From Campylobacterales bacterium (GTDB lineage: Bacteria > Campylobacterota > Campylobacteria > Campylobacterales > Sulfurimonadaceae): 64,000 nt of DNA. The position numbers and the translations under genes were made by a program. Location of the stretch: contig JAPLGO010000009.1 in NCBI GenBank assembly GCA_026390115.1, positions 1-64,000 on the forward strand, in the 5' to 3' direction. Shown here in pieces: positions 1 to 64,000 of the stretch. The first letter of the stretch is position 1. Each line of letters opens with the position of its first letter. The notes beneath the pieces are model-generated. The model made no database searches, was not told the DNA's origin, and saw nothing but the letters and a program-made list of their open reading frames with translations.

Positions 1-1
1 A

Positions 2-169
2 AGAGGTGTCGAATTGGCAGAGGGAACAGTAAAAAGTTATTCCCAAAATGCTGCCAAAGCAGAGAAAATCATAGAAAATGTATCTAAAATCAATGAACTC
101 TCCAATAAGAGCGGACACAGCATAGATGTAATAAAAACAAGCGTTGACGAATTAACACGCATATTCTAG
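2..169 (+). CDS. Methyl-accepting chemotaxis-like protein, C-terminal end (partial at window edge)
   Basis: Open frame from base 2: RGVELAEGTVKSYSQNAAKAEKIIENVSKINELSNKSGHSIDVIKTSVDELTRIF*, an MCP-like helical C-terminus. Confidence 0.55.
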   Translation, partial: RGVELAEGTVKSYSQNAAKAEKIIENVSKINELSNKSGHSIDVIKTSVDELTRIF

Positions 170-241
170 AGAGTTAATTATAACTCTCTTGTTATTCCAA
201 AATTGTACAGTAGGAAATTAAATCTGTTTTTGAGTAAAGCT

Positions 242-1000
242 TCACTTTTCACTCAGCATTTCAGAAATTTCATTTATCGCCTCATCATTTTTTAGTCTGA
301 ATTTAATCTCTATTCTTCTGGATGCAAATTTGTCTTCAAGGCTGCTGTCGTTCATGTCATAAATCAAATCCGTATCTGATCTGCCGCTTGCGGCTATAAA
401 AACTTTTAAATCTTTCTCAAGTTTTGGCTGAAGCGTTAATATAAACTTCATAACTTCGAAAGCTCTTTTTTGAGAGAGTTCCAAATTATGAAGATACTCT
501 CCGTCACTGTTTGTATGCCCCTCTATAATTATTCTCTCTAAATTATCTCTTATCTCTTGCTCATTCATCATCACATCAATATATTCAGACAACACGCCCT
601 GAAGTGCCATCTTTGCATCACTTTTGAGTGTATATTCACCTTGGTCGAAAAGTATGTTTCCGGCAATACTGAGGGAGCCGTCTTTTGGATTGACGGCTAT
701 TTTGTTGCCTAGTTTGGTTCGTAACTTCTCTATTACCACTGCTTTTACGGATGTTAATTTGTTAATTGACTCTTTTGTCTGTTTAAGCTCTTCTCTTAAT
801 TTCTCTGCATCATTCTGTTTTTTTGCAGCCTCTTGAACAAGTTTTTCAATAGACTCTTTTTGAAGCTGAAGTTCGCTTGTCATATAGGAATATTTCATAA
901 CAACGACACCGACAACCAAGATAAATACAAAAAGTAATCCAGCCATCAAATCGGCATAAGAGATCCAGAAATTATTTTGAGAATCGTTAAGTTTTTTCAT
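242..1000 (-). CDS. OmpA/MotB-domain membrane protein (ZorB-like)
   Basis: N-terminal single TM (FWISYADLMAGLLFVFILVV) and OmpA-like C-terminus (IEGHTNSDGEY...LSQKRAFEV..FASRRIEIKF); 2 bp from the MotA-like gene. Confidence 0.8.
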   Translation of the reverse strand: MKKLNDSQNNFWISYADLMAGLLFVFILVVGVVVMKYSYMTSELQLQKESIEKLVQEAAKKQNDAEKLREELKQTKESINKLTSVKAVVIEKLRTKLGNKIAVNPKDGSLSIAGNILFDQGEYTLKSDAKMALQGVLSEYIDVMMNEQEIRDNLERIIIEGHTNSDGEYLHNLELSQKRAFEVMKFILTLQPKLEKDLKVFIAASGRSDTDLIYDMNDSSLEDKFASRRIEIKFRLKNDEAINEISEMLSEK

Positions 1001-1002
1001 TC

Positions 1003-2850
1003 TTATTTCATTTCTTTTGCTTTGGATGTCGCATGTATCAATATATCCAGCTTTTCAAGAAGTTCTATATTGGAATCTTCCAAACTCTCTTCAAAAGATT
1101 TTACCGAGTCTATCATGCGTTCATTGCCATTTTTAATATTCAGGCTGTTTTGCTCAAAGGATTGGAGTGTATTTTCAATATTATCCTGAAACCTTGAGTA
1201 GAGCATTTCAAGTGAAGCAACTGATTTGTTAACCCCTTTCATCTGTTTTTCAGCTGTCTCAGAGTAAGCGTCATCAAGCCCATCGAGCAGCTTCAGCATT
1301 CCGTTTGAGAGGTCAAGCAACTTGTCGGACATGGAACCTATGCTTGTTTTTGCCTCGGCTAAATTGGTGCTAAATCCACCAAAAAAGTCGCTTAGTTCAT
1401 GCGTTTGCGAATTCAACTCAGTTAAAGATGTAGCCAAAATATTGGCAACTTTCGTGGATGATTCATTCTGTGAAACAATCAGTTTCTGGCTATTTTTAAA
1501 CACTTTACTTAACGATTCCAGCTCAGCAACATTGTGCGATAAAGTTTCATAGGAGTTGTTGGCTACATTAATTGATTTATCCAGTTTTTCACTTACGGTA
1601 ATTTGTTTATCCGTGCTGATTACAAGGCGGTCAACCAAATCATCCATTGCCTCCGAAACATGTAACAATCTTCCTGACACACCATCGATTGAAGATTGAG
1701 AGGTTCTAAAGTTATTTGTAGTAATTTCAAGGGTATGTGTAATATTTTCTGTCTGCATGTTAAAGGAAGATATTACCTTATCCAAGATTTCTGCAACTTC
1801 TTTAGATGACTCATTTTGGGATGTCATGGCATCATAATTCGATTGAAACAGTTGACTAAGGGATTGTAATTTATCTACATTATCAGATAAATTTGAATAG
1901 GATTGATTGGCTGCCGTAATTGAGAGATCTAATTTTTCGCTAATTGCTTCCTGCTTCTCTGTGATTGTTGAAAATTTTTCTACTACCGATTTATATGTTT
2001 TTCGTAGCTCTTCATGGAATACTCTATCTGCTTTTAATGTTTTGTAGAGCAATCCGGTCTGCACATTAATCGTATCATTGAGTTTTTGAATAAAGTCTGG
2101 GGAGAGCGACTGTTTTATTGTCTCTTGCAGACCGCGATTTAAGAGTTGCTGCTCTACAAACGTAGCTCTTTTAAGCTCCTCTTCGCTCCACAGCTTCTTC
2201 TCAAACACTTCCTTAATCTCTTGCAACTCTTTTTCTATAAAAGAGAACCCTTTTTTTTCAAAAAAGACCCACCAAAGTGACAAAAAAATTCCATAAATAG
2301 AGGCATAAAAAGCAGTTCCGACACCGCCGAGTAGTTTTGTTATCTCATGGTTTAAGGCATCCGCCGAGCCGGCACTAAAATCCGGCATGGAGAGAGCGAT
2401 ACTGATAAAAGTACCTAATATGCCCAAAGTCGGAAATGTTCCCGCCGCTACTGCAGCATAGTTATCGTTACGAAGTTTTTGTGAAAATCTGTCAAAAAAC
2501 TTATCCACTGAGCCGATAGCCTTTTTTTCTCCCATTAAAAGAGTAAGGTTCTCGTCAATATATTTAGAGACTTCCAATATAAGAGCTCTCTTAGTATTGT
2601 GAAAAGTACAGGTCGAATAACATGCATTATGTTTTACAAAAAAAGCAAAAACTGCATATATCACACCTATAATAAGAATAGAGTGCAGCTCCATCTGAAG
2701 AGGAATAATCCCCATGTAGGCAATCAAAACTATAAAAATCAAAAGCGTCGGGGCGGACATTATTTTAATTAAATTATCGATGCAATTTAATGTTTTTCCC
2801 TCTTGTTTTAACTGAAAAAATTTTTCTAAACTTTTTTTATTCATATTCAC
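1003..2850 (-). CDS. MotA/TolQ/ExbB-type proton channel protein with long coiled-coil tail (ZorA-like)
   Basis: MotA/ExbB-like GTFPTLGILGTFISIALSM and LLGGVGTAFYASIYGIFLSL segments, then a ~400-aa coiled-coil tail with internal repeats. Confidence 0.75.
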   Translation of the reverse strand: MNMNKKSLEKFFQLKQEGKTLNCIDNLIKIMSAPTLLIFIVLIAYMGIIPLQMELHSILIIGVIYAVFAFFVKHNACYSTCTFHNTKRALILEVSKYIDENLTLLMGEKKAIGSVDKFFDRFSQKLRNDNYAAVAAGTFPTLGILGTFISIALSMPDFSAGSADALNHEITKLLGGVGTAFYASIYGIFLSLWWVFFEKKGFSFIEKELQEIKEVFEKKLWSEEELKRATFVEQQLLNRGLQETIKQSLSPDFIQKLNDTINVQTGLLYKTLKADRVFHEELRKTYKSVVEKFSTITEKQEAISEKLDLSITAANQSYSNLSDNVDKLQSLSQLFQSNYDAMTSQNESSKEVAEILDKVISSFNMQTENITHTLEITTNNFRTSQSSIDGVSGRLLHVSEAMDDLVDRLVISTDKQITVSEKLDKSINVANNSYETLSHNVAELESLSKVFKNSQKLIVSQNESSTKVANILATSLTELNSQTHELSDFFGGFSTNLAEAKTSIGSMSDKLLDLSNGMLKLLDGLDDAYSETAEKQMKGVNKSVASLEMLYSRFQDNIENTLQSFEQNSLNIKNGNERMIDSVKSFEESLEDSNIELLEKLDILIHATSKAKEMK

Positions 2851-2927
2851 TCCTCATATGGCTATTTGTACATTTCTATTTTTTATTTGATATGATAACG
2901 ATTCTAAACTGCATATTGGGACACATC

Positions 2928-3182
2928 ATGAAAGCTGTAATCATAATTCTATTTTTTGAAGTTATAACTTTAAATCTCTATGCCCAAATAAAGTGGATTC
3001 CTATTGAACCAATAGCGCCTATCGCACCGATTGCACCTATAAACATGAATGAACCTAGCAAGCGTGAGAACAACACATCCAAGATGAAACCTGCAAATCA
3101 ACTGCTTGAAAATGTAAAAACTATTCAATACCTGCTTGACAGTACTCGCGATAGAGATGAATCAGATAGAGAGGGTGAATAG
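2928..3182 (+). CDS. Small exported protein with PIA tripeptide repeat
   Basis: ATG at 2928; hydrophobic signal MKAVIIILFFEVITLNLYA; IEPIAPIAPIAPI repeat; 84 aa. Confidence 0.45.
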   Translation: MKAVIIILFFEVITLNLYAQIKWIPIEPIAPIAPIAPINMNEPSKRENNTSKMKPANQLLENVKTIQYLLDSTRDRDESDREGE

Positions 3183-3647
3183 GGGTTGAACTCTTTGCAA
3201 TTCCTCTTTTACTATCTCCACATGCCCTTTAACTTTTACACTCTTCCATAGAGCTTTTATAACTACGTTTGGGTCAATAATCAGAGTTGTGCGAACGATT
3301 CCCATGTACTCTTTGCCGTAATTTTTTTTCAGCTGCCATACGCCGTAAAGCTGCATCATGTTTGTCTCTTCATCACTCAACAGCGTAATATTCAACTCTT
3401 GTTTTTCTATAAAATTGCGGTGTTTTTTTGTACTGTCTGCACTTACGCCGATGACGATGGCATCAAGTTCTGAAAAATCCGGCGCTGCTTCGCTGAACTC
3501 ACATGCCTCTGTTGTGCATCCCGGAGTGCTGTCTTTTGGATAAAAGTATAAAACTATCCACTTGCCTCTTAAATCTCTTAGGCATATCTCTATATCGTCT
3601 TGGTTTGGTAAGCAAAATTCTGGTGCTTGGCTGCCGATTTCTAACAT
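3162..3647 (-). CDS. bcp: Thioredoxin-dependent peroxiredoxin (Bcp family)
   Basis: YFYPKDSTPGCTTEACEFSE motif. Confidence 0.92.
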   Translation of the reverse strand: MLEIGSQAPEFCLPNQDDIEICLRDLRGKWIVLYFYPKDSTPGCTTEACEFSEAAPDFSELDAIVIGVSADSTKKHRNFIEKQELNITLLSDEETNMMQLYGVWQLKKNYGKEYMGIVRTTLIIDPNVVIKALWKSVKVKGHVEIVKEELQRVQPLFTLSI

Positions 3648-3665
3648 TTAATTTCCTTTAATTGT

Positions 3666-4130
3666 TTAATATATAAAGAGCAACATGTAAACCCAGATGC
3701 CTGTAAGTGAAGTGAGAACGACACCTGTAAATGTCAAAAGACCCGCTTTTTTATGGTTGTGTGTTGCTAAAAAAATTTTTATCATAGCGAATGTGGTTAC
3801 CCACAAAATAAGAGTGGCTACCGATATTGCAATATGAAACATTAGCACGATAAAAACATAATTGTGTGATGCGGTAGTTCCTTCTATGAAATATTTATAA
3901 CCGCCACCCAGTCTCACTCCATACTCAAAATAAGTAAGCACTATAACCGAAAAAGCAAAGATTAATATTTGTAAAAAAGCATGATATTTGTACTTTTTAA
4001 TTCTCGCCAAATAAATAGCAGCCGACACCAAAAGAGGCAAAAGTGCCACAATAAGCGTAACCATGTCCATGAAAAATGGCGCTCTTGTTCCTAAAAAACC
4101 GTGATGAAACATATATTCCATGTTGCTCAT
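3666..4130 (-). CDS. DUF420-like membrane protein
   Basis: Multi-TM, HHGFLGTRAPFFMDMV...H..I..; gene neighbourhood. Confidence 0.55.
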   Translation of the reverse strand: MSNMEYMFHHGFLGTRAPFFMDMVTLIVALLPLLVSAAIYLARIKKYKYHAFLQILIFAFSVIVLTYFEYGVRLGGGYKYFIEGTTASHNYVFIVLMFHIAISVATLILWVTTFAMIKIFLATHNHKKAGLLTFTGVVLTSLTGIWVYMLLFIY

Positions 4131-4133
4131 ATT

Positions 4134-4757
4134 TTAATCCTTTATAATCTTAATTTTAGCTACTTTTGCTTTTTGATAGTACGCATACATCGCGCCTAAA
4201 ATAACAATTGCAATCACAAGCACAATGATTATTTGGTGCAAATATTGGTTTATCAACTCTTGATTCTCGCCTATAAAATATCCGAGCATGACAAGGATAA
4301 AAGCCCAAATTGCCGAACCTAGTGTTGTGTAAATTGAAAAGACGAGCAAATTCATCCGGGCAAGTCCGGCAGGGATGGAGATAAGATGGCGAATGACTGG
4401 CAATAATCTTCCTATAAAAGTAGAGATATGCCCATGTTTTTCAAAGAACCCGTCCATTTTTGCCAAGGCATCTTCATTTACGAAAAAATATTTTCCATAT
4501 TTCTTGAGTATTCTTCGCCCAAGAGAGAGTGCTAAGTAATAGTTTACAAAGGCACCGGCGAGTGAGCCTGCCGTAGCACTTACGATTATCAAAGATATAT
4601 TCATCTGCCCCTGCGAAGCCAAATATCCGGCTGGAATTAAAACTATTTCACTTGGGAGAGGAATAAATGAACTCTCGATGCTCATGAGGATAAATATCCC
4701 CCAGTAGCCCCAATCAAAGATTAAATCAACTAAATTTTGTGCCAACTCTTTTATCAT
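4134..4757 (-). CDS. DedA family membrane protein
   Basis: ESSFIPLPSEIVLIPAGYLA and GRLLPVIRHLISIPAGLARM motifs. Confidence 0.9.
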   Translation of the reverse strand: MIKELAQNLVDLIFDWGYWGIFILMSIESSFIPLPSEIVLIPAGYLASQGQMNISLIIVSATAGSLAGAFVNYYLALSLGRRILKKYGKYFFVNEDALAKMDGFFEKHGHISTFIGRLLPVIRHLISIPAGLARMNLLVFSIYTTLGSAIWAFILVMLGYFIGENQELINQYLHQIIIVLVIAIVILGAMYAYYQKAKVAKIKIIKD

Positions 4758-5785
4758 TTAATCGCATCCTCTACATCTTTTATCATCTTTTTTGCTACAT
4801 CTTTTTTGGAGTATTCTAAAAGTCTTTGGCTTTTATCTTCGAGCTTTTCATCCAAAATGGAGAAAATTTTTTCTCTCAAACTCTCGCCTTCTCGCTCGCA
4901 CCAGCCAAGGTTGTTCTGAACTATAAACTGTGCATTATAAAACTGATGGTCGCCCGCAGCATACGGATAGGGAATAAAGAGAGTCGGCACTCCACTGACA
5001 CAGAGTTCCCAGAGGGTACTTGCACCCGAGCGGCTCACTGCCAAGTCGGCATGTGAAATTAACTCTGGAAGCTCTTTTGTAAAGCCGTACAACTCCGCTT
5101 CGACATCTAAATTTTCATACTCTTTTTTAACTCTCTCATAATCACCCTCGCCCGCTTGATGGATAATTTTTATTCCTCGATTTTGAAGTTCTTTTGCCAC
5201 GCTTAGTGCCAATTCATTGATAGCTTTTGCCCCTTGAGAGCCGCCTAAGAAAATTATAGTTTTAAACTCTTTTCTCACTCTGGCATTTCTGTAGAAACTC
5301 TCATTTACGGGATAACCTTGAATAACAGAGTTTTTGTCATACGCCGATATAAATCTTTTCGCGTAGGGTTTTAGCAGAGAATTCAGCCTTCCCTCCACTG
5401 CATTTTGCTCATGGATAAAAAGAGGTATAAAACGGCTTAGAGAGGCGAATGACGCCGGTGCTGCCGAAAATCCGCCGACACTGTAAACCGCCTCGATTGC
5501 ATGTTTTTTTAAAATTCCTCTTGAAGCAAAAAAAGCTTTAAGGATTTTATAGAGTGCCTTGAACTTTTCAAAACCTTTTTGATTTACAACACCCGTAGTT
5601 TCCAAAAAATAGACAGCAGAAAATAGGCTGTTATGCTCAAAATATTTTTTATCCTGACCTGAAGCCGAACCTATAAATATTACCTCATGTCCATATTCCA
5701 CGGCGCTCTCAACCAAGGATTGTGCTATCATCAGATGACCGCCAGTTCCGCCACCCGTAATACAAAGTTTCATTCTTCTCTCCAT
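4754..5785 (-). CDS. murG: UDP-N-acetylglucosamine--N-acetylmuramyl transferase MurG
   Basis: GGGTGGHL N-terminus, GGSQGAKAIN, SRSGASTLWEL; next to ftsW. Confidence 0.95.
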   Translation of the reverse strand: MERRMKLCITGGGTGGHLMIAQSLVESAVEYGHEVIFIGSASGQDKKYFEHNSLFSAVYFLETTGVVNQKGFEKFKALYKILKAFFASRGILKKHAIEAVYSVGGFSAAPASFASLSRFIPLFIHEQNAVEGRLNSLLKPYAKRFISAYDKNSVIQGYPVNESFYRNARVRKEFKTIIFLGGSQGAKAINELALSVAKELQNRGIKIIHQAGEGDYERVKKEYENLDVEAELYGFTKELPELISHADLAVSRSGASTLWELCVSGVPTLFIPYPYAAGDHQFYNAQFIVQNNLGWCEREGESLREKIFSILDEKLEDKSQRLLEYSKKDVAKKMIKDVEDAIK

Positions 5786-5798
5786 TGCAACATGCCCG

Positions 5799-6962
5799 CT
5801 ACTGCGGCAAAACTTTTTTTGATGCCATAATTACCATGCCGACACCGATAGATGCTGCCAACATCGTAGAACCACCGTAGCTTATAAAAGGAACAGAGAT
5901 ACCCTTAATCGGTGTGATTCCACTGATTCCATAGGCATTTACCAAAAATGCAAAAGAGAGAAGAAGCCCTATTCCCAAACTAAAAAGATAAACACTTCTG
6001 TCATTGGAGCGGTTTGCAACCCTGAATATCCTCATCAACATCCACATAAATATAAAAACAACACCCACAACACCGACAAAACCAAATTCTTCGGCAATTC
6101 CCGCCAAAACAAAGTCTGTATGAACTTCACTCAAAAAGCCAAGCTTAAAGGTTCCGTTAGCCAATCCGACTCCAAAAATTCCCCCATTATGGATAGCATT
6201 GAGAGAGTGTCCAATCTGGTAAGGTTCAACCTCTGTGGGAATTCTCAACTTCTCTGCCATGGCAGCCGGAAAAAGTTCCAAGACACTGTTTTGAGCCAAT
6301 GCCCACCAAGATTTTATTCTGGTAATTCTATGCTCTGCCGCTAAAATAAAAAAGACAAAAAGCATTAAAACGACGGATAAAATAGTTAAGAAGAATCTAA
6401 AACTGCTTCCCGCAAACATCAACATAAAAAGGAGCGTAAGCCCGAGCACTACGACCTGCCCCAAATCATTCTGCACAAAAGCTATAATAAACATGGCAAC
6501 AACAAAAACAAGAGCGTAAGGCGTAAAGCGCTTCAATTCACTAAATATTCCCATGCCGTCATGGTGACCCAATTTCCTTGAAAAACTCCAGGCAAGAAAA
6601 TAGACAAAACCGATTTTAAAGAACTCAACGGGAGCTAAAGAGAATCCTCCGATTTTTATCCATCTTTTTGCTCCGCCTACGGCAGAAACCAGAAATTCTG
6701 GCAAAAACGGCATGGCTATCATCAAAATTGTTGAAACAAAGAAGAGTGTAAACCCTATAATTTTCAGCCATTTGTCAGGTTCTAGCTGAGATAACATCCA
6801 GATAATCACAATACTGAAAAGTCCAAAAGCAACCTGTCTGATAGCAAAATGAAATTCATTTACGCCAAAGAGCAGTGTTATATATTCGGATAAAGTATAT
6901 GAAAGGGCTATTCCAATACCGATAAGTGTCGAAACTAATGCAAAGAGAGTTCTATCTGCCAT
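5799..6962 (-). CDS. ftsW: FtsW/RodA/SpoVE family septum-site lipid II polymerase
   Basis: GFSLAPVEFFKIGFVYFLAW, PFISYGGSTMLAASIGVG; next to murG. Confidence 0.92.
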   Translation of the reverse strand: MADRTLFALVSTLIGIGIALSYTLSEYITLLFGVNEFHFAIRQVAFGLFSIVIIWMLSQLEPDKWLKIIGFTLFFVSTILMIAMPFLPEFLVSAVGGAKRWIKIGGFSLAPVEFFKIGFVYFLAWSFSRKLGHHDGMGIFSELKRFTPYALVFVVAMFIIAFVQNDLGQVVVLGLTLLFMLMFAGSSFRFFLTILSVVLMLFVFFILAAEHRITRIKSWWALAQNSVLELFPAAMAEKLRIPTEVEPYQIGHSLNAIHNGGIFGVGLANGTFKLGFLSEVHTDFVLAGIAEEFGFVGVVGVVFIFMWMLMRIFRVANRSNDRSVYLFSLGIGLLLSFAFLVNAYGISGITPIKGISVPFISYGGSTMLAASIGVGMVIMASKKVLPQ

Positions 6963-6971
6963 AAATCCAAA

Positions 6972-7520
6972 CTACTTAATTTTGTTGATTTTTAAAACAA
7001 ATTCAACTTCGGGTTGTGATAGGTGCAACTCTTTAGAGATGGTCTCTAGGGATACACCCTGCTTGAAAAGTGAAATAATTTTTTCATCATCGTTTGCATG
7101 GATTGAGGAGGGAATAGAAAACTGTTTTACTCCGCTTTCCAAAGATGAAATCCTTGAATCGACCTGCAGATCTATTGAATGAATAGTCTCCTGCATATGT
7201 TTCAGCCCGATTGTTAGAGGCTGAATCATATCATAGACGCTTCTTTCTATCTCTTGATAAATCTCCTCATCACTCATGCCTCTTGTGTTTTGCTGCAAAC
7301 TTTTTTGAGACTCTGTAATGTTCTTCTTGAGGTAAAATATTTCTCTTTGCAGCTCATCTACCACAGTAGCGATAGAGCGGATATTTCTACTGTAATCAGA
7401 ATCTTTGCTTGATACATAATAGATAAGGTAGAAAATCACAACTACCATCGCCCCTGCAATATACTCTGTGAGACTAAAACTGCTCATAAAGCCGCTAATA
7501 TTCAAAGATTCTAATTTCAT
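6972..7520 (-). CDS. Membrane-anchored coiled-coil protein with C-terminal HTH
   Basis: N-terminal TM, coiled coil, C-terminal LFKQGVSLETISKELHLSQPEVEFVLKI. Confidence 0.5.
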   Translation of the reverse strand: MKLESLNISGFMSSFSLTEYIAGAMVVVIFYLIYYVSSKDSDYSRNIRSIATVVDELQREIFYLKKNITESQKSLQQNTRGMSDEEIYQEIERSVYDMIQPLTIGLKHMQETIHSIDLQVDSRISSLESGVKQFSIPSSIHANDDEKIISLFKQGVSLETISKELHLSQPEVEFVLKINKIK

Positions 7521-8038
7521 TTTTTACTTTCTTTTGCTTCGCGGATGAGCAATCGCTCTCTTGATGTAAGGTAGGTTGCCCATTCTGCTTCATCTCTTTC
7601 ATGTGTTCTGACAATAGCAGCCAATGTTGGTGAGAGTGCTTCAAAAAAAATACCGATATCCCTTTTTGGATGAATTGGCATCTCAACTCTTCCATAATAC
7701 TGCACACCAACGGACAAAAGAGGCGCATCTAAATTAAAGTGTTCAAAGCCGATAGATTCGATTCGCCCCTTCATGATAAGCGGAACTCTTGAGGGTTCCT
7801 CATGTTTTATAAATCTCTCAAGGGCATCTATTTTGTTATGGAGTTCAACAAGAAGATTTAATAAAACAGGGTCTGTTTCATGTGTATCTCCCCTTGCTTT
7901 AGCATGTTTGACCCACTGATTTATAGGGCTGTTATCGGACTCAATCAGCTTATGGTACTCACCTTCATACGCCTCCGCTTCACTTGTTGCTTCGCTAAAA
8001 CTGATATTTATTTGTGCCGGAACTAAACGGGGATTCAT
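7517..8038 (-). CDS. Conserved hypothetical protein (possibly PilZ-like)
   Basis: 173-aa ORF overlapping its neighbours by 4 bp on both sides, operon-like. Confidence 0.5.
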   Translation of the reverse strand: MNPRLVPAQINISFSEATSEAEAYEGEYHKLIESDNSPINQWVKHAKARGDTHETDPVLLNLLVELHNKIDALERFIKHEEPSRVPLIMKGRIESIGFEHFNLDAPLLSVGVQYYGRVEMPIHPKRDIGIFFEALSPTLAAIVRTHERDEAEWATYLTSRERLLIREAKESKK

Positions 8039-8898
8039 GCACTCACCTTATCTAAAATAATAAAAATCAAAAATGCAACACCCAAGTAACCATTCACCGT
8101 AAAAAATGCACGGTCTATTTTTGTAAAATCTTTTCGTACCAGAAAGTGTTCATAGCCCAGCATAACTGCACTTGCAACCACCGCGGCAAAGGCAAAAAAG
8201 CCAAGCCCTGAACTCCAAACAAAAAGAGCCCAAAAGAGTACGCTCAGCATGTGAAAAAGCGATGAGATAAAAAGGGTAGCCTCAGCCCCGTAGCGTGATG
8301 GAATGGAGTGGAGATTATTTTTTTTATCAAATTCTATATCTTGAAGTGAGTAGAGCAGATCAAACCCTGCAACCCAAAAAATCACACCCAAACTCAGCAA
8401 AACTGACCAGAGCGATACTTCTCCGCTCACGGCAACAACCCCAGCAATGGGTGCAAGTCCGAGTGAAATACCAAGTACAACATGTGCTAAAGATGAAAAT
8501 CTTTTAAAGTAGGAGTAACTCCCCAAAATAAAAAGAATCGGAATACTAAGAGCAAAAGCCAATTTGTTTATCATAAATGCCACAGCTACAAAAATAAAGG
8601 CATTTGTAACGATAAAAATCATAATACTGGCACTGTCTAATCTTCCATCCACATTCGGTCTGCCTGAAGTTCTAGGGTTAAGTGCGTCTATGTCTCTATC
8701 TGCGTATCTGTTGAGTCCCATGGCGAAGTTTCTTGCACTGACGGCTGCCAAAGCACCCATAAAAAGAAGCCAGAATCCAAACCATCCGTTTGCTGCAACT
8801 ATCATTGCTATAAAAATAAAAGGGAGAGAGAATATAGAGTGTTCAAACATAACCAACTCGTTAAAATCTCTTAATTTTTTAATATATCTTTGCACCAT
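8035..8898 (-). CDS. UbiA-family prenyltransferase (menaquinone biosynthesis, MqnP-like)
   Basis: NRYADRDIDALNPRT and SLQDIEFDKKNNLHSIPSRYG Asp-rich motifs, multi-TM. Confidence 0.88.
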   Translation of the reverse strand: MVQRYIKKLRDFNELVMFEHSIFSLPFIFIAMIVAANGWFGFWLLFMGALAAVSARNFAMGLNRYADRDIDALNPRTSGRPNVDGRLDSASIMIFIVTNAFIFVAVAFMINKLAFALSIPILFILGSYSYFKRFSSLAHVVLGISLGLAPIAGVVAVSGEVSLWSVLLSLGVIFWVAGFDLLYSLQDIEFDKKNNLHSIPSRYGAEATLFISSLFHMLSVLFWALFVWSSGLGFFAFAAVVASAVMLGYEHFLVRKDFTKIDRAFFTVNGYLGVAFLIFIILDKVSA

Positions 8899-8963
8899 TT
8901 TACCTTACCCAATAATTGAGGCTTATTCTATCCAAAGTTGTTTTAAAATGATATAATTTCCGG

Positions 8964-9869
8964 ATGAACAATGAGATAAAACAACTGGCAATTATAGGTG
9001 CAACGGCGTCTGGAAAGAGTGATTTAGCAATAAAAATTGCACAAAAGACAGACGCATATATTCTCTCAATCGACTCGCTCAGCATCTACAAAGAGATTGA
9101 CATAGTCTCTGCAAAACCCTCCCCTGACGAGCTCTCTTTGATAAAACATTTTGGCATAGATGTTTTACGCCCAGATGAGCATTTCAATGTTGATATATTT
9201 ATGGATTTATATAAAAAAGTACTTTTCATCTGCCAGGAAGAGGGCAAAAATCTTGTTATAGTCGGCGGCACCTCCTTTTATCTGAAGTCACTCATGCAGG
9301 GCTTGTCAGAGCTTCCAAAAATCACAAAAGAGGTCTCTTCTCTTGTGGAAACAAAACTTGCAAATTTAGAGAGTGCACATGCCTTTTTATCTGCACTTGA
9401 CCCGCACTATATGAAAAATATTACACCAAATGACAGCTACAGAATCGAGAAGATGCTTCTGATTTATGAGGCTTCAAATCTCACCCCCTCGCAGTGGTTT
9501 GAAGCAAATCCTCCAAAACCGATTATTGAGAATTTAGCCATTTACAACATTGAAGTCGAAAGAGCTATTTTGAGAGAAAGAATTTCAAAAAGAACGAACA
9601 AGATGCTGCAATATGGTCTGATAGATGAAGTTTGTTATTTAGAACAAAAATACACGAGGCTTCCCAATGCCATGGGTTCCATAGGGATAGTAGAAGTTTT
9701 AGAGTTTTTAGATGGCAAAACAACCAAAGAAAAGATGCTTGAAAATATCTCCATGCACACGGCACAACTGGCAAAAAGACAGCAGACTTTCAACCGCACA
9801 CAATTTGAAACTATTACCTCAGCACCGCTTGAAACACTTGAAAGAATTATACTGACTGCTCAGTTTTAA
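8964..9869 (+). CDS. miaA: tRNA dimethylallyltransferase MiaA
   Basis: IGATASGKSDLAIKIA P-loop, SIDSLSIYKEIDIVSAKP, VVGGTSFYLKSL. Confidence 0.93.
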   Translation: MNNEIKQLAIIGATASGKSDLAIKIAQKTDAYILSIDSLSIYKEIDIVSAKPSPDELSLIKHFGIDVLRPDEHFNVDIFMDLYKKVLFICQEEGKNLVIVGGTSFYLKSLMQGLSELPKITKEVSSLVETKLANLESAHAFLSALDPHYMKNITPNDSYRIEKMLLIYEASNLTPSQWFEANPPKPIIENLAIYNIEVERAILRERISKRTNKMLQYGLIDEVCYLEQKYTRLPNAMGSIGIVEVLEFLDGKTTKEKMLENISMHTAQLAKRQQTFNRTQFETITSAPLETLERIILTAQF

Positions 9870-9906
9870 GATACAATCTCAATATATCGATTATGGAATA
9901 ATTTGA

Positions 9907-12102
9907 ATGATTAAAATAACAAACTTTGCAGGTAATTTTTGGGGCGGTACTGCTGCCATGCTTGTTGCTATGCCTGCTGCTATCGCTTTTGGTGTTACAA
10001 TTTATGCGACCATAGGCGGGCATTTTGCTGCATACGGTGCAATTGCAGGTATCTTAGGTGTTGCCGCAATCGGAATTGTTGCCTCGCTCTTAGGCGGAAC
10101 ACAAAGGCTCATATCTGCTCCAAGCGCTCCAGCGGCAGCTGTTTTATCGGCTTTTGCAATGGAGCATATCTCAAAAGGAGTTCATGCAGACAGTGTGTTT
10201 GTAATGCTCATGGTAATCGCTCTTATAGCAGCCATTATACAAGTGCTTTTTGGGGTTGCAGGACTTGGGAGACTTATAAAATATATGCCATTTCCTGTTG
10301 TAAGCGGTTATTTAAGTGGGGTGGGACTGTATATTGTTGCCGCACAAACACCTAACTTTCTGGGTTTATCCCAAGGTGAACATTTTTTAGAATCAATTCA
10401 ATCCCCTGCACTATGGCAGTGGGAAAGTTTTATTGTTGGAGCGGTAACAATTGCAACTATGATATATGGGGAAAAGCTTTTCAAGGCTATTCCGGCTGTT
10501 ATTATGGCATTAGCCATGGGTATTGGAACCTATTTTTTACTAGGTCTGCTGAAACCTTCTCTATTTGAGCCTAACAATATTTTTATCATAGGAACGCTCG
10601 GCGGAAATGATGGAATCGATTTTTTCAAGATGATGTCATGGCGTTTTAATACACTTTTGGAACTCTCTTGGGAGAATATCGGAATGCTTTTTTTTCCTGC
10701 GCTCACCCTTGCCGCACTTCTCTCAATCGATACACTCAAAACATGCGTTATCCTTGACTCTATGACCCACTCTTTTCATAATTCTAACAAAGAGTTAATT
10801 GCTCAAGGCTCGGGAAACCTTCTCTCTGTCCTTATCGGTGGAATGCCCGGTTCGGGAACCATGGGTGCAACTATGGTAAATATCTCAAGCGGTGCAACAA
10901 CGCGATTATCTGGACTTATTGAAGGAGTTATGGCAGTCGTTGCTTTTGTTCTTTTGGGTACATTTATCGCGTGGATTCCTGTTGCCTCACTCGCTGCCAT
11001 TTTGATTGTAATCGGTTTTAGGATGATTGACACCCATAGTATTCAACTCTTAAAATCTAAAAAAACAGCACTTGATTTTTTTATTATCATTGCCGTTGCA
11101 GTGACTGCACTTTTTGTAAGTCTTATTGCAGCCGCCGGAGTTGGTTTGTTGCTGGCAATTGCTCTTTATATTACACAACAGATAGGGGCTTCCGTCGTGT
11201 ATCGTCATCTTGATGGAAATGATGTCCGAAGCAAGGTTATTCGCAGTGAAGAGGAGTCAGTTATCTTAACGACAAAGGGCGGAAATTTTTCTGTTTATGA
11301 GCTGCATGGAAGCCTTTTTTTTGGAACTGCCAATCAACTCTATACGATGCTGCGTGATGATCTGAAAGAGAAAAAATACATCATCATGGATATGAAACGA
11401 GTGCAAACCGTTGATTTAACGGCAGCACATATTTTGCTACAGATTAAGGATATTCTGCATGACAACAACGGCTATCTTTTACTGAGCAGACTGCCGCACA
11501 AACTCCCGACAGGGGATGATATGGAGAGCTACTTTAACCATGTCGGGCTCTTGAAACACTTAAGCCCTATAAAAGTTTTTGATGATTTAGAGTACGCAAT
11601 TGAGTGGGTTGAAGAGAGAGTTCTTAGTGAAAATCGCTCAGCAATTACAGAGGAGCTACCCTATGATCTTAAAGATTTTTCTCTTTTAGGGCACAGAAAA
11701 CAGGAGACAATAGATGAAATACAAGACTCATTTGAATGCAGAACTTTCAAAAAGGGAGAGATTATTTTTAAGCAGGGAGATTTAGCGGGAGAGCTTTACT
11801 TAATCCGTCGAGGGCTGGTTCGGATTGTTCTTAGAATTTCAGAACATAGTATAGTCCATTTAAGCACCTTGGGACAGGGTAATTTTTTTGGAGAGTTCTC
11901 TTTTTTAGAGGGAAGCCCTCAATACAGTGAAGCTTTCGCAACCATGGATACCGATCTGTTTGTCATATCCCGTGAAGCATTTGACGAATTTTCTCAGCGA
12001 CACCACAGAGCCTCTTTTCGTTTTATGCAGAGCCTCGCTACCGTATTGGCAGAAAGACTCCACCTCACAAGTTCCGAATTGGGTGCCGAGTATGATGTTT
12101 AG
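9907..12102 (+). CDS. SulP family anion transporter with STAS and C-terminal cyclic-nucleotide-binding domain
   Basis: SulP TM core, STAS-like segment (YIIMDMKRVQTVDLTAAHILL), cNMP-binding domain (FKKGEIIFKQGDLAGELYLIRRG...GQGNFFGEFSFLEG). Confidence 0.9.
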   Translation: MIKITNFAGNFWGGTAAMLVAMPAAIAFGVTIYATIGGHFAAYGAIAGILGVAAIGIVASLLGGTQRLISAPSAPAAAVLSAFAMEHISKGVHADSVFVMLMVIALIAAIIQVLFGVAGLGRLIKYMPFPVVSGYLSGVGLYIVAAQTPNFLGLSQGEHFLESIQSPALWQWESFIVGAVTIATMIYGEKLFKAIPAVIMALAMGIGTYFLLGLLKPSLFEPNNIFIIGTLGGNDGIDFFKMMSWRFNTLLELSWENIGMLFFPALTLAALLSIDTLKTCVILDSMTHSFHNSNKELIAQGSGNLLSVLIGGMPGSGTMGATMVNISSGATTRLSGLIEGVMAVVAFVLLGTFIAWIPVASLAAILIVIGFRMIDTHSIQLLKSKKTALDFFIIIAVAVTALFVSLIAAAGVGLLLAIALYITQQIGASVVYRHLDGNDVRSKVIRSEEESVILTTKGGNFSVYELHGSLFFGTANQLYTMLRDDLKEKKYIIMDMKRVQTVDLTAAHILLQIKDILHDNNGYLLLSRLPHKLPTGDDMESYFNHVGLLKHLSPIKVFDDLEYAIEWVEERVLSENRSAITEELPYDLKDFSLLGHRKQETIDEIQDSFECRTFKKGEIIFKQGDLAGELYLIRRGLVRIVLRISEHSIVHLSTLGQGNFFGEFSFLEGSPQYSEAFATMDTDLFVISREAFDEFSQRHHRASFRFMQSLATVLAERLHLTSSELGAEYDV

Positions 12103-12200
12103 TCGCAGATTTATAAAAATCTGCTTCATGACAAAAGTTCTTTTTAAAGAGCCAAATGTTCAAAGCGACCTTTCAAGTCAAAAGAGATAAAATCCCTTCT

Positions 12201-13262
12201 ATGATTAAAAGAATTCCCACTAAACAAATTTTTGTCGGTAATGTTGCTGTTGGCGGTGATGCGCCTATCTCTACACAATCTATGACATTCTCGCAAACTG
12301 CGGATGTCGCTAGCACGGTTGAGCAGATTAATAGGCTCCATTTTGCGGGGTGTGACATCGTGCGTGTTGCCGTTCCCAACATGGAGGATGCACTTGCTCT
12401 CAAGGCTATCAAAGAGCAGATATCTCTGCCTCTTGTTGCAGATATTCACTTCAATCATAAATTAGCCCTCATCGCTGCGGAAGTTGTAGATTGTATCCGC
12501 ATCAATCCCGGAAACATCGGTTCAAAAGAGAAAGTTGCGGAGGTTGTAAAGGCATGTCAGGCGCGCAATATTCCTATCCGCATCGGTGTAAATGCAGGGA
12601 GTTTGGAAAAAGAGTTTTTGAACAAATATGGACAGACTGCCGAGGGGATGGTCGCTTCTGCGGAGTACAACATCAAATATTTAGAAGATTTGGGTTTTAG
12701 CAACATAAAAATCTCTCTCAAAGCCAGCGATGTGCAAAGAACCGTCGTGGCGTACAGAATGCTCCGACCGAAAAACAGCTACCCTTTTCATCTTGGAGTC
12801 ACAGAGGCGGGAACACTTTTTCATGCGACGGTTAAAAGCTCTATCGGGCTTGGTGCACTTCTGCTTGACGGCATCGGCGACACCATGCGAGTCTCAATAA
12901 CGGGAGAACTTGAAGAGGAGATAAAAGTTGCACGGGCGATTTTAAAAGACAGCGGTGCAATGCCCGATGGGCTCAACATCATCTCCTGCCCGACATGCGG
13001 ACGCATCGAAGCCGACTTGGTGAGTGCCGTGAGCGAAATAGAAAAACGAACAGCGCACATCAAAACTCCGCTCAATGTCTCTGTCATGGGATGCGTGGTC
13101 AATGCGATAGGCGAAGCCGCACATGCCGATGTTGCCATTGCCTACGGAAAAGGAAAAGGGCTTGTTATGGTCAAAGGCGAAGTTGTAGCGAATCTTGATG
13201 AACGAGAGCTTGTGGATAGATTTGTTTATGAGATAGAAAAAATGTCGAAAGAGAATAACTGA
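12201..13262 (+). CDS. ispG: 4-hydroxy-3-methylbut-2-en-1-yl diphosphate synthase IspG
   Basis: [45 protein letters not shown]; likely start ATG 12201 rather than 12156. Confidence 0.95.
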
Positions 13263-14713
13263 TGCAAGACAACCTATACAACCTAGCCTTTGAGCGCTCG
13301 ATTTTAAGCTCGATTGTTTTTGAACCTCAGCAGTTTGATGAACTTAGCACCGCCCTGAAAAAAGATGATTTCTATCTTTCTGCGCATCAGGATATTTTTG
13401 CCTCGATGCTGAAACTGTTGCAAAAAGATGAGCCGATTGATGAGGAGTTTATCAAAAAAGAGCTTCTCAAAGTCAAAAAATTTGATGAACAGGTTATGCT
13501 TGAAATTCTCTCCGCAAACCCTATCTCAAATACAAAAGCCTATGTAAATGAAATAAAAGACAAGTCGCTCAAACGCCACCTTTTAACCCTTACAACGGAG
13601 ATAAAAAGAGTAACCGTTGAAGAGGAACTCACAAGTGCCGAAGTGATTGACATAGTTGAAAAAAAGCTCTATGAAATCACGCAAGACAACCAGACAAGCG
13701 ATTTTAAAGACTCTCCAAAGATGACCTTTGACACTATGGAGTACATCAAAGAGATGAAGGCTCGTGGAAACACGGTTTTGGTCGGGGTGGATACGGGCTA
13801 CCATGAACTCAATAAAATGACAACTGGTTTTGGAAAGGGCGACCTTGTAATTATTGCAGCAAGACCTGCCATGGGGAAAACCTCTTTTGTGCTGAACACA
13901 GTAAACTCTCTTATTATGCAGGGAAAAGGTGTTGCTTTTTTCTCTTTGGAGATGCCGGCAGAGCAGCTGATGCTGAGACTTCTCTCAATTCAGACCTCCA
14001 TTCCTCTTCAAAAACTTCGTGTCGGAGATATGAACGATGACCAGTGGAGCAGCCTGAGCAGTGCAATCAACAAGATGAACAGTGCCAAACTTTATGTGGA
14101 CGACCATGGAAGTATCAATATAAATCAGCTCCGCTCCAAACTGAGAAAACTTAAAAACCAACATCCTGAGATTGAGATAGCGGTAATTGATTATTTGCAG
14201 ATTATGAGCGGTGTGGGAACACAAGATAGACACTTACAAGTCTCAGAAATCTCAAGAGGTCTGAAGATGTTGGCAAGAGAGCTAAACATGCCAATCGTCG
14301 CACTCTCTCAGCTCAACCGCGGGCTTGAGAGCAGAAACGACAAACGACCGATGCTCAGCGATATTCGTGAATCTGGTTCTATTGAGCAGGATGCGGACAT
14401 TATTCTCTTCGTTTACCGCGACGATGTTTATCTCTACAAAGAGGAAAAAGAGAGAGAAAAAGCTGCAAAAGCCGATGGCAAAGAGTTTAACTCCTCCTAT
14501 GTTGAAAAAGAGGAGGAGGAGGCTGAGATTATCATAGGCAAACAAAGAAATGGACCTACCGGACATGTAAAGCTTATATTTCAGAAAAAACTCACCCGCT
14601 TTATTGATACTCCCTCTTTTGCAAAAGGGGTGGAAACTGTGTATGAAAATATTGATACACGCTCCGCTCAGGTTGATTTTGGAGACTCCTCCATCTCGAT
14701 GCCCACCCTTTAG
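13262..14713 (+). CDS. dnaB: Replicative DNA helicase DnaB
   Basis: IIAARPAMGKTSFVLN Walker A, VIDYLQIM, QLNRGLESR.DKRPMLSDIRESGSIEQDAD. Confidence 0.96.
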   Translation: MQDNLYNLAFERSILSSIVFEPQQFDELSTALKKDDFYLSAHQDIFASMLKLLQKDEPIDEEFIKKELLKVKKFDEQVMLEILSANPISNTKAYVNEIKDKSLKRHLLTLTTEIKRVTVEEELTSAEVIDIVEKKLYEITQDNQTSDFKDSPKMTFDTMEYIKEMKARGNTVLVGVDTGYHELNKMTTGFGKGDLVIIAARPAMGKTSFVLNTVNSLIMQGKGVAFFSLEMPAEQLMLRLLSIQTSIPLQKLRVGDMNDDQWSSLSSAINKMNSAKLYVDDHGSININQLRSKLRKLKNQHPEIEIAVIDYLQIMSGVGTQDRHLQVSEISRGLKMLARELNMPIVALSQLNRGLESRNDKRPMLSDIRESGSIEQDADIILFVYRDDVYLYKEEKEREKAAKADGKEFNSSYVEKEEEEAEIIIGKQRNGPTGHVKLIFQKKLTRFIDTPSFAKGVETVYENIDTRSAQVDFGDSSISMPTL

Positions 14714-15219
14714 CCATGCTCGAAAAAGTCTCGCTCTTTAATGCAAAGCGAGACTTTTTAAACTTCTTCTTTGCATGCGGATTTATCCTTTTTTACACTC
14801 TACTTATGGAGTATCAGAACTACAAAAATTTTACAAAGTTTGATACAGCACTGGTCAATGCTACCGTTTTAAGCCAATACACAAAAACAAAAGAGTCAAA
14901 AACATATCAGATTCTGAAGCTAAAAAGTGACACAGGATTTGTTTTTTATACCATGAAAAACAGCTCATTTCCAGAATCACTTGGCAAAACACTTAAGCTT
15001 GAGATAACTACTGATAAGATTAGTTTTTATAACTACTTCACCTCTTTTTTTTCATACAGCACTATCTTGGACAGTAGTTATAATGAGACTCTGAAGCAGA
15101 AATTAAATAACTTTATTGCATCCCAACATGAAAACAGAGAGATGGCGAATATATATCAAGCACTCTTTTTAGCCATGCCGGTCGATAAAAGTTTACAAGC
15201 AAACTTCTCCGTTTTAGGG

Positions 15220-15224
15220 GTCTC
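15220..15224. repeat. Left copy of 5-bp target-site duplication GTCTC
   Basis: GTCTC just before TGACAATAG; identical GTCTC at 23361-23365. Confidence 0.85.
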
Positions 15225-15248
15225 TGACAATAGTCTGAGTTTTTTGTA
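15225..15248 (+). repeat. Left terminal inverted repeat
   Basis: TGACAATAGTCTGAGTTTTTTGTA, imperfect match to the right end. Confidence 0.75.
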
Positions 15249-15286
15249 CAATTCAAATTAAACTATTAAGTTTTATAGCTTTTTTA

Positions 15287-15310
15287 GTCATACTAAGTTG
15301 TACTAAAATT
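15287..15310 (+). repeat. Putative transposase-binding direct repeat 1
   Basis: GTCATACTAAGTTGTACTAAAATT. Confidence 0.6.
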
Positions 15311-15314
15311 CTAG

Positions 15315-15337
15315 CTCATTGTATTAGTTTGTAAATT
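15315..15337 (+). repeat. Putative transposase-binding direct repeat 2
   Basis: CTCATTGTATTAGTTTGTAAATT. Confidence 0.5.
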
Positions 15338-15361
15338 GTCATATTAATTTGTATAAGTTTT
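15338..15361 (+). repeat. Putative transposase-binding direct repeat 3
   Basis: GTCATATTAATTTGTATAAGTTTT. Confidence 0.6.
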
Positions 15362-15372
15362 AAGGAGCTTAG

Positions 15373-16080
15373 ATGTTTGATAAACCTTCAAGAGTAATAC
15401 CAAAGAATTATAGAAACATAACGGGTAAGTTTTCTAGCAAAAAGTCTGACAGGCTTATCAGCTATGAATCAAAACTCGAACGTGATTTTCTATATCTTTT
15501 TGAGCTTAACAATATTGTTTTGAAAATACTTGAACAGCCTTTTACAGTTGAATATACTATGGATCAGCAAGAATACAAATATACACCAGATTTTTATTTA
15601 AAAACACCTATGGGATATAAAGATATCGTTGTTGAAGTTAAGTATCATAATGAGCTAAAAACAATATTTCCCACCTCAAAATACAAATATAGGGCTGCAC
15701 AACAACATATAAAAGATGCAGATATTGAATTTCATATTTATACCGATAGATGCAGTTTCATTCAAAGTGATGAGTATAAATTCAACACACATTTTTTGCT
15801 AAATTACAATTTTCTACCTACTGATGATCTACAGATAATTCAAGAACTATTTTTTCCATACATTAGTATCGAACAACTACTTAATCTGTATAGCAGTGAT
15901 AAATACAAACAACTAAATTTGTTAAATAGTCTCTGGACAATGATTAGGAGAAACATCATTAGAGTTGATCTATTTGAAAAATTAACGTTGGATACTCAGT
16001 TGTTGGAACTTAAAAGATATGACGAGGAAACTTATATGGCTCATCTTGATGGAAAAATATTAAAAGGGTATTTATTATGA
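15373..16080 (+). CDS. tnsA: TnsA-like heteromeric transposase endonuclease subunit
   Basis: PD-(D/E)XK signature: YESKLERDFLYLFELNN...YTPDFYLKT...DIVVEVKY; first gene of the element. Confidence 0.82.
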   Translation: MFDKPSRVIPKNYRNITGKFSSKKSDRLISYESKLERDFLYLFELNNIVLKILEQPFTVEYTMDQQEYKYTPDFYLKTPMGYKDIVVEVKYHNELKTIFPTSKYKYRAAQQHIKDADIEFHIYTDRCSFIQSDEYKFNTHFLLNYNFLPTDDLQIIQELFFPYISIEQLLNLYSSDKYKQLNLLNSLWTMIRRNIIRVDLFEKLTLDTQLLELKRYDEETYMAHLDGKILKGYLL

Positions 16081-16283
16081 GTTTAGAGATCAAAGAAAAT
16101 GCCAAAGTATATAAATTGGATCAGGAATACATTATTACTAAAGTTATTCCACAGGTTTTGCAAATAGTGTTAATATTTTATTACTCATTTATCATCTCTA
16201 GGAATCAGAATAATATATTAAACTTTAAAGAGATAGAATTTTTAAAAATACAGAGGAGCGAAAAATGTCAAATAATTTTATAG
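16077..16283 (+). pseudogene. Possible remnant of a tnsB N-terminus (truncated transposase)
   Basis: ATG overlaps the tnsA stop by 4 bp, where tnsB is expected; short ORF KVYKLDQEYIITKVIP followed by non-conserved sequence; no DDE domain. Confidence 0.45.
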
Positions 16284-16426
16284 ACGATGACTTAGTATCT
16301 GACGAAAAAGAGCAGGATGATGATGTTGCTTATGACTATTTGAATGAAAAACCTATAGATGAGGATGATTATGAAGATGAGGACGGATATGAGCATGAAG
16401 AAAATGACGATAGGTTTTATTTTTAA
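16265..16426 (+). CDS. Small acidic protein (53 aa)
   Basis: MSNNFIDDDLVSDEKEQDDDVAYDYLNEKPIDEDDYEDEDGYEHEENDDRFYF, strongly D/E-rich. Confidence 0.4.
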   Translation: MSNNFIDDDLVSDEKEQDDDVAYDYLNEKPIDEDDYEDEDGYEHEENDDRFYF

Positions 16427-16471
16427 ATATACAAATCGTTCATAAAATTCGAGCTGTGATACAATACATCT

Positions 16472-16702
16472 ATGAAATCAGTATTCGATGAACCCATTCC
16501 TTTTAGCGACTATGTAATATTCTACTTTGTAGATAAGTTTGGAGTTGGCTGGCTAGACTTTTACTATGCCATACTTGTGATAATTGTCGGCATTACAATA
16601 GGTGGGTGGGTAACAGCTTTTTATGCTTACTCAAAATGCCAACGAGCTATTCAAGAAGCAGTAGAAGACGAACAAGCCTCTAGAAGCAGAAGGAAGAAAT
16701 AA
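16472..16702 (+). CDS. Small single-TM membrane protein
   Basis: 76 aa, one TM; stop abuts the ATG of the prepilin-like gene. Confidence 0.5.
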   Translation: MKSVFDEPIPFSDYVIFYFVDKFGVGWLDFYYAILVIIVGITIGGWVTAFYAYSKCQRAIQEAVEDEQASRSRRKK

Positions 16703-17239
16703 ATGAAAAGAGCCTTTACTCTATTAGAACTTGTGTTCGTAACTGTAGCAATAGGTATATTAGCGGCTATTATTATCCCAAGAGTGAGTAGTCACTCTGT
16801 CCCAGAAGCTGCTATACAATTAAAAGACCACATCAGATACACACAGCACTTAGCGATGGTGAATGATAAGTTTGATGCTGCAAACCCGACTTGGCATAGA
16901 AACAGATGGCAGATTAAATTTACTGGTAATCAATACTCCATAGTAAGTGATAATAATACAGTATTCGCTAAAGACCCTCAAAACAACGGTAAAAATCTAC
17001 AAAACTTAGATCTCAATAGCAAATATGGTGTTACAGTTGCATTAAGTGGCAGTTGCGGGGCAAATGCAATAATTAGCTTTGACCACTTGGGAAGACCGCT
17101 TGTTGGAGATTTAAGTGCTACAACTAAAGCGTATGATGCTACAAAACTAATGACAGCAAATTGTGTCATTACTCTCTCAAATGGCAGTGAAGCTGATCAG
17201 AACCTTACTATCATTCCTGAAACGGGGTATGTTCGATGA
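16703..17239 (+). CDS. Prepilin-like protein with N-methylation motif
   Basis: MKRAFTLLELVFVTVAIGILAAIIIPR type IV pilin/pseudopilin N-terminus. Confidence 0.85.
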   Translation: MKRAFTLLELVFVTVAIGILAAIIIPRVSSHSVPEAAIQLKDHIRYTQHLAMVNDKFDAANPTWHRNRWQIKFTGNQYSIVSDNNTVFAKDPQNNGKNLQNLDLNSKYGVTVALSGSCGANAIISFDHLGRPLVGDLSATTKAYDATKLMTANCVITLSNGSEADQNLTIIPETGYVR

Positions 17240-17292
17240 GTATAAGTTACTTTGGGCTTACCCTGCATAAAAAAACACATTAAGAAAATTGA

Positions 17293-17742
17293 ATGCAATC
17301 GGTAAAAACAAAGAGTAGAAAAATAAGGCTCAATAAAAAATATCAGCCAATTGCCACTGAGTCAGATGAAATTTATATCAATGGCTTCTTTCATTTTAAT
17401 GTATCCCAAATAATAAAAGATATTGATTCTAAAAAACTTATTGTTCAATCAGAAAAAATCAACTTGAAGCATTGGCTCAAAGACCATTCTCTTGAATTTA
17501 GTGTTATAGACAAAGAGCATCTTAAAACAGTTGATACAAATAAGCCTATTTTACAAGCAGAAATCAGAATCAACAAATATGAAATTATTGATGGCAATCA
17601 TAGAATCCAAAAAGCTTTTGATGATGGCTTGAAATTTATAGACTCCTATAAGCTCCAGGGAGAGCAACTTCTACCCTATTTTATGGAAACTGTGCAGTAT
17701 GAAGCGTATGTGCGATATTGGAATGAAAAGTTACTTGATTAA
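17293..17742 (+). CDS. ParB/Srx-fold-like hypothetical protein
   Basis: EIRINKYEIIDGNHRIQKAFDDG resembles the ParB-like DGNHR motif. Confidence 0.45.
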   Translation: MQSVKTKSRKIRLNKKYQPIATESDEIYINGFFHFNVSQIIKDIDSKKLIVQSEKINLKHWLKDHSLEFSVIDKEHLKTVDTNKPILQAEIRINKYEIIDGNHRIQKAFDDGLKFIDSYKLQGEQLLPYFMETVQYEAYVRYWNEKLLD

Positions 17743-17927
17743 ATGAATAAGAATTGATTATCTGCATAGTAACATGAAATTTTGCAAGAACTCTAATGAA
17801 TAAAAAAATTAAAATTAAGTTATTAATAAGTAACAACTTATTTCAAATAAATATTTTTTGTTAAAATACATCTATAAATTTTAATTATATAAGATACAAT
17901 CATTTTATTCACACATTAGGATTCAAA

Positions 17928-18143
17928 ATGAAAAAATTGTTGTTAAGTTTATTTATCTTGTTTGGATTGTTTAGTCCAGCATCAGCTGCGACTCATGTTA
18001 AGGGTTATACAAAGTCAAACGGTACACATGTTACATCACACATGAGAAGTAACTCAAACTCATCTAAAAAAGACAACTATTCTACAAAAGGAAATGTAAA
18101 TCCATATACTGGAGCTGTTGGCACTAAACCTGCATATAAATAA
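17928..18143 (+). CDS. Small exported protein (HVKGYTKSNGTHVTSHMRSN type)
   Basis: Signal peptide MKKLLLSLFILFGLFSPASA; similar motif repeated near 18500. Confidence 0.6.
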   Translation: MKKLLLSLFILFGLFSPASAATHVKGYTKSNGTHVTSHMRSNSNSSKKDNYSTKGNVNPYTGAVGTKPAYK

Positions 18144-18197
18144 AGATGGAGAAGGCATTAATAGACTGAGACTTAAAATTATTATGTAAGGTAGATT

Positions 18198-18455
18198 ATG
18201 AAAAAGATTATACTGTCACTATCTTTGCTTTTTATATTTGTGCAAGCTGATCTTAACATTTTAGTAATTGATAAAAAAGATTCAAGTGAGCAGTCGCTTT
18301 GCAGGAAAAATTTGGATACTCAGAGTATTCAACAAAGAGGTTGCTGTTCACATCATGGTGGGGTTAGTGGATGCTCTAATGGAAAAATTGTTTGCAATGA
18401 CGGTACTTATAGTCCATCTTGTACATGTGCTATACCATTAAATCCATTAGGCTAA
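18198..18455 (+). CDS. Small Cys-rich exported protein
   Basis: Signal peptide plus QRGCCSHHGGVSGCSNGKIVCNDGTYSPSCTC. Confidence 0.6.
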   Translation: MKKIILSLSLLFIFVQADLNILVIDKKDSSEQSLCRKNLDTQSIQQRGCCSHHGGVSGCSNGKIVCNDGTYSPSCTCAIPLNPLG

Positions 18456-18474
18456 TAGAAGGAAAAAATTATTC

Positions 18475-18618
18475 ATCTATTTTTGATATCTACTCTATAT
18501 GCGAAAGATGTTAGTGTTAAAGGTTATTATCGAAGCAATGGCATCCTTGTCAGTCCACACATTAGAAGTTCGCCAGATTCTTCCAAACAGTATCGACGAG
18601 CTAAAAGACACTTATAAT
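18475..18618 (+). pseudogene. Degenerate paralogue of the 17928 small exported protein
   Basis: Frame reads LFLISTLYAKDVSVKGYYRSNGILVSPHIRSSPDSSKQYRRAKRHL* with no ATG start; matches VKGYTKSNGTHVTSHMRSNSNSSKK. Confidence 0.5.
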
Positions 18619-18621
18619 ATG

Positions 18622-19215
18622 TTATGTATGGCTCAATCTTTGTGATAATTTTTCTACCCATTCAATTTGCTTTTTATATATTCTTGGCAAAGGATGATAA
18701 TAGGCATATTGCTTAGTATCTTTTTTTATCCCAATAGGTGATGGATGATTTATTGTTTCAATAGCCAACTTAGCAAGTTCGGTTAGTAATGAGTTCACAC
18801 CCCATCCATATATTATAGGAACGTCTTTAACAAATAATGAGTTAAAATCATCTATTCTATCGCTGTCAAAAATCGTGTGGGGAACAGTCTTTGAGTCTTC
18901 CGATTTTACAAACTTATATAACTTGTTTGAATCAGGTGTTCTTAAATCAGAAAGATTTAGAATGCGTGCATATTTAAACGAAGTATTTTTCATTACTTTC
19001 ATAATTTGATCTTGTGTATTGTCAGGTGCAGCAAATGAAGGCTTAGTGTTATTATCTATTCCATCTAATGGATATGATGATCCCGGGTTCATCATGACAA
19101 CCATGAGATCAGGATTTGTGATTTGTGATGATTTGAGTTTTATATCGAGATATTTTCTGCATTTATAATCACAAATTTTATAAAACAGGCCGGTTATTTC
19201 ATATTCATTTCTCAT
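18622..19215 (-). CDS. DUF1643-like protein
   Basis: VVMMNPGSSYPLDG, ILNLSDLRTPD, YGWGVNSLL, HPLPR motif order. Confidence 0.45.
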   Translation of the reverse strand: MRNEYEITGLFYKICDYKCRKYLDIKLKSSQITNPDLMVVMMNPGSSYPLDGIDNNTKPSFAAPDNTQDQIMKVMKNTSFKYARILNLSDLRTPDSNKLYKFVKSEDSKTVPHTIFDSDRIDDFNSLFVKDVPIIYGWGVNSLLTELAKLAIETINHPSPIGIKKDTKQYAYYHPLPRIYKKQIEWVEKLSQRLSHT

Positions 19216-19293
19216 CTAATTTATCCCTTTTGGAATGACCCCCACTTATATAGACAGAAACTTATTCAGTTAACACCTAATTTTTTGAAGCCT

Positions 19294-20232
19294 CTAAATT
19301 TTATCTTTATTCAAACTATCATAAAGTAAATCAGTTAGTTCAGATTTTAGATAATCATCATCTAGTAATTTTAAGAATTTTTCCACGCTTACTTTACTCT
19401 TTAATTCTAATTTACCATCCTCACCAAACTTTAAACTTTTTTTCAATTCAGGATGGTTTTCTATAAAAGAGATGACTTTTGACTGATTATCTCTAATTAT
19501 ATTTATTACAGGAGAATTTTTAACAAGATTGACTTTCTTTGCTATTTTTTTTGATTTAACCATTTCTTCTAATTTGCTTATATCATCTAAAAAGTCTATT
19601 GCACCGATAGTTGCCAATGCTTCTTCTGCTTTTTTGACAATAACACTTTCATAACCAAGAGAGCTTTCTAACATATCAAGCTTTATAACTAAAATATGTT
19701 CATTTAACACAAGAAATTGAAAATTTCTATCAATCTTCAAGATATCTTCTTTTAGTTCATCAATATTTTCATCACTTTGTTTAAAAAATAAAGTTTTTCC
19801 ACGCTTTAAAAGATTTATAGGATAGTTCTTTTTGTATAAAAGAATATTCTTTTCGCTTGTTCCTATTTTTATGATGAAGGTTTCAATATCTGAAAAGCTT
19901 GTATCTTTAAATGAAAAAGTATCATGCCCTTCACTGTCAAAATTTGCTAGATGTGAAATTTTCTCATATACATTTTCGCTATCAAAATAATAATAAGTTT
20001 TTGCATCTTCATCATTCGCACTATCTATTGATTTTAATCTATACTCATTTTCGTCGTTTAATAAAGTATCACTAATACTTTCTTTAAATAATTTCAATAA
20101 ACTACCAGAAGCCTCATCTGAAATAGATGAAAATGTTATCTCGTTTTCTTTTGAAATTAAATACAACTCCAAAGTGACTTCATCACAACCTAAAATTTCT
20201 TCTAATGATTTTTTTAAACTACTTACTTCCAT
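19294..20232 (-). CDS. kwaB: Kiwa anti-phage protein KwaB-like (DUF4868)
   Basis: DUF4868-like layout with C-terminal SVEKFLKLLDDDYLKSELTD; 1 bp downstream of the KwaA-like membrane protein. Confidence 0.72.
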   Translation of the reverse strand: MEVSSLKKSLEEILGCDEVTLELYLISKENEITFSSISDEASGSLLKLFKESISDTLLNDENEYRLKSIDSANDEDAKTYYYFDSENVYEKISHLANFDSEGHDTFSFKDTSFSDIETFIIKIGTSEKNILLYKKNYPINLLKRGKTLFFKQSDENIDELKEDILKIDRNFQFLVLNEHILVIKLDMLESSLGYESVIVKKAEEALATIGAIDFLDDISKLEEMVKSKKIAKKVNLVKNSPVINIIRDNQSKVISFIENHPELKKSLKFGEDGKLELKSKVSVEKFLKLLDDDYLKSELTDLLYDSLNKDKI

Positions 20233-20233
20233 A

Positions 20234-20809
20234 CTATAATCCTTTTATTAAATATATGTTATTACCTAAATCTTTGTATTTATACCTTTGCGTATTATTA
20301 GTTATTGTTCCTTTTATTATCAGTACAACAGACTTATTATCACTTTTTGCTTTATAAATCTTATAGCCAAACAATAGTAATGTTGGGTTTAAATAATATA
20401 AATTCGATTTTATATAAATTACACCTATCATTATCAATAAAACTATCACTACAACAAAGCTTCTTGGCTCATTAAGGTTAAATGTAATAAGAGGAATTAT
20501 ATAAGTTGATAAAAATGTTAAATGATCAAAATCAGCAGGTGTAATCTCAATAAAAGTTTTAGCGGCTCTTTCTCCATATCCACTATTATTTTGAAATACA
20601 ACATAGGACAACAATGCTAATGATATTAAGAAAATAAAAAAAGTAACTTGCCAATTACAAATTATTAATTGTGAAAAATATTCTACTTTAGTAGCATAGA
20701 AATCCCACTTTAAGAAAGGCTCAATCTTTATGTATTGCACCACAAAAATCATATATAAAGGGATTAGTGATAAATTATATAAATTTGATTTATAAAAAAT
20801 ATTATTCAA
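20234..20809 (-). CDS. kwaA: Kiwa anti-phage membrane protein KwaA-like
   Basis: ~190-aa four-TM protein, GYGERAAKTFIEITPADFDHLTFLSTYIIPLITFNLNEPRS; directly followed by the DUF4868 gene. Confidence 0.7.
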   Translation of the reverse strand: MNNIFYKSNLYNLSLIPLYMIFVVQYIKIEPFLKWDFYATKVEYFSQLIICNWQVTFFIFLISLALLSYVVFQNNSGYGERAAKTFIEITPADFDHLTFLSTYIIPLITFNLNEPRSFVVVIVLLIMIGVIYIKSNLYYLNPTLLLFGYKIYKAKSDNKSVVLIIKGTITNNTQRYKYKDLGNNIYLIKGL

Positions 20810-20990
20810 CTTTTAACTACCCTCAATATGTTTGTATACTTAACTCGGCATTAGTTTTTAATTATTAATCAAAGTTACACTTTTTATATTGTATCTAAAA
20901 ACAATAGATATTTATATCCTCATGATAAAAGGGCGCATTTTATTTTCAGGATAAGAGCAAGGGAGATTTAGACCATTCAAATGCCTCTTA

Positions 20991-22385
20991 TCAGCAAAGC
21001 AAATTACTTATAATTGGAAGATTAAAAATAGAACTTTCAACGCCCTCATTAAGAAGTAATGTTGTTTTTATGAAATAATTTATTTCATTTTGTGACATAT
21101 TTCCATAATTGCCAGCATTAAAATTAAATTGACTTCTGCCTATTTCTGCACTTAAAAATAAATCTTCACCCATTTCTTTTATCAATAAGTTTTCTTCAGC
21201 AAGATAGTTATAAAGTTCTGTCCCATGATAAGGCCTAAATTGAAAAACACTTGTTCTGAATACAACACCATATATACGTGCCATATTAGTTAGCTCTAAA
21301 GCAAGAGATAATGTTTTATTAGCATCAGATACCTCTTCAGTAGGAAAACCATATATAAAGTATCCTTTTACGTTAATGCCGGCAAAAAATATTTTTTTAA
21401 AAATATCTTTAATATTGTCTATTTGGTTTGGCTTGTGTATCATTCTTAAAATTTTCTCTGAACCGGATTCAATACCTATTGAAAGTTCGTAACAACCACT
21501 TTTTTTAAGGGAATTTATACCTTCTTGAGAACTTTTAGTAAATGACATGGTGTGAGCCATTGAACGCCATAGTAGCTCTTTCCTTGGTGAAAAAATATCA
21601 ATTGCTTTTTTAATATTTTGATTATTTTTTAAAAAAAGATCATCTAAAATTCTTATTGATCGCACGTTAATATAAGTTTTCTCAATGTAGTCTAATTCTT
21701 TCATTATACTTTGTGCACTTCTTTCTCGAACTGAACTATGTTTATTTAGTTTTCTGGCAGCACCACAAAAGGCACAGTTATAGATGCAACCTCTACTTGT
21801 AATTATTGAAATCTCACGCAGGTTATTAATTTTACTTGTTAAAGGTTCATTTGTAAAAAAACTTCTATCAAGGGTTATATCCGAAATATCTTTTGGAAAA
21901 TATACAGAGGTACTATCAACTTTATACAAAGTTCTATTTGTATAAATTTCATTAATTGTTATTGGGCTTTGCTTGATATTTTGCTTCACAATATCAATAG
22001 TTATGAGTTCGCCATCACCAATTACTCCTATGATTTTATTTTTAGTTACGAAGCTAAATATTTCTGTATATAAAAATTGTACAGAATTTCCACCAGCGAT
22101 AAATGTCGTTTCAAAAGAAATGCTTTCAACTATTTCTTTTGTAATGGACAGATTTGTTGAAAAAAAATTCATTCCTATAAATATAGGTTTCATACTATTT
22201 AATTGTTCTATAAGGTTATACATAGATATATTATTCACTACAGCATCAATCAACAAGCAATCAATATTATTTTCTCTTAATTTAGTGGCAATATAACCTA
22301 GTCCAATAGGTGGTAAAAAGTCATCTGGGTCATGGTTTTCTTTTTTTTCTCTAAAGAGCGGAGAATTGACAAGTACTATTTCCAT
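20991..22385 (-). CDS. B12-binding-domain radical SAM enzyme
   Basis: LPPIGLGYIATKLRENNIDCLLIDA (B12-binding-like) and GCIYNCAFCGAARK (CxxxCxxC). Confidence 0.85.
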   Translation of the reverse strand: MEIVLVNSPLFREKKENHDPDDFLPPIGLGYIATKLRENNIDCLLIDAVVNNISMYNLIEQLNSMKPIFIGMNFFSTNLSITKEIVESISFETTFIAGGNSVQFLYTEIFSFVTKNKIIGVIGDGELITIDIVKQNIKQSPITINEIYTNRTLYKVDSTSVYFPKDISDITLDRSFFTNEPLTSKINNLREISIITSRGCIYNCAFCGAARKLNKHSSVRERSAQSIMKELDYIEKTYINVRSIRILDDLFLKNNQNIKKAIDIFSPRKELLWRSMAHTMSFTKSSQEGINSLKKSGCYELSIGIESGSEKILRMIHKPNQIDNIKDIFKKIFFAGINVKGYFIYGFPTEEVSDANKTLSLALELTNMARIYGVVFRTSVFQFRPYHGTELYNYLAEENLLIKEMGEDLFLSAEIGRSQFNFNAGNYGNMSQNEINYFIKTTLLLNEGVESSIFNLPIISNLLC

Positions 22386-22528
22386 CCAACCCCTTTTATC
22401 AGTAAATTATAATTTATTATAACAGAATTACAATTTATTTACACGAGTAGATAATTACAGGAATAATAATTGCTGGTGTATAACTATTATAAAAAAATAT
22501 GATATAAAATTTATTATAAGCTTTATTT

Positions 22529-22564
22529 AAGATATATAAAGTTATAAATAACTTTATATATCTT
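22529..22564. promoter_or_regulatory. Perfect 17-bp inverted repeat (2-nt spacer) upstream of the UDG-like gene
   Basis: AAGATATATAAAGTTAT-AA-ATAACTTTATATATCTT. Confidence 0.6.
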
Positions 22565-22577
22565 ATTTGGACTTTTA

Positions 22578-23147
22578 ATGAAAAATATTTCAGAATGTGA
22601 AAAATGTGGTTTATGTAATAATCAAAAACCTTTACTAGATAATTGCAATCGTGCGGATGTAATGTGGGTTGGTCTTTCTGCTAAAAAAGTTGAAAGTTTA
22701 TTTGACGAAATACCTTTAGCAAACAACACGAATACAGGAAAAATAATAGCTGATATAGAGGAAGGCTTGGACGATATTTTATTTTATAAAACAAACATTG
22801 TAAAATGTCTCCCTTTGGATGAAAAGGGAAAAATCCGCTATCCAAACGTTGATGAAATGAGTGCGTGCCAAGATAATTTTAACAAAGAGCTAGAACAAGT
22901 AAAACCAAGTGTTGTATTTTTACTTGGGAAAAAAGTTAGTGATTTTTTATTTAAACTACATAAGAAACAAGACAAAACCATAAAGACAGTAGATGATAGT
23001 TGGTTTTATAATAATATAACTTTCATATCTATTCATCATCCTTCATATATTTATGTGTATAAGAGAAAATTTATTGCGGAATACGTTAAAAGTGTTCAGT
23101 CAATTATTGAACGAGAATTACCATACATACTAAGAGAAGCTAGTTAA
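22578..23147 (+). CDS. Uracil-DNA glycosylase superfamily-like protein
   Basis: N-terminal CEKCGLC, ILFYKTNIVKCLPL, KPSVVFLLGKKVSDFLF, IHHPSY; canonical motif 1 not preserved (WVGLSAKKVES). Confidence 0.6.
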   Translation: MKNISECEKCGLCNNQKPLLDNCNRADVMWVGLSAKKVESLFDEIPLANNTNTGKIIADIEEGLDDILFYKTNIVKCLPLDEKGKIRYPNVDEMSACQDNFNKELEQVKPSVVFLLGKKVSDFLFKLHKKQDKTIKTVDDSWFYNNITFISIHHPSYIYVYKRKFIAEYVKSVQSIIERELPYILREAS

Positions 23148-23336
23148 AATATTAATTGCCCAATTTTAGAGTTCGTTTGACACCTTAAGAGGTTATGGAA
23201 CAAAAAAATGACCTTTCAAATCAGATATTTAAAGCTTCATCTAACCTACCTTCAAAAAATATAGCCAATCGAGAAAGTGTTAATTAAAACTCTACTTAGA
23301 ATACCCTTCAGAATTGTACACTTTACTTTGAAAGAA

Positions 23337-23360
23337 TACAATTAACTATGATTATTGACA
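23337..23360 (-). repeat. Right terminal inverted repeat of the element
   Basis: Reverse complement TGTCAATAATCATAGTTAATTGTA, imperfect match to the left end. Confidence 0.75.
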
Positions 23361-24119
23361 GTCTCGCATATCGTTGCTATTAGCGGTTTTCATCTTGGTA
23401 TTTTAAGTGCTCTGCTCTACCTTTTGCTTTCTAAGCCTTACAAAATTTTACAGAACAGATACTTTGTTTACAGAAATTCAAAAGTCGATCTGTTTCTCAT
23501 CATAACTACTATCTTGCTCTTTTATATGCTGTTTTTAGACTCACCAGATTCACTTTTGCGCTCTTTTGCCATGCTGATTGTCGGCTTTGTTTTGTATGAC
23601 AGAGGTTTTAAAATCATCTCCATGCAAACACTTTTTTTAACAGTAATACTCCTCTTAGTTTTTTCTCCTCGGCTTCTCTTTTCGCTTGGATTCTGGCTCT
23701 CTGTTTTTGGTGTTTTTTACATATTTTTATTTTTAATCCACTTCAAACATCTCAGCAAAATTTGGCAATTTTTTTTAGTAGAATTTAGCACCTACCTTTT
23801 AATGCTCCCGCTCGCTTTGGCTCTTTTTGGAGCTTTCGGAATCTACCACCCATTTTCTATTATTTTAAGTATGCTTTTTATCCTTTTTTATCCGCTGAGT
23901 ATATTTCTGCATATTATAGGTTTGGGGAATCTGTTTGATGGCTTGCTGCAAAGTTTGATTTTATTAGGAGAAACGAAACATGTCGTACCTCTGAGCATGC
24001 CGTTTTTAGCACTTCATATTGCCTTCTCATTTTGGGCAATATTTAAAAAGCTTGGAATGTGGGTTTTGTTGGCATATTCATGCGGAATTTTTGTTTATGC
24101 TCTTTACATGCTTTATTGA
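23355..24119 (+). pseudogene. comEC: comEC 3' fragment (Competence membrane domain); native sequence from 23361
   Basis: VSHIVAISGFHLGILSALLY...LDSPDSLLRSFAM, ComEC core; readable only from a TTG supplied by the element end. Confidence 0.9.
23361..23365. repeat. Right copy of 5-bp target-site duplication GTCTC
   Basis: GTCTC just after ...TTATTGACA; identical to 15220-15224. Confidence 0.85.
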
Positions 24120-24183
24120 ATTGACTAACACTCACTGTTTGCACTATACTTGTCACGATATAAAATAAAAGGTGGGAACATCT

Positions 24184-26697
24184 ATGAAAGCGCTTATTTT
24201 TTTGGTTTTTGCATGGAGCTTTATCTACGCAAATACAATGGTACACTTTGACAAGGGATGGAAACTCGTCGGGGTTCTCTCTAGCATGGACACTATGAAG
24301 AACTTTGACAACTCCCATGTTGAATTAATGTGGGGATTTAATGCAGACGAGCAAAAGTGGGAGGGGTACTCTCCGGATTCTGCAATAAGTAAAAAAATAA
24401 GTGATAACAATATTTCAACTCTCGGCTCGCTTCAACCTTATCAAGCCGTATGGATTTTGAGCAAAGAGGCGTGGAGTTTAGAAATCGTAAACAGTACTCC
24501 GCAAAGCGAACCTGCAAACGACTCTATTGTTTTAAAAAAAGGGTGGAATCTTGTAACGATTCCAAATAAAACCATTGTCTGGAAGAACTTTTTTGGCGAT
24601 GCAGTTGTGTGGAAGTACGATGAAGCTTGGATCGTGAACGATGCATCTCTAAACTTTCCGACCATTACCAATATTAAAGAAAGCGAAGGTATTTGGGTTA
24701 ATTCTAAAGAAGAAACAAGCATTAGCATGGGAAACCAACTCTCAAAACTTACCACCTTTGATTCAAGCGAGGAGATGCTCTCCTATTTGAGAGAGATGAA
24801 AAAAAGCAACTATTATAGATATAGCTTCATGCCTGTGCATGATACAAATAATACAGATATTGCTTTGCCAACCGCTGACGCTTCTGCTAATGAGAATCCA
24901 AAAGTAGCAGATGCAACTAGCACAAATCTTCAGGAGTCAGGGGTAGATGAGTCGGACATATTAAAGCATGACGGCAAATATATTTTTAGTTTAGACAGCA
25001 TTAATAAGCAGATATTTATCACATCTTTTGAAAATATCGCGCTCAAAAACTATAAGGCTCTAAATACCATATCTACAACTGAGAAAGGTTCTATTGTGAG
25101 CATGTATCTGCAAAACAACCGTTTAATTCTTATCTCCAGTGACACAAACTTCTTGTTTGTGGTTGGAGGAGCTGACGATGGCACGGTGATAAAATCCGCT
25201 CTCTATCCCTATTCAAGTTCTGCAAATGCAAAAGTTACAATCTATGATACGACGGATATAAACAACATTGTAGAGTTGTCTTCACATGCAATTGATGGCA
25301 CTTATGAAGAGAGTCGCCTGATTAATGGAAAACTCTTTTTTATAACAAAGTTTTACCCGGATGTGCAATATGATTATCCAAAAATTTATGCAGATACAAT
25401 CTGCTCAAAACTAAATTTACAGAAGATATATGGTGCTTGCAGTAGCACAACTCCAGTCCTTATGGGCGATATTGCAGTCACAAATCAAGTAGAGAGTTGC
25501 ACCTATGGAGCGGATTATTATACCTATCAAGACAATCAATGTTACATCTACAACTATGATAGTGATGGCAGAACATGGAAATATGATTATGAAAATCCAA
25601 TCGTAACAAGCGAAAACTTCACTCCTAAGATAGTCTCAAACGGAGCAAGCAGCGAGCTTATTGAGCCATCCAAATTTTATGTACCGCAAAAGCTTGACCA
25701 AGATTCTGCCATTACGACTATCAGCACTTTTGATATTGCAAGCGCAATTTACAAAGAGAGTATCTCATTTTTGGGGAACACCCAAACTTATTATGCCTCT
25801 CAAACATCTCTCTATTTAATCTCAAATGAGTATCCTCTCTATTACAATTTTTATGATTTTACCGAGAGACAGATGATATATAAATTTGCTCTTGGTGATA
25901 CTCTGAGCTATAAAGGGAGAGGTTTTGTGGATGGAACCATGCTCAATCAGTTTAGCATGAGTGAAAAAGATGACTACCTGAGAGTAGCAACAACAAAAGG
26001 CAACACATGGAGCGGAGCAGGAACTGAAAATTCTGTATTTACACTCAAAGAGAATAACGAAACGCTTGAAGTCAAAGGTACATTGAGTGGACTAGGAAAA
26101 GAGAATGAGAGGATTATGGCTGTCAGATTTATGGGTGACAGAGGCTTTGTGGTTACATTTAAGCAAACAGATCCGCTTTACACACTGGACATGAGCGATC
26201 CGCTCCATCCAAAAGCCGTAGGCGAACTTTCTATTCCCGGATTCTCAAGATACCTCCATGTAGTGGATGAAAACAGGGTTCTGAGTATAGGCAGAGATGC
26301 AAACACGATTACCGGTCAAGCGCTTGGATTGCAACTGCAACTCTTTGATGTTACAGATTTTACAAATCCGCTCCTTGTAGATAAAACCACTATCGGGGGG
26401 AGTTATACATATAGTTCAGCCGAATACAACCATAAAGCCTTTGTTTATCGCCCGAGTGACTTGATGTTTGGATTACAATACTCTAACCTTGAAACAACAG
26501 GTTCCACCAATAATTTCGGTATTTTTCAGATGGACGGAATGTCTATTAAAAAAGTTCATACAATGAGTAAAGCTCTCGTTGATTACTACTGGGGAGATGC
26601 AAATAGAGGTCTAATATTTGACCTGAACAGTACGACCTATGGGGCACTTTTTGAAGGTTCAAATATTTTGAGCGATACTATTTTAAACGGAGAATAA
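24184..26697 (+). CDS. Secreted beta-propeller-domain protein
   Basis: Signal peptide; NLQESGVDESDILKHDGKYIFSL resembles the Beta_propel family; two N-terminal GW(K/N)LV modules; likely start ATG 24184. Confidence 0.7.
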   Translation: MKALIFLVFAWSFIYANTMVHFDKGWKLVGVLSSMDTMKNFDNSHVELMWGFNADEQKWEGYSPDSAISKKISDNNISTLGSLQPYQAVWILSKEAWSLEIVNSTPQSEPANDSIVLKKGWNLVTIPNKTIVWKNFFGDAVVWKYDEAWIVNDASLNFPTITNIKESEGIWVNSKEETSISMGNQLSKLTTFDSSEEMLSYLREMKKSNYYRYSFMPVHDTNNTDIALPTADASANENPKVADATSTNLQESGVDESDILKHDGKYIFSLDSINKQIFITSFENIALKNYKALNTISTTEKGSIVSMYLQNNRLILISSDTNFLFVVGGADDGTVIKSALYPYSSSANAKVTIYDTTDINNIVELSSHAIDGTYEESRLINGKLFFITKFYPDVQYDYPKIYADTICSKLNLQKIYGACSSTTPVLMGDIAVTNQVESCTYGADYYTYQDNQCYIYNYDSDGRTWKYDYENPIVTSENFTPKIVSNGASSELIEPSKFYVPQKLDQDSAITTISTFDIASAIYKESISFLGNTQTYYASQTSLYLISNEYPLYYNFYDFTERQMIYKFALGDTLSYKGRGFVDGTMLNQFSMSEKDDYLRVATTKGNTWSGAGTENSVFTLKENNETLEVKGTLSGLGKENERIMAVRFMGDRGFVVTFKQTDPLYTLDMSDPLHPKAVGELSIPGFSRYLHVVDENRVLSIGRDANTITGQALGLQLQLFDVTDFTNPLLVDKTTIGGSYTYSSAEYNHKAFVYRPSDLMFGLQYSNLETTGSTNNFGIFQMDGMSIKKVHTMSKALVDYYWGDANRGLIFDLNSTTYGALFEGSNILSDTILNGE

Positions 26698-26698
26698 A

Positions 26699-26854
26699 AT
26701 GAGATATTTACTAGGAGTCATGATGATTTTAATTTTTTTAGGATGCGGTGATAATAAAAGCAGCGGTGGTCAGGCGAGTATCTCTAACACGGATGCTCTT
26801 GTGCCAAATATAGAAAATAAAGAGATGCAACCGCCAAAACCACCTGCGCTATAA
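26699..26854 (+). CDS. Small lipoprotein
   Basis: MRYLLGVMMILIFLGCGDNKSS lipobox; 51 aa; start overlaps the preceding stop region. Confidence 0.5.
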   Translation: MRYLLGVMMILIFLGCGDNKSSGGQASISNTDALVPNIENKEMQPPKPPAL

Positions 26855-27748
26855 GGGAGTATTTTCCATAATAATATGGATGTCCTTTTGTTTTAGCACC
26901 CTTTTTTGATAGAGACGGTTTATCAGATAGCAGAGCTTGAGTCCATAAATAAAGATAATCCATGAGAGATAAATCCATAAAAATAGAAATATTAAAGTAG
27001 CAAACGAGCCGTACATTGTTGTGTAAGATTTATTGTAAAAAATATAATAGATAAAAGCGTTTTTTGAGATGCTAAAAACTATTGATATAATAAATGAGCT
27101 TATGAGTGATGCTTTTGGCTCTATCTTTGTGTTTGCAGCGATTTGAAAGAGAAGAAAAAAGAGCGCCCAGATAATTATGTAAGGAATAATCGGAAGAATA
27201 TTTATACCGGAGGTTATCTCGTTTGATTCAATAACGGTTGCCAGCATGGCACTCATGTAAAAGGAAACTCCAAGAGCGACGGGTGTGAGAGTAAGCATAG
27301 TCCAATATATTGTAATCGACTCCCAGAGAGTTCTCTTTTTTGCATGAAAAATTTTGTTTGCAATATACTCGAAATTCTTAAAAAAAAGAAGTGAGGCAAT
27401 CAATACCATGACCAAACCGATAACACCCATTTTTGCAGAGTTGAGTAAAAAACTGTCTATGTAACCCATAATGGATTCCGAATTTACAGGCATAAGATTG
27501 GAGACTATAAATGTTTTGACACTCTCATAATGTTCGGCAAACGAGGGCAAAGATGTCAGAAGAGTAAGCGTAATCAAAAGAAGCGGAATAAGTGTAAAGA
27601 TAGTGTAAAAGCTGAGACTCGCGGCGTAGAGCGTCAGCTCTTTATCAAAAAAAATGCCTATAAGAAAGGATACATGTTTAAAAAAATGCTTTACACCTAT
27701 TTTGTTTATCGGCACCCCGAGGGGAGTTGTCGCTTTGCTCGGGCGCAT
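26849..27748 (-). CDS. YihY/BrkB family membrane protein
   Basis: YAASLSFYTIFTLIPLLLI, LFLWIYLSWIIFIYGL. Confidence 0.88.
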   Translation of the reverse strand: MRPSKATTPLGVPINKIGVKHFFKHVSFLIGIFFDKELTLYAASLSFYTIFTLIPLLLITLTLLTSLPSFAEHYESVKTFIVSNLMPVNSESIMGYIDSFLLNSAKMGVIGLVMVLIASLLFFKNFEYIANKIFHAKKRTLWESITIYWTMLTLTPVALGVSFYMSAMLATVIESNEITSGINILPIIPYIIIWALFFLLFQIAANTKIEPKASLISSFIISIVFSISKNAFIYYIFYNKSYTTMYGSFATLIFLFLWIYLSWIIFIYGLKLCYLINRLYQKRVLKQKDIHIIMENTPL

Positions 27749-27769
27749 TATTGCATACTCCGGATGAGT

Positions 27770-29155
27770 TTAATTCAGCCCCATTTTTGCAGGGTTTAAA
27801 ATATTGTTCGGGTCAAACGCCATTTTGATGGATTTAAAAAGAGCCATCTCCTCGGGCGTGAATGCCATATGCATATAAGGAGCTTTTGCCAACCCTATTC
27901 CATGCTCTCCGCTGAGAGTTCCGCCCAAATCTATAGTTGCTTGGAAAACCTCTTCTATTGCTTTGTAGGCGATTTTTACCTGTTCTGGGTCTTTTCCATC
28001 CACCATAACATTCGTGTGAACATTTCCATCACCCGTATGACCGAAACATGGTATTTTAATATTGTACTTTTCTGCAATTGCGTAAAATTTCTCAAGCAGT
28101 TCCGGAAGAGCTGAGCGGGGAACGGTTACATCTTCGTTAAGCTTTTTGCTTCCGTAAACACTCAGTGCAGGCGAGGCGTTACGACGGGCAAACCAAATAT
28201 CTTTCGCCTCTTTATCATTCGCTGCTATCTTAAATTCACTGCATCCGTTTTCACGAAAAACCTTCTCTATTTGAGCGAGCTGAAAGTTCAAATCCTCTTC
28301 TAAGTTTCCGTCAACATCCGTTATAAGCAGAGCTCCGGCATCCACCGGCAAGCCTTTGTGAAAAGTCTGTTCAACCGCTCTAATTGTCAAGTTATCCAAA
28401 AATTCCATGGCAACAGGAGTAATTCCGCTCGCCATAGTTTTATAGACAGCTTCCATCGCCATATGAACCGTGGCAAATATCCCCATCGCTGTTTTTGTCA
28501 TTTTAGGTTTTGGAATCAGTTTGAGAGTAATCTCTGTTAAAACTGCCAAAGTTCCCTCGCTCGCAATCAAAATACCGCTGATGTTATAACCTGCCACATC
28601 TTTAATAGTGCGTTTTCCGGCTTTGATAACATCACCGTTTGGCAGAACTGCACGCGTTGCCATCACATAATCTTTTGTAATTCCATACTTTGCAGCTCGC
28701 ATGCCGCCGGCATTCTCACTTACATTTCCACCGATGGTTGAGTACTCTTGACTCGCCGGATCCGGCGGATAAAACAGTCCCAACTCTTCAACTGCCTTTT
28801 GCAAATCCATATTTATCACACCCGGCTGCACGACTGCAACCATGTTTTTCATATCAATCTCTAAAATTTTGTTCATATGCTTTTCCATGGCAAGCACAAT
28901 TCCGCCACTGCTAGGAAGCGCTCCGCCCGTAAAACCGCTTCCGGCTCCGCGAGGAACTATAATAATTTTATGTTCGTTGCAATACTTTAAAATCTGGCTG
29001 ATATCATCCTCATTTTTAGGAAATATTACAGCATCCGGCTCAAAATGTTCTCTCGTAGCATCATATGAATAGGCAATTAAGTGTGCTTTGTCACTATAAA
29101 TATTCTCTGAGCCGACAATGGAGGTAAAGTGTTTTATATGTGTTGTTTCTATCAT
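27770..29155 (-). CDS. FAD-linked oxidase, glycolate oxidase subunit GlcD-like
   Basis: VPRGAGSGFTGGALPSSGGIVL, FGHTGDGNVHTN, LSGEHGIGLAK. Confidence 0.88.
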   Translation of the reverse strand: MIETTHIKHFTSIVGSENIYSDKAHLIAYSYDATREHFEPDAVIFPKNEDDISQILKYCNEHKIIIVPRGAGSGFTGGALPSSGGIVLAMEKHMNKILEIDMKNMVAVVQPGVINMDLQKAVEELGLFYPPDPASQEYSTIGGNVSENAGGMRAAKYGITKDYVMATRAVLPNGDVIKAGKRTIKDVAGYNISGILIASEGTLAVLTEITLKLIPKPKMTKTAMGIFATVHMAMEAVYKTMASGITPVAMEFLDNLTIRAVEQTFHKGLPVDAGALLITDVDGNLEEDLNFQLAQIEKVFRENGCSEFKIAANDKEAKDIWFARRNASPALSVYGSKKLNEDVTVPRSALPELLEKFYAIAEKYNIKIPCFGHTGDGNVHTNVMVDGKDPEQVKIAYKAIEEVFQATIDLGGTLSGEHGIGLAKAPYMHMAFTPEEMALFKSIKMAFDPNNILNPAKMGLN

Positions 29156-29157
29156 GA

Positions 29158-29934
29158 TTATTTCTTATTTTTAAATTCTTCGTACAACTTATGAAGCTCT
29201 TTGTTCTCTTCATTAAATTTAAGTAAAAGCTCATAATAGTACGGCTCATACTCTTTTATAGGGCTGCTTCCTGCTCCCCACCATGCCTTATCTATCTCCA
29301 AAACTCTACTGTAAAAGGGGAGTTGTTTATCATCATCTTTGAGTGGAGCATCAGATATATTTAAGAGTTTAAATGTTTTTGAATCAACTGTAAAAAGTTT
29401 TTTATTGATAAAGAAAAATAGCACACCGACAGAAGCTGAGTTTGACATCTCATCAAAATCTTTTTTCTGCGGGGAAGGGTGACCGTTGATAGATAAAATT
29501 GCTGCAAATATATCGGGATGTACCCATTGGATTCCCTCGGAAGCTTTTGTAGTGCGATGAAAAATTTCTTCGTTAGGTGCAATCAATAGAGCTCTTGAAT
29601 ATCCAAATGCCAAAAGAGCCGTATCACCAACCTCTACGTGCCATTGACCTTTTGGAAGTGAATTATGTTTAAGCAGCACAAAATCACTCATTTTAAGCGT
29701 AGCAATTTTGTTTTTTTCATCATATTTTGTTACAACTATCTCTTTTAAAACAGTGCTATGACCCTCAGCTAAGCTGTGAATAATAAATCCACTCATTCCG
29801 ACATTTACCATCTCAATCTTTATCGTTGCTTCATTTAAAGAGTCATCTACACCGATAATAGGCGATTTCAGCGTATTGGCAAATATGCTTGAAACAAAAA
29901 TAAAAAGTAAAAAAACATATTTAATCAACTTCAA
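29158..29934 (-). CDS. Exported protein resembling the plasminogen-binding protein PgbA/PgbB N-terminal domain
   Basis: Signal peptide; TLKSPIIGVDDSLNEATIKIEMVNVGMSGFIIH... Confidence 0.55.
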   Translation of the reverse strand: MKLIKYVFLLFIFVSSIFANTLKSPIIGVDDSLNEATIKIEMVNVGMSGFIIHSLAEGHSTVLKEIVVTKYDEKNKIATLKMSDFVLLKHNSLPKGQWHVEVGDTALLAFGYSRALLIAPNEEIFHRTTKASEGIQWVHPDIFAAILSINGHPSPQKKDFDEMSNSASVGVLFFFINKKLFTVDSKTFKLLNISDAPLKDDDKQLPFYSRVLEIDKAWWGAGSSPIKEYEPYYYELLLKFNEENKELHKLYEEFKNKK

Positions 29935-30031
29935 TTCCTAATTATAAATCTACCGTGATTATAGCAAACAAATCTCATACTAAGCCAAATTTTGTTAATC
30001 TTTCAAAATTATTTTATTCAGGATTATATTT

Positions 30032-31228
30032 ATGATACGATTTTTCATGCTTTTATTTTTCTCAACCATACTTTTTGGTTCAGAGGTAAAAGACTTTAAA
30101 TGGGAGGAGGGTGTGCCCTATTCTGTCTTTTTAGAAAAACAGAACTTACCTACTAAAGAACTCCTAACTAACATAGATGATGATGACAAAAAACTTGTGG
30201 AAGAGATTCGTGCAGGTGTAAACTGCCAGATGCTTAGAGGTGCCGACAATAAAATAGAACAAGTATTAATCCCTCTCAATGACGAACTTCAAATCCACAT
30301 ATACCAAGATGAAGAGTCCTACAGTTTTGAAGCCATTCCCATTATATATGATTTAAAAACAGAGGCATTTTCGTTAAAAATAAATGCAAATCCATCTGTA
30401 GATATTTTAAACGAAACCGGTTCTATAGGAATAGTAAGCGTTTTTATTAATGCATTTAAAAAATCAGTCAACTTTACCGCAATACAAAAAAGCGATAGAT
30501 TAGCCATGCTTTATGAGCAAAAATATAGACTCGGAAGACCCTTCTCCATGCCAACTTTGAATGCTGCCATGGTAGAGATAAACGGAGAAAGACACTTTAT
30601 ATATTTAAATAGCGACGGTGTTTACTATAATGAAAAAGGTGCTCAGATTGAGAGCTTTTTACTTGTGAATCCAGTGGCAAATACCAGAATTTCCTCCACT
30701 TTCACGCTTAGTCGATACCATCCTATTCTTAAAAAATATCGTGCTCATCTAGGTATTGATTATGCCGCAAGAACCGGAACACCAATTATGGCGGCCGGAG
30801 ATGGAAAAGTCGTTTTTGCGAGCACAACCAATGGATATGGAAATCTTATCAAGATTCAGCATGCTGATGGATTTATGACACTTTATGCACACCAGAAATC
30901 CTTTCGACCAGGTATAAAAGTAGGTCTGAAAGTATCAAAAAATCAAGTGATCGGCTACGTAGGAAGTACAGGATTATCAACCGGTCCACACCTCCATTTT
31001 GGTCTTTATAAAGACAATCAGGCAATTGACCCTCTTAAAGTTGTACAGGTTACTACTAAAAAATTAAGTGATAAAGAGAGAAATGATTTTATAAAACTAA
31101 GAAAAAAATATGATGATACTATTATTTCACATATTCAAAATAATACAAAATTTGTAAAATTAAACGAGACAGGAAACAGCTGTTTTATCAACAATAAAAC
31201 TCAAGAAAAAGTCGCAGCTTCATTATAG
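30032..31228 (+). CDS. M23 family metallopeptidase (peptidoglycan endopeptidase)
   Basis: HLGIDYAARTGTPIMAAGDGKV, YGNLIKIQH, STGPHLHFGLY. Confidence 0.92.
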   Translation: MIRFFMLLFFSTILFGSEVKDFKWEEGVPYSVFLEKQNLPTKELLTNIDDDDKKLVEEIRAGVNCQMLRGADNKIEQVLIPLNDELQIHIYQDEESYSFEAIPIIYDLKTEAFSLKINANPSVDILNETGSIGIVSVFINAFKKSVNFTAIQKSDRLAMLYEQKYRLGRPFSMPTLNAAMVEINGERHFIYLNSDGVYYNEKGAQIESFLLVNPVANTRISSTFTLSRYHPILKKYRAHLGIDYAARTGTPIMAAGDGKVVFASTTNGYGNLIKIQHADGFMTLYAHQKSFRPGIKVGLKVSKNQVIGYVGSTGLSTGPHLHFGLYKDNQAIDPLKVVQVTTKKLSDKERNDFIKLRKKYDDTIISHIQNNTKFVKLNETGNSCFINNKTQEKVAASL

Positions 31229-31262
31229 TAAATCTCGAAAAACTTGTTTTACTAAAAAAACA

Positions 31263-31279
31263 TTTTCGCTTTGCGAAAA
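31263..31279. terminator. Small hairpin between converging genes
   Basis: TTTTCGC-TTT-GCGAAAA. Confidence 0.35.
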
Positions 31280-31328
31280 ACGCTTCGCTTGTTTTCGTAG
31301 CTTTAGTGTATAACATCAGATATTAAAT

Positions 31329-33188
31329 CTAACCAAACTCGATAGGATCCATATCCACTTCAGCCAAATCTGCCCTACATGTGGAGATAGCTTTAATTAA
31401 ATCAGTACTCTTGTCTGAACGAAGCAAAATCTCAAATCTATACTTATCTGCAACTCTCTCAATTGCACATTTTCCGTATCCTACAATCTCTATATTTGAA
31501 AATTTAACTAACTTTTCTTGCATATGAATCATCTCATTTTTTGCTTTGAGTCCATTTTTGTGTGAGAATAGAACTCTGCACAATTTTTTATAAGGAGGAT
31601 ATAACTCTTTACGATACTCCATTTCATCTTTTAAGAACTCTTCGTAATTTTCAACAAAAGTGCTGAAAAACTCCTCATTAAAACTCTGCACCAGAACCTT
31701 TGCATTTTTAGCCCGCCCACTCCGTCCTGCTACCTGAATCAAAGATGAAAGAGCTTTCTCTCTTGAGCGGTAATCACTCATATTCAACATGTTATCCATA
31801 CCCAAAACCACTGCCAAAGTGACCCCATGATAGTCGTGTCCCTTGCTTAACATCTGAGTTCCTACAAGTACATCTATCTCTTCATCATTAAAGCGTTTCA
31901 ACGCTTTTTTAAGCTTATTTGCAGTTGTGATAACATCTCTGTCAAACTGTTCAATTTTTGCCTCTGGAAATGTTTCACTAATATTTTTTGTAGCCTCAGC
32001 GGTTCCAAGACGAGAGCTTGTCAGATTAGAACTTCCGCATGCGGAGCAAACTTGAGGAATAGCCTGAGTAAAATTACAGTAGTGGCACTTAAGTGCATGA
32101 GACTTTTGATGGATACTCATACCGATACTACAAAAAACACACTCATAGGTGTGACCGCAATCACCGCAAATAAGGTACTTAAAATTTGCACGGGTCGGAA
32201 GAAAAACTATAGATTGCTCTTTTGCATCTATTGTATTTTTAAGATTTTGTAAAATCATTGGCGATAAATTCTCAGCCGAGCGTTCATAAATAAACTCTTT
32301 TTGAGAGCTGAAGTGACCGCCCTTGAGTCTTACATGCGGAAACTTTACAAAGGAGTTTAAGGATGGCGTAGCACTTCCTAAAACCACAGGAATATCATAA
32401 AGTTTTCCCATATAAATCGCTATATCTCTTGCGTTATAGCGAGGTCTTGAAGAGGATTTGTAACTGTCGTCATGCTCCTCATCGACCACAATAAGTCCCA
32501 AATCCTTTACTGGCAAAAAGAGAGCCGAGCGAGGTCCTGCGATTATATAAGCACTTCCGTCATAAATCTTTGTAAGTGCTTTTTTCTTTTGGAGAGGAGT
32601 GAGCTTTGAGTGCCACATAACAACTTTATCACCAAAATGCTCCTCTAACCTTTTACCCATCTGCGGCGTTAGAGAAATTTCCGGCATTAAAAATATACTT
32701 CTATTTCCAGACTCCGACATCTGCTCAAAATATTTCATGTATATTTCTGTTTTACCGCTTCCCGTATCACCGAAAAGAAGAGAGGTTTTGTGTTGCTGTA
32801 AAAAGAAGAGTGCTTCGTTTTGCTTTTGCGAAAGATTTATCGTAGATACGACTTTAGTTGCATTTACTTTATTCTGCTGACACAAAACTGAAATCTTGGC
32901 TCTGAGATAGGGAACCATCAGCCCAAGTGCCTCACCTAAGGATGAAAAATAGTAGGTTGCTATAAATTGTGCTAACTTTATTTGTTTATCAGAGTAGTAA
33001 AACTCACCTACACCTAAAATTTCACTCGTTTTAAACTCAGGCTTTTGACATGTGGAAATTATTACTGCTTTATAGTTTTTGTTTTTGACCGCTATTTCTA
33101 CAGCAGCTCCTATCTCTAAAAGAGGATCATAATTATATGTAAGTAAAGATAAGGGGGATGAGAGAATTGCTACTTCATAAAAATACAA
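31329..33188 (-). CDS. priA: Primosomal helicase PriA
   Basis: LLFGDTGSGKTEIYM, VDEEHDDSYK, CxxC zinc motifs, GTQMLSKGHDY. Confidence 0.94.
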   Translation of the reverse strand: MYFYEVAILSSPLSLLTYNYDPLLEIGAAVEIAVKNKNYKAVIISTCQKPEFKTSEILGVGEFYYSDKQIKLAQFIATYYFSSLGEALGLMVPYLRAKISVLCQQNKVNATKVVSTINLSQKQNEALFFLQQHKTSLLFGDTGSGKTEIYMKYFEQMSESGNRSIFLMPEISLTPQMGKRLEEHFGDKVVMWHSKLTPLQKKKALTKIYDGSAYIIAGPRSALFLPVKDLGLIVVDEEHDDSYKSSSRPRYNARDIAIYMGKLYDIPVVLGSATPSLNSFVKFPHVRLKGGHFSSQKEFIYERSAENLSPMILQNLKNTIDAKEQSIVFLPTRANFKYLICGDCGHTYECVFCSIGMSIHQKSHALKCHYCNFTQAIPQVCSACGSSNLTSSRLGTAEATKNISETFPEAKIEQFDRDVITTANKLKKALKRFNDEEIDVLVGTQMLSKGHDYHGVTLAVVLGMDNMLNMSDYRSREKALSSLIQVAGRSGRAKNAKVLVQSFNEEFFSTFVENYEEFLKDEMEYRKELYPPYKKLCRVLFSHKNGLKAKNEMIHMQEKLVKFSNIEIVGYGKCAIERVADKYRFEILLRSDKSTDLIKAISTCRADLAEVDMDPIEFG

Positions 33189-33208
33189 GAGAATTCTCTA
33201 CTTTGATT

Positions 33209-33652
33209 TTAGTCAACAAGATTTGAACAATATGTTCCAACACATGTGAATGTTCCATCAGCCGGATTATATGTAAAAGTATTATCCGTATTTAAAACTT
33301 TAAAAATATAGGTGCCGCTTGCAGAGGAGCTCCAGTGCCCATTCGTTGCGGAGCTTGTAATAGGATACATAAGCAAACCACCGAACAATCCGCCGTTATC
33401 AATTTGTTTGTATGTTGCGCCGTTCACTGTGTAAGTGCCTGTGCCAATAGGGATATAAGAGTTACTTCCAACAATCAGTCGGGCCTGTCGCTCGGTAATA
33501 ATTGCAGAGCGAATAGCCGAAATATCTGCACGCCCTTTCGTTATTTCGGCATCCGTACGAGTTGCAGCAAATTTTGGAACTGCAATTGCCGCTAAAATAC
33601 CTAAGACTACAATTACAAATATCATCTCTATCATAGTGAATGCATTTTTCAT
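33209..33652 (-). CDS. Prepilin / type II secretion pseudopilin-like
   Basis: MKNAFTMIEMIFVIVVLGILAAIAVPKFAATR. Confidence 0.88.
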   Translation of the reverse strand: MKNAFTMIEMIFVIVVLGILAAIAVPKFAATRTDAEITKGRADISAIRSAIITERQARLIVGSNSYIPIGTGTYTVNGATYKQIDNGGLFGGLLMYPITSSATNGHWSSSASGTYIFKVLNTDNTFTYNPADGTFTCVGTYCSNLVD

Positions 33653-33752
33653 AATAGTATCCTTCTTAAATTTAAAATATTATAGCAAAAAATTGATTGT
33701 CGCAGTTGAAGAGGAAGTGAAAGTTTCAGGAGAAGATGTACTTAGGTATGCA

Positions 33753-33774
33753 TTCCACCTCAGGAGAGGTGGAA
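33753..33774 (-). terminator. Hairpin downstream of a pseudopilin gene
   Basis: TTCCACCTC-AGGA-GAGGTGGAA, 10 bp past the 33784 gene end. Confidence 0.5.
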
Positions 33775-33783
33775 CGAGGAAAA

Positions 33784-34188
33784 TTAACGAGTAACAGCTG
33801 AACCAATTAGAGTGATATTGCCGTCCATAACACTAGTAAACAAAGAACAAGTGCCAGCAGTTTGTGTGCCACTAATAACTAAATTGTTACCATTTATCGT
33901 ACCAAGGGCACAAGTAACACCTGCTTTATCCATAGCTTTTATTGTAGTAGCAGTTACTGCCATTACATCACTCGGACTAATTAAAGTTTGCAAATCAGCA
34001 GGCGCAAGACCTGTCGCAACAGCTGTTGCTTGAATCTGACCCACAGCCGTTTTCCAATTAGCCAACGAAGCACTCGCCTTTGCATCATCTCTTGTTGCAG
34101 CAAGCTTAGGAACTGCAACCGCAGCCAAAATACCTAAAATAACAATAACGAAAATTAACTCTATCATAGTAAAACCAGCTCTTTTCAT
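33784..34188 (-). CDS. Prepilin / type II secretion pseudopilin-like
   Basis: MKRAGFTMIELIFVIVILGILAAVAVPKLAATR. Confidence 0.88.
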   Translation of the reverse strand: MKRAGFTMIELIFVIVILGILAAVAVPKLAATRDDAKASASLANWKTAVGQIQATAVATGLAPADLQTLISPSDVMAVTATTIKAMDKAGVTCALGTINGNNLVISGTQTAGTCSLFTSVMDGNITLIGSAVTR

Positions 34189-34370
34189 AAGAACTCCTTA
34201 GAGGTAAAAAATTTGGGTTACACTAGCAACCTTGGTAGGCATTATGAAGCATACCGAATAAAATCTTGCTTAATAAATTCATCTACAACAAAAAAACCAC
34301 AGACCTGCTCAAACAATACAAACTTGGAACTCTATTTGCTTAATACATTTAACTTTAAAAGGGGTTCACA

Positions 34371-34802
34371 GTGGGCATTCAAGAATATAATACACGCGAT
34401 ATAGTAGCAAGTGCGTTAGATTACCGCTCTATCCGTCAAGATATGATTTCATCAAACATTGCAAATGCCGACACTCCTTTTTATAGACCGAGAGATATAA
34501 GTTTTGGGGATACTTTGGCAGCAAAGCAAGCAGAACTTTATAAAAATGAGAAAATAACGCTTGATTTGGCTCAGACAAACAGCTCTCACATGCCACTTAA
34601 CAATGAAAAAGATATCTCCAAAGCTACAATGTTTTATAGAGATGGGCATATGGCTAGAAATGATGGAAATAGTGTTGATTTGGATGTTGAAACAACCGAA
34701 ATGAGTAAAAACTCTATCATGTTTAACGCACTTGTAAATGCTGATAAAAAAATGTCTATGATGTACAAAAGTGTTATTGACTCTTCATCTAAAGTTTCAT
34801 AA
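34371..34802 (+). CDS. flgB: Flagellar basal-body rod protein FlgB
   Basis: DYRSIRQDMISSNIANADTPFYRPRDISF; upstream of flgC and fliE; GTG start. Confidence 0.92.
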   Translation: MGIQEYNTRDIVASALDYRSIRQDMISSNIANADTPFYRPRDISFGDTLAAKQAELYKNEKITLDLAQTNSSHMPLNNEKDISKATMFYRDGHMARNDGNSVDLDVETTEMSKNSIMFNALVNADKKMSMMYKSVIDSSSKVS

Positions 34803-34812
34803 AGGATGACAT

Positions 34813-35307
34813 GTGAGTGATTTCTTAAGCAGTTTCGATATTAGCGGTTATGGTTTATCGGCTCAAAGAGTTCGTGTAAATACCATCTCTTCAAACATTG
34901 CGAATGCTCAAACAACTCGCACAGATGAGGGTGGACCCTACAGAAGAAAAGAAGTAGTATTTAAAGCAATGGATTTTGGTCAGCACCTCAATGAAGCACT
35001 AGGAGAGTCAACAAATAGCGCCAAATATCAAGACCCGCTTAACGAGGGTGATTTTGGCAAAAAAGTAAATCCTGCTATAATGAGTGTAATAGTTGATAAA
35101 ATTTCAAGAGATGATAAAGAGCCAAAACTCAAATTTGACCCAAGCCATCCGGACGCAGATGTAAATGGTTATGTTGCCTATCCAAATATTAATCCTGTTA
35201 TAGAAATGGCCGATTTAGTCGAGGCAACGCGTTCTTACCAAGCAAATGTCGCCGCATTTGAGAGTGCTAAAAATATGGCAAGCAGTGCTATTTCACTGCT
35301 ACAGTAA
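34813..35307 (+). CDS. flgC: Flagellar basal-body rod protein FlgC
   Basis: SAQRVRVNTISSNIANAQTTRTDEGGPYRRKEV, EMADLVEATRSYQANV. Confidence 0.94.
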   Translation: MSDFLSSFDISGYGLSAQRVRVNTISSNIANAQTTRTDEGGPYRRKEVVFKAMDFGQHLNEALGESTNSAKYQDPLNEGDFGKKVNPAIMSVIVDKISRDDKEPKLKFDPSHPDADVNGYVAYPNINPVIEMADLVEATRSYQANVAAFESAKNMASSAISLLQ

Positions 35308-35382
35308 AAATAAAAAATATATGAGAGGAGTAGGAATGTTTACATTAAGTAGCAATGATTCTCCTTGCACAAGGAGAGTTTT

Positions 35383-35679
35383 ATGAGCATTAGCGGTATA
35401 TCGGGCACATCAACTGCCGAACTTTTAAAACAAAAAGGCAAGCCCCAAGAGAGTGGAGAAACTGATTTTGCGCAGCATCTAAAAACAGCACTTAATGAAG
35501 AAAACGACCGTCAGGTTTCAGCAGAACAAGCCGTTGGAGATATAGCAACCGGACAGGTTAAAGACCTCCATCAAGCTGCACTTGCTATCGGCAAAGCAGA
35601 AACAAGCATGAAATTAATGCTTGAAATAAGAAATAAAGCCCTAAGCGCTTACAAAGAGATAGGCAGAACACAACTATAA
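35383..35679 (+). CDS. fliE: Flagellar hook-basal body complex protein FliE
   Basis: FliE-like C-terminus SMKLMLEIRNKALSAYKEI; start ATG 35383 with AGGAG upstream. Confidence 0.88.
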   Translation: MSISGISGTSTAELLKQKGKPQESGETDFAQHLKTALNEENDRQVSAEQAVGDIATGQVKDLHQAALAIGKAETSMKLMLEIRNKALSAYKEIGRTQL

Positions 35680-35706
35680 ATCCACTATTAAAGTATATAC
35701 TACTCA

Positions 35707-37530
35707 ATGCTTAACGAAAACAAAAATAAAAAGATATTTTTACTTTATGCCCTTATCGGGCTTGGCTTTACCATCTTTTTAAGTGTTATGCTTGTGACGG
35801 TGCTAAAATCTCGTAATCTACCCTCACTCTATACGGATGATACTTCAAAAGCTGAACGAGGAAGTATCATCAGTGCAGATGGATTTCATATTGCAACTAC
35901 AAAAAAACTTTATAAAGTAGTTGTAAATAACAACTATATTGATCCGGAAAAAGAGGATCTTTTTATACAGCTTTTTAGTATCTACTCCGGAATGGATGCA
36001 CTAGAGGTAAGAGAGAAGCTTAAAGAAAAAAAAGGTGTTATTGTTTTAAGCTACTCTATACCGGAAAAAGAGGCGCAATATCTAAAGAATCTGGCAAAAG
36101 AACTAAGAAAGTATAAAGTTTTCATAGAAAGAAAAGATCACAAAACAGGTACTAGGATGCTCCATGGGTTAAGCATTATAGAGAGTGGAGAGAGCAGAGA
36201 GTATCCATATGGAAAACTTTTAACGCCAATCATAGGATATACACATAAACAAGAAGATAACGGATATACGCGAATCAAAGGTGTTAAAGGGCTAGAAAAA
36301 AGGTTTGACGAAGAGCTTTCAGCCAGACAAGATGGCTCTAGCATTGGTCCACGAGATGTCAATAGCTATATAATACTCAATAGAGACAGTTTTACAAAAC
36401 CGAATATAAATGGACTAGATATAAAACTTACAATTCCCATTGCTCTTCAAATAAAAATGGAAAACATGTGCGACCTGATGAAAAAAGAGCTTGGAGCCGA
36501 GCAGGTAATGCTTGCCGTTATGAACTCAAAAAACGGCAAAGTTTTATCCATGGCAACCTCAAATAGGTTTTTTCCAAAAGATATAAAAAAAAGTGACTAT
36601 CCCTACTTAAATAGCGGAATCATTGAATATAGCTTTGAACCGGGAAGTGTTATAAAAGCAGTGACATTCTCTCTATTGCTAGATAAAGATTTAATAAATC
36701 CGTACGACATGGTCAATGGATACTTCGGGAAATATACCATCGGAAATAAAACAATAACGGATGAACATAAATTTGATAGGCTCTCTGCCGAAGACGTAAT
36801 CGTCCACTCATCAAATATTGGTATGGCTCAACTCTCACAAAAACTCTCCGGCGCTGAGTTTTATGAGGGTTTAATGAAGTTTGGTTTATCTCAAAAATCT
36901 ACAAATGACTTTATTTATGAAAGAATGGGCTCTGTACCAAATAGCAATAAACTAGACAATGAAATATATAAAGCCACATGTTCTTATGGCTATGGAATGA
37001 CAGCAAATCTTATGCAGTTAATTCGTGCTTACGGTGTTTTTAACAACAACGGAAAAATAGTATATCCTCAAATTGCTGCTAGCTATGTTGATGCTTTTAA
37101 CAGAGAAACAGTTATAAAAAATGATGAGCAAACCCAAGTAATAAAAAGTTCTACAGCGTCAAGAATGCAAAAAATTCTTATAAAAACTGTAAATGAGGGA
37201 ACCGGCTACAAAGCCAGAACTGAAGGTTTAGTCATAGGCGGAAAAACAGGAACGGCGCACATCGTTGAAGAGGGAACATATGTAAATAAATATAATACTG
37301 CTTTTGTGGGATTTGCAAATGATGCAACAAATAATTATACAATCGGAGTTATTACCGTTCAACCTACATCAAGCCAATTTGCGGCTCAAACCTCTGTTCC
37401 TGTTTTTAAAAGGGCTGTTAATATTATGATTGAAGATGGCTATCTGACACCGCTAAAGACAGAGGCTACTACACTCAAACAAGATGTTGACTTGAAGCCG
37501 GATATTCTTGAAGAGATAGCACCGCATTAA
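35707..37530 (+). CDS. Penicillin-binding protein, FtsI/PBP2 type transpeptidase
   Basis: RGSIISADG, FEPGSVIKA, SSNIGM (SxN), GGKTGTAHIVEEG (KTG). Confidence 0.9.
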   Translation: MLNENKNKKIFLLYALIGLGFTIFLSVMLVTVLKSRNLPSLYTDDTSKAERGSIISADGFHIATTKKLYKVVVNNNYIDPEKEDLFIQLFSIYSGMDALEVREKLKEKKGVIVLSYSIPEKEAQYLKNLAKELRKYKVFIERKDHKTGTRMLHGLSIIESGESREYPYGKLLTPIIGYTHKQEDNGYTRIKGVKGLEKRFDEELSARQDGSSIGPRDVNSYIILNRDSFTKPNINGLDIKLTIPIALQIKMENMCDLMKKELGAEQVMLAVMNSKNGKVLSMATSNRFFPKDIKKSDYPYLNSGIIEYSFEPGSVIKAVTFSLLLDKDLINPYDMVNGYFGKYTIGNKTITDEHKFDRLSAEDVIVHSSNIGMAQLSQKLSGAEFYEGLMKFGLSQKSTNDFIYERMGSVPNSNKLDNEIYKATCSYGYGMTANLMQLIRAYGVFNNNGKIVYPQIAASYVDAFNRETVIKNDEQTQVIKSSTASRMQKILIKTVNEGTGYKARTEGLVIGGKTGTAHIVEEGTYVNKYNTAFVGFANDATNNYTIGVITVQPTSSQFAAQTSVPVFKRAVNIMIEDGYLTPLKTEATTLKQDVDLKPDILEEIAPH

Positions 37531-38348
37531 AGCCAAATATTATCAAGCAATCTTGTTGTTCCTACTTTAGCCTCTACTAAAATAATTGTGTTTCCTATCT
37601 CTACATGCATCAGTTTTTCGAAATCACGACTCAGTATCTCGACATAAGATATTTCAAGCGGTTCAAGAGTAGCTCGCATCTCTTTTATAATCTCTTTGCA
37701 ATCCAAAATATTTTTACTCACCATTTTGCCTGCCATGTAGAGTGAAGCTGAGATTTTCAGAGCCTCTTTTCTCTCATTTTTATTTAAATAGATATTTCTA
37801 CTGCTGAGTGCCAAACCATCACTCTCTCGAACCGTATCCACCGCCACAATAGTAACACTCATAAAAAATTGTTTGACCATTAGAGTGATTAGGTTGAGCT
37901 GTTGCGCATCCTTCTTCCCAAAGTAAGCATTTGTTGGAGCAACAATATTCAGAAGCTTCATGACAACAGTTAAAACACCGTTAAAATGCCCAGGACGAGT
38001 GGCTCCTTCAAGAATATATCCTCTCACTTTTGGAGCCAGTATGCTTGCTTCATCACTGCCATAGATATCATTTACAAGAGGGAAAAAGAGAACATCAACG
38101 CCGGCGAGTTCGCATATCCTCTTGTCCGCCTCATCTTTTTTTGGATATTTATCTAAATCTTCACCCTTTAGAAACTGTGTCGGATTTAGAAAAATAGAAA
38201 CAACAACCATCTCATTCTCTTTTTTTGCTCTTTTAATAAGTGATATGTGCCCTTCATGCAAAGCACCCATAGTCGGGACAAATCCAACGCTTTGATTTTT
38301 ATCTTTTATAAATGCTTTTAACTCCAGTGCGTGAGTGATAATCTTCAT
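37527..38348 (-). CDS. panC: Pantothenate synthetase PanC
   Basis: VGFVPTMGALHEGHISLIKRA, FLNPTQF, YFGKKDAQQL. Confidence 0.95.
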   Translation of the reverse strand: MKIITHALELKAFIKDKNQSVGFVPTMGALHEGHISLIKRAKKENEMVVVSIFLNPTQFLKGEDLDKYPKKDEADKRICELAGVDVLFFPLVNDIYGSDEASILAPKVRGYILEGATRPGHFNGVLTVVMKLLNIVAPTNAYFGKKDAQQLNLITLMVKQFFMSVTIVAVDTVRESDGLALSSRNIYLNKNERKEALKISASLYMAGKMVSKNILDCKEIIKEMRATLEPLEISYVEILSRDFEKLMHVEIGNTIILVEAKVGTTRLLDNIWL

Positions 38349-38400
38349 TTTAAGCCTCTATTTAATATAATCACAATTATAACAATATTGGAATAATTTT

Positions 38401-39525
38401 ATGGATAACTACGAATATACCGAACTTTTAAAAAGTACAGCAATTAAAATGAAGAATATTACGAGTGTTGTTGAGCCTGATAAACTTCAACAAAGACTTG
38501 ATGATATAGAGACTATGGAGAATGAACAAGGATTTTGGAATGATGCGGCAAATGCAGCAGTAATACAAAAAGAAAAAACACAAATTCAAAGAAAATTAAA
38601 AAAATATTTTGCAGCAAAAAATGCGATAGATGACGCAATAGAACTTTATGAGATGGCAACGGATGAGGGTGATGATGCATCAGTTCAAGCTCTTTATGAT
38701 GATGCAAATAAACTTGAAGAGTTCATAAGAAACATGGAGATAGAAGTTCTGTTAAGCGGAGAGAGTGATGCAAATAATGCAATTTTATCTATTCACCCTG
38801 GAGCCGGCGGAACCGAGAGCCAAGATTGGGCGTCCATGCTTCTTAGAATGTACAAAAGATTTGCTGAAAGACGAGGATTTAGCGTTGAAGTTCTTGACTA
38901 TCAGTCTGGCGAAGAAGCGGGGATAAAAGATGTTTCACTGCTCATTAAAGGTGAAAATGCATATGGATATTTAAAAGTCGAAAACGGCATCCACAGACTT
39001 GTGAGAATCTCTCCTTTTGACTCAAACGCAAAACGACACACCTCTTTTAGCTCTGTCATGGTCTCTCCCGAGGTTGATGATGACATAAACATAGTTGTGG
39101 AAGACAAAGATATAAGAGTCGATACCTACAGATCAAGCGGGGCCGGAGGGCAACATGTTAACAAAACAGAGTCCGCAATTAGAATCACTCACATCAAAAC
39201 CAATGTAGTTGTTCAATGTCAGAATGACAGAAGTCAGCATAAAAACAGAGCAACTGCCATGAAAATGTTAAAATCTCGTCTGTATGAGCTGGAACTTGAG
39301 ATGCAAAAAGCAGAAAAAGATGGAGTTGCAAAGAGCGAAATTGGATGGGGACATCAGATTCGCTCCTATGTTATGCAGCCCTATCAGCAGATTAAAGACA
39401 CAAGAAGCAACATGGCTTATTCAAATATCTCTGCCATACTTGATGGCGATATAGATACGATGATAGAAGATGTACTTATCTCTCAAAACAGATCTCAACC
39501 TACCTCCTCAGAGCAGAAGCAATAG
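38401..39525 (+). CDS. prfB: Peptide chain release factor 2
   Basis: [20 protein letters not shown] (GGQ) and SPF; single uninterrupted frame. Confidence 0.94.
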
Positions 39526-39554
39526 TAGCTTTGTGAAGAAAACATTTCTCTAGA

Positions 39555-40268
39555 ATGAATTTACTTAAAGAGTTTGCTTTGAATGACAAATGCTCTTATC
39601 TAAAAGATAAAGAACAGACCACTCACTACAAAATAATCGACGGCTGTGATGCCATGCACTGCCATAATTTAGTAGAGAGTGGATTTAGAAGATTTGGAAA
39701 GATGTATTTCAGACCAATTTGTGGTGATTGCAACGAGTGCCAAAGTATAAAAATCGATGTAGATAATTTTATTTTTTCAAAATCACATAGAAGAGCCATG
39801 AAGAAAGCTGAGCATTTCAGTAGCTACATTCAAACCCCTACTCTTACAAAAGCACATATAACTCTGTTTAAAAAATATCATCTCTACATGAGCGAGAAGA
39901 AGGGCTGGAACTATCAAGAGACAAGTCCGGAGCACTACTACAACTCTTTTGTGAGCGGACATGAAAACTACGGATATGAAGTTTTGTACTACGATAAAGA
40001 TAAACTTATCGGTGTTGATTTAATAGATATTCTTGAAGATGGAATCTCATCTATCTATTTTTATTACGATCCGGATTATATTGACTTTTCCTTAGGAAAA
40101 CTCTCGCTTTTGTTTCAAATAAAATATGCGAAGAGCTCTCATAAAAAGTGGATTTACCTAGGCTATTATGTTGAAGAGTGTTCGAGTTTATCTTATAAAT
40201 CGGACTATAAACCCTATCTTACTCTTCATGGAAGACCCACAGAGTATGAGAACAGCATGTGGAGCTAA
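39555..40268 (+). CDS. Leucyl/arginyl-tRNA--protein transferase (Bpt/Ate family)
   Basis: LVESGFRRFGKMYFRPICGDCNECQSIKIDV, YYVEECSSLSYKSDYKPY. Confidence 0.88.
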   Translation: MNLLKEFALNDKCSYLKDKEQTTHYKIIDGCDAMHCHNLVESGFRRFGKMYFRPICGDCNECQSIKIDVDNFIFSKSHRRAMKKAEHFSSYIQTPTLTKAHITLFKKYHLYMSEKKGWNYQETSPEHYYNSFVSGHENYGYEVLYYDKDKLIGVDLIDILEDGISSIYFYYDPDYIDFSLGKLSLLFQIKYAKSSHKKWIYLGYYVEECSSLSYKSDYKPYLTLHGRPTEYENSMWS

Positions 40269-40275
40269 AACACAC

Positions 40276-40929
40276 TTAATTACTAAGTTCCTTCATTTTC
40301 TCATCGTTTATAGCGCTCTTCTTTTTGGCAGCTTCCTCTTCTAAGGATTGTTCCAGTGCCTCTTGATTCAATCTGTTGCTCTCTCTAATTCTTAAAATCT
40401 TCTCCTCTTGGCGTTTTTTTTCAGATTTTTTTGCAGGCACATTATTTTGTACTTTTTTATCTGTTGCTAAAAAATCTTGCATAATATCAAAAGGAGTAAT
40501 CTCATCACTATAAAGGTTGTAATATTTCATTATTTCACTTCTATATTTCTCTGTGTCTAACATTTTACTGTTTACCATCTGTAAGAAGAGTTTACTATCA
40601 ACGCTTTTAATTGAAAAGAAAAAGTTACTGCTAACACTTTTAACAAAAAAATCATTAGTCTTAGAGAGTTCTCTTAGCCTATTGAGATACCGTTTTTTTT
40701 CATCGCTGTTATCTGCTTTATCCACTTCAAAACCAAGCTCTTTTACACTTTTTATATCATTTAAATATCCCTCAATCTTGTCGCCATATTGCGCATAGAT
40801 CTCAATCTCTTTAAGCTTTTCAATATTAAGGCTATTGTCATATAAAATATCACCCAAAGAGGAATAAGTTTTAGGATTTTGTGCTATCAAAAGTGCTGAT
40901 ATAACGCAGAGAATAAATATCCTTACCAT
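40276..40929 (-). CDS. Hypothetical exported protein
   Basis: Signal peptide MVRIFILCVISALLIA; charged helical C-terminus. Confidence 0.5.
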   Translation of the reverse strand: MVRIFILCVISALLIAQNPKTYSSLGDILYDNSLNIEKLKEIEIYAQYGDKIEGYLNDIKSVKELGFEVDKADNSDEKKRYLNRLRELSKTNDFFVKSVSSNFFFSIKSVDSKLFLQMVNSKMLDTEKYRSEIMKYYNLYSDEITPFDIMQDFLATDKKVQNNVPAKKSEKKRQEEKILRIRESNRLNQEALEQSLEEEAAKKKSAINDEKMKELSN

Positions 40930-41044
40930 TTGCTACTCCATCTCGTTTATTGAAAATTATATCAAATTATAGAGAGACAATTTCGAATAATAAAAAAGTA
41001 AGTTAATGATTTAGATGTAATAATAAAATTTATCTGGGAGAGAG

Positions 41045-41071
41045 AAGTTACTTCCGAACTGGAAGTAACTT
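41045..41071 (-). terminator. Hairpin downstream of fusA
   Basis: AAGTTACTTCC-GAACT-GGAAGTAACTT. Confidence 0.6.
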
Positions 41072-41081
41072 ATAGGCTGAA

Positions 41082-43172
41082 TTAGCCGTTTCGTTTTTTG
41101 ATAATTTCTTCAGATACATTTCTTGGAACTTCTTCATAATGATCAAATTCCATAGCGTAAGTAGCACGACCTTGAGTAGCAGAGCGAAGGTCAGTTGAGT
41201 AACCAAACATCTCAGCAAGAGGAACAAATGCATCCACAATTTTGTTACCTGAACGGTCACTCATGTTGCTGATTTGTCCACGACGACGGTTAAGGTCTCC
41301 GATAACATCTCCCATATAATCTTCAGGAACTTCAACTTCAACTTTCATCATTGGCTCTAAGATAGCTGGTTTAGCTTTTCTACAGCCCTCTTTGAATCCC
41401 ATTGAAGCAGCAAGTTTAAATGCCATCTCATTTGAATCCACGTCATGGTATGAACCGTCATAAAGAGTAACATCGATATCTTCCATTGGATAGCCGGCAA
41501 GAACACCATTAGCCATAGACTCTTTACAACCCTTTTCAACTGCAGGAATGTACTCTTTTGGAACTGTTCCACCCTTGATATCATTATGGAACACAAAGCC
41601 CGTACCAATATCACCCGGCTTAATTGTTAGGTAAACATGTCCGAATGCACCACGACCACCTGATTGTTTAGCATACTTATACTCTTGATTCACTTGCTCT
41701 CTGATAGTTTCACGGTAAGAAACTTGTGGAGCACCAACTTCGGCTTCTACTTTAAACTCTCTCTTCATACGATCGACAAGAATTTCAAGGTGTAACTCAC
41801 CCATTCCAGAGATAATAGTTTGACCTGTCTCTTCATCAGTATTTACTCTGAAAGATGGATCCTCAGCAGCAAGTTTACCTAGGGCAATACCCATTTTTTC
41901 TTGATCCGCTTTTGTTTTTGGCTCAACAGCAACAGATATAACCGGCTCTGGGAACACCATACGCTCTAATACAACTGTATCATCCGGATCACAAAGAGTA
42001 TCCCCAGTAGTTGTATATTTAAGACCAACAACCGCACCGATTTCACCGGCATAAATCTCTTTAATCTCTTCACGCTTAATCGCATGCATCTTCACAATAC
42101 GACCGATACGCTCTCTTTTATCTTTCGTAGAGTTATGAACAAATGAGCCAGCTTCTAGTGAACCACGATAAACACGGATAAAAGTCAATGTTCCAACAAA
42201 TGGGTCAGTCATAATTTTAAATGCCAAAGATGCAAATTTACCATCATCTGTTGATGGAACGATAACTTCAATTTCTTCGTCATCCATCATGGTTCCCTTA
42301 ATCGGAGCACACTCAGTTGGAGCGGGAAGATACGCGACAACGGCATCAAGAAGAGTTTGAACACCTTTGTTTTTAAATGCAGTACCTGCCGTCATAGGAA
42401 CGATATGCATAGCAAGGGTGGCCGCTTTAATACCTGCGACAATCTCCTCTTCAGTTAATGCTTCTCCCTCTAAGTATTTTTCAGCAAGTGCTTCATTACC
42501 ATCAACTTCAGAAATTGATTCAATCATCTTCTCACGATACTCTTCAGCTCTTTCTTGCATATCAGATGGAATCTCTTCTACATGGTAGTTAGATCCCATT
42601 TCAGCATCAATATCCCAAACAATTGCTTTCATTTTTACAAGGTCAACAATACCTTTAAAAGTATCTTCAGCACCGATTGGCAACTGAATTGGAACCGGAT
42701 TACCTTTTAGACGCGTACGAATCTGCTCTTCAACTTGGTAAAAATCTGCTCCTGTTCTATCCATTTTGTTAACAAAAACAATTGATGGTACGCCATAACG
42801 ATTTCTTTGTCTCCAAACAGTTTCAGATTGAGGTTGAACACCACCAACTGCACAAAAGACTGAAACGGCTCCATCAAGAACACGCATAGATCTCTCAACT
42901 TCAATAGTAAAGTCAACGTGACCCGGAGTATCAATAATGTTAATCTGCTTCCCAGCCCATTCACATGTTGTAGCAGCAGAAGTAATCGTGATACCCCTCT
43001 CTTGCTCTTGCTCCATCCAGTCCATGGTAGCTGCACCATCATGAACCTCACCAATCTTATGCTCAACACCTGTGTAGAATAGAATTCTCTCCGTTGTTGT
43101 AGTTTTACCTGCATCGATGTGCGCAGCAATACCAATATTTCTTACATCTTCTAGTTTATGTGATCTTGCCAT
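41082..43172 (-). CDS. fusA: Elongation factor G
   Basis: [36 protein letters not shown]. Confidence 0.98.
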
Positions 43173-43207
43173 TTTTATAATGCCTTAAGTAATTTATTTA
43201 TAGAGTT

Positions 43208-43253
43208 AACCTCTTTTATAAATGGGCATCTGTACCTATTTATAAAAGAGGTT
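43208..43253 (-). promoter_or_regulatory. Perfect 16-bp inverted repeat in the rpsG-fusA intergenic region
   Basis: AACCTCTTTTATAAAT-N14-ATTTATAAAAGAGGTT. Confidence 0.55.
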
Positions 43254-43308
43254 TTTAAAGTGCATCCCAAAACTATTTCTAGCTAAGGGATATGCAATTA
43301 TTTAGATA

Positions 43309-43788
<480 letters not shown>

Positions 43789-43883
43789 TTACTTCAATTT
43801 TTTCAAATTTACTCAAAATATACCATCTTGGATATATCCTGTGCTAGCTTGACATTTATCTATTTTGAATTTCTTTGTAGAAA

Positions 43884-44264
43884 TTATTTTTTTACTTTTG
43901 CTTTTTTAGTTCCATATTTAGAACGAGCAACTTTACGATTAGCAACACCTGCAGTATCCAATGCACCACGAACGATATGGTACTTAACACCCGGTAAATC
44001 TTTGATACGACCGCCACGAACAAGAACAATTGAGTGCTCTTGAAGGTTGTGACCCTCACCACCGATATAAGAAATAACTTCAAAACCTGAAGTTAAACGA
44101 ACTTTAGCAACTTTTCTTAAAGCTGAGTTTGGTTTTTTTGGTGTAGTTGTGTAAACACGAGTACAAACACCACGACGTTGTGGACACGAAACAAGCGCAG
44201 GTGATTTTGATTTCTTAACCACTTTTTTACGCTCATTACGAATCAGTTGATTGATTGTAGGCAT
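43884..44264 (-). CDS. rpsL: 30S ribosomal protein S12
   Basis: [14 protein letters not shown]...[15 protein letters not shown]. Confidence 0.98.
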
Positions 44265-44414
44265 ACAATTCCTTTCTTAATTTGTTCCAGTAGAATTTAA
44301 CTCTCTGTTTTTTAGAGAATTATAAACACGAAATGTTACATAAAAAGTATTTAAAGTTAGCTTATTTTAAGTGCAAATTAATATTAATTGATGGATGTGT
44401 GAAGATATAGTAGT

Positions 44415-44440
44415 TGGCATGTGAAAATTTTCACATGCCA
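44415..44440 (-). terminator. 26-bp perfect palindrome downstream of rpoC
   Basis: TGGCATGTGAAAATTTTCACATGCCA. Confidence 0.5.
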
Positions 44441-44464
44441 GATATAAATAGAGGTGGCTACTTG

Positions 44465-53123
<8,659 letters not shown>

Positions 53124-53148
53124 CTACCTCGATGAGTTGTTAATTAGG

Positions 53149-53196
53149 ACTCAATCTTTAAAGATTGAGTATATTATATCTAGACGTCTCTAGATA
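53149..53196. promoter_or_regulatory. Two palindromes in the rpoB leader
   Basis: ACTCAATCTTTAAAGATTGAGT (22 bp) and TATCTAGA-CGTC-TCTAGATA. Confidence 0.5.
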
Positions 53197-53227
53197 AATT
53201 GTAATATAGTGCTTATAAACGACATAA

Positions 53228-53271
53228 GGGCACTTTTACGGTGTGACATATATCACACCGTAAAAGCGCCC
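53228..53271 (-). terminator. Long hairpin in the rplL-rpoB intergenic region (attenuator or processing site)
   Basis: GGGCACTTTTACGGTGTGA-CATATA-TCACACCGTAAAAGCGCCC, 18/19 paired. Confidence 0.6.
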
Positions 53272-53282
53272 ATAAACAGTAA

Positions 53283-53314
53283 GTTCAGCCATAAATTAAT
53301 ATTTATGGCTGAAC
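53283..53314 (-). terminator. Hairpin directly downstream of rplL
   Basis: GTTCAGCCATAAAT-TAAT-ATTTATGGCTGAAC, perfect 14-bp stem. Confidence 0.6.
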
Positions 53315-53327
53315 CCAAAAGTTAAAA

Positions 53328-53696
53328 CTATTTAACTTCTACTTTTGCGCCAGCTTCTTCAAGTTGTTTTTTAGCATCCATAGCAGTATCTTTATCTACA
53401 CCATCTTTGATGATTGAAGGTAAATTTTCTGTTGCATCTTTTGCTTCTTTAAGACCTAAGCCAGTAAGAGCACGAACAACTTTAATTACGTTAATTTTTT
53501 TGTCACCTGAGTCAGTGATTACAACAGTAAATTCTGTCTGCTCTTCAGCAACTGGACCAGCAGCAGCGCCACCAGCAACAGCTACAGGCTGAGCAGAAAC
53601 ACCAAATTTTTCTTCAAACTCTTTTACAAGTACAGATAATTCTAAAACAGAAAGTCCTGATATAAATTCTAATACATCTTCTTTAGTTACAGCCAT
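53328..53696 (-). CDS. rplL: 50S ribosomal protein L7/L12
   Basis: [19 protein letters not shown]...[11 protein letters not shown]-like C-terminus. Confidence 0.97.
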
Positions 53697-53780
53697 ATTG
53701 TTTCTCCAATATTAAATTTTGTTTTACCTGATAATTCAGGTTTTAAAGTGATAAGATCACTGCTAGATTAAAGAGACTTA

Positions 53781-54263
53781 TTAAGCCTCTTGCTCTTTTT
53801 TCTGTCTTAATGCGTCAAGTCCGATAGTGAAACATGCAACTGGCGCCATCCAAGTAGCAGCAAGCATTGCAAGCAACTCATCGCGACCTGGAAGTTTAGC
53901 AAATGCTTCAACTTTAGCAGTATCAGATAGTTCACGGTCAATATATGCAGACTTAATTACAAATTTGTCATTATCTTTTGCAAAGTCAGATACTATTTTA
54001 GAAGTAGTGATAGAATCATCACCCCAAACTAAAATGTTTGTATCTTTTAACTCTACACCTGTTAATTCAGCATTAGTAAGTGCTATTGTTGCTAAAGTAT
54101 TTTTAACAACTTGTACTTTTGCTTCTTTAAGTTTTGCTGCTTTTCTTAAGCCTTCTAATTTAGAAACTGTCAAGCCTTTGTAATCACAAAAGATTACAGC
54201 TTGGGCAGTTTTAAATTCACCAGAAAGCACTTCAATAATTTCAGCTTTTTGTGTTTTTGTCAT
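53781..54263 (-). CDS. rplJ: 50S ribosomal protein L10
   Basis: MTKTQKAEIIEVLSGEFKTAQAVIFCDYKGLTVSKLEGLR. Confidence 0.95.
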   Translation of the reverse strand: MTKTQKAEIIEVLSGEFKTAQAVIFCDYKGLTVSKLEGLRKAAKLKEAKVQVVKNTLATIALTNAELTGVELKDTNILVWGDDSITTSKIVSDFAKDNDKFVIKSAYIDRELSDTAKVEAFAKLPGRDELLAMLAATWMAPVACFTIGLDALRQKKEQEA

Positions 54264-54366
54264 AGATTATCTCCTTTCCAGACAACACTTCAAATAGGAA
54301 GATTAAGCTTTCGCACCTATTATCTTCAGTCCATAAAATGCAGTTACTAAAGTAAATTAGAGTAAC

Positions 54367-54398
54367 TTTAGGATACTTTATTTTTAAAGTATCCTAAA
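54367..54398 (-). promoter_or_regulatory. Hairpin in the rplA-rplJ intergenic region (L10 leader)
   Basis: TTTAGGATACTTTA-TTTT-TAAAGTATCCTAAA. Confidence 0.55.
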
Positions 54399-54403
54399 AT
54401 CAC

Positions 54404-54427
54404 TTTAATCCGCAAAAGCGGATTAAA
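54404..54427 (-). terminator. Hairpin directly downstream of rplA
   Basis: TTTAATCCGC-AAAA-GCGGATTAAA. Confidence 0.55.
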
Positions 54428-54428
54428 A

Positions 54429-55121
54429 TTATTTCATATCCATTAAGGACATAACATCTAGTTTTAGAGCTGGACTCATAGTAAGTGATAATGCAGCATT
54501 TTTAATATATTTACCTTTAGCAGACGCTGGCTTGTGCTTATTAATAGCTCTTACAAAAGATTTTAAATTCTCAGCAATTTTATCTGCATCAAAGCTCACT
54601 TTTCCTATTCCGGCGTGGATATTACCTTTTTTGTCAACACGGAAAGTTACTTGACCGCCTTTAACATTTTTAACAGCTGTTGCTACATCTGGAGTAACAG
54701 TACCTGTTTTAGGATTTGGCATTAAACCTTTTGGTCCTAAAATACGGCCGATTTGACCAACAAGACCCATACAATCAGGTGCTGCAACAACTACATCAAA
54801 ATTAAAAATTCCATCTTTAATTTGTTGTACTAAATCATCTGTTCCAACAATATCAGCACCAGCAGCCTTAGCTTCATCAGCTTTAACGCCTTTAGCAAAT
54901 ACAGCAACACGAACCGTTTTACCAGTACCATGCGGTAAAATAACTGCACCACGAACCATTTGGTCCGCATGTCTTGGGTCTACATTCAAATTAAGTGCTA
55001 TTTCAACTGTTTCATCAAATTTTGCACTTTTTAAATCTCTAACTAATGAAGAAGCCTCTTCAGAAGAATATACCTTACTTGTATCAATTTTTTCAATTAA
55101 TTGTTTGTATCTTTTACTCAT
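54429..55121 (-). CDS. rplA: 50S ribosomal protein L1
   Basis: [19 protein letters not shown]...[14 protein letters not shown]; start at 55121 more likely than 55151. Confidence 0.97.
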
Positions 55122-55188
55122 TTTCAAATTCTCCATATAAAATTCTGCCACAAAGTTTTAAATCATTGTGGTCGATGATTTTTTTAAA

Positions 55189-55614
55189 CTAGTCTATAAT
55201 TTGAATACCTATTGAACGAGCTGACCCAGAGATTGTATTAGCTGCCATTTCTCTATCAGTAGTATTTAAATCTTCAATTTTTCTATCAACAACTTCCATC
55301 AACTGAGCACGAGTTATTTTTCCAATTATATTTTTAAGTGGATTATCCGTACCTTTTTTAAGTCCAGCTGCATGCATTAACAATGCAGATGCCGGAGGCT
55401 GTTTTGTTATAAATGAAAAGCTCTTATCACTATAAACTGTAATTACAACAGGAACTTTAAACCCCATTTTATCTTTTGTTTTTTCGTTAAACGCTTTACA
55501 AAATTCCATGATATTAACACCTCTTTGACCCAATGCTGGTCCAACCGGAGGTGCCGGTGTTGCTGCAGCAGCATTAATTTGTAGCTTGATGTAGCCTGTA
55601 ACTTTTTTTGCCAT
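55189..55614 (-). CDS. rplK: 50S ribosomal protein L11
   Basis: [43 protein letters not shown]. Confidence 0.98.
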
Positions 55615-55633
55615 TTTGATTCCTTTTGTTTGA

Positions 55634-56161
55634 TTAAATTATTTTTTCTACTTGATTATATGAAATATCCACAGGTGTTGCTCTACCGAATATTGAAACA
55701 TTCAATTTTAGAGTGCCGTGTTCCAAATCATACTCATCAACTGTCGCTGTAAAGTTTGCAAATGGTCCATCTGTTATACGAACCATTTCACCGCTATCAA
55801 AAAATACTTTTGGTTTTGGTGCGGCACGATTATGAACACGGTCTAAAATAACATTAATATCATGCTCACTTAGTGGAGTAGGCGTATTAGCTTCTCCAAT
55901 GAAGCCAGATACTTTTGGCAGTGATTGGATTAAATGCTGTATTTTTGTATTTAAATCTATTTTTGCAAAAACATATCCGGAATAAAGAGACCTTTCTGAT
56001 ATCTTTTTCTTGCCGTCTTTTACTTCTATAACATCTTCTGTTGGGACGATTACTTCTTCAATATAATCTTGTAGTCCCATCTCTTGAATCATATTTAAAA
56101 TAGCTAAGCGAACCGCTCTTTCACTTCCATAGGTTTGAATCGAGTACCATTGATGTGCCAT
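55634..56161 (-). CDS. nusG: Transcription termination/antitermination factor NusG
   Basis: [42 protein letters not shown]. Confidence 0.96.
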
Positions 56162-56170
56162 ATTGGCTCC

Positions 56171-56350
56171 TTAACCTAAAATCAGTGACATGATTGACGA
56201 CATAAATAAATCAACTAGTGCCAAAAATGTTGCTATAACAGAAACAACAATAACAACAGCAATATATGCCTGCTTAACCTGACCTTTTGTAGGAAAGATT
56301 ACTTTCGTTAGTTCTGCTTTTGCATTTCTAATATGTGTATTTAATTTCAT
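56171..56350 (-). CDS. secE: Preprotein translocase subunit SecE
   Basis: Translated by hand: MKLNTHIRNAKAELTKVIFPTKGQVKQAYIAVVIVVSVIATFLALVDLFMSSIMSLILG*. Confidence 0.93.
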   Translation of the reverse strand: MKLNTHIRNAKAELTKVIFPTKGQVKQAYIAVVIVVSVIATFLALVDLFMSSIMSLILG

Positions 56351-56414
56351 TATTACTTTCCCAAAACTACATTAATTATAAATAAAGCTCTAAAGCTTTA
56401 CTAATAACTAATGG

Positions 56415-56490
56415 TGGCAGGCGTAGAGAGACTCGAACTCCCATCACCCGGATTTGGAATCCGGTGCTCTACCATTGGAGCTATACGCCT
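56415..56490 (-). tRNA. tRNA-Trp (CCA anticodon)
   Basis: Reverse complement AGGCGTATAGCTCCAATGGTAGAGCACCGGATTCCAAATCCGGGTGATGGGAGTTCGAGTCTCTCTACGCCTGCCA. Confidence 0.95.
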
Positions 56491-56543
56491 ACATTAATAC
56501 AATAAGCTCAAATCTAAAGACTTGAGCTTTCATGCAACTATGA

Positions 56544-56696
56544 TTATAATTTCATCTCTTTGTGAACAGTATGCTCACGACAAAATTTACAATATTTTCT
56601 TACTGAAAATTTTTCAGTATGAGTTTTTTTATTTTTACTAGTGTGATAGTTACGACGAGTACACTTTTCACATCCTAAATGTATTGTTTCACGCAT
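56544..56696 (-). CDS. rpmG: 50S ribosomal protein L33
   Basis: Translated by hand: MRETIHLGCEKCTRRNYHTSKNKKTHTEKFSVRKYCKFCREHTVHKEMKL*. Confidence 0.95.
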   Translation of the reverse strand: MRETIHLGCEKCTRRNYHTSKNKKTHTEKFSVRKYCKFCREHTVHKEMKL

Positions 56697-56731
56697 TTAT
56701 TAACCTTTAGTTGGTAATCCAGAAATCCGAA

Positions 56732-57931
56732 TTACGCAAGAATCTCAGCTACAACACCAGCACCAACAGTTCTTCCACCCTCACGAATAGCAAACTTAGT
56801 ACCTTTTTCCATAGCAATTGGGTGAATTAACTCAGCAGTAATGCTTACATTATCACCTGGCATAACCATCTCAGTACCTTCTGGTAAAGTGATTGCACCT
56901 GTTACATCCGTTGTACGAACATAGAATTGTGGACGGTAACCATTAAAGAATGGAGTATGACGACCACCCTCATCTTTACTCAATACATAAATTTCAGCTG
57001 TAAATTTAGTATGAGGAGTAATTGTTTTTGGCTTACAAAGAACTTGACCACGTTCAACAGCTTCTTTAGCAATACCACGAACTAGAAGTCCACAGTTATC
57101 ACCAGCAACACCTTGATCCATCTCTTTACGAAACATTTCAATACCTGTTACAGTAGTTGTTTGTGTATCTCTAATACCAACAATTTCGATTGACTCGCCA
57201 ATTTTAACTGTACCACGCTCAATACGACCTGTTACAACTGTTCCACGACCAGAAATTGAGAATACATCTTCAACTGGCATTAAGAAATCTCTATCTACTT
57301 CACGAACCGGTTGAGGAATGTAATCATCAACAGTTTTCATAAGTTTTTGTATTTTAGCTGACCACTCACCTAAAGTACCTGTTTTTGCTTCTTCAAGAGC
57401 TTTAAGAGCTGAACCGGCTGTAATTGGAGTATCATCGCCTGGGAAATCATATTGATCAAGAAGTTCACGAATTTCCATCTCAACTAATTCTAATAACTCT
57501 TCATCATCAACCATATCTTCTTTGTTCATGAAAACAACTAGGTATGGAACACCAACTTGCTTTGACAGAAGGATATGCTCACGAGTTTGTGGCATTGGAC
57601 CATCAGCTGCAGAAACAACTAAAATAGCACCATCCATTTGAGCAGCACCTGTAATCATATTTTTAACATAATCCGCGTGACCTGGACAGTCAACATGCGC
57701 ATAGTGACGAGCATCTGTTTCGTACTCTACATGTGAAGTAGAAATTGTGATACCACGCTCTCTCTCTTCTGGTGCATTATCGATTGCATCGTAATCCATC
57801 ATTTTTGCACCATTTGTAACTGCAAGCACTGCTGTAATAGCCGCTGTTAAAGTAGTCTTACCATGGTCAACGTGACCAATTGTTCCAATATTACAATGCG
57901 GTTTATTACGCAGAAACTTTTCTTTTGCCAT
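56732..57931 (-). CDS. tuf: Elongation factor Tu
   Basis: [40 protein letters not shown]. Confidence 0.98.
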
Positions 57932-58016
57932 TGTGTCCTCCGACTTTATTTATGAATTGAAATGGAATTGTATCCAAAAATCATTCAATTATTGCTTAAT
58001 TATAAATATATTTTTA

Positions 58017-58091
<75 letters not shown>

Positions 58092-58229
58092 ATACAGTAG
58101 TAAATATAACAAGCAATAATTGAATAGTTCTTAAATAATATTAGTATTGGGTGTAGATAATGATATGATAAATCATATAATCATTTATGAAGTAAGGTAG
58201 AAATTGTACTTCAGCTTCCAGATTTTCAA

Positions 58230-58306
58230 TGGAGCGGGTGAAGGGACTCGAACCCTCGACCCTCAGCTTGGAAGGCTGACGCTCTAGCCAACTGAGCTAC
58301 GCCCGC
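58230..58306 (-). tRNA. tRNA-Gly (TCC anticodon)
   Basis: Reverse complement GCGGGCGTAGCTCAGTTGGCTAGAGCGTCAGCCTTCCAAGCTGAGGGTCGAGGGTTCGAGTCCCTTCACCCGCTCCA. Confidence 0.94.
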
Positions 58307-58320
58307 ATATGCCATTGAAA

Positions 58321-58405
58321 TGGTGGTGAGAAGAGGAGTCGAACCTCTGAACCCGTAGGGAGCGGATTTACAGTCCGCCGTCGTTGGCCACTTGACTATC
58401 TCACC
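58321..58405 (-). tRNA. tRNA-Tyr (GTA anticodon)
   Basis: 85-nt class II tRNA with long variable arm, anticodon region GGACTGTAAATCC. Confidence 0.94.
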
Positions 58406-58464
58406 ATATACATAATTTAAATGTTTTATCTGGTCTAACACTGTTTCTAATATTCAAAATTCAA

Positions 58465-58541
58465 TGGTGCCGACACGAGGATTCGAACCCCGGGCCTGCT
58501 GATTACAAATCAGCTGCTCTAGCCAACTGAGCTATGTCGGC
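58465..58541 (-). tRNA. tRNA-Thr (TGT anticodon)
   Basis: Reverse complement GCCGACATAGCTCAGTTGGCTAGAGCAGCTGATTTGTAATCAGCAGGCCCGGGGTTCGAATCCTCGTGTCGGCACCA. Confidence 0.94.
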
Positions 58542-58711
58542 ATCGAATTTGAGCCAGAATTATAGTAAAACAGATTATAAATGTCAAGTATTTCATAGCA
58601 AATTACATATTATTTTTCAATTTTATATTTTTATTCCCTATTCTTCCCTATTTTATGGCTTATGTTGGTACAATTTAAAAATTATTTATCGACATTTTTA
58701 CGAGGTTTCAC

Positions 58712-59437
58712 ATGTTAAAAATACTATTTTCACCATCTGAAGGCAAAAAAAGCGGGGGAGATGAAGATAAAAAAGAGTTGCTTTGCTCATACAAAGCGAG
58801 GGAAGAAATTTTAAATGAATATATGCATGTCATAGAAAGCAAAAATGAAAAAGAGATATCAAAACTTTTTGGATTAAAAAAATTTAGTGATTGTGTACCC
58901 TATATGCATGATATATTTTCATCTCCATTAATGTTTGCGATTGAGAGATATCAAGGAGTTGCCTATGATTATCTTAGGTATACATCGCTTCAAGATGAAG
59001 AAAAAGAGTATCTCAAGCAAAACACTCTAATTTTTTCTAATCTTTACGGTGCAATATTAGGAGGGGACACTATAGCAAACTACAAGGTGCATCAAGGAAA
59101 TAGTATCGGAAAATTTGTTCCTGATAAATTTTATAGTGGCAGATTTACCTATCAACTGGATTTATATTTGGCAAAAGATGAAATTTTAGACCTTCGAGCA
59201 GGGTACTATGATAAATTTTATAAGATTATAAAGCCCTACACAACACTAAAATTCTTAAAAGACGGGAAAACTGTAAGTCACTGGGCAAAAGCGTACAGAG
59301 GCATTGTGCTAAGAGAGCTTGCAAAACATAATATCTGCTCGATAGCTGAGTTTATGACTCTTGAAATTGATGGACTCTCTATTAAAGAGATTAAAGTTAT
59401 CAAGAATAAAACAGAAATCATATACAATATCGTATAA
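58712..59437 (+). CDS. YaaA/UPF0246 family peroxide-stress-like protein
   Basis: ILFSPSEGKK N-terminus, YQGVAYDYLRY, SNLYGAILGGD. Confidence 0.8.
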   Translation: MLKILFSPSEGKKSGGDEDKKELLCSYKAREEILNEYMHVIESKNEKEISKLFGLKKFSDCVPYMHDIFSSPLMFAIERYQGVAYDYLRYTSLQDEEKEYLKQNTLIFSNLYGAILGGDTIANYKVHQGNSIGKFVPDKFYSGRFTYQLDLYLAKDEILDLRAGYYDKFYKIIKPYTTLKFLKDGKTVSHWAKAYRGIVLRELAKHNICSIAEFMTLEIDGLSIKEIKVIKNKTEIIYNIV

Positions 59438-59454
59438 AAAATTAAGGAACTCCA

Positions 59455-60204
59455 TTGCAAGACTCTCAAGAATATTTAGATAAAAAAGCCTATTTTGACA
59501 AAATAATTACTCTCTACGGGAGGAATGTGGTTGTTGAAGTTTTGCAAGATAAAAACGTAGAGATTCACAAAATACACATGGCAAATTCTAATAAAACAGA
59601 TGGTGCGATAAAAGAGATTCTCTCTCTCGCACAAAAAAGAGGAATAGAAGTTACCTACCATGACAAAGTAGCCCTCAGTCGTATCAGTAAAAATGCTCAA
59701 CAGGATCAAGGTGTAGCTATTGATATTATTGCTCAAAGCTATAGAAATGCAAATGAGATAAAAGAGTTACACTCCTACAAACTTATTGCGCTTGACGGAA
59801 TTCAAAACCCACAAAATCTTGGCATGATTATCCGCTCATGTGCCGCCGGAAATGTGGATGGAATCATTTTACCAAAAAAAAACAGTGCTAAAATATCGCC
59901 GCTTGTAATAAAAGCAAGTGCCGGAACACTTTTTAAACTTCCAATCTACTACTGTAATACGATTGAAGAGGCTCTCAAATCCCTTACCGATACAAAAATT
60001 TATTCCCTCTCTTCCCATGCGAATAAAAGTATTTACGATATTATTCCAACCGCCAAGAGTATCTATGTTTTAGGTAACGAAAGCGAAGGGATAAGTGCTG
60101 AAGTTGAAAAACTTTGTAATAACTCACTTCAAATTCCAATGAACCGTGGAGTTGAATCACTCAATGTTGCAGTTACCGCTTCTTTACTAGCCTTTATGAA
60201 ATAA
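59455..60204 (+). CDS. SpoU/TrmH family rRNA 2'-O-methyltransferase (RlmB-like)
   Basis: ALDGIQNPQNLGMIIRSCAAGNVDGIILP, LGNESEGIS, IPMNRGVESLNVAVTASL; TTG start. Confidence 0.9.
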   Translation: MQDSQEYLDKKAYFDKIITLYGRNVVVEVLQDKNVEIHKIHMANSNKTDGAIKEILSLAQKRGIEVTYHDKVALSRISKNAQQDQGVAIDIIAQSYRNANEIKELHSYKLIALDGIQNPQNLGMIIRSCAAGNVDGIILPKKNSAKISPLVIKASAGTLFKLPIYYCNTIEEALKSLTDTKIYSLSSHANKSIYDIIPTAKSIYVLGNESEGISAEVEKLCNNSLQIPMNRGVESLNVAVTASLLAFMK

Positions 60205-60224
60205 ATATACTTTGACATGAAAAA

Positions 60225-60259
60225 CATTATTTTTAAACAAATAATATTTAAAAATAATG
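60225..60259. terminator. Perfect 13-bp inverted repeat after the rlmB-like gene
   Basis: CATTATTTTTAAA-CAAATAATA-TTTAAAAATAATG. Confidence 0.5.
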
Positions 60260-60330
60260 CATTTGCTATTTTTTATTATATATTAGCTATAATGGCGCTC
60301 AATTTTAAAAAAAACAAAGGATTGCTTTAA

Positions 60331-60396
60331 ATGAATTCACTTAATTGTGGCGACAGGTGTTATAACTTCAAAAATTTTATTGGAAGTGCTATATGA
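60331..60396 (+). CDS. 21-aa leader ORF overlapping the downstream start (ATGA)
   Basis: MNSLNCGDRCYNFKNFIGSAI*; AGGA 9 nt upstream; TGA overlaps the ATG at 60393. Confidence 0.4.
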   Translation: MNSLNCGDRCYNFKNFIGSAI

Positions 60397-61466
60397 CACT
60401 TTTAATTACCTATCTTATCCTTGCTCTAACAGTCTCTTTTATATGCTCAATTTTAGAAGCTGTTTTGCTCTCTAGTACACACTCTTATATAGAAACACTA
60501 CCTAAGACCAATGAGAAGGCTATTTCTATTCTTAAAGAACACAAAGCCAACATCGATAGACCTATTGCTTCGATTTTAACTTTTAATACATTTGCCCATA
60601 CAATGGGAGCAGCAGGAGTTGGTGCGCAAGCTCAAATACTCTTTGGTGTAGAATGGCAGACCGCCATAGCTTTTATTCTTACTTTACTCATTTTATATCT
60701 TGCAGAGATTGTTCCAAAAACTATTGGGGCACTCTATTGGAAATCGCTACTGATTCCATCCGCTTATTTCATCGAATTTCTGATTAAAATCACATTTCCG
60801 CTTGTATGGCTTTCTTCAAAAATTACAGATGTGATTTCAAAAGGTAAAGCAAAACATACTAATTTTTCTCGTGATGAGATTATGGCGATTGTAACCATGG
60901 GAGAGAAAGAGGGTTCAATTCTCAGTAAAGAGAGCCATCTCATCGAAAATCTTCTCAAGCTCAAACATATAAAAGCAAAAGATATTATGACGCCAAGAAG
61001 TGTTGTTTTTGCTCTTCCTTCAGCCATGACTGTAGGTGATGCGATTGAAGATGACAAACTCTATATTCACTCTCGCATTCCTATTTATGATGAATCAATT
61101 GATCATATCAGCGGAGTAGTTTTTAATCAAAATATTCTCGAAGAGAGCCTTGAGGATAATAATGACAAACTGTTAAGCTCAATCGCGTTTCCTATTCATA
61201 AAGTTTCAGAAAACATCCCTGTATCAGCGATAATTGATGTTTTTATCAAAAAGAAAACGCACCTCTTTATAGTGCATGACAACTATGGGCAAACGAGTGG
61301 TGTTGTAACGCTAGAAGACGCAATTGAAGCTCTTTTGGGTGTTGAAATAGTTGATGAGATGGATGAAGTTGAAGACATGCAGGCATTTGCAAAAGATAAA
61401 AGTAAAATTTTTCAAGATAGAATGCTACTTGATAAAAAAAGACTTGAGAGAACCTCTACAAAATAG
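60393..61466 (+). CDS. CNNM/CorC-type transmembrane protein with CBS domains
   Basis: CNNM TM domain, IMTPRSVVFALP, ...HSRIPIYDESIDHISGVV, LFIVHDNYGQTSGVVTLEDAIEALLG. Confidence 0.9.
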   Translation: MTLLITYLILALTVSFICSILEAVLLSSTHSYIETLPKTNEKAISILKEHKANIDRPIASILTFNTFAHTMGAAGVGAQAQILFGVEWQTAIAFILTLLILYLAEIVPKTIGALYWKSLLIPSAYFIEFLIKITFPLVWLSSKITDVISKGKAKHTNFSRDEIMAIVTMGEKEGSILSKESHLIENLLKLKHIKAKDIMTPRSVVFALPSAMTVGDAIEDDKLYIHSRIPIYDESIDHISGVVFNQNILEESLEDNNDKLLSSIAFPIHKVSENIPVSAIIDVFIKKKTHLFIVHDNYGQTSGVVTLEDAIEALLGVEIVDEMDEVEDMQAFAKDKSKIFQDRMLLDKKRLERTSTK

Positions 61467-61487
61467 TTTCCACAGCAGTGGAAACTA
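61464..61487. terminator. Bidirectional hairpin between convergent genes
   Basis: TAGTTTCCAC-AGCA-GTGGAAACTA. Confidence 0.65.
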
Positions 61488-61495
61488 TTCTCAAA

Positions 61496-61816
61496 CTACG
61501 ACATCATAATTTCATAAGGTCTTTTTATTTCTCTAATAACTTCATCAACACTCATATAACGAGACTTTCTCAAAAACTCTCTACCATCCAAAAAAATTAG
61601 AACAGTCGGAATAGCAAATACACTAAAATATGCTGCTATCTCTTGAGATGTAGAAATATCTATACTAATTATTTTAAACTTCTCAAAATTTTTACCTATT
61701 GCTTCGAGAAGTTTTGGTTTTAATGCATGACAAACATTACATGTTGGAGCTGAAAAATAGAGCATTACTGCTGGATTTTCTTTTACTATGAGTTGTATCT
61801 CTTCTATATTTCGCAT
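61496..61816 (-). CDS. Thioredoxin family protein
   Basis: MLYFSAPTCNVCHALKPKL (CxxC), FAIPTVLIFLDGRE. Confidence 0.85.
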   Translation of the reverse strand: MRNIEEIQLIVKENPAVMLYFSAPTCNVCHALKPKLLEAIGKNFEKFKIISIDISTSQEIAAYFSVFAIPTVLIFLDGREFLRKSRYMSVDEVIREIKRPYEIMMS

Positions 61817-61835
61817 AAAATACCTTTAATTAAAA

Positions 61836-62777
61836 ATGCAATTATATCCAAATGGGTATAATCCCAAGATGAGTTCAGTACTATTTTCAGTTTTAAGCGT
61901 CTATATTTTTATACTTCTTGGCTACATCTCAAAAATGAGTTTTAAAGAAGAGATAGATGATAAAACAATCACCCTAATAAATGTATATTTTCTACAAGTT
62001 TTTCTCACCTTTTGGGGGCTTTTAATCCGTCCTATTGATATCACTCTACTTTATGCACCAAGTATATACATGTTTGTCGTAGTTTTAGTGCTTGTATTCT
62101 CCGCTTTTGTTGCTAAAAAAATTTTTGATGATAATAAAGAGTACTCTATAGCCACTGTTGCAGCCATAATCGGGAATACAGGAAACCTTGGCATACCGAT
62201 TAATATAGCAATTTTTGGTGAAGAGTCGATTCCTTATACGACAGTTGTGAATCTAGTCAATGTTTTTGTTGTTTACACTTTTGGCGTTTTTTATTACTCT
62301 CGAGGAAATTTTGATGTTAAAACTTCGCTTATAAATATCGTAAAACTCCCTATACTCTGGGCGGCGATAATTGCGATATTCCTGAGTGCAAACCATTATG
62401 AGGCTCCAAAAGTCGTAATAGATACTCTTATGATGGGCGCATACGCTTCTATGACAATGCAGCTCTTTTTGTTTGGAATTTATCTCTACGGAACAAAGAT
62501 AAATGAAATAAGCAAATCTTTGACGCTCTGGGTAATGATTATTAAATTTATACTGCTCCCATCTATCACATTTATAGTCCTCTACTTCATCGAATTAGAC
62601 AAAATGGTAAAAGGAATTATTTTTATAGAAATCATGATGCCCTTAGCCGTTGCAAATGTAAACTTAGCCTCACTTTATGACTGTACACCAAGGGCAGTGA
62701 CAGTGTTGGTATTTCTCTCTTCTGTTATATTTTTGGGATGTATTTTTATTGGGGTTTGGAGCTTAAAATTTTTCTAA
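61836..62777 (+). CDS. AEC-family permease
   Basis: 10-TM-like hydrophobic profile, GNTGNLGIPINIAIFGEES, MPLAVANVNLASLY. Confidence 0.8.
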   Translation: MQLYPNGYNPKMSSVLFSVLSVYIFILLGYISKMSFKEEIDDKTITLINVYFLQVFLTFWGLLIRPIDITLLYAPSIYMFVVVLVLVFSAFVAKKIFDDNKEYSIATVAAIIGNTGNLGIPINIAIFGEESIPYTTVVNLVNVFVVYTFGVFYYSRGNFDVKTSLINIVKLPILWAAIIAIFLSANHYEAPKVVIDTLMMGAYASMTMQLFLFGIYLYGTKINEISKSLTLWVMIIKFILLPSITFIVLYFIELDKMVKGIIFIEIMMPLAVANVNLASLYDCTPRAVTVLVFLSSVIFLGCIFIGVWSLKFF

Positions 62778-62948
62778 ATTTCATAATAACAAAAATCTTG
62801 ATATAAGTCAACATTATAAGATTAATAAAACAAACCTTAAATAAATTCATAATTCAAAAAAGGAAATAAAGTATAAAAGTTAAATCGGATAAAATTACTC
62901 CGATTTAAAATTTTAGAGGGTAATGCTCTCTTACCAAAGGACAAAAAA

Positions 62949-63092
62949 ATGAAAAAAATCATTTTATTACTGACATTAACACTAGTTGCTCTTCAGGCAG
63001 AAGATATAGTACATTACGATACACCTGATACTATAAAACCGGGAATAGAAAAACCTAACCACCCGAACAATGATATTCACTCAGTTAAATAA
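62949..63092 (+). CDS. Small exported hypothetical protein (47 aa)
   Basis: MKKIILLLTLTLVALQAEDIVHYDTPDTIKPGIEKPNHPNNDIHSVK*. Confidence 0.4.
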   Translation: MKKIILLLTLTLVALQAEDIVHYDTPDTIKPGIEKPNHPNNDIHSVK

Positions 63093-63209
63093 AAAGTAGA
63101 GTTTACTCACATAACTGCACATCATTTTTTGTGATGTGCCTATAAAAATCTCCACTTGCCTATATAAGTCTTTGACATGTGGAGTTTTACTCAACTTATA
63201 TGAGTTTTA

Positions 63210-64000
63210 TTATTTGATTCTTTCTAAGATATTGGCAACGGAGAAACCAAACTTCTCAAATAGTTGATCCGCTGGAGCGGATGCGCCGAATGTCTCCATT
63301 CCAATTACCTGCTCAGCAAATTTATACCACTCTAAACCTCTTGCAGCTTCAATTGCTACCTTCTTTGTACTAGACACAATTATAGAGTCTATATATGATT
63401 TATCCTGTTCTATAAAAAGGTCAAAACATGGCACTGAAACCACATTAACCTTAACGCCTTTCGCATTTAATGCCTCTTTAGTTTTAAGAGCTAGCTCAAC
63501 TTCACTTCCTGAAGCCATCAAAGTTATAGTCGCACTCTCATCCTTCGCGACTAAATATCCGCCTCTGCTGGCTTCCCCAGTTACAGCTTTTGGAAGCTGT
63601 GCAAGATTTTGTCTTGAGCATACAAAAGCTGATGGAGATTTTTTCATGCTGAGTGCTGTTTTCCAAGCTTCGATATTTTCTACTCCATCCGCCGGACGCC
63701 ATACATAAAAATTTGGCAGTGCACGGAACTGGCTTAAATGCTCTATTGGCTGGTGTGTCGGTCCATCTTCACCCACTCCGATACTGTCATGCGTCCAGAT
63801 AAAAAATTGCTGAATTCCAGTTAATGCCGCAATTCTGGCAGCCGGTTTGAGATAATCCGAAAAAACAAAGAATGTAGCAGAAAAAGGCATTAGCGGCCCA
63901 TAAAGTGCCATTGCATTTACGATTGAAGCCATAGCATGTTCACGAATTCCAAAGTAAATATTTCGACCTTTCGGATATACACCCATGTCAACAAGCTCAG
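63210..64000 (-). CDS. tkt: Transketolase, C-terminal part (runs off window)
   Basis: NIYFGIREHAMASIVNAMALYG, THDSIGVGEDGPTHQPIEHLSQFRALPN. Confidence 0.96.
   Translation of the reverse strand, partial: ELVDMGVYPKGRNIYFGIREHAMASIVNAMALYGPLMPFSATFFVFSDYLKPAARIAALTGIQQFFIWTHDSIGVGEDGPTHQPIEHLSQFRALPNFYVWRPADGVENIEAWKTALSMKKSPSAFVCSRQNLAQLPKAVTGEASRGGYLVAKDESATITLMASGSEVELALKTKEALNAKGVKVNVVSVPCFDLFIEQDKSYIDSIIVSSTKKVAIEAARGLEWYKFAEQVIGMETFGASAPADQLFEKFGFSVANILERIK

Follow-up and report, generated by a model that had tools for sequence, protein, structure and literature searches.

Mobile elements that interrupt the competence gene comM are well known (PMC4774983, PMC11472951, PMC10293859). They include the AbaR/Tn6022-type elements of Acinetobacter, which target comM via TnsF at its Walker B motif, a motif that is also the target of Tsy elements, which have a tyrosine recombinase together with TnsF (PMC10293859). 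Insertions of mobile DNA in comEC are also on record, but are rare: they are described in all Piscirickettsia salmonis genomes and, as Tn1207.3-type elements, in streptococci (PMC12955456). ComEC is the DNA entry channel of the inner membrane, and its removal abolishes transformation in the species tested (PMC11472951, PMC12955456). Defence genes are usual among the cargo of Tn7-like transposons; one survey covered 6,549 of these and reports 23 KwaB hits (PMC8649781).

Here we analysed a 64,000-nucleotide stretch of DNA (the window) from a Campylobacterales bacterium of the Sulfurimonadaceae, in which comEC is interrupted by a mobile element. We consider it very probable that this is a defective insertion of the Tn7-like tnsABC-tniQ family that abolished DNA uptake, with the probable loss of transformation. 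The element resembles the AbaR/Tn6022-type elements in its Tn7-related transposition machinery and in interrupting a competence gene; those elements likewise produce a 5-bp duplication, but they lie in comM and carry resistance rather than phage-defence genes. As in P. salmonis and the streptococci, where loss of transformation is predicted or shown, the interrupted gene is comEC, but the elements found there are not described as Tn7-like in the relevant passages (PMC12955456). The initial annotation had proposed comEC as a target parallel to comM; the Tn7-like family is indeed shared with insertions in comM, although disruption of comEC as such had already been reported (PMC12955456). We found no Tn7-like insertion in comEC among the papers searched, and the passages of PMC11472951 on these subjects describe none; this is probably the first to be described.

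Insertion of an element into comEC

The features of the locus, in window coordinates, are as follows.

14716-15224, plus strand: 5′ part of comEC, covering about the first 170 codons, with GTCTC copy 1 at its end
15220-15224: target-site duplication, copy 1, GTCTC (from flank and empty-site comparison)
15225-23360: whole element, 8,136 bp
15225-15248, plus strand: left terminal inverted repeat, TGACAATAGTCTGAGTTTTTTGTA, the tnsA-proximal end
15373-16080, plus strand: tnsA, TnsA-like endonuclease, 235 aa (Pfam PF08722, E = 1.7e-12)
16077-16283, plus strand: tnsB remnant, first 24 codons matching TnsB, remainder lost
16703-17239, plus strand: prepilin-type pseudopilin-like protein (TIGR02532, above cut-off)
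17293-17742, plus strand: 149-aa protein without a family match
18622-19215, minus strand: DUF1643 protein
19294-20232, minus strand: kwaB of the Kiwa anti-phage system (NF041623, above cut-off)
20234-20809, minus strand: kwaA of the Kiwa anti-phage system (NF041622, above cut-off)
20991-22385, minus strand: B12-binding/radical SAM protein, matching the phage-defence candidate PDC-M51A
22578-23147, plus strand: uracil-DNA-glycosylase (UDG)-superfamily protein, type 4-like
23337-23360, minus strand: right terminal inverted repeat, reverse complement TGTCAATAATCATAGTTAATTGTA
23361-23365: target-site duplication, copy 2, GTCTC (from flank and empty-site comparison)
23361-24119, plus strand: 3′ part of comEC, Competence domain and gene end (PF03772, E = 2e-20)

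The initial annotation had placed 8,136 bp between the two parts of comEC with GTCTC on both sides, and this was exact to the base. Joining the flanks through a single GTCTC restored, as it had also stated, one open reading frame of 1,263 bp (420 codons) that reads LGVSHIVAISGFHLG across the join; the insertion lies between codons about 168 and 170. Residues 1-172 of the joined ComEC query matched the 5′ part in the genome itself at 99%.

The genome belongs to a large genus of the same order as Aliarcobacter. We searched with the joined protein in 120 congeners and found a comEC match in 115, the best two with 90% and 75% identity along the full protein. The lack of comEC in G105 and G110 was not taken as a loss of the gene, as dnaB is missing there too. 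The empty site predicted by the initial annotation was present in these relatives: nucleotide alignments of the joined region to 30 congeners ran gapless through the junction, and in the two closest (L002 and L003) the window flanks overlapped by exactly 5 bp on an uninterrupted comEC, where the site reads GTTTC in one copy. An intact second comEC, which would have spoken against this interpretation, was not found; a genome-wide search returned only the two halves at 14716-24119, and the genome thus lacks the intact Competence domain gene that would be expected in a transformable bacterium. The flanking GTCTC copies, the joined frame, the gapless congeners and the 5-bp overlap together confirm that comEC was broken by an insertion that duplicated 5 bp, and not by a chance split.

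A Tn7-like relic and its cargo

The two ends of the element are of the TG...CA type and match at 18 of 24 positions, as first annotated, a level reached by none of 5,000 Markov shuffles. Repeats resembling TCA...TTGTA can be seen by eye near the ends, although in this AT-rich sequence the internal repeats do not exceed those in shuffles. Next to the left end lies tnsA, in whose translation the nuclease motif residues E, D and ExK are visible. It overlaps the start of the tnsB-remnant frame, the product of which matches TnsB (MSLEIKENAKVYKLDQEYIITKVI versus MSLEIREGNKVYKLNNEYVIISII; 62.5%, E = 2e-4) for about 24 residues, where the match ends. Relaxed tblastn searches of the element identified no tnsC, no tniQ/TnsD and no further tnsB beyond this 24-codon stub.

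The closest TnsA found in the genome_contigs database and a 398-genome sample of the phylum (58% identical) belongs to a complete tnsA-tnsB-tnsC-tniQ element of Aliarcobacter vitoriensis (L063/L081, NZ_PDKB01000005.1). The right end of that element, TGTCAATTATCTTAGTTAATTGTA, agrees with TGTCAATAATCATAGTTAATTGTA at 22 of 24 bases, and the match extends for more than 40 bp (local alignment score 55, compared with a maximum of 38 in 1,000 shuffled pairs). The left ends agree less, at 13 of the 24 terminal bases (p = 0.05). The two elements are thus alike in TnsA, the right end, the TnsB N terminus, the 5-bp duplication and the interruption of a competence gene; they differ in that the A. vitoriensis element has a complete tnsABC-tniQ set, spans about 22.8 kb, lies near codon 50 of comM and carries other cargo.

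The initial annotation had called the element Tn7-like and taken the duplication as the signature of that family. Exactly five bases are duplicated, but Mu-type elements also make 5-bp duplications, and it is tnsA and the sequences of the ends that carry the assignment. The combination of tnsA, the tnsB stub and the shared right end indicates a defective derivative of the family to which the A. vitoriensis element belongs. Judged by its genes and ends, then, the element is Tn7-like by descent, but it is a defective relic rather than a complete, functional transposon: with tnsB cut after about codon 24 and both tnsC and tniQ gone, it cannot move by itself.

The cargo includes a Kiwa system, with kwaA and kwaB adjacent on one strand and both above their NCBIfam cut-offs. 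The radical SAM gene resembling PDC-M51A is divergent from the adjoining UDG-superfamily gene (20991-23147), and this pair is possibly a second defence unit adjoining Kiwa. Defence genes are likewise aboard the Tn7-like transposons surveyed previously (PMC8649781), but the elements counted there are intact, whereas this one is without its transposase. The N-terminal DNA of the pseudopilin gene resembles pilin-like genes on the chromosomes of many congeners and one on contig 26 of the same genome (G000; 37130-37341), and the gene is possibly a captured pilin. Small open reading frames are also present on the plus strand of the element.

Choice of target

A search of 199 relatives returned no further whole copies of the element, only pieces: patches of 470-590 bp at 81-86% identity in two genomes, and pilin-like N termini. 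Matches of 46-47 bp resembling the right end were found at L152:61-107 (G103, contig 1), 184 bp from a comM fragment, and at L154:1017-1062 (G052, contig 71), indicating that other members of the genus carry related elements.

The nearest relatives, L063 and L064, both interrupt comM near codon 50 and are flanked by 5-bp duplications, GACAG and ACGTA on the coding strand. More distant Tn7-like elements of the family and order occupy comM near codon 295 (L046, L055, L056, L061, L062 and L136) or near codon 374 (L044, L053 and L060). Of the further TnsA loci that we examined in the family and phylum, none adjoins comEC. The parallel with comM drawn by the initial annotation therefore holds for the element's own nearest relatives: comM is a recurrent target in the genus and the habitual home of these elements, and the insertion in comEC is a departure from this habit. 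The codon-50 site in comM of the same genome is empty.

One explanation for this departure is that comEC is a dedicated attachment site, recognised by an ancestral TniQ, in which case this would be the first member to be seen of a Tn7-like lineage that targets comEC and thereby disables competence on purpose. The duplication adjoins a conserved LGVSH-ISGFH motif, and conserved coding anchors such as glmS and the Walker B motif of comM are frequent in Tn7-like elements (PMC10293859). We compared the targets using a matrix built from 22 comM codon-50 site sequences, and the comEC site ranked 55th of 2,969 positions, a weak likeness that is not significant once small offsets are allowed. The target selectors of Tn7-type elements bind on the tnsA-proximal side, and here that flank of comEC is not especially conserved (0.74, compared with a gene mean of 0.75). 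The non-significant rank and the unconserved flank leave dedicated targeting unproven. Because, in addition, only one insertion was found among the 115 congeners with a comEC match, no other TnsA locus examined has comEC beside it and the nearest relatives use comM, we regard a dedicated site as unlikely. A broader proposal is likewise unlikely: that a Tn7-like lineage in the order has a selector reading both comEC and comM, its niche being the competence genes collectively, and that this genome is the end state, with uptake (comEC) and recombination (comM) disabled by different elements. An off-target or opportunistic insertion is more likely than dedicated targeting of comEC.

A second interruption, in comM, and transformation

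The genome's own comM is also interrupted, by about 3.2 kb between codons 311 and 312, within the Walker B stretch GILFLDELP.

L080:6358-9583 (G000 contig 8, about 112,357-115,583): comM interruption

The insert contains an N-terminal fragment of a tyrosine recombinase, a remnant of an IS1595-type transposase, a DUF6471 protein and an MT-A70 methyltransferase; no tnsA or TnsF was identified in it. Its insertion site and recombinase fragment are those of Tsy elements, although TnsF is not among its identified genes, and it would fit a decayed element of the Tsy type. Similar breaks at codon 311/312 are present in G025 and G084. In the nearest congeners, G094 and G104, comEC and comM are both whole, which indicates that both breaks arose on the branch leading to this genome.

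Interruption or truncation of comM was observed in G007, G013, G048, G062, G092, G097, G103, G118, G025 and G084. Breaks recur in the genus at about codons 50-110, 295, 312 and 374, several with an adjoining TnsA. Among the other congeners, comEC is clearly degenerate in G013 alone (L120, contig 74), where it is a pseudogene with two frameshifts; the comM of G013 is cut next to a TnsA fragment. In G003 (L121, contig 38), an assembly 82% complete, comEC is absent downstream of dnaB, and the search for comM gave no credible match. Roughly 8-14 of about 110 genomes have an interrupted comM, and the chance that comM would be broken in both comEC-broken genomes is about 0.005 to 0.015, an informal figure from a small, hand-made tally that ignores phylogeny.

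The insertion cuts the N-terminal part of comEC from the Competence domain, and loss of transformation is likely on this basis; the independent break in comM strengthens the prediction, which was also that of the initial annotation. The genome also has dprA, with its domain uninterrupted. It is very improbable that competence is retained because the split is reversible or phase variable, or because the halves work as a split protein. The reading frame of the 3′ half is open, and a TTG at 23355, in the right end of the element, is a possible start codon, but there is no obvious ribosome-binding site at that start, the element has neither a recombinase nor a complete transposase, and comM is broken too.

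We propose the following history for the predicted loss of transformation. A Tn7-like element of the tnsABC-tniQ family with anti-phage cargo inserted into comEC, duplicating 5 bp. Whether since then or already by that time, it has lost tnsC, tniQ and the greater part of tnsB, the order of events being a matter of inference, and the relic is now immobile unless it is served by a transposase in trans. The genome has only one TnsA and no TnsB-type genes beyond a Mu-like transposase, its only Mu-transpos_C protein, which is paired with a MuB-like ATPase (G000:C33). Movement of the element by such a transposase was rejected on tnsA and the end sequences and is very improbable: although the genome holds this MuA/MuB-like pair, and both the 5-bp duplication and TG...CA ends suit either family, one end of the element has tnsA and the stub of tnsB beside it, and more than 40 bp of the right end agree with a tnsABC-tniQ element. 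For the Tn7-like insertion, an off-target or opportunistic event is proposed rather than a comEC-specific selector, and it may have been tolerated, or favoured as blocking removal of the element by transformation. With its N-terminal part severed from the membrane-located Competence domain, ComEC should no longer take up DNA across the inner membrane, and with comM broken independently by another element, transformation is probably gone for good.

The locus is a base-exact natural knock-out of the DNA-uptake channel by a Tn7-like element, and both the uninterrupted site and a complete related element are available for comparison. According to the intragenomic conflict model, mobile elements persist through disabling transformation (PMC4774983, PMC11472951). 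The breaks in comEC and comM, and the frequent interruptions of comM, make environmental Campylobacterota a new test bed for such persistence, and the same genomes also allow a test of the competing view, that selection relaxed once an initial loss had occurred.
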